Source: Desmodesmus armatus (Eukaryota; Chlorophyta; Chlorophyceae; Sphaeropleales; Scenedesmaceae). Taken from it: 64,000 bases of DNA. Position numbers and translations under genes: made by a program. Location: contig VIIQ02000116.1 of NCBI GenBank assembly GCA_007449985.2, positions 1-64,000 on the forward strand, read 5' to 3'. Under the pieces are notes generated by a model, which searched no databases, was not told the origin of the DNA, and saw only the letters and a list, made by a program, of their open reading frames with translations. Shown one piece after another: positions 1 to 64,000 of the stretch (the stretch's first letter is position 1; every line of letters begins with the position of its first letter).

Positions 1-184
1 CAGCAATGCACCAGCCCTGAAGCGCATGCCAGCCAAACGTACAGCCATTGATCCCCGGGCACCCAACATGCATGGCCATCACGACCAACTTATGCTGCAG
101 CCCGCCTGCCTCAAGCAGCCCAGCAGGGACAAGTAGCCTGCAGCAGCGGCAGCTGCTGAAGCAGGCACTGATGCTTTTCCCCGA
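1..184 (+). other. Leader of pol ORF; possible end of gag or inter-ORF region
   Basis: In the frame of the pol ORF there is an ATG at 26 and an in-frame TAG at 134-136, after which the frame stays open to 7150. The first ATG after the TAG is at 185. This short segment may be the C-terminal end of gag, closed by a single TAG before pol, or simply an inter-ORF spacer. No CCHC zinc knuckle is visible. A shorter overlapping ORF in another frame (48-464) has no recognisable features. Confidence 0.35.
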
Positions 185-3100
185 ATGCCAAGACAGCGAC
201 AGCCATTGCAGGCTAGGCCCTATGGGGCACCTGGTCCTGCGGTTCCCGGCCCTCGTGGCCCTGTGCCCCCTCCTGCCCCCCCCGGTCCTACTGATTCAAC
301 CCACAGGTCACAAGGAGCTGCTGACCTGGCCAACCAAAAAGCAAAGAAGATGGCATCAGAGATATGTCGCAGCATTAAGATGGATGGGCAGACAGAAGGC
401 ACTGTGCCTCCCCAAGCAGTCCTTACCTGCCTCGCAGGGCACTTGGCTGGGCAACCCAGCCTAGTCAGCCTTGGCCAGGAAATGGCCACCCAGGTGGAGT
501 CGGTTATGAAGGACATCCAGCGCAAATATCAGCCCAGTCTTCGGCTTGGCAGCAACAGCCGCAATACAGTGCTGAACATGTCCAGCATGCCCACCAGGGG
601 CCTGACAACACCACCTTCTGAGAGGGTCCGCAGCCTGCTTCAAGCCAGCCGCCCACGCCCCATAGCCACGCCTCGTGTCTCGACCTGCAGAGTAGTAGCA
701 GAATTGAATGGTAGGCCTCTGGAAGGAGTAGTGGACACTGGGGCTAGTACCACTGCTGTGACCCTTGACTGCCTGCGACGTCTGGAGCTTGACAGCCTGA
801 TAGTGCCTGCTCAGTCCAGCTACCTGAATGCGGATGGCCGCATCACTGCTGGAAAGGGCAAGGTACCCAACCTAGCTCTGGCTTTGGGGGACTTTGAGAC
901 TCTTATCAACCCCACAGTCACCTCCGCCTTGAATTATGACCTCTTGATCGGCAACGATGTGCTGACCCGTGCCCACGCGGTGATCGACTATGGAAAGGGT
1001 AGCTTGATCCTGCGCATAGACCCCACCACCTGCCAAGAGCTACCCATTAGCACTAACCACCCCTCTGAGCCTGGCAGTATCTACTGCCAGAGCCAGCCTC
1101 ACCTGCCAGAGGACCACAGCTTCGACACTGCATCCACAGACGAAGCTGAGTATGTGACTGAAAGCTTCTACTTGGAATTGGCTGGCACCAGCACCACAGC
1201 TGCTGACCCAACCATTGCAACCGAGTACGATGATAGTATGCGCTCCTTTACAGCTGCTAGCAATGCAGCCACCTACGGCAGCAGCAGGCAAGCAGCAGAC
1301 AGCAACAACACCACACCAGCAGGAGAGGTTATCGAGAGTGGTGGCGGCTATAACAGTGATTTTGACAGCTACATGCTCAGCAGCGACAGTGATGATTTCA
1401 GCGATGAGGATATGGAAACAGAAGACAGCGAGCTGGTTCACCCCAAGAACCTGAGGTATGTGCTTTCTGTCCTGCAAGATGCTTACCCCGACTGCGATGG
1501 CCCCACAGCACAGCTGCTGGCCTCCCTTGACGCAACCGCTTGGGGCTTCCCTGACTCCCTGGGGTTTGACATTGAGAGGGAGGGATACAATGCCAGTGAT
1601 GGGAAGGGAGCTACTCATGAGGAGATTTCAGGGTCAGCCGACACCGACTCAGGCACCACCATATACCCAGCCATCTGCAATATGGCACAAAAATCACCAA
1701 AAGAATGGGTACCCACCCAACTGCGCCGCCTGAGGGATGGACAGCTGAGGGGTGAGCCTTCATTGTTCTCCAACCTACAGCTGCCCCCTAATGCTCCTGG
1801 CCATGAAAATAGTAGCACCGAGGGCCTGGCTTCATGCCTAGCCCTGCAAAAGCAATTTGCCTCCCTGATGCTAGCAAACCACATGGGAATCACCCCTGAG
1901 AAAGCTATGGAAATAGCTGGTAAAGACTTAGCGGGTCTGCCCCAAGGCTACCCTTCTGTGTTTGAGGCTTTGCATAATGACTGGCTGTACTCCGATTCTG
2001 ACGAGATAGACACAACTTTAACAGACACCACAGCCGCCAGCATGCTGTGCCTGGATCAGCAGCTACCAACTACACCCAAAACACCCCCTCACAGCTCAGA
2101 GTGGGGTTACAAAAAGCTAGTCAGCCATCTGGCCCTTCTCTCCACCTCAGCCTTTCCAGGCCTGAGGAGTGACACAGCCCAGTTCCTAGCAGAGCTTGAT
2201 GTTATCAACTTACCTGCGGGATATGATTCAGCGCTGGGATCTTGGGCTGAGGAAGAGATGGGCTTGTCTAGGGCTCCCCTACTCCTGGTGGATGACAACC
2301 ACACAGCAACAGACAGCAGCGAGTCAGAACCAGAGCTTATTTACATGTATGACGAGCCAGAGGCAGGGGATAGCATTGATTCCCACAGCCTGCTGACTGA
2401 TAACCCCCGCATGCTCAGCTACCTGGCCGGGCTGATGCTAGCAGCGTTTGGGGATGACATGGAGCCTGTCACAGCCCTGAAGCTGGCTAGCACAGACCTA
2501 GTGGCTTTGCCTAGTGGTATGCCTTCCGCCCTTGATGCCTGGATCACCGCCTCCTTGGGAGCTACAGTCCCTTCCAGTGCCAAGAGTCTTTTCAGCCTTG
2601 ACAGAGCGCTGGCTGAGCCTGAACACTATGAGATCAGCGAGCCAAACCAGCCCAACACTCGCCACAGGCTACTTCAGCGCGTGGCATGGCTGATTGAGTG
2701 TGCTTACCCACATTATGACCGTGATGAGGCCGAACGCATAGCCAGCTTGGACCTGAGTGCAGTACCTCAGGGGTGGCCCTCACTCTTGGCCCCGCCGCCA
2801 ACCAAAGATTTGACCACCCCACTGGCCACTCCAGCATCGGCACCTGCAACAACAGTAGACCCATCAGAGATGTTTGTGTTTGAAGAGCGACAAGGAACTC
2901 CCCCGACACACCCGACCAACAGCAGCAGCGCCCCTGCAGAGCTATCCCAAAGCAATCCAGGCCCCAATCGGCGCCAGCTGCCTACAAGAGGAGCTCTACA
3001 ACGCAGCGACTCAGGCGTAACACACGTCTTCACTTCTGGCCGCCCTGGCCGCTACACAGTGGTGACTTCTGGAGACCAGCACCCCCGGCCCCCCAGGCCC

Positions 3101-6100
3101 CGCAACCCAGCAAACCCTTCCGGCCATCGTATTAACAACCCCCCGCAGCGGCCCCCTGTGCGCCGCCGCCAACAGGCAACCCTTCTCCAGCCCACAGAAG
3201 ACACCGTCATGATTGAAGCAACACCCGCTGCACCTGAGGTCTTCTGCTCTGAGACCATTGCAGCGAGTGACCTCACCCCGCTAGAAAAGAGGGCTGAAAG
3301 CACAGCCTCCTCCTCCAATACAACCCCTACGACTCCAGCTCCAAGCCCAGCTGTGTATGAGACCACCGACATGGAAGCTTCCCCCGTGGACACCTTCTGC
3401 TACTTTGAAGAGCCCTTGTCTGACAGCGACATGCCCTCCCTGGCAAGCGACTCCGACAGCGATACATCCGAGCCAGACCAAGACCCCGACACCCTGCACC
3501 CACTAGATTGGCTGGGAATGTATGAGCCCCTACCCCAGGAACACCCAGAATTCCCCGAGCCAGCCGCCCTCCCCAGAGCCCTCTACAACCCACCAGAAGC
3601 CGAACTCTGCCCATTTCCTGATGATGACCTCCTCAGTGACAACAGGCACCTCTCTCTGTCTGGTATGGTAGACGCCGCCAACCTGGACACAGCAGAGTTT
3701 GACATGATCGTGAGTGTGTTGGAGCAGAATGCAGACGTTTTCTGCTTCCACCCAACTCAGTTGGGCACCTGCAACTATGGGAGCCTCTCCATTGACACCG
3801 GAGATGCAAAACCCCTAAAGCAAAACTACTACAGGATGCCATATAAAAAACAAGAAGAGCTGAAGAAGCATGTAGAGCAATGGCTGGAACTGGGCATCAT
3901 AGAACCCAGCAACTCCCCTTGGTCAGCCCCCTTGCACCTAGTACCCAAGAAGGGAGGTGCCACCCGTGCAGTGGTGGATTATCGAAAGCTCAACAGCGTC
4001 ACCAAGAAGGACGCCTACCCCTTACCTCTGATGAATGATATCTTGTACAACATAGGGCCTGCCAGGTATTTCAGTGTAATTGATTTACACTCGGGGTACC
4101 TGCAAGTGCCCATGGCAGGCAAGGATGGTAAGGATCCGCACAACAGCATTGAGAAGACAGCGTTTGCGTGCCCCTTCGGGCACCGCTTGTACCAGTTCCT
4201 GAAGGCTCCCTTTGGCTTGACAGGTTGCCCATCTTTCTTCATGCGCCTGATGAATCAGGTGTTACAAGAGCATGTCGGCAACTATGCGTTTGTGTACCTA
4301 GATGATGTGGTGATCTACAGCCGCACTCTTGATGAGCATGTTGCTCACCTGACTGCTGTGTTTAAGTCGCTACGTGCTGCCAACCTGCGGCTGTCCAGCA
4401 CCAAGTGCCGCTTTGCCACCAGCCACTGCACCTTCTTAGGCTTCTGCATTTCAGAGAAGGGCCTAGGCTGTGACCCCCGGCTGATAGAAGCAGTTGCACT
4501 GCGCCAAGAGCCTTACAAATCAAAAAGCAACCCCAAAAAGGCAGTAGCCAGCTTTGTTGGCCTATGTTCATTCTATAGGCGTTTCATCAGAGGCTTTGCA
4601 GAAATTGCAGAGCCCCTCACCCGTATCATGGGCAAAACAAAGAAGTTTGAGTGGGGTCCTGAGCAACAGGATGCCTTCGACACCCTCAAGAGCAAGCTGA
4701 TGGACTATCCTATCCTACGACGTCCCGACTTCACCAAGCCGTTTCACGTCCACACCGATGCCTCCCAGAAGGCAGTGGGCGCTGTGCTGACCCAGTGCGA
4801 CGAGGACGGCAAGCACTACGCCGTCGCCTACCACAGCAAGAAGCTTACTTCTACACAAGCCAACTGGGCAATCACCCACCTGGAATGTTATGCAGTTGTC
4901 AGCGCCGTCACAGAGCAGTGGAGGGACTTCCTGTGGGCTGCTGAGCACCCCTTCACTGTAGTGGTTGACCACCACGCCCTCCGTTGGCTGCTGACATCAC
5001 CCAACCTGCAAGGCAAGTTAGCCAGGTGGAGCCTGAGGCTACAGGAGTTTATGCCCTTTACGATCCAGTATCGTAAGGGTATCCACCACCTGGCTGCAGA
5101 TGCCCTCTCCCGAGACCCGCGACATGACAGCGACGAAAGCCCTGAGACACCTACCAGCGCCACCAAGGCCCCAGCCCTTGATGACTGTCCCGATTCTGAC
5201 CCTACTGACTACAACCACTTCGATGAGGTGCTGACCCTCGACTCCACCAGCACCCCATGCCACCCCGACACAGCAACCGCTGCCTTTGAGGACCCGGCCA
5301 ACAGCCCAACCCCCTCCTTTGGTGAGTGGTTGCCCCCAGAACCCCCTGAGTTCAAGACCGACACCCACGACCGCAACCTGGAGCAGTTTCTCACCTCTGA
5401 AGACAAGACCGACACCTACCCAGCCACGCCTGCGGGCAACAACGACCACGCCAATCCATTGGACTCCACAGAGCAAGGGCATTCTGAGACCCCGCCACTT
5501 GACCACGAGGAAGCCCCTCCTGTGGAGCACGACTCCACCCTCCCACTGAGCCTTGATTCACCCAGCAGAATGGCAGGCCTCCCTGGCCCTGCGCGTATCG
5601 CCATTGAAGGCAACATTGGCAGCGGCAAGAGCACAGTGCTCAGAAAACTACAGGAGATACAAGCACTACCCTGGTGGAGCAACTGGCATATACTACCAGA
5701 GCCTGTAGCCGACTGGCAACACCTTCTGGACCAGCACTACACGTCTGGCGATACAGACCCTGCCCATGCAGCAGTATTGCAGCAGGCAGTGCTCAATGCA
5801 TATGCCCTACGCGTTCCACACCCCATAGCGGCTCCCTACATCATCATGGAACGGAGTCCCTGGAGCAGCTTGGCAGTGTTCCTGCCTGTGCAAGGCCTCC
5901 CTGCTAGCTATGAAAGGGTGGTTCAACAGACTGCGCATCATATGCACCCAGTCCTGGACAACGCCCTGCCAACAACCCTTATCTACCTACAAACCGACCC
6001 AGAGACCTGTCTTACCAGAGCCCAAGCTCGCCAGCGCCCGGAGGAAGCCGCCCTAACCTTGGACTACTTGAAGAAGCTCCACCGCCAGTATGATACAGCA

Positions 6101-7153
6101 GTCCACCGGTTCCCTGGAGTGACAGTAACAATCAACGCCAACCAAGACGAGGACACGGTGTTTGCAGCCGTCAAACGTGCTGTGGAACTACTACATGAGG
6201 CCTTTGAACTACCCAACAGCCACAACAACTACTACAGCCTGTGGTCAACTACCAAGGCTCCCTACACTATTGCTGAGTTTCCCAATCTGGCGCGACTACT
6301 TGGACCTGACAAGCTACTTACTACTTGCGACCCCTACTTATTGCGACTGTGCCCCGATCAGCTACTGGTATGCACAGAAGGAGTGCCCCCAAGCCATGCA
6401 AGCAGCTCAGGCAACCGCCTGTTACTACACAATGCCCCACCCCAAGAATACCAACCCAGGGAGCCCTCACCCCCGTCCCCGCTGGACCTGACACCATTGG
6501 ACTTCCTGAGTGGACCTTCACACCTGCTGTTCCATCAGGACAGCGAGGTCCCCATACTCTTCCAAGGAGGCCCGGGCACCTTTGCCTACTCACCACTGTT
6601 CCAAGCACAATACGAGCACCGCTTTGGCTCCCCAGTGAGCACCAGTCACCGCATCAACAATCTTCACGCCTTGGACTTGTATGCAGCCTTGGGGCCATGG
6701 CTCTCCAGCGCGCCCGGTGCCAACGTTCTGCTGGCGGTGGCGCCCAAGAAAGCCCTACCAGCCCTGCAAGTACAGCAGGTGAACACAGACGGCACCGAAG
6801 TTGTGTATGTGGACACAGAGCAGTATGCTACCTTCAAGGCAGCAGAGATGGAAGCACAGGACCCGGTCAGGTTCAACCAGACCCTACTAAAAAGCGACAC
6901 TACCTTTCCCTGGACCCAAGCCTTCACCAATGAGGCCTACATGTTGGACAGCTGGATTAGACTGGTCAGACTACGCCCTACCATACCCTGTGGCGTCAGC
7001 CTGCACAACCCCAACACCATGACTTTGGAGCATGGCTCAGTCCTACCAATGGGGCCTGAGCACAACACCCGACCGGAGCCAGCTCTCAGACTGGCCAGCT
7101 GCCTACCACACCAAGAGAAGAGCTCCCACCCCGGGATTCCCCAGAGCAGATGA
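185..7153 (+). CDS. Retrotransposon polyprotein: protease, five-repeat region, RT, RNase H, deoxynucleoside kinase
   Basis: A 2,322-residue polyprotein. Retropepsin: DTGAS at residues 184-188 and a LLIGND motif near 253. Residues about 422-868 hold five copies of a helical repeat separated by Asp/Ser/Glu-rich linkers. Reverse transcriptase covers about 1195-1400, with IDLHSGY near 1299 and the YLDD active site at 1371-1374. RNase H follows, with acidic residues at D1525, E1567, a VVDHHALRW segment near 1595 and an Asp in the DALSRD segment near 1639. After an acidic linker comes a deoxynucleoside kinase domain (about 1800-2010): P-loop IEGNIGSGKST (E1808, K1815), EPVADW at 1839, ERS at 1889, and an Arg-rich lid RAQARQRPEE from R1945 followed by YLKKLHRQYD. 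Residues about 2010-2322 are not recognised. The start is the first ATG after an in-frame TAG; translation could begin upstream by readthrough. The protein is presumably cut by its own protease. There is no integrase in this ORF; that lies in the next one, which overlaps by ATGA. Confidence 0.9.
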   Translation: MPRQRQPLQARPYGAPGPAVPGPRGPVPPPAPPGPTDSTHRSQGAADLANQKAKKMASEICRSIKMDGQTEGTVPPQAVLTCLAGHLAGQPSLVSLGQEMATQVESVMKDIQRKYQPSLRLGSNSRNTVLNMSSMPTRGLTTPPSERVRSLLQASRPRPIATPRVSTCRVVAELNGRPLEGVVDTGASTTAVTLDCLRRLELDSLIVPAQSSYLNADGRITAGKGKVPNLALALGDFETLINPTVTSALNYDLLIGNDVLTRAHAVIDYGKGSLILRIDPTTCQELPISTNHPSEPGSIYCQSQPHLPEDHSFDTASTDEAEYVTESFYLELAGTSTTAADPTIATEYDDSMRSFTAASNAATYGSSRQAADSNNTTPAGEVIESGGGYNSDFDSYMLSSDSDDFSDEDMETEDSELVHPKNLRYVLSVLQDAYPDCDGPTAQLLASLDATAWGFPDSLGFDIEREGYNASDGKGATHEEISGSADTDSGTTIYPAICNMAQKSPKEWVPTQLRRLRDGQLRGEPSLFSNLQLPPNAPGHENSSTEGLASCLALQKQFASLMLANHMGITPEKAMEIAGKDLAGLPQGYPSVFEALHNDWLYSDSDEIDTTLTDTTAASMLCLDQQLPTTPKTPPHSSEWGYKKLVSHLALLSTSAFPGLRSDTAQFLAELDVINLPAGYDSALGSWAEEEMGLSRAPLLLVDDNHTATDSSESEPELIYMYDEPEAGDSIDSHSLLTDNPRMLSYLAGLMLAAFGDDMEPVTALKLASTDLVALPSGMPSALDAWITASLGATVPSSAKSLFSLDRALAEPEHYEISEPNQPNTRHRLLQRVAWLIECAYPHYDRDEAERIASLDLSAVPQGWPSLLAPPPTKDLTTPLATPASAPATTVDPSEMFVFEERQGTPPTHPTNSSSAPAELSQSNPGPNRRQLPTRGALQRSDSGVTHVFTSGRPGRYTVVTSGDQHPRPPRPRNPANPSGHRINNPPQRPPVRRRQQATLLQPTEDTVMIEATPAAPEVFCSETIAASDLTPLEKRAESTASSSNTTPTTPAPSPAVYETTDMEASPVDTFCYFEEPLSDSDMPSLASDSDSDTSEPDQDPDTLHPLDWLGMYEPLPQEHPEFPEPAALPRALYNPPEAELCPFPDDDLLSDNRHLSLSGMVDAANLDTAEFDMIVSVLEQNADVFCFHPTQLGTCNYGSLSIDTGDAKPLKQNYYRMPYKKQEELKKHVEQWLELGIIEPSNSPWSAPLHLVPKKGGATRAVVDYRKLNSVTKKDAYPLPLMNDILYNIGPARYFSVIDLHSGYLQVPMAGKDGKDPHNSIEKTAFACPFGHRLYQFLKAPFGLTGCPSFFMRLMNQVLQEHVGNYAFVYLDDVVIYSRTLDEHVAHLTAVFKSLRAANLRLSSTKCRFATSHCTFLGFCISEKGLGCDPRLIEAVALRQEPYKSKSNPKKAVASFVGLCSFYRRFIRGFAEIAEPLTRIMGKTKKFEWGPEQQDAFDTLKSKLMDYPILRRPDFTKPFHVHTDASQKAVGAVLTQCDEDGKHYAVAYHSKKLTSTQANWAITHLECYAVVSAVTEQWRDFLWAAEHPFTVVVDHHALRWLLTSPNLQGKLARWSLRLQEFMPFTIQYRKGIHHLAADALSRDPRHDSDESPETPTSATKAPALDDCPDSDPTDYNHFDEVLTLDSTSTPCHPDTATAAFEDPANSPTPSFGEWLPPEPPEFKTDTHDRNLEQFLTSEDKTDTYPATPAGNNDHANPLDSTEQGHSETPPLDHEEAPPVEHDSTLPLSLDSPSRMAGLPGPARIAIEGNIGSGKSTVLRKLQEIQALPWWSNWHILPEPVADWQHLLDQHYTSGDTDPAHAAVLQQAVLNAYALRVPHPIAAPYIIMERSPWSSLAVFLPVQGLPASYERVVQQTAHHMHPVLDNALPTTLIYLQTDPETCLTRAQARQRPEEAALTLDYLKKLHRQYDTAVHRFPGVTVTINANQDEDTVFAAVKRAVELLHEAFELPNSHNNYYSLWSTTKAPYTIAEFPNLARLLGPDKLLTTCDPYLLRLCPDQLLVCTEGVPPSHASSSGNRLLLHNAPPQEYQPREPSPPSPLDLTPLDFLSGPSHLLFHQDSEVPILFQGGPGTFAYSPLFQAQYEHRFGSPVSTSHRINNLHALDLYAALGPWLSSAPGANVLLAVAPKKALPALQVQQVNTDGTEVVYVDTEQYATFKAAEMEAQDPVRFNQTLLKSDTTFPWTQAFTNEAYMLDSWIRLVRLRPTIPCGVSLHNPNTMTLEHGSVLPMGPEHNTRPEPALRLASCLPHQEKSSHPGIPQSR

Positions 7154-9147
7154 ATATGTATGATCGGCCCCCGCGAAGAACGGCCAAGCTGGCAGTGGAA
7201 AACATGCAGAACTGGGCAACTACAGAAGCCCAAGCAGTTACCAGCGACACAAAAATACCCTCCGACCTACCCTGCAGCGTCTGTGGGTCACCCCACGACT
7301 GGGTCAACCTGCTACTATGCCACCGATGTGATAAGGGGTGTCACACTTACTGCGTGGGCCTGGTGGGAGTACCATCGGGCAATTGGTACTGCGATGAGTG
7401 TGTGTTACAAGGAGCGCCTGATACCCTGCCCCTACCCACTGGAAGTGGCATGTCAGACCTGCAGCCCTCAAGCGCTACTGACAAACACCAGGAGTCACCA
7501 GCAGCCAGCCAGCCCCAGGGCAAGGCCCCAAGCCGCTTTCATGATTCCCCAAGCCTAACCCAGAACACCCCCGACCCACCTGAAGAAGCCGACACTGAAT
7601 CAGACCAAGACGAAGCAGCCTCTGTCACAGGCGCCATCTTGGAGGTATGGGAGGATCAAGCCACGATGCAGTACCTGCAAACAGAGCAGTACAACGTGGA
7701 TCTTCTGCCAGACGACGATGTATTACTTAGCAGGGAAATGAAGCGTATTGACAAGAGAGCCGCCAACTACCGCTGGTGCAACGACAACCACAAGCTGTAC
7801 TTCCGCCCCTCGGGCAAGTACACAACCGACCGAGAAGTACCCTCCCCTGCAGCAAGAGAGACCCTGATCGACCAAATGCATCTGGACCTGGGACACCTCG
7901 GCACCACCAAACTGTGCAGCATCCTGCTTTCCCGTTACTACTGGCGTGGCATCTACAATCAAGTCAAGCAACGCCTACGCAACTGTGTGGACTGCCTCCG
8001 CCACAAGACCCTGTTCAAGTTCCAACCAGAGCTCAAGCCTCTGCCCCCCAGCCAGTTGTGGGAAAGGGTCAGTCTTGATTCAATGGGCCCCTACCCACCC
8101 ACCCGCAACGGCTGCCGATTCCTGTGTGTTGGCATCGATGGCATGAGCAAGTATGTGGAGGCGCAAGCAGTCCCTAAGCTGGATGCCGATACTATGTGCC
8201 GCTTTGTTATGAACCAAATCATCGCCAACCACGGCACACCAAAAACCATCATCAGTGATGGAGGCAAAGAATTTCAATTTGGTTTCAAGACCCTCATGAA
8301 GGAACTTGGCGTAGAGCACCTACAAACAGCCGCCTACAATCCGCAGTCCAATGGACAAGCAGAAGCAGCAGTCAAGACCATTCTCCATGGCCTGCAGAAG
8401 ACAGTGGGAGACAACCCCCACGCTTGGGATGAAAAACTACCTTTGGTACTGCTAGGACTTCGAAGTGCGGTGCATTCTACTACTGGGTTCTCTCCCTTCT
8501 ACGTCAACACTGGCAGGAATCCTATCCTACCTGCACAACGCCGCGGCCCTCCAGCCCCAACTACTGACCAAGCTGGGCCTTCCAGTAGGCCACGCACTCG
8601 CCGCACCATCCCAGCAACAGCAGCCACAGCAGCGGCTGGGACATCGGCACAATCCCCAACTACTGACCAAGCTGGGCCTTCCAGTAGGCCACGCACTCGC
8701 CGCACCACCCCAGCAACAGCAGCCACAGCAGCGGCTGGGACATCGGCACAATCCCCACCTGCAGCAACAGACGAGGAAGAGGAAGATGATGGGCTGGATC
8801 AAATGCTGGACCAAGGCACCAGGCGACTTATCAAGCAACGCAACGCTCACAAGACTGACCTGCACCAAACACTGGAGAACAACATACTACGTTCACAAGC
8901 CAAACAAAAGAGGGACTTCAAGGCACGCCACCTGCACGTGCCTGCACCAGAAGATGCTATGCCACCTGGCAGTCTGGTGCTGATGTTCTGCCCTCCCAAA
9001 AACAAGCTGGCCAAGGTCAATGCTATCGAGGGACCCTACCTACTGGTGAAGTATCTCAGCAACTCCAGGGCACTCCTTGAGGATGCCCAGCACAAGCAGT
9101 GGGCTTGTGCAATCAACAGGCTAGCACCCTTTGGGTCATCGGACTGA
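7150..9147 (+). CDS. Retrotransposon PHD finger plus DDE integrase
   Basis: A 665-residue protein whose ATG shares bases with the TGA of the upstream polyprotein (ATGA at 7150-7153). The frame is also open back to 7060, so a -1 frameshift is an alternative to reinitiation. PHD finger at residues 42-84 with the Cys4-His-Cys3 pattern: C42, C45, C57, C60, H65, C68, C81, C84. Integrase zinc-binding module: H244, H249, C279, C282. Catalytic core: D310 (SLDSMGPY), D370 (IISDGGKEF) and E405 (SNGQAEA), spaced about as in DD35E enzymes. A Thr/Ala/Pro-rich spacer with a 33-residue tandem duplication follows, then a C-terminal stretch with GPYLLVKY, like the GPY/F module of gypsy integrases. PHD fingers in known proteins bind histone H3 tails; a role in choosing integration sites is inference. 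Confidence 0.9.
   Translation: MNMYDRPPRRTAKLAVENMQNWATTEAQAVTSDTKIPSDLPCSVCGSPHDWVNLLLCHRCDKGCHTYCVGLVGVPSGNWYCDECVLQGAPDTLPLPTGSGMSDLQPSSATDKHQESPAASQPQGKAPSRFHDSPSLTQNTPDPPEEADTESDQDEAASVTGAILEVWEDQATMQYLQTEQYNVDLLPDDDVLLSREMKRIDKRAANYRWCNDNHKLYFRPSGKYTTDREVPSPAARETLIDQMHLDLGHLGTTKLCSILLSRYYWRGIYNQVKQRLRNCVDCLRHKTLFKFQPELKPLPPSQLWERVSLDSMGPYPPTRNGCRFLCVGIDGMSKYVEAQAVPKLDADTMCRFVMNQIIANHGTPKTIISDGGKEFQFGFKTLMKELGVEHLQTAAYNPQSNGQAEAAVKTILHGLQKTVGDNPHAWDEKLPLVLLGLRSAVHSTTGFSPFYVNTGRNPILPAQRRGPPAPTTDQAGPSSRPRTRRTIPATAATAAAGTSAQSPTTDQAGPSSRPRTRRTTPATAATAAAGTSAQSPPAATDEEEEDDGLDQMLDQGTRRLIKQRNAHKTDLHQTLENNILRSQAKQKRDFKARHLHVPAPEDAMPPGSLVLMFCPPKNKLAKVNAIEGPYLLVKYLSNSRALLEDAQHKQWACAINRLAPFGSSD
8555..8752 (+). 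repeat. 99-bp tandem duplication inside integrase ORF
   Basis: Two nearly identical 99-bp units (second begins at 8654) encode two 33-residue copies rich in Thr, Ala, Arg and Pro, sitting between the integrase core and the GPY/F-like tail. The length is a multiple of three, so the frame is kept. It probably forms a flexible linker. Confidence 0.9.
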
Positions 9148-9700
9148 CTGGAAAGGGCTTGATCTTGGAAATAACGAGTTCTGGAACTTGTTTGCGTATA
9201 CTGGTACCCACAGAGGACCCTAGTGGTATGTGATCTAAAGACTGCTGTCCCACGACAGCAGCAACATGTGAAGAGACAACCCTACGCGCCTAAGCATGTT
9301 GAGAGTTTGGGTTTTGGAGATATGAGATATATCACCAGCATTGAAGTGGACGATCGTGGGCCATTGACCTGCTGATATTGACCCGCTGTTATAACAAGTA
9401 GCGCACATTTCGCAGGTGTTGCGCATTGCCACAGCACTGCGCTGTGTTCTTTCCCGCACAAGTTTTCTTTCAGTTGACTGTTGTTTGCATAACGCCCCAG
9501 TCTCCGCAACGCAGTGCAGCCAGTCGTACTCCGCCTCCGCACACGACATGGCCTTCCTGCATGGGCAGGCAGAGTGGGCAACCATGCAGCAGAAGGCTGC
9601 ACAGGGACCCGGCCACGCCTAGGCCGGTGTAGCTGCCAGGAGGCAGCTTTCTTGGTTGGATGGTGCGTGTCACTGGTGACAGTACCAGGTCAGAGGGCAG

Positions 9701-9982
9701 AGGTCCAGGCATGGTGTGGAAGCTGTCGACTGCAACATGCAGTACAGCTAGGAAGCGGCGTTGGGTGGTGCGCATATTGGTGCATGTTGGTGCAGGACTG
9801 AGGAATTTGTTAGGTTAGACAGTTGCCTAACCAGGTGATTGTCCTGCAGTTCTGACCTGCACTTGTGGCTGCAATAGTGTGGAGCAAGTGCTGCTTCGCA
9901 GCTTGTGACTGCGTGACAATATTGGGTGAGAGGTTCAGGCATGGTGTGGAAGCTGTCGACTGCAATATGCAGTACAGCTAGG
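9701..9982 (+). repeat. Pair of 52-bp direct repeats in the element's 3' noncoding part
   Basis: The segment at 9701-9752 recurs at 9931-9982 with only two visible differences. The copies are 230 bp apart and lie between the integrase stop and the polypurine tract. Function unknown. Confidence 0.85.
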
Positions 9983-10032
9983 GGGCGACCTTGTTTCTCC
10001 CCCTTTGGTTTTCAAACTTACAAAAAACAAAC

Positions 10033-10049
10033 AAAAAAAGAGGGGGAAG
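10033..10049 (+). promoter_or_regulatory. Polypurine tract, plus-strand primer for reverse transcription
   Basis: Seventeen consecutive purines (seven A, then GAGGGGGAAG) lie downstream of the last ORF, where LTR retrotransposons keep the RNase-H-resistant primer. A pyrimidine-rich stretch at about 9989-10010 is partly complementary and could fold back on it. The 3' LTR should begin within a few bases of 10050. Confidence 0.65.
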
Positions 10050-10919
10050 TAAAGGCTTCCAGTGTTGTTTGTCTTAATAGCAGGACTGACCACTCACTGT
10101 TGGCACTGTTGGCTACTGATGGGGTTTGCCAGAAGACTGACACTGACGGTTACTCTTGGGTTTTGGCGGGAAAATTGTGGTGTGCCACCTGCCCGACTGG
10201 CTTCAGACTTGTATCATATGCAGCAGCGTTACAGCGGGCAGTGTGCTTGATTGTGCAGGGTTTTACCTTGTCAACCTTGTACAACAACAAAAAAAAATAT
10301 ACTGGACTGGCCACCCTTGAAAAGAGAAGGGGCAGTGATGCCACACCTTTGCTGATGAGTTGTTGAATAGTCCGCACCTTTTTGCATATTGCGCTGTTGC
10401 ATCAGTTTGATCAGCCTTGAACAGTGTGCTGCAGCGGGCACGAACTTATAGCCCCGGGGTCGGGCCTCCTTACAGCAGGGACGGCCACAGCTGTTGCCTT
10501 AGGGCGAGTGCAGCTGTGTGTACGGAGTGAACGGCAGCAGACGTGCTACCATGTCTCCCTTGTTCAGGCCTATGCTTGGGCTGGACTGCCCTCCCTTTTG
10601 GCATATGGCCTGGGGGCAGGCCTCGTTGAAGCATTAGCAGCCACAGCTGTTGCGTGAAGGCGAGTGTGTGGATGGATAAGGAGTGAGTACCTACAGGGTG
10701 AGTCCTGAGTATCTTATGGAGAATGGGACCTGTTGTTTATTATGCTGAGCAGTGTTTTGCACAAGTTGGGTTTAGGGTGCAGCTGCAACATGTGCTGCTA
10801 CCTACTATGTGTGTTGTTGGGCATGGCAGTTGCAACACTTGCTGCCTATCCTTGAGCAGTGTTCGAATGGTCCTTGGCTGACTGCGATTCTGGAGCAGTC
10901 GCCTGACTGGGGAGGTGTG

Positions 10920-11253
10920 TCTGACAGCCTTCTCCTTTGATTTAGGCTCACGGCCTGGACACTGAGCAGGTGTCATTTGTGTCTTGAAGTTGCGTGAGCG
11001 TCCAGCACAGACGGTGCTAGTATGTGTTTTGTGTCAGCTTAGCTTCTGTGGGATAACTTCCTGCAGAAGCTGACGGAGCTACTCACAGGTCTGACAGCTT
11101 TCCGTTTGCTTTGGGCTTACAGCCTGGACACTGACAAGCTGTTTCTTGTGTAGTGGGGCTGCAGTACAGCGCAGCTCAGGTGGTACTCCCACCCATTTGC
11201 ATGTTGTAGCAAGTCAGCTTCTTGTTGGATAGCTTCCTGCAGGAGCTGACAGC
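10920..11253 (+). repeat. Two diverged about 165-bp modules in the putative U3
   Basis: Copy A (about 10920-11080) and copy B (about 11090-11253) both start with CTGACAGC, share a GCCTGGACACTGA core, and end in an imperfect hairpin built on AGCTTCT...GGAAGCT-like arms around TTCCTGCAG. A second, weaker pair sharing CCACAGCTGTTGC lies at about 10480-10530 and 10640-10690. Such repeats often act as enhancer units in LTRs; that role is inferred. Confidence 0.6.
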
Positions 11254-11582
11254 AACCACGCATCGTGTGTGTATGTCTGACAGCAGCCGGTCTCGTACTG
11301 CTCAGTACGTGTACTGGCTGGACCTGGCCCAGACCTGACGCCTGTATGTACCTGTGTTATGTTGTGATGTTTGATCGGCACAGTCACTTGCGTATGCATC
11401 TTCGTGCCAGCGCATCGCAGCTTCGGGTGTGCAAGTGTCTATGCATCCTGTACAGCTTTGCCCAGTCACACCACATCGTGTGGTTTGATTGGTTTTGCAG
11501 TGCATGTTGCACTGGTTGAGGTACGCTGTTGTTGCTGCTACAGTTAGCAGCAAAGTAACAGAAGAGTGACCTCGGCCAGGGG

Positions 11583-11590
11583 TATAAATA
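11583..11590 (+). promoter_or_regulatory. TATA box of the putative LTR promoter
   Basis: TATAAATA is preceded by a GC-rich stretch and followed by about 300 bp without ORFs. It sits near the right end of the putative LTR, as expected for the U3/R boundary, with a predicted start of transcription near 11610. Confidence 0.5.
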
Positions 11591-11984
11591 GCGAGTGTGC
11601 GCTGGGTGACATTGTTGAGTTACACCCACAGCCGTGAACCAGCCCCTCGCCTGCTAAGCGTTGTAACAAGCTCTTTGGCAATCCTTCTGTGACTTTCCAG
11701 ACACCGATTCGGCTTCCCTGTCTTGAGCAGCTAAAAGCTGCAGCAATTGGTTTCTTCAGGCTTCTTCTACTGCTAGGTGAAGTGCCCAGAGCACTCGAGT
11801 TCCCTGTCGACAGATACAGTTACCCCAGGTCCCTGCGACCCTTCAGTCTGATCAGCTGAGAGGTGCCATCCCTCAGCCCTTACTAAAAGTGATACCTATA
11901 CACCCTCGTCTCGCTTCCGGCTACCCTGTAACGGCGTGGGAAACAGGCCGTGTGTGTGAGAGGGAGGGGCAGTTGTGAACCCCG

Positions 11985-12638
11985 GTGCCAGCAGGGTTCA
12001 GTGAGAGGGGCCCGGCCTGCCACCAGGGCGGCACTGGGACGGTCTGTGTGCCCCCTTTTCCCCTCTGCCACAGCAGGTACCCCCTTCGACCCCTGGCACC
12101 CGCGGTGCACTACCACCACCCCAACCACCGGCTTCGACCCCCCGTACTGCCACACGGGCTGGTGCTCAAGGACCTCCCACAGGGCAAGCAGAGACTGGGA
12201 ATCCACGAATACATCAGGCGGGAAATCGCTGGGGAGCTCGTCGGAACATCCACTGAGATCTTCGGCACCAGTGACATGTTCTTCATCGCCGACCCCTTCC
12301 CCTGGATGAGTGAGGAGCGCTTCGGCTACCTGCTCGCCAGCACCATCACCAACCCTGAGCCCTTCAGCATGGAGGCCTACGCCGCCTGGTGTGCCACCCT
12401 GATCCTCAAGTTCAAGCTGGCCTTCCTGGAGACCCTGCCCACCACCATCCCCAAGACCATCCTGAAGCCCATTGTCTCCCTCAAGGCCTTCCACCACCCC
12501 TGCAGCAATGGCAGCGGCAACGGCATCAACCGCATCTTCACAGCTGTGGGTGGCGGTGAGGAGGGCAGGCGGCAGGTGGTGCGCTGCTGGAACCCTGTTC
12601 GCAACGCTGCAACAGGGGACGACGAGCTCATGTGCTGA
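11985..12638 (+). CDS. Orphan ORF after the LTR; possible gag fragment
   Basis: A 217-codon ORF beginning roughly 80 bp after the estimated LTR end. The first 50 or so residues are Pro/His-rich. The rest looks globular, with an amphipathic helical stretch around FSMEAYAAWCATLILKFKL and a following Thr/Pro/Lys segment. I recognise no family. Because gag normally begins just downstream of a 5' LTR, this could be the start of gag from a second, mostly lost copy sharing this LTR, but that is inference. It could also be a host gene fragment or chance ORF. The ATG at 11985 is simply the first in frame. Confidence 0.35.
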   Translation: MPAGFSERGPACHQGGTGTVCVPPFPLCHSRYPLRPLAPAVHYHHPNHRLRPPVLPHGLVLKDLPQGKQRLGIHEYIRREIAGELVGTSTEIFGTSDMFFIADPFPWMSEERFGYLLASTITNPEPFSMEAYAAWCATLILKFKLAFLETLPTTIPKTILKPIVSLKAFHHPCSNGSGNGINRIFTAVGGGEEGRRQVVRCWNPVRNAATGDDELMC

Positions 12639-12639
12639 A

Positions 12640-13166
12640 GCCTTTCAGCCTGGCCCCCTTTGGGAGTCAGGTTGGAAGGTGGAGCAGCTGCCTTATGGTG
12701 GCAACAACCCAAAACGGCGTCTTTCGACACCACCAACACACTGGAAAGAAATGGCTACTCCCCTTTTCCTACTTCTATCATGTTACCCCTTGCATACCTG
12801 CAGTCGGCTAGCTGTCGCAGCATGCTTTGCTTAATCAGCACCACTTTGGATCATACAACTATCCATATCTTTGCATACATTGTCACATCAATCAATGTTA
12901 CACCTGCATGTATGCATACACTCCTTGTATGGGCCCTTCCGTACACTGCTTGCGTGTGGGCCAACACAAGGGACCATCGGGTGGGGCCTGTTGACATCCT
13001 GGACGCTGCTGCACACCAACACATCTCTCAAGACAGCAATATGCTGAAACCCCACTGTGTGCACCACCAACAAGTCAGCACACAAAAAAGCACCATGCAG
13101 CAAGGCCACCACAGCACAGCCACAAGCCCCCAAGCAGGACTGCTGCAGGACAGCACAGACGTCTTG

Positions 13167-13197
<31 letters not shown>

Positions 13198-13863
13198 CTA
13201 ACTGCACCTATCATGGCCTTGCCGCTTGCACCAGGTGCACACATGCAGTCAGCACAGATGTACCCAGCGCAGACACACGCCAATGCACCCAGAACGCAAA
13301 CTTTGTTTGGCACCAAGAGGCATACCAAGACTGCCAGCAGCACTGCTGCATACAAGTACACACCACTACCATGCCCATCTTGCACGGCTGGGCCTTGGTC
13401 AACATGCAAGCTCCGAGCATTTGTGTTGAAGCCACTTTGCGTGCAGCAAGCCCTGGGACTGTCACAGGCTCAGCAGTCTGTGCGCAGGTGTTTCATGAGG
13501 CTTGCAACTGCAGAACGCATAAAAGCAGGCATGACGTTTGCACAGCAATAAGCCCCCACATGCACACAGCGCATGGATCTTACATGGCATGTCACAAAGC
13601 TCAGCAGCATTGACACAGGTGACAAACAGTAGGAAGAAGCCCCCACTTTGCATTTCACACTTCAGCAGACATTGCAGATGGAAAGGAGATGAATGGTCCC
13701 AAAACCAAAACGAATTGCAGCACGCCCGCAGCCATGCAGCGACTGCATCTAGCCACAGAAGGTGGCACGCAACCAGCGCAGGACAAAAATCCATCCCTGA
13801 CAGAGCAAGTTGTAGGCCTGAACACACACTCAGTGTCCTTTGCTACTATGGTACACTGGTCAT
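12640..13863. other. No convincing gene; CA-rich DNA with a CTG tract
   Basis: ORFs here (for example 12660-13613) are low in complexity, include a run of Cys made by a CTG repeat (about 13169-13197) and show no motif. The DNA is rich in CACA and GCA words, like the stretch at 16480-17500. Confidence 0.5.
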
Positions 13864-14291
13864 TCAAATGAAAATGTTGGCCTAGAAGGTCCAGGACAAC
13901 GCCTGCACCCACGGGCCTGCCCAGGCTTCCACCAGCCGTACCACAGCAGCAAGCATGGGCTGCTGCCTCTGCTGCCGCTGAGCAGCCACTGCCTCTAGCC
14001 GGCGCTGCAGCTGCCGCCCCTGCGCGGCCAGGAGCCTTTGCTGGATCTTCAATTGCTCTCCTCGGTTTCTGTGGTGAGGTTGTTGAGTTCACGGATGCGA
14101 CACTCGTTGGCATGCATCACATCTAGCCGCTGCTGCGCCTCCACCACCAGCCGCAGCTCCACCAGCTTCACCCCCCCTGAAGGTCCCTTCTGGGACCTGA
14201 CTCTGGCTGTCCCGATGTGCCTTGCGTCCAGCAGACGTAGAGAGCAGTTACGAGCAATCAGATATTTGTAGTATGGATATGGACCCGTCAT
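13864..14291 (-). pseudogene. Possible coiled-coil gene fragment with a frame break
   Basis: On the minus strand an ATG at 14291 opens an 80-residue frame ending in a Leu/Glu-rich segment that stops at about 14049. A second frame then gives a Gln/Arg/Leu-rich heptad-like stretch with QQRLLAAQ down to about 13885. The two parts look like one coiled coil broken by a frameshift, or two exons whose junction I cannot place. No family is recognised, and this may be chance. Confidence 0.25.
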
Positions 14292-15165
14292 TTTAGCAAA
14301 TTTGAAGGCCCAACGAGGCGCTCTCCTGGGAGCAGTCCTGTCATTTGTGTGATGGCGAGGGGGTTTTCTATGATAGCGTTCCCTGGGGAGCGAGAGCAGT
14401 CAAGAGCTTAAACAAGGTGATGCATCCATCTTGTATGTTGACATTGAAAGCATAAAAGCGGCCACGTAGGTGCTCTTTTGGGAACCAGAGGTGCTGATCG
14501 CATGCTCCCTCATGTGGGGCCTGCATGGGCGCTATGCATCACATCAAAGTTAGATCATGCGTAGAAAAACGTACATCTTGAGAAAAGCTCTGCACACGCC
14601 CGTCTACTGGCCCTGGCCGTGAAAACAGCTTGAAGACACATCATGGGCACAGCCCAGGGGTGAGCCAAGGCATCATGCGTGAGTCCAAAGTAATGACAAT
14701 GATAATGGCGACCTTTTCAGCAGCAATGATCATAGGGGATTGCAGATTTCGGCCCAGCAGTGCACAGCATGGATGCCATTTCACAAGGCACAGTTTTGGA
14801 GCTGAGGAGGACGTTCTGCACTCACAGCAGTTATCTCCAACATATTATGTCATGACAAAGCCTAAAAAACACATCGACCCGGGGCAGCCAATAGTTTGCC
14901 TTGGCCAAGGGTGGACCTTCAGGGGGGGTGACCAGCTTGGCAGCCTCGGGGTCCAGCAGCTGCAGCTCATCCTGCGTCTGCTGCATGGGAGTGTTGGCTT
15001 CCTGGACAGAAGGGTGCTGCATGAGAGCTCGTCCAGTTCCTTGCGCAGGGAGGAGGAGCCTAAGGCCTTAGGAGAGCTCTCTAGGTGGAGGTGAAGGGTT
15101 AGCTGGATGGATGTGGAGATTGCGAATCTCACTGTTGGTCTTTTTGATGTTGAATTGTGCTGATC

Positions 15166-15203
15166 TGGTTCGGAAATTGCTACTGGTTCGGAAATTGCTG
15201 GGG
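15166..15203 (+). repeat. Short tandem duplication of an 18-bp word
   Basis: CTGGTTCGGAAATTGCT occurs twice back to back just left of the inverted-repeat element. Confidence 0.8.
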
Positions 15204-15217
15204 CCCGGCCATCTCTC

Positions 15218-15770
15218 AGGGTAGCGTTTTTTTGAAGCTGATACACCCTGTTCGTCTGACGGGGGGGAGCGAGGAGCGGAAATGCGTTTTGCAGCAGCAC
15301 AGGGGGGGGTAGCAAGTAGCTGCTCTGCCGGAAACGGTGCTAGAGGGGGGGTGAGCGAGGAGCAGTTTGGCTGGGGTCCAGGGGGGGGGGAGCAAGGTGA
15401 CAAGGTGGTGTACCAGGGCATTGTTGATGGCACATCCATTGCTGGCCAGCCTACCTGCAAGTAGGGGCAATTGCCCAAGGACACCGCCAAGAGCCCAGAC
15501 AGATGCTGCACCTTCAACTGTAGGTAGCGAGAATTGTCCTCCCTGGACAACGCTGACACAATGCCAGGGTCTGGCTGTTCACCGAAGCGTTTCAAGATAC
15601 TGGTGTGCCCTTGACGGGGGGGGGGGAGGGGCGGGTTCCGTGCCAAGCCCAAGGGGCTACCTCCCAGGGAGCAAAACGACATGAACATAGGAGCTAAGCT
15701 CCCCCGGGGGAGCGGAAAATTTTCTGAGACAAACGAACAGGGTGTATCAGCTTCAAAAAAACGCTACCCT
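15218..15770. mobile_element. 553-bp element with perfect 38-bp terminal inverted repeats
   Basis: The 38 bases at 15218-15255 (starting AGGGTAGCGTTTTTTT) are the exact reverse complement of 15733-15770. The interior is G-rich on the plus strand, with several runs of seven to nine G, and contains no transposase. Size and structure fit a non-autonomous DNA transposon (MITE-like) or a foldback element. I see no clear target-site duplication: the flanks are CTCTC on the left and CAAGA on the right. A minus-strand ORF (15068-15688) crosses it but shows no motif. Confidence 0.6.
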
Positions 15771-17537
15771 CAAGAAGTTCTTGCAATTTCTGTTGCCAAC
15801 TGTTTTTTGGATTTAAACTTGCTGGACGTGTGGCAGTGTGTAAGGCCCGCACAACACCATTGCACGTGTATACAAAACTGCATAATAGCGGTGTGTGTTG
15901 TTGGGACCTGCTGATCCGGTCCAAATTGCCACAACAGCCCTTGGACAGCGGTGTCTGCTGCTCTTGTCCCTGCACTAGGTGGGGTACCGTAGTTGGTAGT
16001 TGTCGCTGTGCTGGCTGCAGCAGGCATTATATGCTTGCTGTCTTAAGTTCTGTGTTCTCAGTCAAGGCGGATAGGTGGTTGAGGTGAGGTTAGCTGAGGT
16101 GTGCACTAGTTGAGAGGCACCCTGTGTCAAGACAGCGGGCATGTCCCCTACGTATCAACAAGCGTGTGATACAGGAGAGGGGGGGCCTTGGCGGAAGACG
16201 CTGGGGCAATGCTTTCCTGAAGGGTGTCTAAGTTGATCTGCAAGCAACACTAGGTAGCCGAACTGGTCAGGGTCCATGCTGCCAGGGGCTGGCTGTTCAG
16301 CCTCATGAGGCTGATCAGCACAGTCACAGCAGCGCATGATTGCCACATTCAAGCAGATTGGCTTACAGTATACAGATGATCAACCTACCCTGATTCACCG
16401 GCACGTCCGCAACAGAATTGAGTAGCAGGTAGGACGCCTTCAATACAGCAGAAGCATCTCGGCATGCTCACAAAACACAGCCAAAAACACACTGCATGGA
16501 AGACCAACAGCATGGATGCCCAACTGTGTGCTCAGCAGCCTTCACAGCAGTTCCGGCTCTTTCCCTGCATGCTGTTGTTCTTGCAACATGCCACCTTGCC
16601 TGCCCAAATGTCAGGCTGTGGCTGTCCACCAATGTGCATGTGTGCACACACCTGGCAGAAGGGGGGTGCAGACTGGTGGGAACTAGACAAACTCAGAGAA
16701 TACAGCTGCTCAGGTGATCAACATGAAACAAGCATTGACCAGCAGCACACACTTGAAGGTGTGGTGTCATACAGTCTCACCCGCCGGCCAGTTTGTGCAG
16801 CAGCTGAGGGCTTGCTGCCAGTGGCCCAACAGCATACAACCTTGCACCCAAGTTGCACCTGAAAGAACTGTTCCAGTCCTTCTCCTGATGTTGAGTCTCA
16901 CTGACCACCCACATGCTCTTGGCCTGTCAGGCAACCGCTGCCACACAGCAAACCAGCTAGCCTGGTATCGCTTGCAGGAAAGATTGCCGCCCAACTTGAA
17001 ACCGTCGCCTGCAACTAAGAAGTACCAGAGGTGTTCCACATCTCAGGCCTGCCAACCAACTGCTTCGTGGCAGTGTGAGCACACTCGCACACAGCAGTGG
17101 TAACATGCACACACAACTAGCATGGCGCTTGGGGCCTTGCACTGCTGCAGCTTGCACTGTCAGTCAAAAGGGTGCCTCTGCTGCCACCACCACCCCAGCG
17201 ACAGCAAAGCGGCAGACAGGCAGTCAGCACTTCACGGCTGCTGGCAGTCAGCACCACGGTGCTCAACTGATTGCACACACCACTGCCGTTCAACCCATCC
17301 CCATGTTTACCACTGTACTGCCAACTCAGTGGCATGAAGCCCAGGAACACTTGTGACAATCAGAGTGTGTAAATTCCTTGTGCACACGCACAACCATGAC
17401 CTGTCACGTAAGGCGTCAGCAGAGGCCAACCGTAACAAACCTGCAGCGAACCGTTCGCACGGTGCCTGCTGTCACGACCAACACCTTGCCACTGGCAAAG
17501 TGACTTTGAAACGACAGCCAGCATGTGAACCTAGCAT
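15771..17537. other. No gene seen; probably includes 3' UTR of the MYND gene
   Basis: No ORF with recognisable content. For the minus-strand gene ending at 17538, a TGTAA-type signal (read as TTACA on the plus strand, near 16363) would give a 3' UTR of about 1.2 kb. The stretch 16480-17500 is CA-rich. Confidence 0.4.
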
Positions 17538-20500
17538 CTACCCCTGTGTACTTGCTGCTGCAGCAGCAGCAGCCAGCGCCTTGCACACGGGCTTGTGCTG
17601 CCGCCAGACCTGCCTTTGACAGGCCCGCCCACAGTAGCGGGCCGTGCGACAACCCGCACATATGCAGCTGCGCCCAGACACCAACTGCACTTCAGTGGGC
17701 CCGTCAATATTTACACAGGCAGGGTTGTTGCAGAACTGCGGCACTGCAATGCTGCTCAGCATCACCCCGGTCGCCTGCAGCTGCTGAACCAGTGCTGCAA
17801 AGGACACGTCACTCACCCCCTCCTGCCGCACCGCCGCCTGAGCTGCAGACAGCGCCTCAAGCTGCTGCCTGACTTGCTGTGGATCACCTCCTGCAGCAGC
17901 TGCCAGTGCTGTGTGTGCTGCAGGTGATGTGATGCTACCCACCCATGACAACACTGTAGCCACCAGCCGCTCCAGCCCATAGGACTGAGTTGAAGCAGCT
18001 GCTGCTCCCTCCTGCACCCCACTGGCAGCCTTCGGGATGCACACCCATGCTGCGCTGTGCTTCGCCTGCAGCCCTCCTTGCTGTTGCTGCTGTGCTGCTG
18101 CGCCCGAGGCCAGCAGGAGCAGGAGCTCTGGCGCCTGCTGCCGCAACTGCTCTGCCCAAACCAAGCAGCAGCGCCCAAAGATGACAAGGCTGGGCAGGTA
18201 CTCCACTTCAGGGAGCTCCTGCAGTGAAGCAGCAGCTGATGGTGCGCGCGCCTGCTGGCTTCCTGCTGGTGCTGCCGCCTCTGCCGCTGGTGCAGCCACC
18301 TCTGCCGCTGCTGAGCCTGCTATCAGCACAGCAATCTGCAGCAGCCCCACGGCTTCCTCGCCGACATCCCAGCAGCACCTGTTTGCCATCTTAATGCCCC
18401 AGCACAGCTCCCCAGATGCCCCGGCCTGGTAACTCAGCTTCTGCAGAGTGCTCAGCACACTGTACAGCTGCCGCTGCTCCACCGTCAGCACATCAGGCTC
18501 GCGCAGGCCCAAGTGCAGGCTTAGCAGGGACCGTGCAGAGCCTCCCTCGATTCCCAAAATCGACTGCAGGCACTCCTGCAAAAAAGGGAGGGGCGGTTGG
18601 AGTGCGCCGCACTGTACTGCTGTGGTGACTAAGCGCAGTCCTGCCTCTATCACATTATAAAGCGTAGCCAAGGCACCACCGCCGGCTAGATCTGGCACAA
18701 CAGGGATCGGCATCACAGCTACGTCACCAGCAGCGATGCTGCCATGTGTTCCGATGGACATAAGCTGTCGCAGCGGGCTTGCGGCACTGCTGTTGAAGAC
18801 CTGCAGGGACCTCGACAGCAGCCCCTGCACCACTTGTGCTACACTGCCCTGCCGATTCAGCTTCTGCAGCCTGCTGTTGCTGCTGCTGGGTGTGTTGCTG
18901 CTGCTGCTGGGTGTGTTGCTGCTGCTTTGGGAGTGGCTTGTGGTGCTGTTGGGTGCATGGTTCTGTCGTGGCTGCTGCAGCAGCAGCTGATCTGCCAGCT
19001 GGAGCACCCCACCCAGCACCTCCTGCATCCAAGCAGGGTGTGGCAGCCTGTACTCTGCCAGACTGCCACCCAGGCAGTGCTGCAGGTTGTTCGCTGCAAC
19101 CTGTGCATTGGTGCACAGGAGGAGCATGAACATGGCATTCGCCTCGTCGCGATGCTCTTGCGCAGCATCCTTAAGGGTCCCAGCAAGAGGCAGCCACAGC
19201 TTGCCAGCACACGGCAGCACCACCGACGGCAGCAGCAGCCATAGCTGCTGCTCAAACTGCCAGCGCTGCAGGTCACCCCCTGCTTGCTGCCCTCCTGATG
19301 AGATCAATTCACTGAATGTGTCGCAACAGCATGTACTTGCCAGGCAAGCAGCTGTGGTTCGCCACAACCGCTGGTCGAAGCCTGTTCCACTGTGATGCAT
19401 TGCTGTTTGCTCCATGATGCCTATCAGCTGGGGGGACAAGCCCAACAAGTCAAACAACTTGTGTTGGCAGGGCGTGAAGGTGTCACCCTCACCTTCAGGC
19501 CGAGTCCCGTCCCTGTGGCTGCTAGCGGCAGCATAAGCAGCATGCCGCTCTCCCGCACGGCGTCCCCGCTGTTTGGTGCTGCTACCAGCAGTCTCACGCC
19601 TGCTGGTGCTGCTGGTGCTGCTGGTGCTGCTGCTGCTGCGGCTGCTGCTTCCTGCTACCGACTTGCTGTCCTTGTTGCTGGCTGCAGGAAGGCAAGTGCT
19701 GCTGCTGAACCAAAAGACAGTCAGCAGCACGAGCGATGCAAAGAAAGGAGCGCAGTGGCACGACAGCAGCAGCTGCTGCAGCCGCTGCTGTGCCTGCGCA
19801 TCCACAGAAGCAGCTGCGCTGCTCCGCCACTGCTCGTTGTGGCCACCCAGTTTGTCGTAGTGGAACTTCCAGTTGTACACACCGGTCACCATGTCATGGC
19901 CCAGCTCAATGACAGCTGTGAATGCTGCTTTCTGGCCTACCAGCACAGAGGCTTGCTGCCCCACCCCCACAGCTGGTAGCACATGCTGCAGCACAATGCT
20001 GGCGTGCTGCAGCCCTGCGGTGCACAGCTGCATGGAGGCCTCTGGATAGCCGCTGGGATCGCAGAGCCAGAGCATGCTGCTGGCAGAGTCATCTGAACCC
20101 GCTGAACCCCACAAGTCCCTGAGGAAGCGGTGTAGCATGGAGAGGTGCAAACATGCCATGCATGACAGATTGCGCTTGTTCAGAGTATAGCAGCTGAGGT
20201 CTGCACGCAGCTGCTCTTGGCTCATGCCTGTGATGTCTGCTGCTGCACTGCGCAGGTCTGCAGCGAGCGCCACCATCACCGCCGCAAGCTGCTGCAGCAG
20301 CCCAGCTTCCTGCAGCTGCTGCCGCATGCTGACAGCCAGGCTGCCAGCAGCAGCATTGTCCTTGATGAGGGCTGATGCTGTGGCTGTTTCCAGCAGACCC
20401 TCCAGTGCCATCAGGGCTGCATTCGTTCCTGGAGACTTTGCGCTGTGCTGGGCTGCTGTGCTGAGCACAGTGGCGATGTGAAGGGGCACCTGCGAAGCAG

Positions 20501-20847
20501 AAGTGCAAGGGTGTGGGCGTTAGCATGGGCGCATGCTGTAATGCACCATCACAAACAAGCTGGAACGGGGCTCAAACTCGTATAGGGGTCAGTGAACAGG
20601 GACATTCCATGATGCTGCACTTCCAGGCAGCCCCAGGTTGCTGTGACACAGTGTGGTTGGTGCGCACCTGCTGCTGCACCAATTTCTTCCAGACAGATCT
20701 CGGTGGTGGCGGGAGGATCTTCAGCTTGTTGAGTAGGGTGCGCACACGCTCATACAGGGAGGAGTCTGCACAGCTTGCAGGCTCCTTCGTCCCATTGCGC
20801 AGCAACCTCACAATCTGCTCCCAACTGCTGACAACATTAGTCCCCAT
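17538..20847 (-). CDS. MYND-type zinc-finger protein, two exons
   Basis: Exon 1 is 20847-20668 (60 codons from ATG, donor GTGCGC). Exon 2 is 20489-17538 (acceptor CTTCGCAG, phase 0), giving about 1,043 residues. Most of the protein is helical and Ala/Gln/Leu-rich, with Ser runs. The last about 60 residues form a MYND finger: C-x2-C (NPACVNI), then SCICAGC, ARYCGRACQ, and a closing H and C in WRQHKPVC, followed by poly-Ala. MYND fingers bind proline-rich peptides in partner proteins, and green algae carry many long proteins with a C-terminal MYND and otherwise unknown sequence. The longer reading frame has no ATG at 20489, only GTG, which fits an internal exon start. Partner and function unknown. 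Confidence 0.75.
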
Positions 20848-21047
20848 GACTGCAGAGCTAACGCAGAACGCAAAATCAGCGCGATTTGTGCTGCAAATGG
20901 AGAGGTATCCTACAGTGTTACCTGCATCGGCACGATTGTTTGTTGCACAGAACCTGACGTCAAACCTCGTCACCGCGCAATCGGGCCACGACTGTACGCG
21001 GACAGCGATTGATGTAAGGTTTGTTAGCTTTCACGTAGCTGACTAGC

Positions 21048-21889
21048 AGTGTCGACATGTTGAGGACCTGCCAGCGCTGGCACGCTAGCGTTCTGGATGA
21101 CAAATCAGTCACAGGTGGGCAACTGCCAATACACCGCCGTGTGTGTCACTGATCATATGATGAGGGTGGATCCTGTGAGACCACATATGTCTGAGCCATT
21201 GTTTGTATGCACCATATGTGGTACCTGCACAGACATGAATTGCTTGCGGCAGCACGCTTCCTGCGCTGACGTTTTGCAAGCAGACAGCCACCCAGTGGCA
21301 TTGGCCTCAGCAGAGCTGCCCACAGTTCAAACACCCCCTATGTGCGCGTCAGACCGCACTGTGCAAGGCTACCTAATCAACATTTGCCTGGCGATCATAG
21401 CATGTACCTGCTGGATGCAACTGATGCGACAACATCAACACACCCCGCTGGAGGCACCCCAAGATGCTACCTGGACATACCCAGGCTGTCCCTGATCATG
21501 ACAACACAACCATGCCATAGACAGCAACTGCAGCTGGCATCAACGCCATCAATCACACTGCACTCCACAGTGCATACGGATAAACGCCAGCTTGAATCAA
21601 GGGCAGCCAGCTTTGCGTCCCAGCAATTCAATTCAACAGCCGATAGCTGCCAGCTACCTGCTCAATAGTGGCATCAGCAAAACCCCACACACAATCGAGT
21701 TGACACTCAACCGAAAGCTGCACTCATAGCTATCCAACCGTTGTGTCAGACCTAGGTCAACCCCAGAGTTGATACAGACCCACAGCACTGCCTCAGTCAT
21801 TCAGAAATGTCACACAGTTGGACAAACATGCAAGTTTGCATACCATTCAGCAACACACAGCAACATCTAACACATTGCAGCCCCCACAG
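21048..21889. other. Intergenic, nothing recognised
   Basis: Between the MYND gene's upstream region and the 3' end of the next minus-strand gene. ORFs are short and lack motifs. Confidence 0.5.
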
Positions 21890-23034
21890 CTAGCTATCAT
21901 CCAGAAAACCCTGAGGCAGGCCAGCTATGCTCATCTCCCCCAAATTGACCACCAAATTGACCACCACATCATCCTGACCCACAAGCTCAGGCCACGTCCT
22001 TGCCAGCACACCAGCAGCAGCAGCACCAGACAGCAGCGTGTGTGCAGTGAAGTTCACAGTCACATTTGGCGGCAACTCGCCAAGGTTTTCAGCCATGATA
22101 GCTGCCTCTGTATCTTCATCATCCAAATCAGCAGGATCAAGGGTGACTAGGTCCCCGCCCTTGCGCTGAACCCATGCTACAGCCTCGGCCTGGCTGCTGC
22201 TGCTGCTACAGCCGCCGGCCCATGCTACATCCTCGCCGTTCGCTGCTGCTGGGGATGCTGGCGGTGCTGCGGTGACACCAACAGCAGCAGCAGCAGCGGT
22301 GGTGGTGGCACCAGCACCCAACTGATGGGGTGCTGGAGCCTGACCTATTGCCGCACCTGCCAACCCCCCTGCTGCTGCTGCTGCTGCTGTTGGTGTCACC
22401 GGTGTGAGTGAAGGGAGTGTGCTGCTTGCCGCTGGCTCCCCTCCTCCTGCTGCAGCAGCAGCAGCACCAGCCGCTGCAGCAGCATCGCATGTAGGAGTGC
22501 CGCTGCTGTCATAGCGGATAATCGCCAGGGACAGGAGAGCCCACTCTGGATCCCTGTAGCAGCTGTGTATGCCCAACACTTGCCGCCCCTGCAAGCCCAG
22601 ACACAGGCGCGAACAGCTGCTGCCGCCACTGCTACCGCTGGCCAACTGTTGCTGTGCTGCGCTGCTGCTGGTGGTGCTGCTGTGCTGCCTCCCTTGCCTG
22701 AGGTTGGCATGTGCATGTGGTGCAACTGGATGTGTACACACAAAGTGGCCAGAGATAGAGCCTGAGGGGTGTAGCACCAGCTGTGCTACACCTTGCAGCA
22801 CAGGGGTGGTGCTGCTGTGGATGCTGCTGCAGCCAGGTGGGCTGGGGAGGTCTGAGAAGGTGTACCCTGTGCCTGCTGCTGTGCCCTGCTCTAGCCAGTC
22901 ATCACTGGGTGATGATGACATGTGCTGCTGCTGCTGCTGATGCTGGACGGCATCATCGTCACTGTTGCCTTCATCTTGTTGGGTCTCGTCTGCTGACATG
23001 TCTGAGCTGCTGCTGCTGCCAGGCGCTGCTGCTG

Positions 23035-23089
<55 letters not shown>

Positions 23090-23497
23090 TGGCGGGTCCA
23101 GCTGTCCCTGCTGCTTAGGAGAGGCCAGGGGGCTGAGGGGCACGTGCACAGCGGTGGCTGCTGCGGGTCCTGATACAGCTGCCGCAGCAGCTTGTGGTGT
23201 TGGAGGCGCTGTGGCCGGATGCTTTGGGCGGGTGTGCCAGCCGCTGCTGCTGTCTGTGTGCAGGGCTGGTGGGGAAGGTGCTGGATGCAGGTGATATGCA
23301 CCGATCGCTGTTGGTGGTGGCGCTGCTGCTGCACTTGGGTTCAGCAGAGACTCGGAGGTCACTATGGCATACATGCATGGCTCGCTCCTGTCTGCTGCTG
23401 CTGCTTGTGCTGCTGCTGGCCCCTCCTTCTTGCTCTGCCATGGTGAAACGACAAGTGCCTTCTGTGCAGAGCGCTTGTGATCTCGAATCTTTGGCAT
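21890..23497 (-). CDS. Low-complexity protein of unknown function
   Basis: A 535-codon single frame. The start chosen is the ATG at 23497 (MPKIRDHKRSAQ), giving a basic N-terminus; the frame is open further upstream. Most of the protein is Ala/Ser/Pro/Gln-rich with a poly-Ala run made by a CTG tract. Two segments look ordered: one around SGHFVCTHPV to about LSLAIIRYD in the middle, and the acidic C-terminal 90 residues with DLDDEDTEAAIMAENLGE. I recognise no domain. Introns may be hidden in low-complexity parts. It is divergent from the next gene. Confidence 0.5.
23024..23087 (+). repeat. CTG triplet tract coding poly-Ala on the minus strand
   Basis: Nearly uninterrupted CTG/GCT units inside the minus-strand gene at 21890-23497. 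Confidence 0.9.
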
Positions 23498-24081
23498 GGC
23501 GTGTTTGATGCGGGCTGCAGTAGCCAGCCTTGGACTGAACAGATCGGATGTCCTTAGACAACTGAGGTCAATATATAGATGGGAATACCTCACAACGTCG
23601 CATCCTGTTGCAAGGAAACTTCTTCAATTATATCCAGCTGAAAAGGGAGAAAGAATGAGAGTCCCAGCTGTCGTGCACGTTTGAGTTCCTCCTAGGGCTT
23701 CCAGGCTTCGTCCGTTTCTGGCAAGTCACATCCGCCATCGCTGCATTGATGCCGATCTGATGTACATGCTTCAGCGATATGCGGCACGTCTCACAGAGTC
23801 CGCTGCATCCGATCAGGCTGAATTGAACTGGGAAGCCCTCGGCACACACACAAACATGTTTCCCTAAATACCGAGCCTTAATTCTTGCCCAACATCCCGT
23901 GTACTAGGCGTTTGGCTCGGACTTCCGCTTCAGGTGAGTCCGTCGTCACTTACGTCTCGATTCGTGCTGACAGGAGCCTGAAATGGTGTTAGTAGTTGGT
24001 TTTTTCGTGTTGTGTGCCCGTTGTGCCCATTGATGTAACCCTGCCAGCCCCCGGACCAAGTCAGTGCTGGTCTGCTGCTGC
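23498..24081. promoter_or_regulatory. Shared upstream region of two divergent genes
   Basis: About 580 bp separates the minus-strand start at 23497 from the plus-strand start at 24082, so it probably holds both promoters. A TATATA-like word lies at about 23570. No other element is identifiable. Confidence 0.35.
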
Positions 24082-25557
24082 ATGGTGCTGTTCAGCGATC
24101 CTCAAGACGCTCGCGGTATCTTGCGCATCCCAGACCATTCCTCAAAGTATTGCGATTGTCTCACCGCTGCAATGCAGGCGCCTGGTGCAGCTGCCACAGC
24201 AGACATGCTGGTCACAGGCTCCCCTACAGTGTCCGATGATTTGGGCCAGCGGCTGAGCGACAGCGGCAAGAAAGCTCGAGACCAGTCCCCGACTAGCACA
24301 GCACGCCGTTTCTTCGGCGCTGCTGGCCTACAGCAGCTGCAGCAGCACCTCACCCGCCGCAGCAACAGCCCACTGGGCCGCGCAACTGTTGCAACCACTG
24401 CAACTGCTGCACCCGCAGCTGCGAGCAGTAACCCAAAGTCGCCGCTGTCTGCGTCACCGGTGGTGTCGGTGTCACAACTACCCCATGCTGTTGATGCACT
24501 AGCAGCGGGCCCGCCTGGCTGGGCTAGCCGTACCCCCTCTCCTCCCCTTGAAGCACCTGCTGCTGCTGCTGCTCCGGCACCCACACTTGACAAAGTGCCG
24601 TCCGATGCAGCCGCAGCAGCAGACGTGATGCCAGGACAGCAGCAGCAGCTGCCGCAGCAGCCGGCGGCAGCAGCAGCAGCGGGTGCAGAGCATGGGGTGG
24701 CTCCGGCAGCACCCTCGCAGCCGCAGCTGCAGCCCTCGCCTGTGATTGTGATGACGGAGGTTACTGATGCAGTGGTGGCAGCGGGGTCTGCAGAGGCTCA
24801 TCTTACACAACACCTGGCTGGGAAGAGAAAGGTGAGCAGGCTGATAGACAATGCATGCACACAGGTAGGTTGCATGATAGGTATGGCGCCCTTTGCCTTG
24901 TAATGCTTTTCCTGGGTGGAAGACACCCCGGCACCACGCTGTGCTGCATTGTTGGTGTTCTCACAAGCATGATACGGAGAGGGTGGCACAGTCTATGAAG
25001 CGGATCCAAGGAGATAGGAACGCACAGCAGACACGACACTGAACCGCACAGCAAACACGGCACAGTACCAGCGGCAGCAGCAGCAGCCTGGATTGGTGGC
25101 GGCACTCCGCCTGTGCTGTCACACCATGGCGATACAGTAATGCACACCACGTCTGCTATCACCTTGCTGCTGCCACATCACTGCTGAAGCTCCTTGCTCA
25201 TCCTCCTGCCCTGGTTCCTGCTGCCATGTTTGTGTAAATGTGTGTCGATGTGTGTCAATGTGTGTCCTACAAGCTGTCTGCCTCTCAACCTCCTGCCTTG
25301 TTGCTGCTGCCATACTGCTGCCATGTGTGTCACACAACCTGTCTGCTTTGCAGCACTTGGAGGGAACAAACTCCACAGAGCTCATGTATGTGGCACACGC
25401 CAAGAGCCCAGCACACGTCTACGATGCTTCAGACCAGCAGCCACAAACAGACCCGCAACCGCAGCAGGACCAGCAGCAGGTGGAGCAGCAGCAGCAGCAG
25501 CAGCAGGAGCCGCCGCTTCTGCAGCTGCAGCGAGATGACAGCGTGGGCTATCAGCTG

Positions 25558-25593
<36 letters not shown>

Positions 25594-25897
25594 GATGAGC
25601 ACATGCCGGACCAGCAGGAGCAGCAGGAGCAGCCAATGCAGGTTGACACCCTCGAGGCTGCTGACCAACAGCAGCAACAGCAGCAGCAGCAGCAGCAGCT
25701 GCAGGTCAAGACCCAAGTACAGCAGCAGCAGCAGCCAGCAGCAGGTGAGGACCCCTCGCCCTTCATAACACAGGCCGACTTGAATCCTGAGCTGCAGCAG
25801 CAGCTGCCGGCATCCCCTCCCCTCCTGCACAACTTGCAAGAAGTCGCCAGCAGCACATGCCAACCTCACTCCCCGCAGCTAACGCAGCTACAGCACT

Positions 25898-25929
<32 letters not shown>

Positions 25930-27997
25930 GGGCCAGGCAGTGGGGACTTCACAGGCTCCCCAGGCCTAGGCAGGCAGCACAGCAGCAGCCCAGGCCCCAG
26001 CAGCAGCAGCGGCGCAGATATGAAGCCTCCGAGCCTCGTAGATATGGCCCGCCGGGTCCTCGGCCGCCGCCCAGAGCTCTTTGGACCAATCGACGGCGGC
26101 CACATCCCCGCTGCTGCTGCTGCTGGTCTGACGGCGTCCCGCCTAGGCCCCTTACGGCGCAGCCAGTCGGGGAATGCAGCTGTCACGGCACCGGTTGGCG
26201 GCTTGTCGGGGGGTGTCGTACCGCTACGTACGGCCTCGCATGACGTCAGCATGGCAGCAGCTGCAAGGGAATCCATGAACACGGGATCCATGAACACGGC
26301 GTCCATGGGGTCCGCATCCATGAACACCGCATCGATTAGTCATGATGGGGCAGAGGGAGGAGCAGCAGCTGTTAACTCCCACATACTGCACCACGAGGCA
26401 AGTCTCAGCATGGGCACTGCCCCAGGGCCCTTACATAAGCGGCTAAGCAGCGCAGCCAGCCTCGAGATGTGGCTAGGGCCCGGGAGTGGGAGTCGTACCC
26501 CTTCCGGCTCCCCGCGGTCGCTGACAGCGGGTGCCGGCAGTGGGGACTACAAGCACCTCCTGCGCACCAGCAGCAATATGAGCACAGGGAGTGGGCAGGG
26601 GAGTGTGGCGAGACAGGGGAGTTTGGTACTCGGGCAGCCGGGGGGGATCAGTCGGGGGAGCTCATTGGATAAGCAGCCGAGCTTTGGAGGCTGGCCGGAG
26701 CTTGGAGCACCCGGAGCAGCAGTAGCAGCGGCGGCAGCAGCGGCGGCGGCTGCTGGGGCTGTAGCAGCGGGGGCTCCTGCAGCGGCAGGAGCAGCAGCGG
26801 CAGTAGCAGGGTCAGGGATGGGGGTGCGGAGTGGAAGCTTTTCCTGGCCTGCACCGCCGATGCGGACCATCTCTGAAGACTCCCTCAAGCTGGATATCCA
26901 GGTGGGTTTAGCAGTGATTGGATGGGGTTTAGCAGTGAATGGGTAGGGTTTAGCAGTGGTTGGGCAGGTGATGCCTGTGGCTGGCGGTGGTGTGCGGTTG
27001 TGGTTGGGTACTTGTGGAGGGAATCTTCAACAGCTTCCTTGCAGGAGCCCCTCACCATATGACACAGCTATTCAATGTGTCCTTGTTTCGTGTCTGCCTG
27101 CACCTTTGCAGATGCTGCCAGCAGTTGTACCTGAGGATTACCCCCCAGAGCCCCCACCCAACTCAGCAGCAGCGGAGCATGATGGCAGGCTGCAGGCCCT
27201 GCATGCCGCCCAGCATCGCGAGCAGCAGCTGCGGGAGCAGCACCACACCGACAGGTAAGACAACGGCTGGAGGTGTCTGCAGAAGAGTTCTATCACTGCA
27301 TGTGGGGTGCGAGTGGCCTTGCAGTGCGATGTGTGCTATGTGGGGTGTGAGTGCCCTTGGGCTGCACCCATACTCCTTGTACCTTCCAGCATCACTTGGC
27401 AGCATCAGTTGGCTTGACTTGAGAAATTGGGGTACGCTTGAGACATGATATAGGCCTAAATGAGCCCAAAGCACGCTGGCTAGTGCTGTTGGTGGGGTTA
27501 TCTATATACTGCCAGCGCTGTACTGCGTCGTGAAGATCCAGATGAACTGGACTGCATTGTACTGCTATGAATCGTACTGTCCTGTACTGTACTGCCGTTT
27601 GCCCAGGGCATTTTTTGCCAAGGTTGCTGCCTGGGAGGATGAGCTGGTTGACATGCTGGAGCGTCAGTCTGCCCCTGTGGCCATCCGCAACATTGTGTCG
27701 GTGTTCAAGGACAGGATTCACACAGAGCGGGACAAGAGCGAGTTCAAGGCGCTGTGTGACAAGTGGACGGGAGTGGTGGAGTTCCCTGTCGGCAGGTGGG
27801 TCAAAGCACAGCGAGTGCGGCGGTTGGGTGCTGTGGAATGGACGTGTTCTGAGCGCGCTGCTTGCCTTGACAGTCAACGTCGATGCAGATTACCTGTGCC
27901 GTCCCTGCATTCGTGCCAGCAACCTGCTTTGGGCTGTGAGACCAGCCATGCACCCTGCACAGCAGCTCACCCTGCACCACACTGACAAAGGAGCCTG

Positions 27998-28069
<72 letters not shown>

Positions 28070-28239
28070 ATGTTTGCCCTGGATGCACGCAATCTTCAAC
28101 CCGCGGTCACTCACACAGCGGGATCAAGTGCTTGGCCATCAAGAGCTGGATGCGAGGGACACACATGAGGCACCAGTCACACCATGACGATGATGACAGC
28201 GACGACGTGGGCTCATGGGATGATGATGCCGATGACTAA
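24082..28239 (+). CDS. Gln/Ala-rich protein with RAP74-like C-terminal winged helix, five exons
   Basis: Exons: 24082-24831, 25354-26901, 27112-27254, 27607-27795, 28119-28239. All junctions are GT-AG and in phase, for 916 residues. The first two exons are disordered: Ser/Pro/Ala, long Gln runs, and many RS-S or SGS phosphosite-like words. The last about 100 residues look folded: a helix ending DELVDMLERQ, then SAPVAIRNIVSVFKDRI, then an acidic-basic helix with KSEFKALCDKW and a final hydrophobic strand KCLAIKSW. This helix-helix-strand pattern resembles the C-terminal winged helix of TFIIF-alpha (RAP74), which contacts FCP1 and TFIIB. The N-terminal TFIIF dimerisation domain was not seen, so it may be a different nuclear protein using the same fold. 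It ends in an Asp-rich tail. The start could also be the ATG at 24172. Confidence 0.65.
26265..26335 (+). repeat. Coding minisatellite
   Basis: Imperfect repeats of about 15 bp around TCCATGAACAC encode a Ser-Met-Asn-Thr-like series within exon 2 of the preceding gene. Confidence 0.75.
28002..28067 (+). repeat. About 21-unit CTG tract in an intron
   Basis: A perfect TGC/CTG run inside the last intron (27796-28118) of the RAP74-like gene. It is noncoding in the chosen model, unlike most other triplet tracts here. Confidence 0.9.
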
Positions 28240-31200
28240 ACCTCACACATGACTAATGTCCCCGATGACTAATGCCCACAGTGCTGATGACTGATGGTTG
28301 AACCTGACAGTGATGTGCGTCATGTGGTGACCTAGTTGGACAGTCTGTTGGGGGATGACTCATCATGTTGTTGGGGGATGATGTGTGCCGCAGGGGAAGC
28401 TGCTGCTTGTATGAATGAGCTGAAAGCAGGTGCTGGGGGCTGGTCTTTGTGGTATGGGGAATGGGCGACAGCATGCGCTGATCCAGTTCAAATGCCTATC
28501 AGCCCACATCGCCATGGGGGTCATGGGTGTGTCGCAGTTGGCCTGTTTGTGGGCCACGATTGCACCAAGCCTGAAGGGCACACTAGTTTTTGTGTGGCAG
28601 CGTGCGGCTCGAGTCAGGGTTGTTGCTGCTGGTGGTGTAGCCATACATTTGGCATCGGTGTGGCACATTTGGTTGGCATGGACAGAGGCAGGAGCACCCT
28701 CAGTTTGATGCCTTTCAGCTCTCGCCCTTGCCAGCCCTATCTCGCCTGTGCAAGCTCCTCATTGTTTACAGCAATACCTCAGGCCACCCCTTTTTGTGGT
28801 GGGTTGTGGCAGTCACTATGGTACCTGCCACATTTCTTGCAGCAACACGTGCTGCCCCTGGATGACTACTGTCACATGAGTCATGTGTCATGTCATGGTT
28901 CATGCGTCATGTGTCTCCATCCAGCCCAGCTCTGATAGGGTGTGAGCCCTTTGGCCATAGCCCTACTGTTGTGCATGCTTCCTGCGTCAGCGCTGGCACC
29001 ACACATCGGTCACTGCAGCTTTATTGCAGGAGCCCTACGGTCCGCATGTAGCATGATATGATATCAGCATGATCATGCTGGGGCCCCCAGTGCGGCACAT
29101 CAGCACACAGAGGGGCTTGTGCTGATGGTTGCGTGCAGGAAGCATTGCAGGAAACTCCTGTCAACAGCGCATCCTGCAGCACAGGCAGGATGGTGTGCTG
29201 GGTGTCTGGTTGGTGCAGGGTTCAGCACACGTGTTTTTTGATTGTGTGTGCGCATATCTGCTGCTCAATCCGTTGCAGTACATGAATGTGCTCAAGCAGG
29301 ATATTGCCTGTGATACCCCGTGCTGCCTTGGTATTTTGTACTACACAGTAGTACAATCTGACCTGCACATATGCCAAGCAGCGCAATGGCAGGGGTTGTT
29401 TGTTACTGGGCCTGCAGGGCGTCCAAAGGGGCAGCTCCAATGTGGCTCCTTATCTATGTCACCTCAGGGTTTGTCCAGTACCGAGGGCTGGGCACTGAGT
29501 GCGGTTGCAGGGCATTTTTTTCCCGCCCGCCTGTATGCGCTACAAGTTGTAGTTGCCTGGAGCACAGTTCTGGCGGCTGCGCAAGCCATGCAGCGACACT
29601 TCACTGGGGCGCACCTGCAGGCGTGTGGGACAGAGATCCCTTTGGTTGCATGCATGGCTGTTCAAGCTGGTTGAGCGATTGCACTGGGCTTGGCAAGACA
29701 GCTGGAGTGTTGTGCTGTTGGATCAGTGTTGGGTTGGAGCATCGCCGGTAGCTAGCACACTGAATGTGCTGCATATCTTGACATCGGTGTGCAGTCGTCT
29801 TGGGTTGTATCAGTTGGTAGTTGGATGTGGCAGCCAAGTTGTACTGGGATGTGGTGACAAGTCTGTACAGTAGGGACAGTTGCACCTGCCGGTTGGTTGT
29901 ACTGTTGCTGTACGTGGCCCCAGCAGTTGCTTGGGGTTTTTTGCTAGTCAGAGTGGTGCACGTTGACTGTCTTGCTGAGGGTTCATGCGGCCAGTTTGCC
30001 AGGCAGGGTGCTTGCTTGCAAGTGTTGTGGAAAGTGTGGAGAGGAGGCCTGAAACAGTTGTCGAAAGTTGGTTAGGATGGGTGAGGTCGTACCTCAATGT
30101 GAAATTGTTCACCAAGTTCCAAGCAGGCCAGCAACACTGCAAATCTGGCGACCCACGAGTTCAAGCAGACAAATATGAACATGCTGACAATCTCAGTGCT
30201 AGCTAGCAGTTGCTGCTCCCCCCCCCCCCAACCCCCTTCAATGGCCAAGCTGACAACAATCCTCCAAGGGCCCCCCAAGTATGGAAAACCGGTCAGTGAG
30301 TGGGTGGTAGGGATAGGGGCACACAAACGTTGCATGTGTGTGCAAGTGCACAGCACCTGCAGCTGTTGCGAGGCTGCAGGTTTTGAGGGATGGCAGGCAG
30401 CCCCGACCCCCCCCCCCCCGCCGCTATCAGCGGCAGCGACGGCAGCCGTTTGCTGCTGCATCTGCATCATGTAGGGCTGCTGGGCTCCTTCGTTGAGGTA
30501 TACCCTGCAGGGAGCTTTCTTTTGCCTGGTCTGTCTCTGTGACATATTTGCACAGCTCACTTATTGGCCTTGCCCCTGCTAACAGAGGCGCAGCGGTCGC
30601 TGCCGCGGCTCCGGCCCTGGTTGTGTTCCACCGCAGCCCAGGACCTAACCCAGAGCCCAGCCCTGCTGCATATCAGTGATATGATATCACCCACAACAGC
30701 TGCGGCACTTGAGGGCTTCAAGAAACTTAGCTGGTGGTGAGCTGTGCATGGGCAATGTCCTCATGCAGAGGTGCCACAGGTGGCGATGCAGCTGCGACAG
30801 CAGCTGACCTATCAGGAGCTGGTGCCCTGGTGGTTAGTGGCAGCAGCCGGCCTTGCTTGTGCTAAGGCTGTGGGCAGCAAAGCAGGATGTCCTGTGCCTT
30901 GCATGCCAAGCATGGCGCTGCTGTGTCCCCCAGGCGTGTTGGTTGAAGAGCCGTCCTCAACGGACGCGAGGCCAATGGGACGCAGTCCTATGGCGTTAAG
31001 AGACCAAGGGGGTGTCTCTGTATCTTTATCTTTCTTCTTTACAGGCGCTCCATACTTGACTGGAAGACGGCAATCGTGCTGTTGATGGATGCTGATCACC
31101 GGCGGTGTTCAGCTTCGGCATGGCCGCCCGAACTGCCCTGTCCTTGCCTTGGAGCCTACCTTGAAACATTTCCTGCTGCACAGCAGCACGCTTGCTGTCC

Positions 31201-31928
31201 CCCTCTGCATCTATCCACTTGCTACTGTTGCTGCTGGGGCTTGTGCATTGTGATATGAGGAGTCAGGGCTCTGAGCCTGTGTGACACACCACTGCCTGAG
31301 GCCATGGCAGCAGGGCTGAGCGCACGGGCGTAGACAGTTGGGGCATCTGCAGCAGGGTTCAGCACCAGCAGCAGTTGAAACGGGCGAGCTGTCATCTGGG
31401 GCTCCGTCACCTGACCAGGTGATGGTGCCCAGACATGATGAGAGCTTGATCAGCATTACTTCCCCCGGGGGCATCTAAGGGTTTTGTATCTCAATTTCTC
31501 AGTTTGGTGCAGCAGCTCGCCCGCAAGGCGAGCGTCGCCCTCGGAGGGGAGGGGACCAGCAGTGCCAACATCGGGAGGGAGTTTCATGGGACAGCGAGCC
31601 TGAAAAGTAGAGGTTAAAAGGTAAACTATAGGATACAACGGTTTTCGGTGTCAGCGAGGGCTGACGTCTGTGACATGATGTCCGATGCACATCATGATCC
31701 AGGTCACAGCACAGCACAGACAAAACCAGGGCACCAGCTGGTGCAGACTGCAGAATGCTGTTGTCAGGCTGTGAATGGCCATCACATCAACCTGCAGACT
31801 TAAGGTCACGTTCCTTCCAGTCAAGCAACGCATGGGGCAACTAGCTAGTTACAGCTAGGGTTTGTGCTCCATCGAGCAGCTCCATTCGGTTTGAGACTCC
31901 CTGCGGAAAAAGCAGCAACGGCCGCATC
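28240..31928. other. Mostly intergenic; weak coding fragments at 30586-30900
   Basis: Most of this 3.7 kb has no believable ORF. At 30586 a good acceptor (CTGCTAACAG) opens about 150 bp of frame, and at about 30781 another acceptor-like CCACAG precedes a segment reading QLTYQELVPWWLVAAAG, which could be a membrane helix. The two do not join in phase in any way I found, so no gene is called. The palindromic words ATATGATATCA (29056) and ATATCAGTGATATGATATC (30671) are notable but unexplained. Confidence 0.35.
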
Positions 31929-32770
31929 ATGAGTGTGTTTGGAGCAGAAGGGGCACAGCAGGATCCTGCAAACATTAGTAAGCCCAGCAGTGACTGGTTG
32001 AGGGACTCCAACCTGTATCTACATGAGAAGTACCCCAATCTGAGTTTTGCGGAACGGAATGCTTGCCTTTTGACGTGCCAAGACGCCTCTGGTGGTGATG
32101 ACAGCAACCCCTTGGACCCATCGTACCCTGCAGCACGGGTGGGTCCACAACTGTATTGGATGAGTGCGCCACATCCTGCCTGAGGGGCCAGCTCATCCAC
32201 GGTGTCGAGGCATCATACGAATTCCACAGGGACCTTGCCAACGCTGTCACTGTGGCAGCAGCGCTGCTACTGACCATCACCTTTGTGGGATTTTCAGCAG
32301 CACCTGGAGGCACAATGCCCCAGAATCACACAATCCCCAGCAGCAACAGCGAAAGCAACTGGGCTGCCAGCACGCTGTTCTGGTATGCGAACGCAGTCGC
32401 CTTCTCCTCCGCAGCTGTTGCATTCGTCTGCGCGTTGCGCTCTGCATGGATGCCCGTATTTGTTGAAATAGCCAAAGCTCAGTACATGCGATTGCAGTCA
32501 GCAGTCTGCTTCAAAAGGGCGCTGCTGCTGGCAGCCTCAACCTTGCTTGTTGTCTCCTCTTGTGCGGCCTATGTTGCTTTCATCTTTGCTGCCTGGGTGG
32601 CACTCACCTGGCAACACGCATGTGCCATCACCTGTATGTTGGTCCTTGGCCCCGTCTGGTCTTACTGTATATATTTTTTTCATCTGCGGGTCCAACATGA
32701 TGCAGTGTACAACAAGGTCATGTCGGTTGACGTACGTCCGTGGGTGCTGCTCCGCTCAACATATCCTTGA
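31929..32770 (+). CDS. PGG-domain four-helix membrane protein
   Basis: Exon 1 starts at ATG 31929 and reads 70 codons to a GTGGGT donor at 32139. The second exon ends at 32770. The exact junction is uncertain: donor 32139 with acceptor 32191 keeps phase but gives only a 53-nt intron; donor 32153 with acceptor 32229 also keeps phase (77 nt). The C-terminal part has the PGG-domain signature: a hydrophobic helix (VTVAAALLLTITFVGF), the AAPGG motif, an Asn/Ser loop, a second helix (FWYANAVAFSSAAVAFVCAL), then two more helices. In land plants this domain usually follows ankyrin repeats; none are seen here. The protein of about 250 residues is likely in a membrane. Function unknown. Confidence 0.6.
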
Positions 32771-34189
32771 CTGAAGCATCCGATGCCATGGGCCATGGCT
32801 GAGCAGCCCTAGCTGCTAATAGTGACGCCTGACAGCCTCTCATGGACAATTTGTTCTGCTTTTGCGTGTGCATGAGTTGCCTGTGGACTTTAGTGACCAA
32901 ACTGCTGGGTAAAGAAATCATTGTGCTCTGAGCACGCCGAGTCAGGGTGTGCCAGTGCAGTTTCTTTGTGCCTAGGTGTGGTGTTGCTCATTTTTAGGGT
33001 CCATGGCACACCTGGCGCCGGATCCTGCAATGCGCGTCTGTTTTCAGCGGCGTTGTGCTGCTGTTCTGCTCTGCTCACGCCTGGTGCAGGTTTCAGACCC
33101 GACATGCTGAAGTCATCTAGGGGTGGTAATTGGATGGAGAGAGTGGCGTCAAGCGCCACAGCATACCGTCTTTTGTTGCTGCATGTATGCATTGTCGTGA
33201 TGCCTGGCACCCTCCTCCCGGGCAGTACTGCTCTCACCCTCCTTCACCTGTCTGTCGCCTGCTTGCCACCTAGCATGCTTACTCCACCCTCACGCCTGCA
33301 TTCTATGCTGCCTGCTGGGTTACATACCAACAGCTGCCTGTTCAATTATGCCGAAGGTTTTGCTTGACTGCTGTGGCTGGGCCCCTCGAGAGAACTGTGT
33401 GATGCGGCTGACGCTTTGGTGCATTTGCATGGTCCTTTGTGAGTGTAGCATGCCATGCACTGCATGCCTGCATGCCATGTGCCGTTTGGCAGATGTTGCA
33501 TTTGCTGAAGCCTTGAAGCAGCGTGCTGGTGTGTTTGGCTGTTGGGTGTGGACCTTACCCGTGACTGGTCACTCAGCCTGCTGTTGTGCCAGAAGGCCCT
33601 GAGGGGTGGTGCGCAGACTCTGATCTGGCCGGTTCAAGACGACTGGCGCCAGACTCACTAACCCTATTCTCTTATAGTATATGAATGAAGAGGTGCATGT
33701 GTGGATGTGATTGTCGAATTCGGAATCGACATCGGTATGCAGACCCAGATGTAGAATTCGATACAAGAGATGCTGCGGTTGCTGTATTTGTATGGGGAAG
33801 GACCTCAGGATTTTGCTGGCCAGTGTTGATGTGAATGCACAACAAAGTCTCTTGAACAGACACAGCAGACCGCTAGTCTGACGTGGCCTGGTGTATCGTA
33901 CTTTAAAGTATGAGGTGTCTAATATGAAAATAGAAATCAACTCATTAGCGCCCCTCCATTCCATCAACATGTGAACAAGATGATCCATGAACTTGCATTC
34001 ATAAACAGCATACAAAGTCCCTCTCTAGAGAGATCTCGTGATGCAGGTCGCCCTTGACTTGGCGGTGCTCATGGTTCTGTTCGGGCTGCGTTGCCTTGTA
34101 TGCATGTCAGACAGACAGCTCTGTACGACACATCCGGGCAGTGTGCTGCTGTGCTGCTTTGCTTCTGTCTTCAGATTTGTCCAGGCAGC
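32771..34189. other. Intergenic, nothing recognised
   Basis: ORFs are short and without motifs. The segment 33640-34020 is more AT-rich, with words such as GAATTCG repeated at about 33716 and 33752, and may contain the upstream region of the AP2-like gene. Confidence 0.45.
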
Positions 34190-35335
34190 ATGCAGCAGAC
34201 GCAAACAACAGACGAGACAACTCGCAAGAAGCGAAGACTAACTAGAGGTCCTCACAACAGCACCCAGCCCGCACCAACAGCAGCAGCAGCAGACGGCAGT
34301 GCTGGTGGCGAAACCAGTCCAGCTCGTTCTGATGGTCCTCCAGCGCACAAGGCAGACGACCACCCGCACCACAGCAAGTCGTATGCAGCTCCCCTGCAGA
34401 GCCAAGGGGGCAAGTCCCAACACAAGAAGCGCAGGCACTCAGCAGATCCTGCCACGGCAACTGCTGTGGCTGGTGCTGCTGCTGCTGCTGCTGCAGAGCA
34501 GCCAGCCCTCCAGCAGCAGCAGCAACCCCTACAAAAAAGGCACAAAGCTGTTTCGGACCAGCTGGCAGGCCTCCCTCAAATGCAGCAGCAGCTGCAGGGC
34601 AGGCGGGAGTGGCAGCAGCAGTGTCAGCAAGGGGGCCGGGGCCTCTCCTGCGTGCGCAGCACCTATGCTGGCCAGCCCATATGGCTTCTGCAAGACGCTG
34701 CTGATCCTGCACCTGCAGCTGCTGTAGAGCCCCAGCAGCAGGCACAGGAGTCTAGGAGAGTGACTAGACGTGCAGCAGCAGCAGCTGCTGCTGCTGCCAG
34801 GCCAAGCTCAGCACCTGCAGCAGCAGGCGCTGCCAACCGCAGTGGTGGCGGCAGCAGCAGCAGCGACGGCTCTGGCAACGATGGACAGCCTGCTGAGGCC
34901 AAAACAGCAGCAGCAGCAGCAGCAGCAACTGCAGCAGCGGCAGTGGGTAGTGGAGGGCGCAGGGCTTCAGGCTCAGCCACCCAGAGTGACTTCTTGTACG
35001 TTCACTACCGGTCAGACACCAGCACCTGGCGAGCTGTTGTGTCACTGCCAGTTGTGGCTACCCGCCTGCTGGGTATACAGCGCAGCGGTGCGATGGTGCC
35101 GATTAGTAATGCCTACCCTACCGCAGCGCTGGCTGCTCGTGCTGCTGACTTAGCTCAGCTAGCTCTCCTGGGGCCCTGGAAGGGAATGAAGCTCAACTAT
35201 CCCCTCGGGGAATACAGTGCAGCTGAGCAGCAGCCGAAGACTGGCACGGAGCTTTCACGGTACATCTTGTGGCTGAAGGCCCAAGCACTTGCGGCAGTGC
35301 CATTCGCAGAGTGTGGGTTCGCCATCCGGGCAGCA

Positions 35336-35385
<50 letters not shown>

Positions 35386-35533
35386 TGGTGGGGAGGGCGC
35401 AGAGGGAGAGGGTGTTGCAGGAGGTGCCATCGGTCGCCGGGAGCGGCCTGGCATGCAGCAGCAGCTTGCCAACATCAGAGCGGGAACAGCAAAGTGGCGG
35501 TCGTACCGCTGTGGGATGTGCACGGGTGCTTGA
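34190..35533 (+). CDS. AP2/ERF-like DNA-binding protein
   Basis: 447 codons from ATG 34190, placed just after an acceptor-like CTGTCTTCAG. The N-terminal half is Gln/Ala/Ser-rich with basic patches (TRKKRRLTRG, KKRRHS) that could act as nuclear localisation signals. Residues about 265-342 look like a divergent AP2 domain: FLYVHYRSDTSTWRAVV for the strand region, a LLGIQ turn, AALAARAADLAQLAL for the helix, and the typical end KLNYPLGEY. A poly-Ala run and a Gly/Glu-rich tail follow. AP2 proteins bind GC-rich DNA elements through the three-stranded sheet. The frame closes with TGA at 35533, but coding-like sequence continues in other frames (KVAVVPLWDVHG, 35490-35560), so the true 3' end may be spliced into the next region. 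Confidence 0.6.
35331..35386 (+). repeat. CAG tract coding poly-Ala
   Basis: An uninterrupted CAG/GCA run in the AP2-like gene. Confidence 0.9.
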
Positions 35534-35912
35534 TGAAGCAGGGCTGTGTGGTGTGGCGTGGCAGCAGCAGGAGGTGAGGTGCTGCGGTGTGCTGTGCTGT
35601 GCTATGCTGTGCTGAGGTACGCTGTGCGCTGCTGTGCTAGCCATAGCCTCAGAGAAGTAGCACTGCCAGTGAGTCCTTGTCTCATCGGAAATCCACCGCA
35701 CAGCGCTCAGTGCTGGAGGTTGTGCCGGTTGGGCTTCAGCCCTTGTCAGGTGATCCATCTGATGTGATTGTCTGCCTGCTTCCTCACACTTTGTTTGCAG
35801 CTTGACTTATTCCTCACACTTTGACAGTTGGTCATCCTCACGTGCCTTTGTCCTCAACATGCTGCTTTTTTAGTCGCCCATTCATCGATATCTCTATTGT
35901 GTGCTGCCACAG

Positions 35913-36972
35913 GCGTCTGCCAAGGCGCGTGCGGCCACCCAGCAGCAGAACAACCAACAGCAGCAGCAGCAGCAGTGGCAGGAGGCAGCAATGCTGCTGC
36001 TAGCAAGGCCGTCATGGCTCTGGCAGCAAAGGCAGAGGCGCTGCTGCAGGCGCAGCACCGGTCAGAGCTTCGGGTGGTTCGTCCAGAGGTAGCCTCAACA
36101 GTACCACCCTGCACAAGCAGCTGCAGCCGCCGCTGCTGCAGCTGCTCCAGCCATCGCATCAGTTGCTGCTGCTGCGTCAGACGCTGCTGCTGCTGCAACA
36201 GGGCAGCAGCAGCTGCTGCTGCAAGCGTTGGGGGTGCAGGACCCACGGCAGCAGCAGCAGCAGGAAGGTGAAGAGGCAGAAGAACAGGACTCTGAAGACA
36301 TTCTGGAGCAGCTGCTGGGTGGTGATGGTGATGGCAATGACAGCACCTGGATGCATGCCTTAAATGGTCCCCACAACAGGTCGAGGCAACTTGCCTGCAG
36401 CAGCAGCAGCAGCAGTGACGCATCCAGGTGCTGTTGAAGCGCTTTGCTGCCCTGCCGCTGCTGCCAGCTCGATCAGCACCCATGCAGCGGCAAGTTCCCG
36501 TCCCGCGGCCGGCATCGCAGCAGCAGCTGCAGCAGCAGCTGGCCACTACTGCTGCAGCGGCAGAGGCGGGGCTAAGGAGCATGGTGCTTGTGCCGCCGCA
36601 GCAGCATGCTACTGGCTGTAGGTCTGTATGTCACTGCAGCATGGGGCCGGCCGCAGTCGGAAGTGCCCTGTGCATCAGCATCTGCTGCAGCCAAGCACGT
36701 CACCGCAGTCCACAGCTCTAGCAGCACCTGCAACCCAATTGGCAGAACATGAACAGCTGCAGCAGCATGGACAGCAGCAGCAGCAGCAGCAGCGGGAGCC
36801 AGGGGAAGGGGAGGCTGGTGAGGGTTGGGTGTGTGCGCTTGGGTTCAGAAGGTGTGGCGTTGGTAGGGGCGTTGCGCAGCATGGCAGATGCTGTGCTGGT
36901 GCCGGAGCTGGATCGGGTCAGGAAGGCAGTGAATCAGGGCCGATGGAGGCAGAAGTGGCGGCAGCAGAAACG

Positions 36973-37008
<36 letters not shown>

Positions 37009-37371
37009 GCGAGATAAGGCGAGGGAAGAAGTGGACAGCAAGGGTGAACGAGAGGATAGGGCAGATGCGGCAGAGGGGGACAGGTCTGTAGCAGTGAGCT
37101 AGGTAGCAGCAGGAGGAGGAAGCAGCGGCGGAAACGCGCTGCTGAGACAGAAGATGGTTCAGCTGACAGCAGCAGCAGGAGCAGCAGCAGTGGCACTTCT
37201 GCAAGTGAAAGCAGCAGCAGCAGTGGAGGCAGCGAGAGCAGGAGTGACAAAGAGCAGGGTGGCAGTGATAGCAACAACGTAGCACAGAGGAAGGTCCCTA
37301 GGGGCCAGCGGGCAGATGCAGCAAGGGCAGCAGCTGCGGGGGTAGTCAGGGGGGCCCCCAGCTCTGACGGC

Positions 37372-37423
<52 letters not shown>

Positions 37424-37581
37424 CTGGCGGGGGTGCTGCTGCTGCAGGAGCAGCTGGTAGTGGTGGGCAGGGGTTGCGTGTGAAGCAGGGGTTGGACCCG
37501 TGGACGTTGTGGCTACTGCTGTGCTGCTGCAGGAGCTGGCCAGGGAGGGGGCTGGCTTGGCAGGGCCATGACCGACTGTAA
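35913..37581 (+). CDS. Unresolved Gln/Ala/Ser-rich coding region, frames broken
   Basis: Four coding-like blocks in differing frames: 35913-36088 (ends SELRVVRPE), about 36093-36378 (poly-Ala then DSEDILEQLLGGDGDGND), about 36430-36640 (RFAALPLLP), and about 36749-37100 (ALRSMADAVLVPELDRVRKA). A last block (37103-37581) holds a basic segment (RKQRRKRAAE), Ser-rich repeats and poly-Ala, and stops at TAA 37579. A TGTAA poly(A)-type signal overlaps that stop. The blocks could be downstream exons of the AP2-like gene or a separate gene. Adjacent blocks change frame with no room for an intron at about 36090, which points to indels in the CAG tracts (real or from assembly). Confidence 0.35.
37375..37422 (+). 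repeat. CTG tract
   Basis: Sixteen or so CTG units reading as poly-Ala in the final block of the unresolved coding region. Confidence 0.9.
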
Positions 37582-37587
37582 ATGTAG

Positions 37588-37695
37588 TGTTTCACTTCGT
37601 GTAGTGCAGTGACTCTACCCTACACCACACTCCTCTAGCGTAGAGTCAGTATTACACTACACAGAGTGTAGTCTACACTCTAGTGTAGCGCTAAC
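37588..37695. repeat. Cluster of TAGTGTA/TACACTA words and hairpins
   Basis: Just after the stop at 37581 the words GTAGTG, TACACTAC and their complements recur many times. Clear hairpins include GAGTGTAG-T-CTACACTC (about 37667-37683) and GACTCTA...TAGAGTC (about 37611-37647). The cluster may shape the 3' end of the transcript or be a small degenerate repeat. Confidence 0.6.
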
Positions 37696-37985
37696 TCTTT
37701 GTGGTGAGGTGCACTGACCTGTTGTGTATCGACCCGTTGGGCAACAGTGGTTGCTTGTTGTGGTTGTGGGCCCGTGGGGCCGGCAATAATGGTTGGGTGT
37801 GTTGTGCAAGTTGTGGATGGCATTGGACATTTGTTGTGTACAACATGCTGGCGTCTTGTGCATTGCCATTGGGTTGTCTGCAGGGCTTCTGCAGAAGAAG
37901 CTGGTGATATCTGGTGGTGCATGAAGCTGCACCTATCTGTTGTTCTGGGTGTGTTTGGGTGGTGTGTGGGTGTGTGGGGTGTGTG

Positions 37986-38045
37986 GGGTGTGTGTGTGTG
38001 TGTGTGGGGGGGGGGGGCGAGGGGGGAGGGGGGGGGGGAAGGGGG
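37986..38045 (+). repeat. GT microsatellite followed by long G tracts
   Basis: A (GT)n run passes into G runs of up to 12 and 11 bases. It is a likely G-quadruplex former and a likely place for sequencing error. Confidence 0.8.
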
Positions 38046-38430
38046 ACGTGGTCAACCTGACCTGGCGTCACTGGTGATGATGTTGTGTGCTATTGTGTAC
38101 ACGGCCTGCCCCGATGGATTGCACTGTGTTCTACCCACAATGTTTTCACGCTGAACAAGACAGGGCTCAAGCTGGACCCTGCTGAAACCTGGTGGGACCC
38201 CTGTCACAATGAACAACTGCTACATTCTGTCAATATGGCACAAGGCAAAGCTGTGTTGTTGCAGTTTGCATTATTTCCTCGCGCTGCAATTTGCAGAACA
38301 GCTGTCTCTCCTGCGTGCACAACTTGCTTTTGTACCACAGGCCCTGAGGGTGCCTTTCCCTACACCAGTCTTGCACCAACAGGGGTCCAGTGCAGGTCAA
38401 AGGAGGCCTTCACAAGCGCTGAAGACGAAA

Positions 38431-40034
38431 TGCAGGCAGCTTCGCAGCCGCTCTCCTGCTCCCCGCAGAAACTGCAGCACCATCACCAACAGCAGCAGCA
38501 GCTCAACAGGAGGAACGTAAGGCCTTGGCAGCCAGCAGGCTCAGCCCTACCAAATGCCGCAGCTGCGGTGTCCACCTGTAAGTGCGGTTGGCTACTGGCC
38601 ACGTGCTGGAAAGCAGGGAAAGGCTCATAGATCGCTGATCCACAAGCGTTTTGTGGTTGTGCAGGCGACAGCAAGGGTACTCGACCCCGTCAGCTCGCAA
38701 GACACTACTATGCAGTGCAGTGGCATTGCCTTTCGCATCCATCGCAGCCAGCACGGCTGCAGGTGCATCTGCTGCTGCTGCCAGCACAGCGCCTCAATGG
38801 CCAGCAATGCTAACCAGCGCTGGGGTGCTGATACTGTGCTGTGCAGCAGCGGCGGTGCTGCTTGCAAGTATTCCACTCCTCTGGTCCTTGACCAGGACTG
38901 CAAACCGTATGGAGTCAATGCTGCAGGTAGGCAGTGCATGCACACGCGCACAGCTCTTGCCTGGGTTTGAATGCACCTTTTACCAGAGTGGCGTGCGCAT
39001 AGCCTGCAGCAATTGCTTTCTGTCGCTCTCCTTGCTGCCTCTGCCTGCCTTCTCAAACCCTCACTCAGTTGACTTGAATCCTTTCCCCCTGCTCATGCTC
39101 CTGTTCCTGCAGACTATGGAGATGGAGCTTCCAGACACGGCCGCATCCATCCGCCTGTCATCCCTGGAACTCAGTGACTGCATGTCCGAATTGGGCGCAC
39201 TCGGCAACGACGTCAGCGCAGGCGTGCGCTCCGCAGCGCAGATCGTCACCTCTGTTGAGTCAGGGGCCAAGCAGGGTGTGAGCCTGGTGGGCTCTGTCGT
39301 GGTCCCTGCGCTGGCGCGGAGGGAGACACGCGTGCGAGGTGGGTGGCTATGTGCAGAGGATGTGGGGTGGGGGGTGGGGGGCTGGCCCGGCCATGCCAGG
39401 TGTGCAGTTGGTGGGCATATGCACAGCCACGTGCAGGTACACCCCTGAGGGGAGGTGATGGCCAATGCCGCTGTCCCTGTGCACGCTGGGGGTTGGTGGT
39501 GTCCTGTGGTGGGGTGTGCTGCTCTTGATGTGCCCATTAAAGAGAACTCAGTAAGGTCGAAATGTGGGCGTTTTGAGGGCGCACTACAGCATGCATTACA
39601 TCATTGTCGTTGCATGCAGCGCAGACGCCACATTCAACCCGTTGTTGATTCAGACCACAATCGTGAAACCGTTTGCGCCTGTTTTGTTGTGTTTCCTTCA
39701 TGCAGATGTATTGGAAGCAGCGCTCAGGGCCAGAGCTAAGCTCGCGCCCAGGATCCCACAGGCCAGGGCTGCTGTTGCCGCCACCACAGCCACAGCTCGC
39801 AAGCTGCGCGGCGGGCTGATGCTCACAAGAGTGGCTGCCGGCATGTTTGATATCGGCAGGGCGGTGTGCATGCAGTTCACAGTAGCAGCTGCGCAGCAGA
39901 TTGTCCAGCAGTATGAAGCAGACAGGCGGGCGGGAAGCAGTGTGGAGCCACGCCCCAGCAAGCAGCACGCACAGCAGCCAGGGGAAGCCAAGCCTGTACG
40001 CCGGCAGCCGAAGCCTGGCCCAGCTGCAGCATGA
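38431..40034 (+). CDS. Probable plastid membrane protein, four exons seen
   Basis: Exons about 38431-38577 (5' limit uncertain), 38665-38926, 39113-39338 and 39706-40034 join in phase with GT-AG sites. The first visible exon has an Ala/Ser/Pro-rich stretch and a KCRSCG pair of cysteines; no in-frame ATG is seen, so a 5' exon is missing. The second exon holds a hydrophobic helix around LTSAGVLILCCAAAAVLL. The third carries a conserved-looking segment, MELPDTAASIRLSSLELSD, typical of a family of plastid membrane proteins shared with land plants that I recall as having no assigned role. The last exon continues an Ala/Arg helix and ends in a Pro/Lys tail. A candidate start is the ATG at 38235, but it does not join in phase. 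TGTAA at 40084 is a likely poly(A) signal. Confidence 0.6.
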
Positions 40035-40083
40035 GTCCTGCTTCTGCCATGCTACCTTGGCAGGCAAGTGGTGTTTGTTGTTC

Positions 40084-40088
40084 TGTAA
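40084..40088 (+). terminator. TGTAA poly(A)-type signal
   Basis: Lies 50 bp after the stop at 40034. TGTAA is the usual polyadenylation signal in volvocine algae. Confidence 0.45.
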
Positions 40089-40416
40089 AACCATTGCATG
40101 GACAATGCCGTGTTGTGCATCACGGGTTGTGCACTTGTTGTGCCTCAGTCTTTGTGTACAGACAGGCAGCAGCTGCATTGTGTGTCTGCACGCCTTGTTG
40201 AGGATGTATATTATCGTTGTAGCAGCTGGCCAGCAAGTAAACACGTCTTCAGTTGCACTTGTGGAAAATGACAGGGCTGTAGCATGGCCGTTGCCGATGG
40301 GCAGGACAACATCCTGTGCATGTTCATTCTACCCTGTCTGTTTCACGACTGTTTCTGCTTTTATCGTATTCATCGTTTGTAAACTCCTTGAGCAGCAAGT
40401 GGCGTTTTGTCCGAAA

Positions 40417-43400
40417 ATGTCGAGACCGAGCACTGGTGCCGGTGCCTTGTCAGTCTCTGGTAGCGCTCCACCCACACGGGCTGGAGTCAAAACAGCAGCC
40501 TGCAGAACGGTGCGGCAGGCAGAACTGAGAAAAGGAGCATCACAGCAGTAATGGTGGTGTGGTGCCAACATTATGCAGTAAAGACCCCATTCTTGCCTGC
40601 AGGGAAGCAGAGCAGCAGGAGAGAGTCCTTTGGATGCTCTGACACATGCCCTTATCAAGAAGATGCGGCAGAAGTTTGGGGTGGGTGCAAGCTTGGCGAC
40701 AGCAGTGTCACCTGTTGCAGCAAGTACATGTTGCTCGCAGCAGTACCAATCTGAATGCAATACCAACTCCACAGGCTTCACAATAGGCTTAGCACAGCGG
40801 GCTTGGACTGCAGCACCTTAAGTGCACAATGGCTTCAGCAGCGGTGCAGTGCGGACATACAGCTGAGCAAATGCTGTGTCTACTCTGCAGGATGTTGCTC
40901 AAGATGTGCAGTCGCAGGAAATCATTGCAAAGGAGGTGACAACCTTCATGCAAAACATCGGCAGTGTCAGGGTAGGTGCAACTCTTGTAACAGATGACAC
41001 ATGTTGGCACTGCCAAATGCTTGGCTCTGACTGGTCCTGAGCCTCGTGGGGGTATGAGATGTGGTGTGTTTTCAGCTGTTGCATGCCTGTGGGCAGCAGT
41101 TGCTTGTGCATGTGCCATGGATGCTTTTCGTCTTTCAGCTGGATGTTGTGGGGCGACACGTTTGGCTGCTATGAAGCTCAGCTCTGCTGCTTTGCACGTG
41201 TCTCTTGCAGGAGAATGATTTGGGCCAGCTGGAGGAGAGGATCAGAGCCAGACTCAGTGGGGAGACACCAAAGTAAGCACACAACATGCTGGCATGAGGG
41301 TAGTGTTTTCAGTGCAGTGACATGCTGGATGCACAGCACTTGGCTTGACCCTGCCTGTTCAGTGTTCAGCAAAGACCCCTGAATGCACCTTCAAGATGCC
41401 CCAGTGACTTGCAATGCAGCCTGTGCTGGCCCGCATGTGACAGATCGTATGCTGTGGCTGTGGCTCTTGTCCTGCAGGACCAACACCCTTGCCAGCATGA
41501 AGCGGGCGCAGCAGGCTGGCGACGAGTGGGCGCGCATCTTTGCGCTGCAAATCATGGTAGGGCTGCTTGGCTTCCGCGCGTCGGTGCAGCCAGCATCAGC
41601 AGGACGATGAGCAGCGTGCTGGAATACACACAGACTTGCCATCTACCAGTTGCCACGTGCCATACAGGACCATGCATGCATGCATGCTTCCTTTCCGCAG
41701 CAGCTGTGTCAGCAGAAACAGCGGTGAGGCAGTCGGTTCCTTACGGCATTTTTCATACATGTTACTGCCAGCACAACATGGACTTCGCTGTGCCTGTGTC
41801 CTGCAGGAGGGCAAGGAGTTGGCAGCCAAGGCCAAGGCGGATGCAGCAGTGAAGAATGAGGCAATCAAGGCCCAGCTAGCCAGGCAGCTGGCAGAGCGTG
41901 CGCACCAGGAGCAGCAGGAACACCAAGAGGAAATGGAGTATGCGCAGCTGGAGCAGGTAGGCATTGCATGCATGCAGGCAGGCAGGATTACCAATTCCCT
42001 GGCTGGGTGGCACAAGCTCCAGGTGGCCTGCACATCTGCAGCCAGGCATGTGTCGAATGCGGCAACATGCACATCGCAGGCAGTGATATGGTTGTGCAAC
42101 GGCTGAAAGGTGGTCACACATGCCACTCACGGCATGAGAAGCAGCAGCAGACGGCATGGAGTGCTCACAACAGCAGCAACAAACAAACAAGCAGCAATTC
42201 GTTGAGACTTGCCGCTGGACATTTAATTGCCGCTGATTGAACAAAGTGTCCTGCCTGCTGGGTCATACATGGTGCTGCAGGCTCAGCTGAGGGAGTGGGA
42301 GGCAGCAGAGGCGCAGAAGAAGGCCCTGGCGCGCGAAATCGCCCTCAAGCTGAAGGAGGACCGCGCAGCCCAGCTCGCTGACAGGGACTTGGTGAGAATA
42401 GAGCTACAATCAGGGGGGGGGGGGGTACGGCACATCACACCACAGCGCGACATTCAGCACAGCCTGATCAGTCAAGACAGCAACAGCAGCAGCGAGTGCG
42501 TCGCCCCCACTGTTCCTTATTGACACACATCTGACTCCGTACATTAGCCACAGCCACCCCGGTGGCGAGGTCATTGTTCGGAGGGCCAGTGCAGCTCCTG
42601 CAGGAGACCTGTGCTGTTGGACAACTGAGAGAAGTGTCTTTGCCCTTCCGCAATCCATGTATGTGCGGTCCATGAACATGTTTGACACCGCAGCGCAAGC
42701 GCCTTGCTGAGACTAAGAAGGCTGCTGAGGAGAGGCAGCTGGCTGCCAGGCTGGCCTACGAGGCCCGCACAGAGGCAGAGGAGGAGGAGGCACAGCGCCT
42801 GGCAGCAAAGGCAGCACTCAAGGCCTTCCTGCTCAAGTGAGTGGTAGTGGGTAGTGCAGGCCCTGCTGAAGCAGCAGCAGTGTGGTGATAGTGGATGCAG
42901 CATCATGCTGCAGTGAAAGTAGAGCAGGCTGGGAGGGCTGCAGTGTTTGGCTGCAGGAGATGTGTCTTGGTGTACCTAGGGGTGTGCTGTCGGGGCCCGT
43001 GTGCTGGTGCGTACAGGATCCATCCTCGTGCGTGCACTGGCAAGGCCTGGGGCAACCTCTATTTGATGTTGTTCTCTCTCTCCATAGCTGGTGCTTCGGG
43101 GCACTGCAGTGTGTTGCGTGTGTACGTCTGATACTCACAGCAAGCGGGATGGATGGATGCCTTGGCCTGGGCAGGCGGCAGCAGTTTTTGCCTCTGGGGG
43201 TACGTAGACGTTTGCTGTGTGGCCCCATATAGTGGGACATGCAGAATTCTGTCCTCTTGTGTGCACTGGCAAGGCCTGGAAGACAGGGCCTGGGGCAACC
43301 TCTATGCGATGATGTTCCCTCTGTAGCTTGTGCTCTGGGACACTGTAGTGTGCTGAGTGTGTACGTCAGTTGCTCACAGCAAACGTTGTGCTGTTCCTGC

Positions 43401-45541
43401 CTGCAGCAATGAGGCGCTCAAGGTAATCAAGGAGCAGGCCAAGCAGCAGCAGTGGGCAGCAGACAAGGCCATCATGGAGGAGTGGGCGGCACAGCAGGAG
43501 CGCCACGAGGCAGCCAGGAAAGCACAGGTGCGCCCGAAATGCAACCCACCATTGGAGCGTGGGCTTGTGTTGGCATTGGGGGTGCTGGGTGGGTGCCCAA
43601 AGGGCTCTCTGGCAACCTACTCTTGCTAGTAGTATGGTCACAGGAGGTGCCAGCGTGACACGTGTGACACCTTTGGTGACCATGGGGGCGTACTGACGCC
43701 TGAGGCTTTGTCTGGGGCCAGGCAGTTTTTAGGTCCTTCCTGGCTTGATATGTGGGTGATATGTGAACTGCCAGAACAGCGTCCAACGGTGAACAGCTTG
43801 TGATAGGAGAGGCTCATAGTGTTGGCTGTGCAGTTGAACCGAGTCTTAGGGCAGGGCGCATGACATGCGCACATATTCGTGTTCCTGTGGACACTTGCGG
43901 CTGCTGATTGTCCTGCTATGTTTGTGTGACATGCAGCTGGAGAAGCTCAAAGCATGGCAGGCTGCCCAGGAGCGGGAGGCGGCAGCACGCCAGAGGCCAA
44001 GAGGTGGATAGACCCAGCCATCATCGAGCGGTGAGCCCACTCGCAGGGCTGTGTGACACCCCATGTTGCTGTCGGACCGACTCCACTCACCCATCGCTTT
44101 TGTCTACACCAGTTGCTGAGTTGTTCACTCATACAGCAGCGACACACCGTTTTCAGGGATGTTGCCTGCGTTTTCAACCTTCCGCACGTGACCATGCAGT
44201 TTTCCTGTGCATACATCCAGCCGTTAACGTGTTTGCAAAGGATACTGAGCCGCCATCGCTGCCGCCACTGCTGCCACTGCTCCACCATTGCTGCCGCTGC
44301 TCAGGTACACTCGTGAGGCGGATGCTGCTGCTGCCGCTGAGGAGGAGCGGCGCCAGGCTGCCCTGAAGAACAGCAAGCACATCCTGGCTGCATCTCTGGA
44401 GCAGCAAGTGAAGGAGCGGGAGGTGTTCAAGCATGCGCATGACGACGAGGAGCAGGTCAGCCTTCCGGGGGCCCCTTGAGGTTCCGCCCTGCTCACTACT
44501 GCTGTGTAGTGTATGTTCTCGGCAGTGACAGCTAACCGCGCATGACAGCCTGCCTAAGGGTGTGATGTAGTGTCACGCCCCTGAGATGGCTGCACCATTA
44601 GCCATCAGGGGTGGCAGCTGCCAGCATATTAATAATTTGGCTGTCGGGCTGCTACTGGTATGGTATGCTGATGTTGCGGGTTCCTTCCCCGAAGTCTCTT
44701 CTCAACACTGGAGTAATTGCAGGGGGTGTCTTGCTGCTGCCTGCGGCTGCGCTTGTCGGTCACGCTGGTGACCTTCACAGCTGCAAGGCGGCAGCCTGCG
44801 CATGCGGCTTCCATCCCTTTCAATGGTTTGGTGCGTCCCTGTGCCTTGTGTCCTCGTGTCCTGCAGGCCAACATCCGAGCGCTGAAGGAGGGTGTTGCTG
44901 CTGAGCGTGCGCGGCGTGAGCGTGAGGCTGCAGCAGATGCGGCCAAGAAGCTGGCGCTGAAGGCAGCACTGGAGCAGCAGATGAAGCAGAACGCAGTGCG
45001 CAAGTAAGTCACAGCGGGTGACGTGCTTCCGTGGCATAGGCGCAAGCCATGAGAGATCCTGGTGTGCATGCTCATGCCAGCTGGCTGTGATTAGGCCTTA
45101 GGCCAAAGGGTAGCCTAGTTGTGGGTGTCTGGCACCCCCTCCCCTCCCCAGCCTACCTGCCCTTGCACACATGCCCCCATGCTGCATCGGCCAAGCTCAG
45201 GCAGGCTAGCAAATCTAGCGAAATAGCAGGCTGAATGAGTGGCAGTGGGGCTTAGCTGGCAATGGCATTGTCATGCCTGAGAGGGCTTCAGTGTGCGCAC
45301 TTTTGTACAGCATACTGCTGGTGTTGTTGGCCCACAGCCAGTGCTACACATTGGCCAATGCAAGTCTGTGGCGGTGTGGCAGAGGCTGGCCAGCCTGATG
45401 CTGGCTTCATGGAGGGTGTATACTGTAGTATAGTATCAGGTCAGAAGGCACCCAAGGTGCCAATTTTGCTAGGCTAGCATGCACAGCCTCGTCTGGGAGT
45501 GATTGCAATCAGCATTAGACAGACAATGTCCACCTCATCAC

Positions 45542-45580
<39 letters not shown>

Positions 45581-45772
45581 ATCCTGCTTGTTGTTGACAG
45601 GATTGTTGCGCCAATGAGTGATACAGAGAAACTGCTGAACAAGAAGTTGCTTGACAAGGTGCACCAAGCAGGACTGGACATGTCTGCCAGCCAGCAGCAG
45701 CAACTGCAGCAGCACCTGAATGGTGGCTGCGTGCGGACAGCTACGGCTGCCAAACGCACACAGCAGAGCTGA
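40417..45772 (+). CDS. Coiled-coil protein of TPH/flagellar microtubule type, 13 exons, one frameshift
   Basis: Exons: 40417-40509, 40603-40680, 40891-40971, 41211-41272, 41478-41556, 41807-41956, 42281-42391, 42694-42836, 43407-43527, 43937-44030, 44305-44455, 44867-45003, 45601-45772. Every junction is GT-AG and in phase except exon 10, where one base appears missing. About 490 residues, almost all Glu/Lys/Ala/Gln heptads such as LAAKAALKAFLLK and ALKAALEQQMKQNAVRK, then the C-terminal MSDTEKLLNKKLLDKV. This resembles trichohyalin-plectin-homology proteins, including ciliary inner-junction and microtubule inner proteins (CFAP/FAP series). A role on axonemal or cytoplasmic microtubules is likely but the exact member is not named. 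In exon 10 the frame of LEKLKAWQAAQERE reaches a TAG at 44008, while the following EAKRWIDPAIIER joins exon 11 correctly. Confidence 0.75.
45544..45577 (+). repeat. CTG tract near the last acceptor site
   Basis: An uninterrupted CTG run in the last intron of the coiled-coil gene, about 25 bp before the acceptor at 45600, where it may serve as part of the pyrimidine-rich tract. Confidence 0.85.
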
Positions 45773-46015
45773 TACCAAGCCGATACAGGGCTCTGGGTGC
45801 TGTGTGTGCGTGTATGGGTGTGTCCTGCTCAGCAGTGCTGTGCATTTTGGGCAGCTTTTATGATTGACAACCCTTTGGTAGGTTTAATGAAGTGTGGGGC
45901 GTGCTGCTCCTTGCGTTGCAGTTGTGTTGTGTTGGCGTGACTCCGCTGCTGTGGTGGTGTCGGCACCTTGGTGCCTGCAAGCTGCCAGCAGACGTTTGCA
46001 CAGATTCTGCAGGCA

Positions 46016-46020
46016 TGTAA
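46016..46020 (+). terminator. TGTAA poly(A)-type signal
   Basis: About 245 bp after the stop at 45772 and 170 bp before the next start codon. Confidence 0.45.
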
Positions 46021-46191
46021 TGAGTGCACCCCGAAGCTCGTCTAGCCGCATTTGCACCTGCATATGCATCATTAACCACTTCTTTTCGTTGACAGACACG
46101 ACAGCTTCAGCCTCTGCGATTACACTTATCACAACGGTTAATCGATGCCTGCATCCACGGCAACCCACATGGGTCGTGCGAGGCACACGAT

Positions 46192-48785
46192 ATGACACGT
46201 GAGCAGGGGCCCAGGCGCCACAAGAAGGATAGGCCAGGCCGGCAAGTCAGTTTAGAGCAGCAGCTAGCTAGATCGCTTCGTCTTCACGCTGAGGCCACCG
46301 CACAGCAATATGCAGTCATTGAGAGGGAGAAGGTGGGTTTATACCGCCAGGATCGAGTGGCACACGTCAGAAGACGCATCCCTGCATCTGCTGCTTAGTG
46401 CTGGCCAGCACAGGCCCTGCATCTGCTGCATCGTGCTGCCCCTGCATCTGCTGTCTGCTTGTTGTGCTTCATGCTGGACAAACCTGCTATGGTATTACCA
46501 TAGGCAAGCATTCCACCAGCCCTCCTGGCAGCATCTCTCGCACCAAGCATTTGTTGGTGGGCCTGCCAAGCTTGGATGCATGTGTGCCTGGATGCATGTG
46601 TGCTGGTACATGTTTAGGATACATGACTACTGCGGGACTGTTGCGCCTTCAGGTGCTGTGCGATCAGGTGCTGCACCAGCAGTTCTTCAAAGAGCTGTTG
46701 GCCACAGTTGGAGAGCCAAGCGGCCCGGACACCGACAGCCAGCAGCAGCATCCAACCCAGCAGCATCAGCATGTGCCTCGCAGTTACGTTGCAAGGCTGC
46801 TGCAACTGGACGTTTCCAAGCAGTTGCAGCAAGTGCTGAAGATGACAGCACAAGACTGGCTGCGCTTCTTTGCAGACATTATCCCCAAGGTAAGCAGCCC
46901 TCTCAAGTCCTGCTCCCATCTTTACTGCACTAGTGTTGCATCTAAGCATGATTCAGGACATGCACACATCCTGACATGCATCAGGCCCCAGCCATGAGGG
47001 TTCCCTAGGCCAATAATGCTGAGAATTGACGTCTACCAAGCCAACAGAGTGCCATGCTCCATCTGGTGGACCTCCTGTTAGTCTGTACACGTGTGTTTCT
47101 CCTCATTCTGGCTGTATGCTGCCTGTATGCACACCACGCTGTGGTGGGCCGCCGACCTCCCATCGGCTGCCTCTTCACTTGCCCTTGCAGCTGGCCTTTC
47201 TCCTGGAGCTTTGCCAGCGCTCTGAACAGCAGGGCGGAGTCACAGCAGCCCCCTGTGCTGGCCAGCCCAAATCCTCAGCGCACGAACCCCTGCAGGATCC
47301 GCAGGACTTGCGCAGGGCCCCACTTGGCAACGGCACCAGGGAGGTGATGTGGCCATGACCGCCCCCTGCTGCTGGAGCAATCCTGCAGACAGCAGTATCC
47401 TTGCGCAGTGGTTTGGTGCCCAACCGCCCCTGGGTCAGTCTTCATCAGCCGACTATCAGCAGCTGCAGGAGGCCGTGGACTACATAGCTACACATGTGAT
47501 GCTGGCGTATGTGTTCAACCACCTGCCGCTACTGGAGGCCTGCGCCTTCAGCTTCAGCCCAGGGCCACAAGTGCGGCCCACAGCGCAGCACTGGGAGAAA
47601 GTGGCAGACCGCCTGCAGCTAACTGAGCTGCAGCAGCAGCACTGGACCGTGTGCTTGGCCGAGTGAGTTGCACTGCCAGCATGGCACACGCAATCGAAGC
47701 AACGGCTGTGGCTGCAGTATTTCCCGCCTTTTTTCTTTGAACCACCTGCAAATGCATGAGGTGTGTGCAGCACTGTGGCTGCTGTGGAGTCGCTGCGTAA
47801 CTTAGTGGTTTGCGTCAATATGTTCCATGTGTCTTACTCAGCGGTGATGGTTGTGCTGGCACCCCTGTGCACCATTCCCCTGTCCTGCAGGTACCGCCGG
47901 CTGAGCCAGACCAGTCGTGCTGATGGGGGTGCACTGCTGCAAGAGGCAGCAACACCCAGCCTGCTGGTCGCTGCAGCGGAGCTGCAGGAGGAGCAGCAAC
48001 GGCAGCAGCAGCAGTCAAGTGGTGGCAAGCAGCAGCAGGGGCAGGCTGCTGCTGTCAGCCAGGAGGGCAGGGGTGCCAGCGGCAGGAGCGGGAGCAGGGG
48101 CGCCCGGCGCAGCAGCCGCTGCGGGGCTCAGAACTCTTCTGCATGTGGCAGTGAGGAGCAGCAGCCGCTCGACGCGCCAGCCGGCCTTGATCGAGGGCAG
48201 AGGCCCTCAAACACAGCCGATGGGAAGGCAGGGTCGTCACTGCTGCAGCAGCAGGATGATGGTGAGGAGGGTACTGCTTTGGATGAGCTGGGTCACAAGG
48301 GGCAGGACAGGCTGCAGTTGGGGCTGCAGCAGTATGTGCAGCGGCGCCACGTGCACCTGCTCAGCACAGCCACGTTCTTCATCAACTCCCTCAGCCAGTG
48401 GCAGCTAGCGCTGCTGATATCGCACTCGTACCCTTGGATGCCCAGCTTCACGGCAGCAGCAGAGGCGGTGACCAAGCGCTGGCAGGCCAAGCAGGAGCGA
48501 CATGTGCAGCGCATCCAGCTGCAAGCCGTGCAGCAGCAGGGCTTCAGCAGCCCTCCAGGCAGCAGAGCTGAGTCACCTGCAGCCGTGGTCCCAGGGACTT
48601 CCGGTGGCAGTGGCCAGGGCGGTGTGGGTGGTCTTGGTGGTGAGGCTGCCGAAGGCCTGCTGGCAGCGGAGATCAAGCAGCATGAGCAGCGCCGTGTGGC
48701 TGAGCTAGAGCTGCACAGGCAGCTGTGCTGGGCACAGGTGAATGATGTGCAGGAGCAGCAGCAGCAGCTGGCTATTGAGCACTAG
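46192..48785 (+). CDS. Gln-rich helical protein of unknown function, five exons
   Basis: Exons 46192-46332, 46653-46889, 47191-47238, 47340-47662 and 47891-48785 join in phase for 547 residues. The third junction uses a weak GTCACA donor; without it a frame change at about 47340 must be explained otherwise. The N-terminus is basic (RRHKKDRPGRQ) and followed by a helical stretch. The middle has a helical block with DWLRFFADIIPK and a second with DYIATHVMLAYVFNHLPLL. The C-terminal exon is Gln/Ser/Gly-rich, then ordered again around RRHVHLLSTATFFINSLSQW with Trp and Leu residues, and ends in a Glu/Gln helix. Helical blocks with conserved Trp are reminiscent of regions after bZIP motifs in algal transcription factors, but I see no basic-zipper, so no function is assigned. 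Confidence 0.6.
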
Positions 48786-50177
48786 CGGCCGGTCAGATCC
48801 AGCAGCAGTATCAATATGCCATGCACTGCACACTTCCAAGCTGCTAATGGGTGAGGATGGCACATTCATTGATATTCACGGGCATGCAGCTGCACCAACA
48901 CATGAAAAGCACTGCCGCAAGTTGTGGTGGTGGGGCGTTTTGGTTGAAAAGCCTCTGATTGAGTGCTAGTGGTAAGACAAACGGCATGGTTGTGCTGGTA
49001 GCATTCCAGCTACATAACATGCTGTTGTCATCTCTTGTGGGTCACTGACAATTCTGGGTGCCCCCTGTTTGGGTCGTTCAAGGTGCTGCATGTTGCAGCA
49101 AGTGGGGGAAGCCGCCTTGTTCAGTGCGGGTTCAGAGAGCCTCCCCATGCATTGGTCCTAGTTCTGAGGGTGGGGGGTTTACATGAAGCAGAACCAACAC
49201 CTTTGCATCTCGGCCATGGCTTATGCCTGCACATGTTGGTTGCGTGTTACCATCGTCCTGCGTTTGTGTCAATGCATCGTGGTCGTGACCCTTGCTGCAT
49301 TGTTTCTTTGGGGCCTGGCAGCTGCATGTGCTTGACCTTGCTATGTGTATGTCCAGGAATGGGGATTGTGGGCACAGTTGGCTAGCCAGAGCTCTCTGCT
49401 TGCGGCATGGCAAGGCATGTATGCCGGGCATATGGTGGCGTGTTTGATTTTCTGCTCTGCGGCTGGGCCGGCAAGGCCTCTTGCCCATGCAGTATCAACA
49501 CGATTTATGGGTGTGAAAGGGATGGTGGGTGCGGATGCAATTGCACTAGCGCTTCCAGCTACACTGCACCTGGCCTTGTGCCGGCACCAAATTTCAAAGA
49601 GTGTGCGCGGTATGTGTGCATGGGCCCTGCGTGCATGGGGCGCGTGAAGCCCAGGGCAGGCTGGAATGTTTGTCAGCCATTGAGAAGGGTTGAGAACTGT
49701 TATGTGCCGGATTGGTTGTGGTTGGTGCATGTTTGCAAGCGCTGGTGAGCCGACCTGGAGCCAGCGACCTGCTTCACTCATCAAACATTCATTGTGCTGA
49801 CCAACATGTTAGCTCCTTGCCGCAACTGCATGGAATGTTGTGGGTTGCGTTCCTGCAGCAGGCGGCCTGGTCCAGTTCAGAGACACCATTGGATGCGGGT
49901 CAAGCGCTAGCACTTGATCTTGCGGCTGCAGTGTATCACACCTTATGCATGTGTGGGCATGCCACAGGGGCAGGCTGTCTGCAAGCCTGGGGAAGTACCC
50001 ATGGAGCCACCGCCGCCCATGGCATGATGCTGTGCTTGTGCATCAGCACAGGATTGCTTCTTTGACAGTGGGCCCTTCAAGCTTTGACCGAACAGGGAGC
50101 TGGGGATGGTCAAGTGTGCTGGTGCTCCACAGCACCACCAGCAGCCCCTTGACATGGGGTGGGTTGTCAATGCTATG

Positions 50178-50237
50178 CTCTTTCTGCCAGCTTCAAGCTC
50201 TTTCTGCCAGCTTCAAGCTCTTTCTGCCAGCTTCAAG
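50178..50237 (+). repeat. Three perfect 20-bp tandem repeats
   Basis: CTCTTTCTGCCAGCTTCAAG occurs three times in succession. Confidence 0.95.
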
Positions 50238-51450
50238 CTGCGCGGTATAAGACATACAGTTGTGCTGCTCAGTCGAGAAGTCACTGTCCTATTGCGGCCG
50301 TGCTCCATGCATCCTGCCCCAGTGTTTGGTAGCTGTGTTGGTGGATTCCATGTAGTTTCAGGGCTGGCTTGCAGTCGCTGCAGATCAGCATGTCGTAACG
50401 CAGTCACCCTTATATTTTGGATGTTGAATGGTGATGTGGAACTTGGGGACTGCACATGTCCTCTCAGCAAGGGAAAAGCCTTAGTACAAAAAGCCGTAGT
50501 ATGGCTGCATGCACGGGATACCGCAGCAGCACTGAAGGTCTGATCAGGCTAGTCATTTTGGCAGACAAACACACCAGGCCAGCCACAAGCAGCAGGTGCC
50601 AGCTGTGCTTGTTGGTGGCATGGCGCTGGCTGTTGTCTGTATGGAGCTGTGTAGATTTGATTGCGCTGCAGCTGTGGGCCCTGCGCAGTTGGTGCTCACA
50701 ACTGCAGGTCTTTTCTTGCCGTGACAGTAGCAGATGTGTGCGCCACGCTGACCTTGTTGAGGCGTGTCTGTCCTGAGTTCCTGTGGCTGGATTGCACAGG
50801 CTTCTTGTTGGGTTGGGTTCTTGCCTGCGGGCTTGCCGACTTTGGCAGGCTGCGTGATTGCAGGCTGATCTGTCGTGGTTCATCGGTACTCCCGAGTACA
50901 GTTCCGTAGCTCAGGACTCACTGGTGCCACTTTTGTTATTGGTCGACACTGATACCTAGCGTGGCTGCTGTGCTTTGCTGGCGGCAATCCGCCAAAGTTC
51001 AACTGCACAGAGCTGTGTGGCCTGAGCTGTGGCCTGAGCCTCCGCGCAGTTTGTATCTCTCTGGTGCTGCTCTATCCTGGCCTCCACAGCAGCATGTGTG
51101 CAGGACTGGGCCTCCACCAAGGCATCTTTGGCTTGCGCCATACACAACAGGCTCCGTGGCATGTGCATGTGCAGATCTGGCACGCACTACTTGTCACAAT
51201 TGTGTCCAGCAAAAGGCTGAGTGGCTCAGTGAGCGTGTTTGGTTGGAACAAGCAGCAGGCGTACCGTAGGGCGTCCTTGTTGGGATGGTTGTGACCTGCG
51301 TGCTTTTATGTAACCTGTGTTGAGAGTTCATGTCACCCCGGCCCTCCAAGAAGAACATTCACACATAGCTGACACCACTGCCCTCCAAGAAGCCCGCATT
51401 GTCATGTCGTGACAGTGCAGTACTGTCAAAGTACCTCAGTTTGCCAAGCT

Positions 51451-51521
51451 GTTGGAGCGCACATGTGTTGGAGCGCACATGTGATGTTGGAGCGCACATG
51501 TGTTGGAGCGCACATGTGATG
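51451..51521 (+). repeat. Four-copy minisatellite with a dimer structure
   Basis: The word GTTGGAGCGCACATGT occurs four times; every second copy carries an added GAT, so the higher-order unit is about 35 bp, repeated twice. Each copy contains the palindromic ACATGT. Confidence 0.9.
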
Positions 51522-52129
51522 GCCGGAGCATATGCTTCTCTACACTGAATCAAAATCAGGCAAGATGTGGGGTACAAAGTCGTAGTTGAGTGGGGATGGT
51601 GAGGTCCCAAGTGAGCAACACCATGTCAGCTGCCAGGCTGGACTTGGAAGTTTCCGTGATGTTTGTATAGGGCCGACCAAACACAGCCTTGGAAAAACCT
51701 TAGATCTATTCAGGGTACGGGTGGTTTTCATAGGGCACAAACGCTGGCCGCGGCGTCATGGCGTCCTGTGCAAGGCCATGGAGCTGCATGCAGCTGGGGT
51801 CTGTTCTTCGCTTGCTGACGCACGCATGCGCTTTCGCTTGAAACCACACAGTACACTGTAGAAACACAACAACAACTTGGCGTTGGTCAATATTGGGTCA
51901 ATCCTTGAAAGAAACATCTATTGCATAAGCACCGGAAGGTCGGTGGGAGTGGGTGGGAGCAGCAGTGTCACTCCCTGCTAAACAATGTTTCGTTATGCCA
52001 TACCATTTCTTTGCGTCTACCAATGAGCTGGCCGAGTCGAAACCCATATGTTCACCTGTGACTTGCTTCTTGACAGCACTCTCGCTCTGTAGAAGGAAGC
52101 GGATGGTGGATGTGGCTACTTGTTAGCAA

Positions 52130-55100
52130 ATGCCCCAATGGGTGTTTCTGCTTGCTTTGCTCGTAGCCAGCCTGTGTGAGGGGGCTGGAGCAGCAAAGGC
52201 AGGTGATGGGGCTGGAGCAGCTGCGCAACTGTACTCAGTGGCAGCCAGCAGGCAGCAGAGGGCACAGCTCCCGGCTGGAGCAGCAGTAGCACTGCGTAAT
52301 GAGCCCGTGGAGGTTGTGGCACCTCTGCTGATAGTTGGAGTTGCAGGAAAGCCTGCCACAATCACGTGCAGCAAGGATGCACAGCAGGCGTTCGTTGTCA
52401 GGTATGATGCATGGCGCTGCAACAGGAAACTGACAGCTCGGAGCTTGTACATTGTCTTCTTCTGTCACAGGCAATGGGTGCAAACTGCATTTGTCAGCTG
52501 CTGGTGATCCGCATAGCATGCATCAGGCAGAGCTGATTCGGTTGTGCTCACATCCTTCCTGCCACCACCTGCCACTATCGCAGGGGCACAACACTGGAGC
52601 TGCAGCACGTGGTTATCACAGGATGCAGCAAGCAGGCCATTATTTTGAAAGGCCCAGGGGCCGTCCTCAAGGCCAACTCAGTCACTTTCAGATATAATGG
52701 CCCAACAGAAGCAGCAACAGCATCCGCAGCACGCTCCCAGCCTCTGGGGCTGGTGATTGCAGCAGAGGAGGCAACAGTAGAGCTCACGAATGTTACCTTC
52801 ACAGGCAACAACGGCGTGCGATTCGCCCGTACAGCAGCTGTGCCTCTCTGGCGCCCTTTCCTGCACCCAGCATGCAGAGATGACTCAGTCACAGGAGGGA
52901 TCACAGGGCGGGGCGATGAAGACAGCGCCACACCAGACAGGGAGTTCAGCACAGACCCTAGGTTAACAAAGCAGCAGGCATGCGGGTCACCCCTCCTGGT
53001 CTCCTCTCTGATCGACCTTGAGCAGAGCACCCTTGTGCTGAGGGGGTGCAACCTGCAGGACAACACAGCAGACTCCCTCATCACTGCTCGGGGCTCCTCA
53101 GCACACTCCCTGCAGCTGCTGGCGGGAACTGTGCTGGAAGGAAACATGGGCAGGTGGCTGATTGTGGCAGACTCCTGGACGCATGACCCAGTGGGCCGCA
53201 AAAACCTCAAGGCGCCACAGCCGAGTGAGGCTGTCAAGGGGCTTGACATGGAGCCCCCATACACCTCATACGCCCTCATGGGCAACCTCCGCTCCCCAAT
53301 GGCCGGCAGGGAGGATGGCGCGGTTGGGGGCCGGAAACTTCTGCAGCAGCAGCAGCAGGGGCAGCCACAGCCGCTGCAGCAGCAGCAGCAGGAGGCGCAG
53401 CCGCTGCAGCAGCAGCAGGGGCAGCAGGCCCAGCAGGACGGAGCGCAGCTCAATCCTGACCTGCAGGAGCCCGACAACCAGCAGGAGCAGCAGGAGCAGG
53501 TGTCGCCTGATGCCGCTGTTGGGACGGCGCCAAAAGGGCAGGTGCGTTGGCATTTGTGTGACAGTGGCTGAGCTTGGGACTCAGCAGGTGTTGGGCATAC
53601 AAGCTGCTGACCGTAGTGCAGTGGTAGTGCTTTGATTTGGCCTGCACATGGCAGCTGTTTGGCGCATGGCAGCGTTGGGTGAGCCATGTCCCAGCAGTGG
53701 TGCTGGCAGCACATGGGGTGCCTGACAGGGTTTAAGGGGTCTTCTGTGTGTGCATGGTGCCGAATTTGTGGCTGGTGTGGCAGTCGCAGCAGCGGCAATG
53801 ATGCTTAGTTGCTGTTCGGGTGCCTGCAGCAGCGCCCTTGAAAGCATTGGGCTGTTGAACTCATGCTGCATCCACCTTGCTGTTTGCATGCTGTGCATTG
53901 CAGGTGCCGCTGCAAGTGCGTCTCCAGGGCGTGATGGTCAGGCACAACGTGGTGCAGTCCGGCTTGCTTTGGTCGCGGCTCGTCAACACCAGCATGCAGG
54001 ACACAGACATCATGTACAACATCGGGACGGGTGGCAGAAGCAGCGTGGCGCGCCAGATGCATGCCGTGCTTGCAAAGCTTCCTGCAGCAGTGGCGGAAGC
54101 AGGGCAGCGGGCCCTTGCAAATGACACTGAGCCGGCGTCTTTGGCAGCAGAGGTAGCAGCAGCAGGCAGCATCGTGCCGCCGGGCCCTTGCGATGTGGGG
54201 TCGCTGCAGCGGTCCCTGCTGATCATGCATGGCCCTTCCGCCTTCGACATGCTGAGGTAAGGAAGACAGAGTCGCAGCATGCCGCTGCACTAATGCATGC
54301 TGCGCTGGCCAACCTTTGCAACAGCAACTGTGCCCAACACATACGAAGCATAGTGGTGCACTTTGGCAGCTGTAGCAGATTCCTACTGGCCTGCAAGTGT
54401 ACATGCACTTACGGCCTGCATGCTGTGCTTCCCGCCCTTTTTTGTGCCTGACTCAGGTGCCGTGTCAGTCACAACGTCCACTTCTCAGGCGCAGTACTAC
54501 GCGTGACAGATGGCTTGGGGCCGACCAGCCTGCGCAACAGTGTGCTGGACAACAACACAGCCACTGCAGTGCTGCGCTTTGAGGGCCGCACCTGGGTGCT
54601 GAAGACTGACACCTTCTTTGCTGGGATCCAGTTCTTGGACGTCCTGTTCTACACACAGTTCCAGGGGGCGTCCCAGGCCGCGTACAAGTTTGCAGAGCTC
54701 CAGCACACACAGCAGCAGGTGGGTTTGTTGGGCGTCAAGCTTTGCAGCGGTGTTGAAGCCACCACCATGCATGCACCATCGATGTGTGAGTGGTCATCTG
54801 CCAAGCTGTAGTTGGTGGGTGTGCTTCTTGCGTTTTGCAGCAGCTGCCTGGAGTACCGCGTGGCTACAAAGCATGTGCCTTGCTCACCATGCTTACGGTA
54901 TGCTTGTTGCATGCTGTCCTGCAGGCCAGTAAGGACAAGGTGTCTTACGACGCCTTCTGGTTCATGTCCAACACCAGCATGGTCAACAACACGGTCTTCC
55001 ACTCCCTGGTGATGTCCAAGGGCAGCCGCACTTCCTGGCGGTCCTTCCTCGCGCAGAAGGCCGACATCCTGCAATCAGGCGGCGCGGACGCAGCCATCAA

Positions 55101-58100
55101 GGCCAAAAACCTGCCACTCATAAACCTCAGCACCTCCTGGTGGATGCGGGGCTGCACGCTGGAGGGCAACAGGCTGCAGCTGCCTGCTGGCAGCACCACG
55201 AATATCATCACCAGCAACAGCGGGCCCTTCAGCAGCAGGGCGGGCAGTCCAGTACGCTCTCGGCAACAGGGCCAAGGCGAGAGCAGCTCTTCGCAGGCAG
55301 GCGACAGCAACAGTAACGCCAACACCAGCAGGCAAGGTGATGCTGGCGTGGCCGCAAAGGCTGCGGCATATCCCAACGAGTGGATTGAGGCCGTGCCGTA
55401 TGCTGCGTACTCTGATGTGCTGAGCGCGGTCCTTGATGCGGATGAGACGCTGCTTTCGAAGCTGTCTCAGGGCGGTGGCGCGTGTCATGGCGCGCTGAGG
55501 CAAGCCGTTGACGATCAGCAGGAGCAGCTGACGCTGCAGGTGATGCTGCGTGCATCGGCGCCTGCGGTGCTGTGGGCGTCGACCACTCAGGGCTACATCG
55601 AGCAGAGCGACATCGCCGGCAACACAGGCTTCTTTCACACGCTGAGGTGAGGGATGCTGTGCTGGGATGCTGATGAAGGAGCTGCTGCGTGCATCATGTG
55701 TCCTGCACGTTGCAGAGTTTCCGGCCATGCATGCATGCATCATGCATAAGCTGGAGGGAACTTGCAGCTGACCAGCGCTGCCAGCATGAGTCACACATGT
55801 TGGCTGCGGTGTGGGTTTTGCAGCTGTGGTGGCGGTACAGTGGCATCGTAGCTGATGTTGGTGGTGTGCTGATGGCTGTTTGTGTGGCTGCAGGATGGAT
55901 AATGCCTACATGACTTGGAAGGACGTGAACCTGTTCAACAACTCAGCTGCATTCAGCGTGTTTGACCTCTGGTTTGGCGATGCCTGGATCGAGCAAGCTA
56001 ATGTCATGGACAACCAAGTACAGTCGGGCAGCATCTGGAACTTTGAGTCATTCAGGGGCAAGTTTCACAAGGTAGGTGGCTTGCAGCACCCTCTCTGCTG
56101 GTATTGACTGCAGAGGCAGCCGAGTTTGCAGCTACAACCTGCACTACTAGTGTGAGTCGCTATCCTTGGCCCCACGCCAGAGCTGGGGGGCACATTGGCA
56201 GCATTTGTGCATGAGCACGGGTGTCTTCTCCCTCCCAATTGACTGACATTTATCACTACCATCATCGCCCTGCAGATTAAGCTCGAGGGCAACCAGGCAG
56301 GGTCAGCCCGCCCCAGTGATCTGGCCGGCATCATGCTGAATGACGCCAACTGCAAGAAGAAGCCCCCAAAGCCGCTCAAGCACCCCGTCCTGCGGGGCAC
56401 CCCCAGCAGTGCCAGCACACCCAGCAGCGACACCCCCACCACTGGCAGCGGTGCGACACTGTCACCCATCTGGCGCATGTCACACTTCCTTGGGGAGCTG
56501 CACCAGACAACCCTGAAAAACAACACAGGTACAACTCCCATGACAATTGCTGCCATGTTGGTGTCTGATCTGTGTTACCATATCCAGCATATCCTCCGGG
56601 CGCATGGCACAATTGAAGTCGCTGCCGGCTATGTGTCCCTGCTGGGTTTCCAATGCAGCAGGGACAGATAGTCGGCAGCGACTGTAAATGTGTCATGCGC
56701 CCGGAGGATGTGCTGGATAATGTAACACAAACTTCCTGCTGCGACACCCACAGTCACACGGCAGCATGCGGTGGCAGCTTACTGCAGTAACAGAGCTTGC
56801 TGCCAACCCTGAGAGCCTGCCCAAAGTTTTGGGGTCCATTCAGTTTCAAATGGACTTCAAGGTCCTTGATTGTGTCGCAGTCCTGAACACAACTCATCCA
56901 TAGAGGCTGGTTGTGGTCCAGCCGGAGCGATTGCGCTGCTGTCTTGACAAGTGCTGGCCCGTGTGTTTGTGTGTCCCGCAGGATCGATTGCGCTGGACAT
57001 CTCCGGCATGGCTTTGTCCGCCCCTCTCACTGAGCTGCTGGTAGAGGCCAACAATGCCAGTGGCATACGGCTGCTGCTCCCGGAGCCCAAGTATGACAAC
57101 CAGAGCATTGAGCTGTCCGATGTTTGGGTGGTGGGCAACAGCCTCAGTCCTGCGGCACCCCTGGTGAGCAACCGCGCAGTATGCTTAAGCTTCTTGCGCC
57201 CCTGTTTGCTGGCTGCCTGTTGCTCACCTTTATCTATATCTTATAGACGGGTTGCGTGAGCATGCTTTGTTCTCAAGAAGGGCTTCGTGACAGGAAAAGC
57301 TGCAGGGTGCGGACCATTGAGGAAGTAAGAAGTATGTATGTGCTGCCTGCAGGTTGGCGGCTTGCTGATGGGTGGCTTCACCTCTGGAGTTGGCGCCACC
57401 ATGCCAGTGGCTATCACCCGGTGCAAGTTTGTCAACAACACCCCCGTGCAGCCCGTGGACACCCTCACACTCCAGGGAGGCGGTGTGTGCATTCAGGGCC
57501 CTGCTTCAGACTCCTCCGACGATCCCATGAGTCAGCACGGTTTCCTGCAGAAGCTGTCCATAACGATGACTAAGACGCAGGTCGAGGGTAACGTGGCGGC
57601 GGAGGGCGGCGGCCTGTGGACTGCGTGGCCGATGATCATTGAGGACTGCACCTTCCATAACAACCACGCTGTTGTGTCGGTGAGCGCTGAAGAGTTTGCT
57701 GTTGCGGATTCTTCCAGTCTTGCATACAGTATGTCGCCTCTTGTAGGCTGTGCTGTACCCTGAGGGGACAGGGAGGGTACATTTGAGGTAGCTGCTAGCA
57801 CCAAGCAAGAGATGCTTTTGAAGGGCGTTGAGCCTGTGAAAGGCCTTGTATGTGCTGAGCTGCGCTTATGTGTGTCGTGTGCTGGTGTGCAGGGTGGCGG
57901 CATCTACTCCAAAGGCCTGCAGCAGGACTCCCTGGGAGCCTTTGGTGCTTTGATCATAAACCACACCAGCATCATCAACAACACGGCCAGCTTTGGGGGA
58001 GGCATTGCGTGCGACAGCTGCAGAGCCATCCTGGCTGCGCAGATTGACAGCAACAACGCCATCCGCAACGTCAGCCTCGACAACAGTCCCACTCCCAGTA

Positions 58101-61100
58101 GCGTCCTCTGGGCCGCCAGCAGTGGCAGCAATGGCGGTGGCAGCAATGGTGGTGGCTGTAGGAACGGTACAAACGGCGCCAGCAGTCTAAACCCTGCCAG
58201 GCGCCTGCGGCATGCTGTGCTGGGTGCAGGGGGCGGCATCGCGGCCAACCTGGCAGGCAACAGTTACGTGGTCGTGTGCGTCAGCGGCAACGGCACCAGC
58301 ATTAATGATCGGGGCCGCAGCACGCTGCGTCACAACACAGCGCAGGCCCTGGGGGGTGCGGTGTACCTCAACTCCACGCAGATCGCACCAGACTGCCCGT
58401 TCCCTCAGCCCGGTCCTGCACTAACGGAGACATGCTTCCCTGGTGGCTGGTGGCCAAAGAAGTGCGGGTTCAACACCTTGGATCTTGACTGGCAGGGCTC
58501 TTTGGCTTCGGCCGGCGGGGACCTGGTTGCATGGGCTGGTGACACCTCAGGTTTCAACATGGCATGTACCCTTTCAGGGGCTGCATGCAGCGCCAGCAAC
58601 GGCACCCTGCAGGAAGCCGGCAATGCAACCAGCAGCCGTGCTGGCAGAGTGAACCAGCAAGGTGTCTGGGTCAAGCAGGGAGCGGCCGGCGGGGGCGCAC
58701 GCAGCAACAGCAGCAGCGGTCTCAGCGGGGCGCAGCAGACGTGTGTGCGCACGTTTGACGCGCAGGCGCCGTATGTGTGTGCGGCTGGCTCGGGCCTTGC
58801 TGGCCGGAACGTCATGCTGGTGGATGAGACCCGCAAGTTCCAGCTCCCGGCAAGCTTCTATGTCTATGTGAGTGTTCTGACGCTGCAGCAGAGCCTCAGC
58901 TGCTTCTAAGATCGTGTTTGATGTGGAGCGCATGCGTGAGACTGGGTTTGCCAGCAAGCAACTGCTTGCTGGACAGGGCAGCAGACAGCAGCAACAGCCA
59001 GTGTGCTTCCAGCATGCACCATGCATGTGTATTGACGCATCTTCGTTCCCTTGTTGCTGGTACTCTGACTCATTCTTGCTTCACTAACGCTCGCTTGCAT
59101 CTTGTGTGCTGTGTGTACTCCAGAACACGACCTGCATCCAAGAGACCAGCAACTTCAGCCGCAGCTGGCAGGCTTGCGCAGTGGCAGGCGACATCCCACA
59201 TGAGATCCCGCGTGTCTTCAGCGGCGACACCATGAACCTGACAGTCAGCCTGGGCACCACGCAGCAGCGGCTGCACCCCAGCACGCAGGACGCAGTGATC
59301 GGCATCGTGCAGCTGCAGCAGCCCCCTGATGGCAGCTTGTTCGTGATTGGTGATATCCGGCAGCAGATGCAGATGGGTCTTGCCAGCTTTAGCAACATGG
59401 CACTGCAGCCGGTCACCCCGCCGATTAGCAACCGGGAGTATGAGTTCAGGTGCGCGCGAGTACGTCGTGTGTCTCCTGCTGCTCGTCTGTGAGTGCAGGC
59501 AGAGAATCTGCCCTGTTCCTCGGTTGGCAGCTTAGGCAGAAGTCGTCACGTCACTGCGAGTTCAAAGGCTTGGCATAGTCGCAACAGGGGGCGGCAGGGC
59601 AGGAGAGGGAGAAAATGCTGGAGTGCAGGCGCCGTGTTGACTGCACTGCCCTCGGCACGAGTCAGAGGTATAATTTCAATACGCTTAGCCCTGTGCTGGC
59701 TGCGTGGCTGCTGCTGCAGGTTTGTCCCTGCTTGGGGTGCCGGAAACGACCTGCTGCGCCAGGTCAAGCATGTCTCCGTGCATGTCCTGCTGCTGCGCTG
59801 CACGCTGGGCATGCACATGACGGTGAGTTTGGAAGCAGCACTGAAGTCACACACTTTGGAAGAATGGAATGCATCACACTCTGCAGGCATGACCAGCTGC
59901 GCACAAATGTGCCTTGTTCAGCTGGGCAGTGTTCGTCTGTTGCATGCAATTATCACACAGCAAGCTCAACCTTTAAAGTGCTGCAAACCTGTCTGCAGAT
60001 CAACCGCTGTGTCCGCTGCTCGGCAAACGGCACCTACTCGCTCAACCCCTTCACAAACGAGACCATCGGCTGCCAGCCCTGCCCAAACGGCGGCCTCTGT
60101 CAGAACGGCCTGCTCGCCCCGCGCATAGGCTACTACAGCTACAACCCCTTCGTACCACAGATCCTGCCGTGCCCGCTCAAGGGCGCATGCACGGGCGGCA
60201 GGCGTGTTGAGTGGGGCCTCCCTCCTGCTGTCCTCAAGGAGCTGCAGCGTCAGAGCCTGGCTGTGCCTTCTTCCGCCCGGCGGAAGCCTCCTGGGCCAAA
60301 TGCCTGGCAGGACTCATGGGATTGGGGCAGTCCTGTCGCTGGGCGGCACCTGCTGGCGGGCGACGATGCAGCAAGCCAAGCGCGGGTGGGTGCAGCTGGT
60401 GCAGAGGTTGCAGAGGGCTTTGACAGGCACAGGAGAAGCAGCTTGCTGCCGCGCCAGCACAGGTTGCCAGATAGCCACGAGCTGCAGGATGGCTCGGATG
60501 CAGAGGGTTATGCGCAGCAGCGCGAAGCGCAGCAGCAGACGGTGGTTGTGAGCCGGAGGGCGGCGCTGATGGGGTACAATCAGCTGCTGGCGCAGCTCTG
60601 GGCGAATGACAGTACGGATGGCATGCCGCTGCTGATGGGTGTGGAGTTTTCGGAGCTGCTTGATGCATGGCACAGGCTGCAGTGCAACCCTGGGTGAGTT
60701 GAAGGCGTCGGCTGTGTTAGGCAGCAGGCTCGCCGGTGGGGTTCGTCCAAAGCAATGCTTTTTTTGTGTGCTGCTGCTGTGTCCTTCTTCATTTTGGTGG
60801 GTTTCCATAGCCGGGACTACTCTGCCTTCTTCAACCAGCACAAAATGGTTGCCGCGTCACCATCAGCACCCTCATGTGTGGTTGCGGCATGCGTCTGCTT
60901 CTCGCTTGCAGGTACAACGGGTTGTTCTGCGGTCGCTGTGACCTGAACTACGTGGACCCCATGCTGCTGGCTGCTGACAAGGCCGCAGGCCCCTTGGGCG
61001 CGCCAGACAGGCAGGGCGACCGCTACGGCCTTCACATGGGCAGCTGCGTCAAGTGCCAGTCTCCTGCAGTCATCGGCCTTGCGCTGTTCGGCCTCTTTCT

Positions 61101-63658
61101 GCTGCTGTTCGCGTACAACGCATTTGGCATGTGCATGCAGCTGCGCAACAGCGGGATTCGAGACCCCTACCTGCGCTTCGTACGGACGCTGGCAGCGCAG
61201 CAGGCACAGCAGCAGAATGGCGGCCAGCTCCAACCACAGGGCAGCGGCTGGACTGGGCTCACACCCAATGGCAGCTCCGGCACTCTTGGACGTGCCAGCA
61301 GCAGCAGCAGCCAGGCCAGTCAGAGCCAAGGCCAGAGTCAGCACCCCCAGGCCTCACAGCACGGCAACAGCAGCAACAGTGCCTCCGGAGCCAACAGCCA
61401 GCAGCAATCCCTGGTGGGCAACTGCTACAGCGTGAACACGGTCGTCAGCACGCAGATTTCGTACGGTTTTGCTGTGCCGTTTGCAGCAGTGGGTGGCGGT
61501 GGAGCGCCGTCGGGTCTGCCGCTGCAGGCGTCAGTGCTGCGCTCCGGCACCTCACAGCAGCTCTCACAGCAGTTGCTGGTGAGGACCAGCACCATTTCCT
61601 CCAGCCCGTATCCAGCACAGCGGCAGGGCAGCATACCAGCTGGTGGTAGCTCTTCCCTTGTGCAGCAGGGCTCGTCCGCAGGACCCCTGAGTCCTATGGG
61701 TAGCCTAGGGTCCCCATTCCTGCAGCAGGCCCACCTGCCCCCTCTGCCGCCGCTGCACTCTGGCCAGCAGTACCCCAGGCAGCAGCAGCAGCAGCAGGCG
61801 ATGCCGCACCATCCTCATCATCAGCAGCAGCAGCAGGCTCTGCCTGTGAGTCCTATGCATGGAGCGCAGGGGCAACAGAGAGCTTCCTGGGGAGGTAGCA
61901 CCAGCAGCTGGGATGCAGGGGGGCCGGGGAATGCAGCCACTCCTAGCAGTGGCCTCCCTAGGGCCAGCACCATGCCGCACAGCTCTACGGCTCAGGCGCA
62001 AGCAGCAGCGGCACACGCAGGCACCAGCGGTGATCCTACCACAGCTGCTGCGACGGTGGCAGGCAGTGCTGCAGCAGCCGGCACTGGGTCCGGGGCCAGC
62101 AGCAGTGCAGCAAGCCCACAGGGCGGGCCGGCGGCTGCTGCTGCTGGTGGCAGCAGCTTTGTGTTCACGAGCCAGCAGGACCAGCAGCAGCCACGGGATC
62201 AGCACCGGCAGGCCTCCTCACCACACCAGGGACAGTGGTGGAGCAATGGCGGCGCGGTAGACGGCACTAGCCCACAGCGGCAGCAGTCGCTGCCGCCGCC
62301 CGGGCCACAGCAGCAGCATTTTCACATGCTGCCGCCGCTGCCGCAACCGCACCCACACCCGCAGCACAGCATGCCGCCTGTTGGCAGCATGCGGCACCGG
62401 CACCAGTCATCTGTCCTTACCAGCACTTCGAGCAGCCAGCAGGTGCAGGGTGCAGGGCAGGGCAGCAATGGCGGCACGGGTGCGGGTGGCTCGAGTTTGC
62501 CAGGCAACGGCGGCAGCAGCAACCCCAGCAGGCGCAACAGCGGCAGCAGCCGTGGTGGCAGCGGCGGCCAGCAGCAGCAGCAGTCGCAGCAGCAGCGCCA
62601 GCAGCAAGGGTTCAGGAAGGGTCCTGCCGCGCTGCTGGTCGGGCTGTGGAAGGTCTTGACAAGTTACCTGCAGGTGCGTGAGGCTGGTCTGAATGCATGC
62701 GCAAGCGCTTTTTATTATCGCAAGCGCTTTTGATTATCACATGTCACCAGCCAAGCGTGTGTACAATGCTGTGCGTCTTGCTGGGGTTGCTGAGTTGGGA
62801 ACAAAAAGCACGGCACCGTCGGTTTGCTGTAACTGGCTTGACAGTCTCTTGGAGAGGCCCTAACACCACGATCAGCTGCAGTTCGGGTGGCCATCACTCA
62901 CAACGGTCTCAGCAAAAAACCCTCACACACCCTGTGACCTTTGCTGCTGATGCTGTTGCCACCTACTGCAGGTGCTGGGTACCATTCGCCACATCTCCCT
63001 GCGAGCCCTCCCAGAGATGTCCGCGCAAGCCCTGGCATGGGCCGACCTGTCGACCTTCACTTCCTTCGTCGCGCTCGACTGCTTGCTCCCTGGGCCCCAG
63101 GAATGGCACGCGTTCATCAAGCTCTTCGCACGGACGATCGCACTTCCGCTCCTGCTGCTCCTCGCTTCCGCACTCATGTGGACGACTTGCTGGCTTTTCC
63201 GGCATTTGGCCCTCCGGCTTCACCGGAAGTACGGCCATCGGCACAACTTGCGGTGGCAGCCGCTGCGGCAGATGCAGCGGCACGCGCGGGTTGCTCCCGA
63301 CCCACTCAAGGCTTACCTGAGCCCACGTATGCTCATCACCCTCGTAGTGTTGTCGTACAGTTTGTACCCTCTGGTAACTTCGGGGCTGCTGTACACGCTG
63401 CAGTGTGTGTACATTCCAGGGCCCTTTGCAGCAGAGTCTGCTGCAGTGGAGTACAGCAGGGGGCACTACGATTGGTTGCTACAGCGGCAGGCGGCTGCAA
63501 ACAGCAGTGCACTTGCTGGCGGTGTCGCTCGGAGCAGCGGCGTCGGCGGCAGCACCGGGCAGAGCGACATTCAGCTGTGCAGGCCGGGTCAGGGGGCGCT
63601 GGAGGCGGGGCTGTGCTGGGTGACCGGCAGGTTTTGGGCCATGGACTATGATGTGCAG
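52130..63658 (+). CDS. Giant surface beta-helix protein with C-terminal membrane helices, 15 exons, 3' incomplete
   Basis: Exons: 52130-52401, 52584-53541, 53904-54256, 54457-54718, 54925-55646, 55894-56071, 56276-56528, 56982-57163, 57353-57679, 57893-58867, 59124-59449, 59720-59822, 59999-60693, 60912-62673, 62972-63658. All are GT-AG and in phase, giving at least 2,685 residues. It begins with a signal peptide (MPQWVFLLALLVASLCEG). The first half repeats short beta-strand words with Asn ladders and Gly pairs, such as NVTFTGNNG, SVLDNNTATAVL, VEGNVAAEGGGLW, SIINNTASFGGGI and LRHNTAQALGGAVYL, as in right-handed parallel beta-helices and polymorphic membrane proteins. Exon 13 has a Cys-rich module (CVRCSANGTY, GCQPCPNGGLC). 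Membrane helices: FGLFLLLFAYNAFGM in exon 14, then in exon 15 LPLLLLLASALMW and LVVLSYSLYPLVTSGLLYTL. A Gln/Ser/Pro-rich loop of about 450 residues separates them. Similar protist proteins have a TRP-like C-terminal region. The last exons lie beyond the window. Confidence 0.75.
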
Positions 63659-64000
63659 GTAGGTCACGTGGAAGATGATACTACGTAGTGGTGGAATATA
63701 TTCTCTGAGTTGTGCTGCATGCTGAGTGTTTGATGGATGCATTGAAGGGCAGCATGAAGTGTCAAGGCTGAATCAAGGCTGTATTTGTGCTTCACTTGCA
63801 CGTGCCTCCCTCCCCTATCATGTGCTGGCCTTGCAGGGCTGCGGGGCCGGTGTGACATGTTGCTGCCAGCAGTACGCCTTTTGCTTCAGAGTCACAGTGC
63901 TGCTGGCAAACGCTGTCGCTAGAGCATTGATGCCATGACACACACGTGCTGACTTTGCAGTGTGTCAATTGTCGTTGATTGTTGCCCGTGCAGTGCTTTG
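63659..64000 (+). other. Intron and possible further exon of the beta-helix gene
   Basis: After the GTAGGT donor at 63659, an acceptor at 63836 (GGCCTTGCAG) could open a short in-phase exon, but it reads Cys-rich residues and soon a stop, unlike the hydrophobic continuation expected. A second acceptor-like TTTGCAG is at 63954-63960. I do not choose between them. Confidence 0.35.

What the first reader, a model, noticed from the sequence alone, without database searches (positions are those of the whole stretch)
5580..6220. A deoxynucleoside kinase domain built into a retrotransposon polyprotein
Seen in sequence: after RNase H, in the same open frame, come a P-loop (IEGNIGSGKST), the substrate-site EPVADW, the ERS motif, a Gln-rich helix before it, and the Arg lid RAQARQRPEE followed by YLKKLHRQYD. 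These are, in order and spacing, the hallmarks of the dCK/dGK/TK2/insect dNK family. Family knowledge: these enzymes phosphorylate deoxynucleosides for dNTP synthesis, and large DNA viruses often carry such kinases; some retroviruses carry dUTPase, but I know of no LTR element with a dNK. Inference: the element may raise local dNTP supply for reverse transcription in resting cells, where dNTPs limit cDNA synthesis. The unbroken frame and intact motifs suggest selection.
Basis: partly seen in the sequence, partly recalled or inferred. Interest (0 to 1): 0.95.

Follow-up and report, generated by a model that had tools for sequence, protein, structure and literature searches.

The report
Retrotransposon carrying its own nucleoside kinase
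A family of virus-like jumping genes, here in what is most likely a green alga, has built into its replication protein an enzyme that should make DNA building blocks, possibly so that it can copy itself when the cell's own supply is short.

The parts
185..7153 (+). ORF1, 2322 aa; PR-RT-RH-dNK-orphan domain polyprotein (upstream part lost at the contig start)
665..1009 (+). aspartic protease (PF13975, DTGA)
3815..4504 (+). reverse transcriptase (PF00078, YLDD)
4625..5134 (+). RNase H (PF17917/PF17919)
5135..5584 (+). linker between RNase H and kinase; no tblastn match (E 1e-4) in the diverged families L015, L016, L018
5585..6184 (+). deoxynucleoside kinase domain (PF01712; AF2 pLDDT 92.7; dCK/dNK fold)
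6185..7150 (+). conserved region after the kinase, no Pfam match and no PDB match of note; confident core is residues 111-263 of the model
7150..9147 (+). ORF2, 665 aa, overlaps ORF1 by 4 nt
7240..7434 (+). PHD finger (PF00628)
7750..8589 (+). integrase: H2C2 zinc finger and rve core
10648..12148 (+). 3' LTR (about 1.5 kb), matched to both LTRs of the copy on C616

Best explanation
This is a lineage of Ty3/gypsy-type LTR retrotransposons whose Pol polyprotein has captured, most likely once and long ago, a deoxynucleoside kinase of the dCK/dGK/TK2/insect-dNK type, placed between RNase H and a conserved orphan domain. Shown: position in frame, predicted fold, catalytic motifs, one kinase clade, constraint like that of RT, divergence in step with RT. 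Inferred: made as part of Gag-Pol, the kinase sits in or beside the particle and turns deoxynucleosides into dNMPs, which host kinases carry on to dNTPs, so that cDNA synthesis does not stall where dNTPs are scarce. The pocket (V69, Y73, S95 where dCK has A100, R104, D133) lacks the Arg/Asp pair of dCK and suggests pyrimidine use including thymidine.
For: Pfam/PDB matches, model and fold. 15 of 15 contigs with scored RT of the lineage also have the kinase after RNase H; dNK is one unbroken piece in 11 of 15, the longer RT-RH in 9 of 15. 13 polyproteins of unnamed public sources join RT and/or RNase H to PF01712. RT clade 100/100 holds all 15 kinase rows of the tree. Kinase clade 100/99, apart from the host gene. 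Mantel r 0.844, 0 of 9999 permutations as high; 37 residues invariant where at least 13 of 15 rows are filled, incl. G9-G12, G14, K15, E39, Q66, E89, R90, S95, E154. pN/pS 0.26-0.44 over 6 pairs. R104/D133 changes let dCK take thymidine (PMC3851323 passages). RT in low-dNTP cells is slowed (PMC9331428 passages).
Against: No biochemical or expression data. Synonymous sites are saturated in all 6 dNK pairs, so no dN/dS value. The kinase is less conserved than RT-RH (mean identity 0.564 against 0.625; higher in only 10 of 105 pairs). On the RT tree, with all labels taken as true, the fewest changes are 3, which in my reading of the tree means three gains, since a single gain would need four losses; dropping the four rows whose ORFs may end too early gives 2, dropping P0043 too gives 1. 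Three loci with gag-PR and no RT match keep only a decayed kinase remnant. The host has its own dNK, so need is not shown.
Confidence: 0.6

Rival explanations
1. The kinase is active but acts on the host: it raises the whole cell's dNTP pool, or counters a host measure that depletes dNTPs, with no special place in the particle.
For: Same sequence evidence; a kinase freed by the element's protease would act cell-wide; chloroviruses and related algal viruses encode a dNK (PMC4602308 passages).
Against: In-frame position inside Pol, held across the lineage, suggests delivery together with RT. No host dNTP-depleting defence was looked for.
Confidence: 0.2
2. The domain is a structural or regulatory part of Pol (dimerisation, folding) that no longer needs catalysis, as I recall for the complex I subunit NDUFA10, a dNK-fold protein.
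For: NDUFA10 shows up as a sequence relative, so the fold can be reused.
Against: P-loop residues, catalytic Glu, Glu-Arg of ERS, Gln and lid Glu are invariant where covered among 15 elements (P0033 leaves the domain before the lid). A purely structural domain need not keep them.
Confidence: 0.12
3. Recently captured passenger DNA with no function.
For: Three derivative loci without an RT match carry decayed kinase remnants, so loss is possible.
Against: Kept in elements with RT-RH identity to the window down to 49%, clustered in one RT clade; pN/pS well below 1.
Confidence: 0.02
4. Assembly or gene-calling artefact joining a viral or host kinase to a retrotransposon.
For: Some copies lie at contig ends with broken frames (C677).
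Against: RNase H followed by dNK on 15 contigs of this genome and in one ORF in 13 database proteins.
Confidence: 0.01

Closest known systems
dUTPase-bearing LTR elements and retroviruses (bdelloid rotifer Juno/Vesta/TelKA, planarian Burro, fungal elements, certain retroviruses)
   Same: Nucleotide-metabolism enzyme built into an LTR element's polyprotein (PMC5408684 and PMC6431247 passages)
   Different: dUTPase removes dUTP and has another fold (recalled); here the enzyme is a kinase that should make dNMP, after RNase H, not between PR and RT as in the rotifer and planarian elements (in retroviruses the dUTPase place varies)
dCK/dGK/TK2/insect dNK family (PF01712)
   Same: Sequence, predicted fold, P-loop, EPV-W, ERS, lid
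   Different: Inside a retroelement polyprotein; distinct clade with a long stem; ER[SG]xWSS and an aromatic residue at the R104 place
dNKs of chloroviruses and related algal DNA viruses
   Same: Genetic parasites of algae with a dNK (PMC4602308 passages)
   Different: Genes of large DNA viruses; those sequences were not in my tree
Gypsy or other LTR elements with captured domains (chromodomain, DnaQ-like exonuclease, orchid m6A demethylase)
   Same: Accessory domain fixed in an LTR-element lineage (PMC6338049, PMC9289625 passages)
   Different: None named there is a kinase; the word 'kinase' does not occur in those two main texts

Membership tests
dNK family PF01712 | profile match over curated cut-off | tested here: met
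   96.2 bits against 27
dNK family PF01712 | P-loop GxxxxGK[ST] | tested here: met
   17 of 17 element rows
dNK family PF01712 | catalytic Glu of EPV | tested here: met
   Glu in 17 of 17 element rows; EP[VL] in 16, EQV in L015; the Trp in 16, Lys in P0005. Its role as general base is recalled
dNK family PF01712 | ERS motif | tested here: met
   ER in 17 of 17; ERS in 15, ERG in P0026 and P0050
dNK family PF01712 | lid Arg residues RxxxRxRxxE | tested here: met
   16 of 17 element rows; P0033 leaves the domain before it
dNK family PF01712 | fold | tested here: met
dNK family PF01712 | deoxynucleoside kinase activity | not testable with these tools
   needs assay
Ty3/gypsy LTR retrotransposon | PR-RT-RNase H-IN order | tested here: met
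Ty3/gypsy LTR retrotransposon | RT of gypsy type | tested here: inconclusive
   RT and RNase H Pfam models and domain order fit; the tree held no named copia, BEL or retrovirus reference
Ty3/gypsy LTR retrotransposon | LTR pair | tested here: met
   C616 copy: 1501 columns, 99.67% identical; window holds the 3' LTR
Ty3/gypsy LTR retrotransposon | target-site duplication | tested here: inconclusive
   AAGAG on both sides of C616 if the 3' LTR ends at GCCAC; the 5' LTR copy lacks those bases
Ty3/gypsy LTR retrotransposon | gag | tested here: inconclusive
   cut off in the window; a gag-like frame is read in C616, by eye only; PF03732 in derivatives L019 and L021 at or just over the cut-off

The most novel reading that the evidence does not exclude
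A self-provisioning retroelement clade: the kinase is physically part of Pol, is packaged with RT, and channels dNMPs (thymidylate included) towards cDNA synthesis, freeing the element from the host's S-phase dNTP supply. As far as my searches go it would be the first retroelement known to carry its own nucleoside salvage enzyme.
Probability: 0.35. Interest if true: 0.92.

Novelty: new variant of a known kind. Interest (0 to 1): 0.82.

Why it matters
dNTP supply limits reverse transcription in non-dividing animal cells and is held low there by a host restriction factor (PMC9331428 passages). A retroelement lineage that brings its own nucleoside kinase would show the element's side of that contest far from animals, gives a natural RT-kinase fusion to study, and makes testable whether retroelements are dNTP-limited in algae. 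It also explains database proteins that one source names 'thymidylate kinase' and that are in fact retroelement polyproteins.

Tried and rejected
The tree used 6 of 6 viral loci, 12 of 80 bacterial loci, none of the phage records, 17 of 17 free-standing database kinases (P0007-P0023) and 3 eukaryotic ones. The element clade has a stem of 1.6 and its neighbours are long branches with weak support (the program warns of this), so the source is not resolved; chlorovirus dNK was not included.

Decay in the derivatives as a neutral yardstick: L019 against L021 gave pN/pS 0.55 for both gag and the kinase remnant, so the comparison says nothing. In all three the remnant's frame holds no GxxxxGK[ST], and L019 reads DPA for EPV and EHN for ERS (the row typed there began behind the P-loop, so its gap there is no evidence). 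L020 and L021 are identical over the stretches compared. No RT match was seen in the 9.9 kb of L021; L019 runs into a gap of N and L020 ends with its contig, so there RT may be out of view.

One gain or several: five rows of the RT clade show no kinase (P0040, P0041, P0042, P0043, P0060). P0040 and P0060 end with RNase H; P0041 and P0042 run only 83 and 121 residues further, while the gap from RNase H to kinase is 60-179 residues in 14 kinase elements; P0043 runs 487 residues further without a kinase, though its close sister P0034 has one. Fewest changes of the label: 3 with all rows, 2 without P0040, P0041, P0042 and P0060, 1 without all five. I prefer one gain because the kinases themselves are one clade; transfer between elements is not excluded.

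Host: telomere pattern of Chlamydomonas type absent, plant type TTTAGGG present. Species not identified; the paper search for '831 contigs' gave no answer; passages of PMC8226300 did not help. The listing for PHD finger with integrase in Gypsy showed no algal case that I recognised.

The MAFFT alignment shifts the Gln helix of the outgroups; the A100/R104 equivalence rests on Q66 in alignment A1 and an unbroken helix in the model, not on a superposition that I could inspect. In A1 itself a gap follows residue 72, so Y73 is placed by inference.

Full report
What is there. The window is the first 64 kb of contig C112 of an unnamed 115.8-Mb assembly with light-harvesting protein genes (49 matches to PF00504), TTTAGGG telomere repeats and 53-63% G+C along this window: a photosynthetic eukaryote, by inference a green alga. 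ORF1 (185-7153) and ORF2 (7150-9147) encode PR, RT, RNase H, dNK and an orphan region, then PHD finger and integrase. The element is cut at its 5' side by the contig start. A copy with both LTRs on C616 spans 207546 to 192571, its LTRs of 1.5 kb 99.67% identical, so by inference a recent insertion; the window holds the matching 3' LTR at 10648-12148.

It belongs to the element. In the own genome the protein search gave 23 rows on 18 contigs: 15 contigs that also hold RT of this lineage (where 96 of 222 candidates were scored), and 3 (C85, C714, C715) with PR and a decayed remnant but no match to the window's RT in the stretches held. On all 15 the RNase H match is followed by the dNK match. 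Twelve of the 15 are one nearly identical family (on C677 the kinase lies at a contig end and reads at 71-76% identity with stops, while its PR and RT match at 100%); C403, C548 and C141 are diverged (dNK 54-62%). dNK is in one piece without stop in 11 of 15 contigs (not C633, C677, C548, C141); RT-RH, twice as long a query, in 9 of 15. The other scored RT rows have at most 43% identity, and the PF01712 search (18 rows) put none on those contigs; the only further PF01712 gene is a host dNK on C561, in several exons by my reading. Two copies (C100, C139) have a kinase 12 nt shorter that stays in frame.

It is widespread. A search with the kinase, among proteins of polyprotein length, found 11 proteins, all with RT and/or RNase H by precomputed Pfam in the same ORF. 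An RT search (7979 candidates scored, 2473 hits, 120 listed) shows PF01712 in 12 of the 120: all 11 rows with at least 51% identity to the window's RT, and P0034 at 48%; two of them (P0036, P0050) are new, making 13 in all. The sources give no organism, so how many species these are is unknown. On the RT-RH tree (36 rows chosen from 125 with a match) the 15 kinase rows all fall in one clade of 20 with 100/100 support, root at the midpoint; the five others there are discussed under Tried and rejected, and with all labels taken as true the fewest changes are 3, not 1. On the kinase tree (55 rows) the 17 element kinases are one clade, 100/99, in 100% of 200 bootstrap trees, while the host C561 gene groups with dCK (98/83); deep branches are long and unresolved. 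Pairwise identities of kinase and RT-RH over 15 elements correlate (Mantel r 0.844, 0 of 9999 as high). One capture followed by inheritance with the element is the account I prefer.

Selection. Between the four families in the genome, pN/pS is 0.26-0.44 for dNK (6 pairs), 0.26-0.56 for RT (6), 0.20-0.36 for RNase H (6), 0.23-0.44 for PR (6), 0.37-0.49 for the orphan region (3), 0.39-0.54 for IN (3), using the longest matched stretch where a frame is broken. Synonymous sites are saturated for all six dNK pairs, so no dN/dS value can be given; raw pN/pS then overstates it. The kinase is somewhat less conserved than RT-RH (0.564 against 0.625 mean identity).

How it may work. In dCK, Arg104 and Asp133 help to read the base (recalled); changing them lets dCK take thymidine and deoxyuridine (PMC3851323 passages); a triple change A100V/R104M/D133A is described too (PMC3426553 passages), and crystal entries of such variants hold L-dT. 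The element kinases have Ser where dCK has Asp133 in 17 of 17 rows, Tyr or Phe at the R104 place in 17 of 17 and Val at the A100 place in 17 of 17 (the last two placed by an ungapped helix). This predicts pyrimidine use with thymidine included. Being in Pol, the enzyme would be made in the same molecule as RT; whether the protease frees it is unknown. The gain for the element would be dNMPs near RT; in animal cells, low dNTPs do slow retroviral cDNA synthesis (PMC9331428 passages). All of this paragraph beyond the residues is inference.

Known or not. Ten paper searches were run, of which 12, 34, 35, 58, 59, 66 and 86 bear on kinases or dUTPase and other accessory domains in retroelements; the rows listed (8-20 at most, some searches with many more hits) showed no LTR element with a dNK. 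Four main texts on accessory domains, searched for the word, hold no 'kinase' (PMC6338049, PMC9289625, PMC6431247, PMC5408684). The library lacks most subscription papers, and Repbase is not searchable here, so a named consensus may exist. The nearest precedent is dUTPase in retroviruses and in rotifer, fungal and planarian LTR elements.

Noticed in passing
window 6185-7150: A conserved region after the kinase (39 invariant columns among 5 sequences) without Pfam or clear PDB match; its matches in diverged families L015, L016 and L018 are 34-60% identical.
   Followed up: partly
window 7240-7434: PHD finger N-terminal to the integrase zinc finger, present also in several related database polyproteins; a possible chromatin reader for target choice (inference).
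   Followed up: no
L019, L020, L021 (C85, C714, C715): Derivatives with a gag-PR frame that runs on into a decayed kinase remnant, with no RT match in the stretches held: perhaps non-autonomous relatives of the kinase lineage.
   Followed up: partly
window 8555-8752: Tandem duplication of 99 nt (33 codons), 99% identical, towards the end of ORF2.
   Followed up: no
C616 LTR ends (L041, L042); window 12148: The 3' LTR copies continue with GCCACA where the 5' LTR copy goes on with TGGCAG; LTR end and primer site are unclear.
   Followed up: partly
C616 leader (L042/L012): The gag-like frame and the PR frame differ in C616; programmed shift, mutation or assembly error not tested.
   Followed up: no
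window 9147-10648: About 1.5 kb without an ORF of 150 aa between ORF2 and the 3' LTR, with a 65-nt repeat at 9699 and 9929.
   Followed up: no
window 15218-15258 and 15730-15770: Inverted repeat, 41 nt, 98% complementary, 471 nt apart: perhaps a small DNA transposon.
   Followed up: no
P0006, P0027-P0030, P0032, P0036, P0050: One source names these proteins 'thymidylate kinase' or 'deoxyadenosine/deoxycytidine kinase' although all but P0006 (a 223-aa kinase ORF) are retroelement polyproteins.
   Followed up: no
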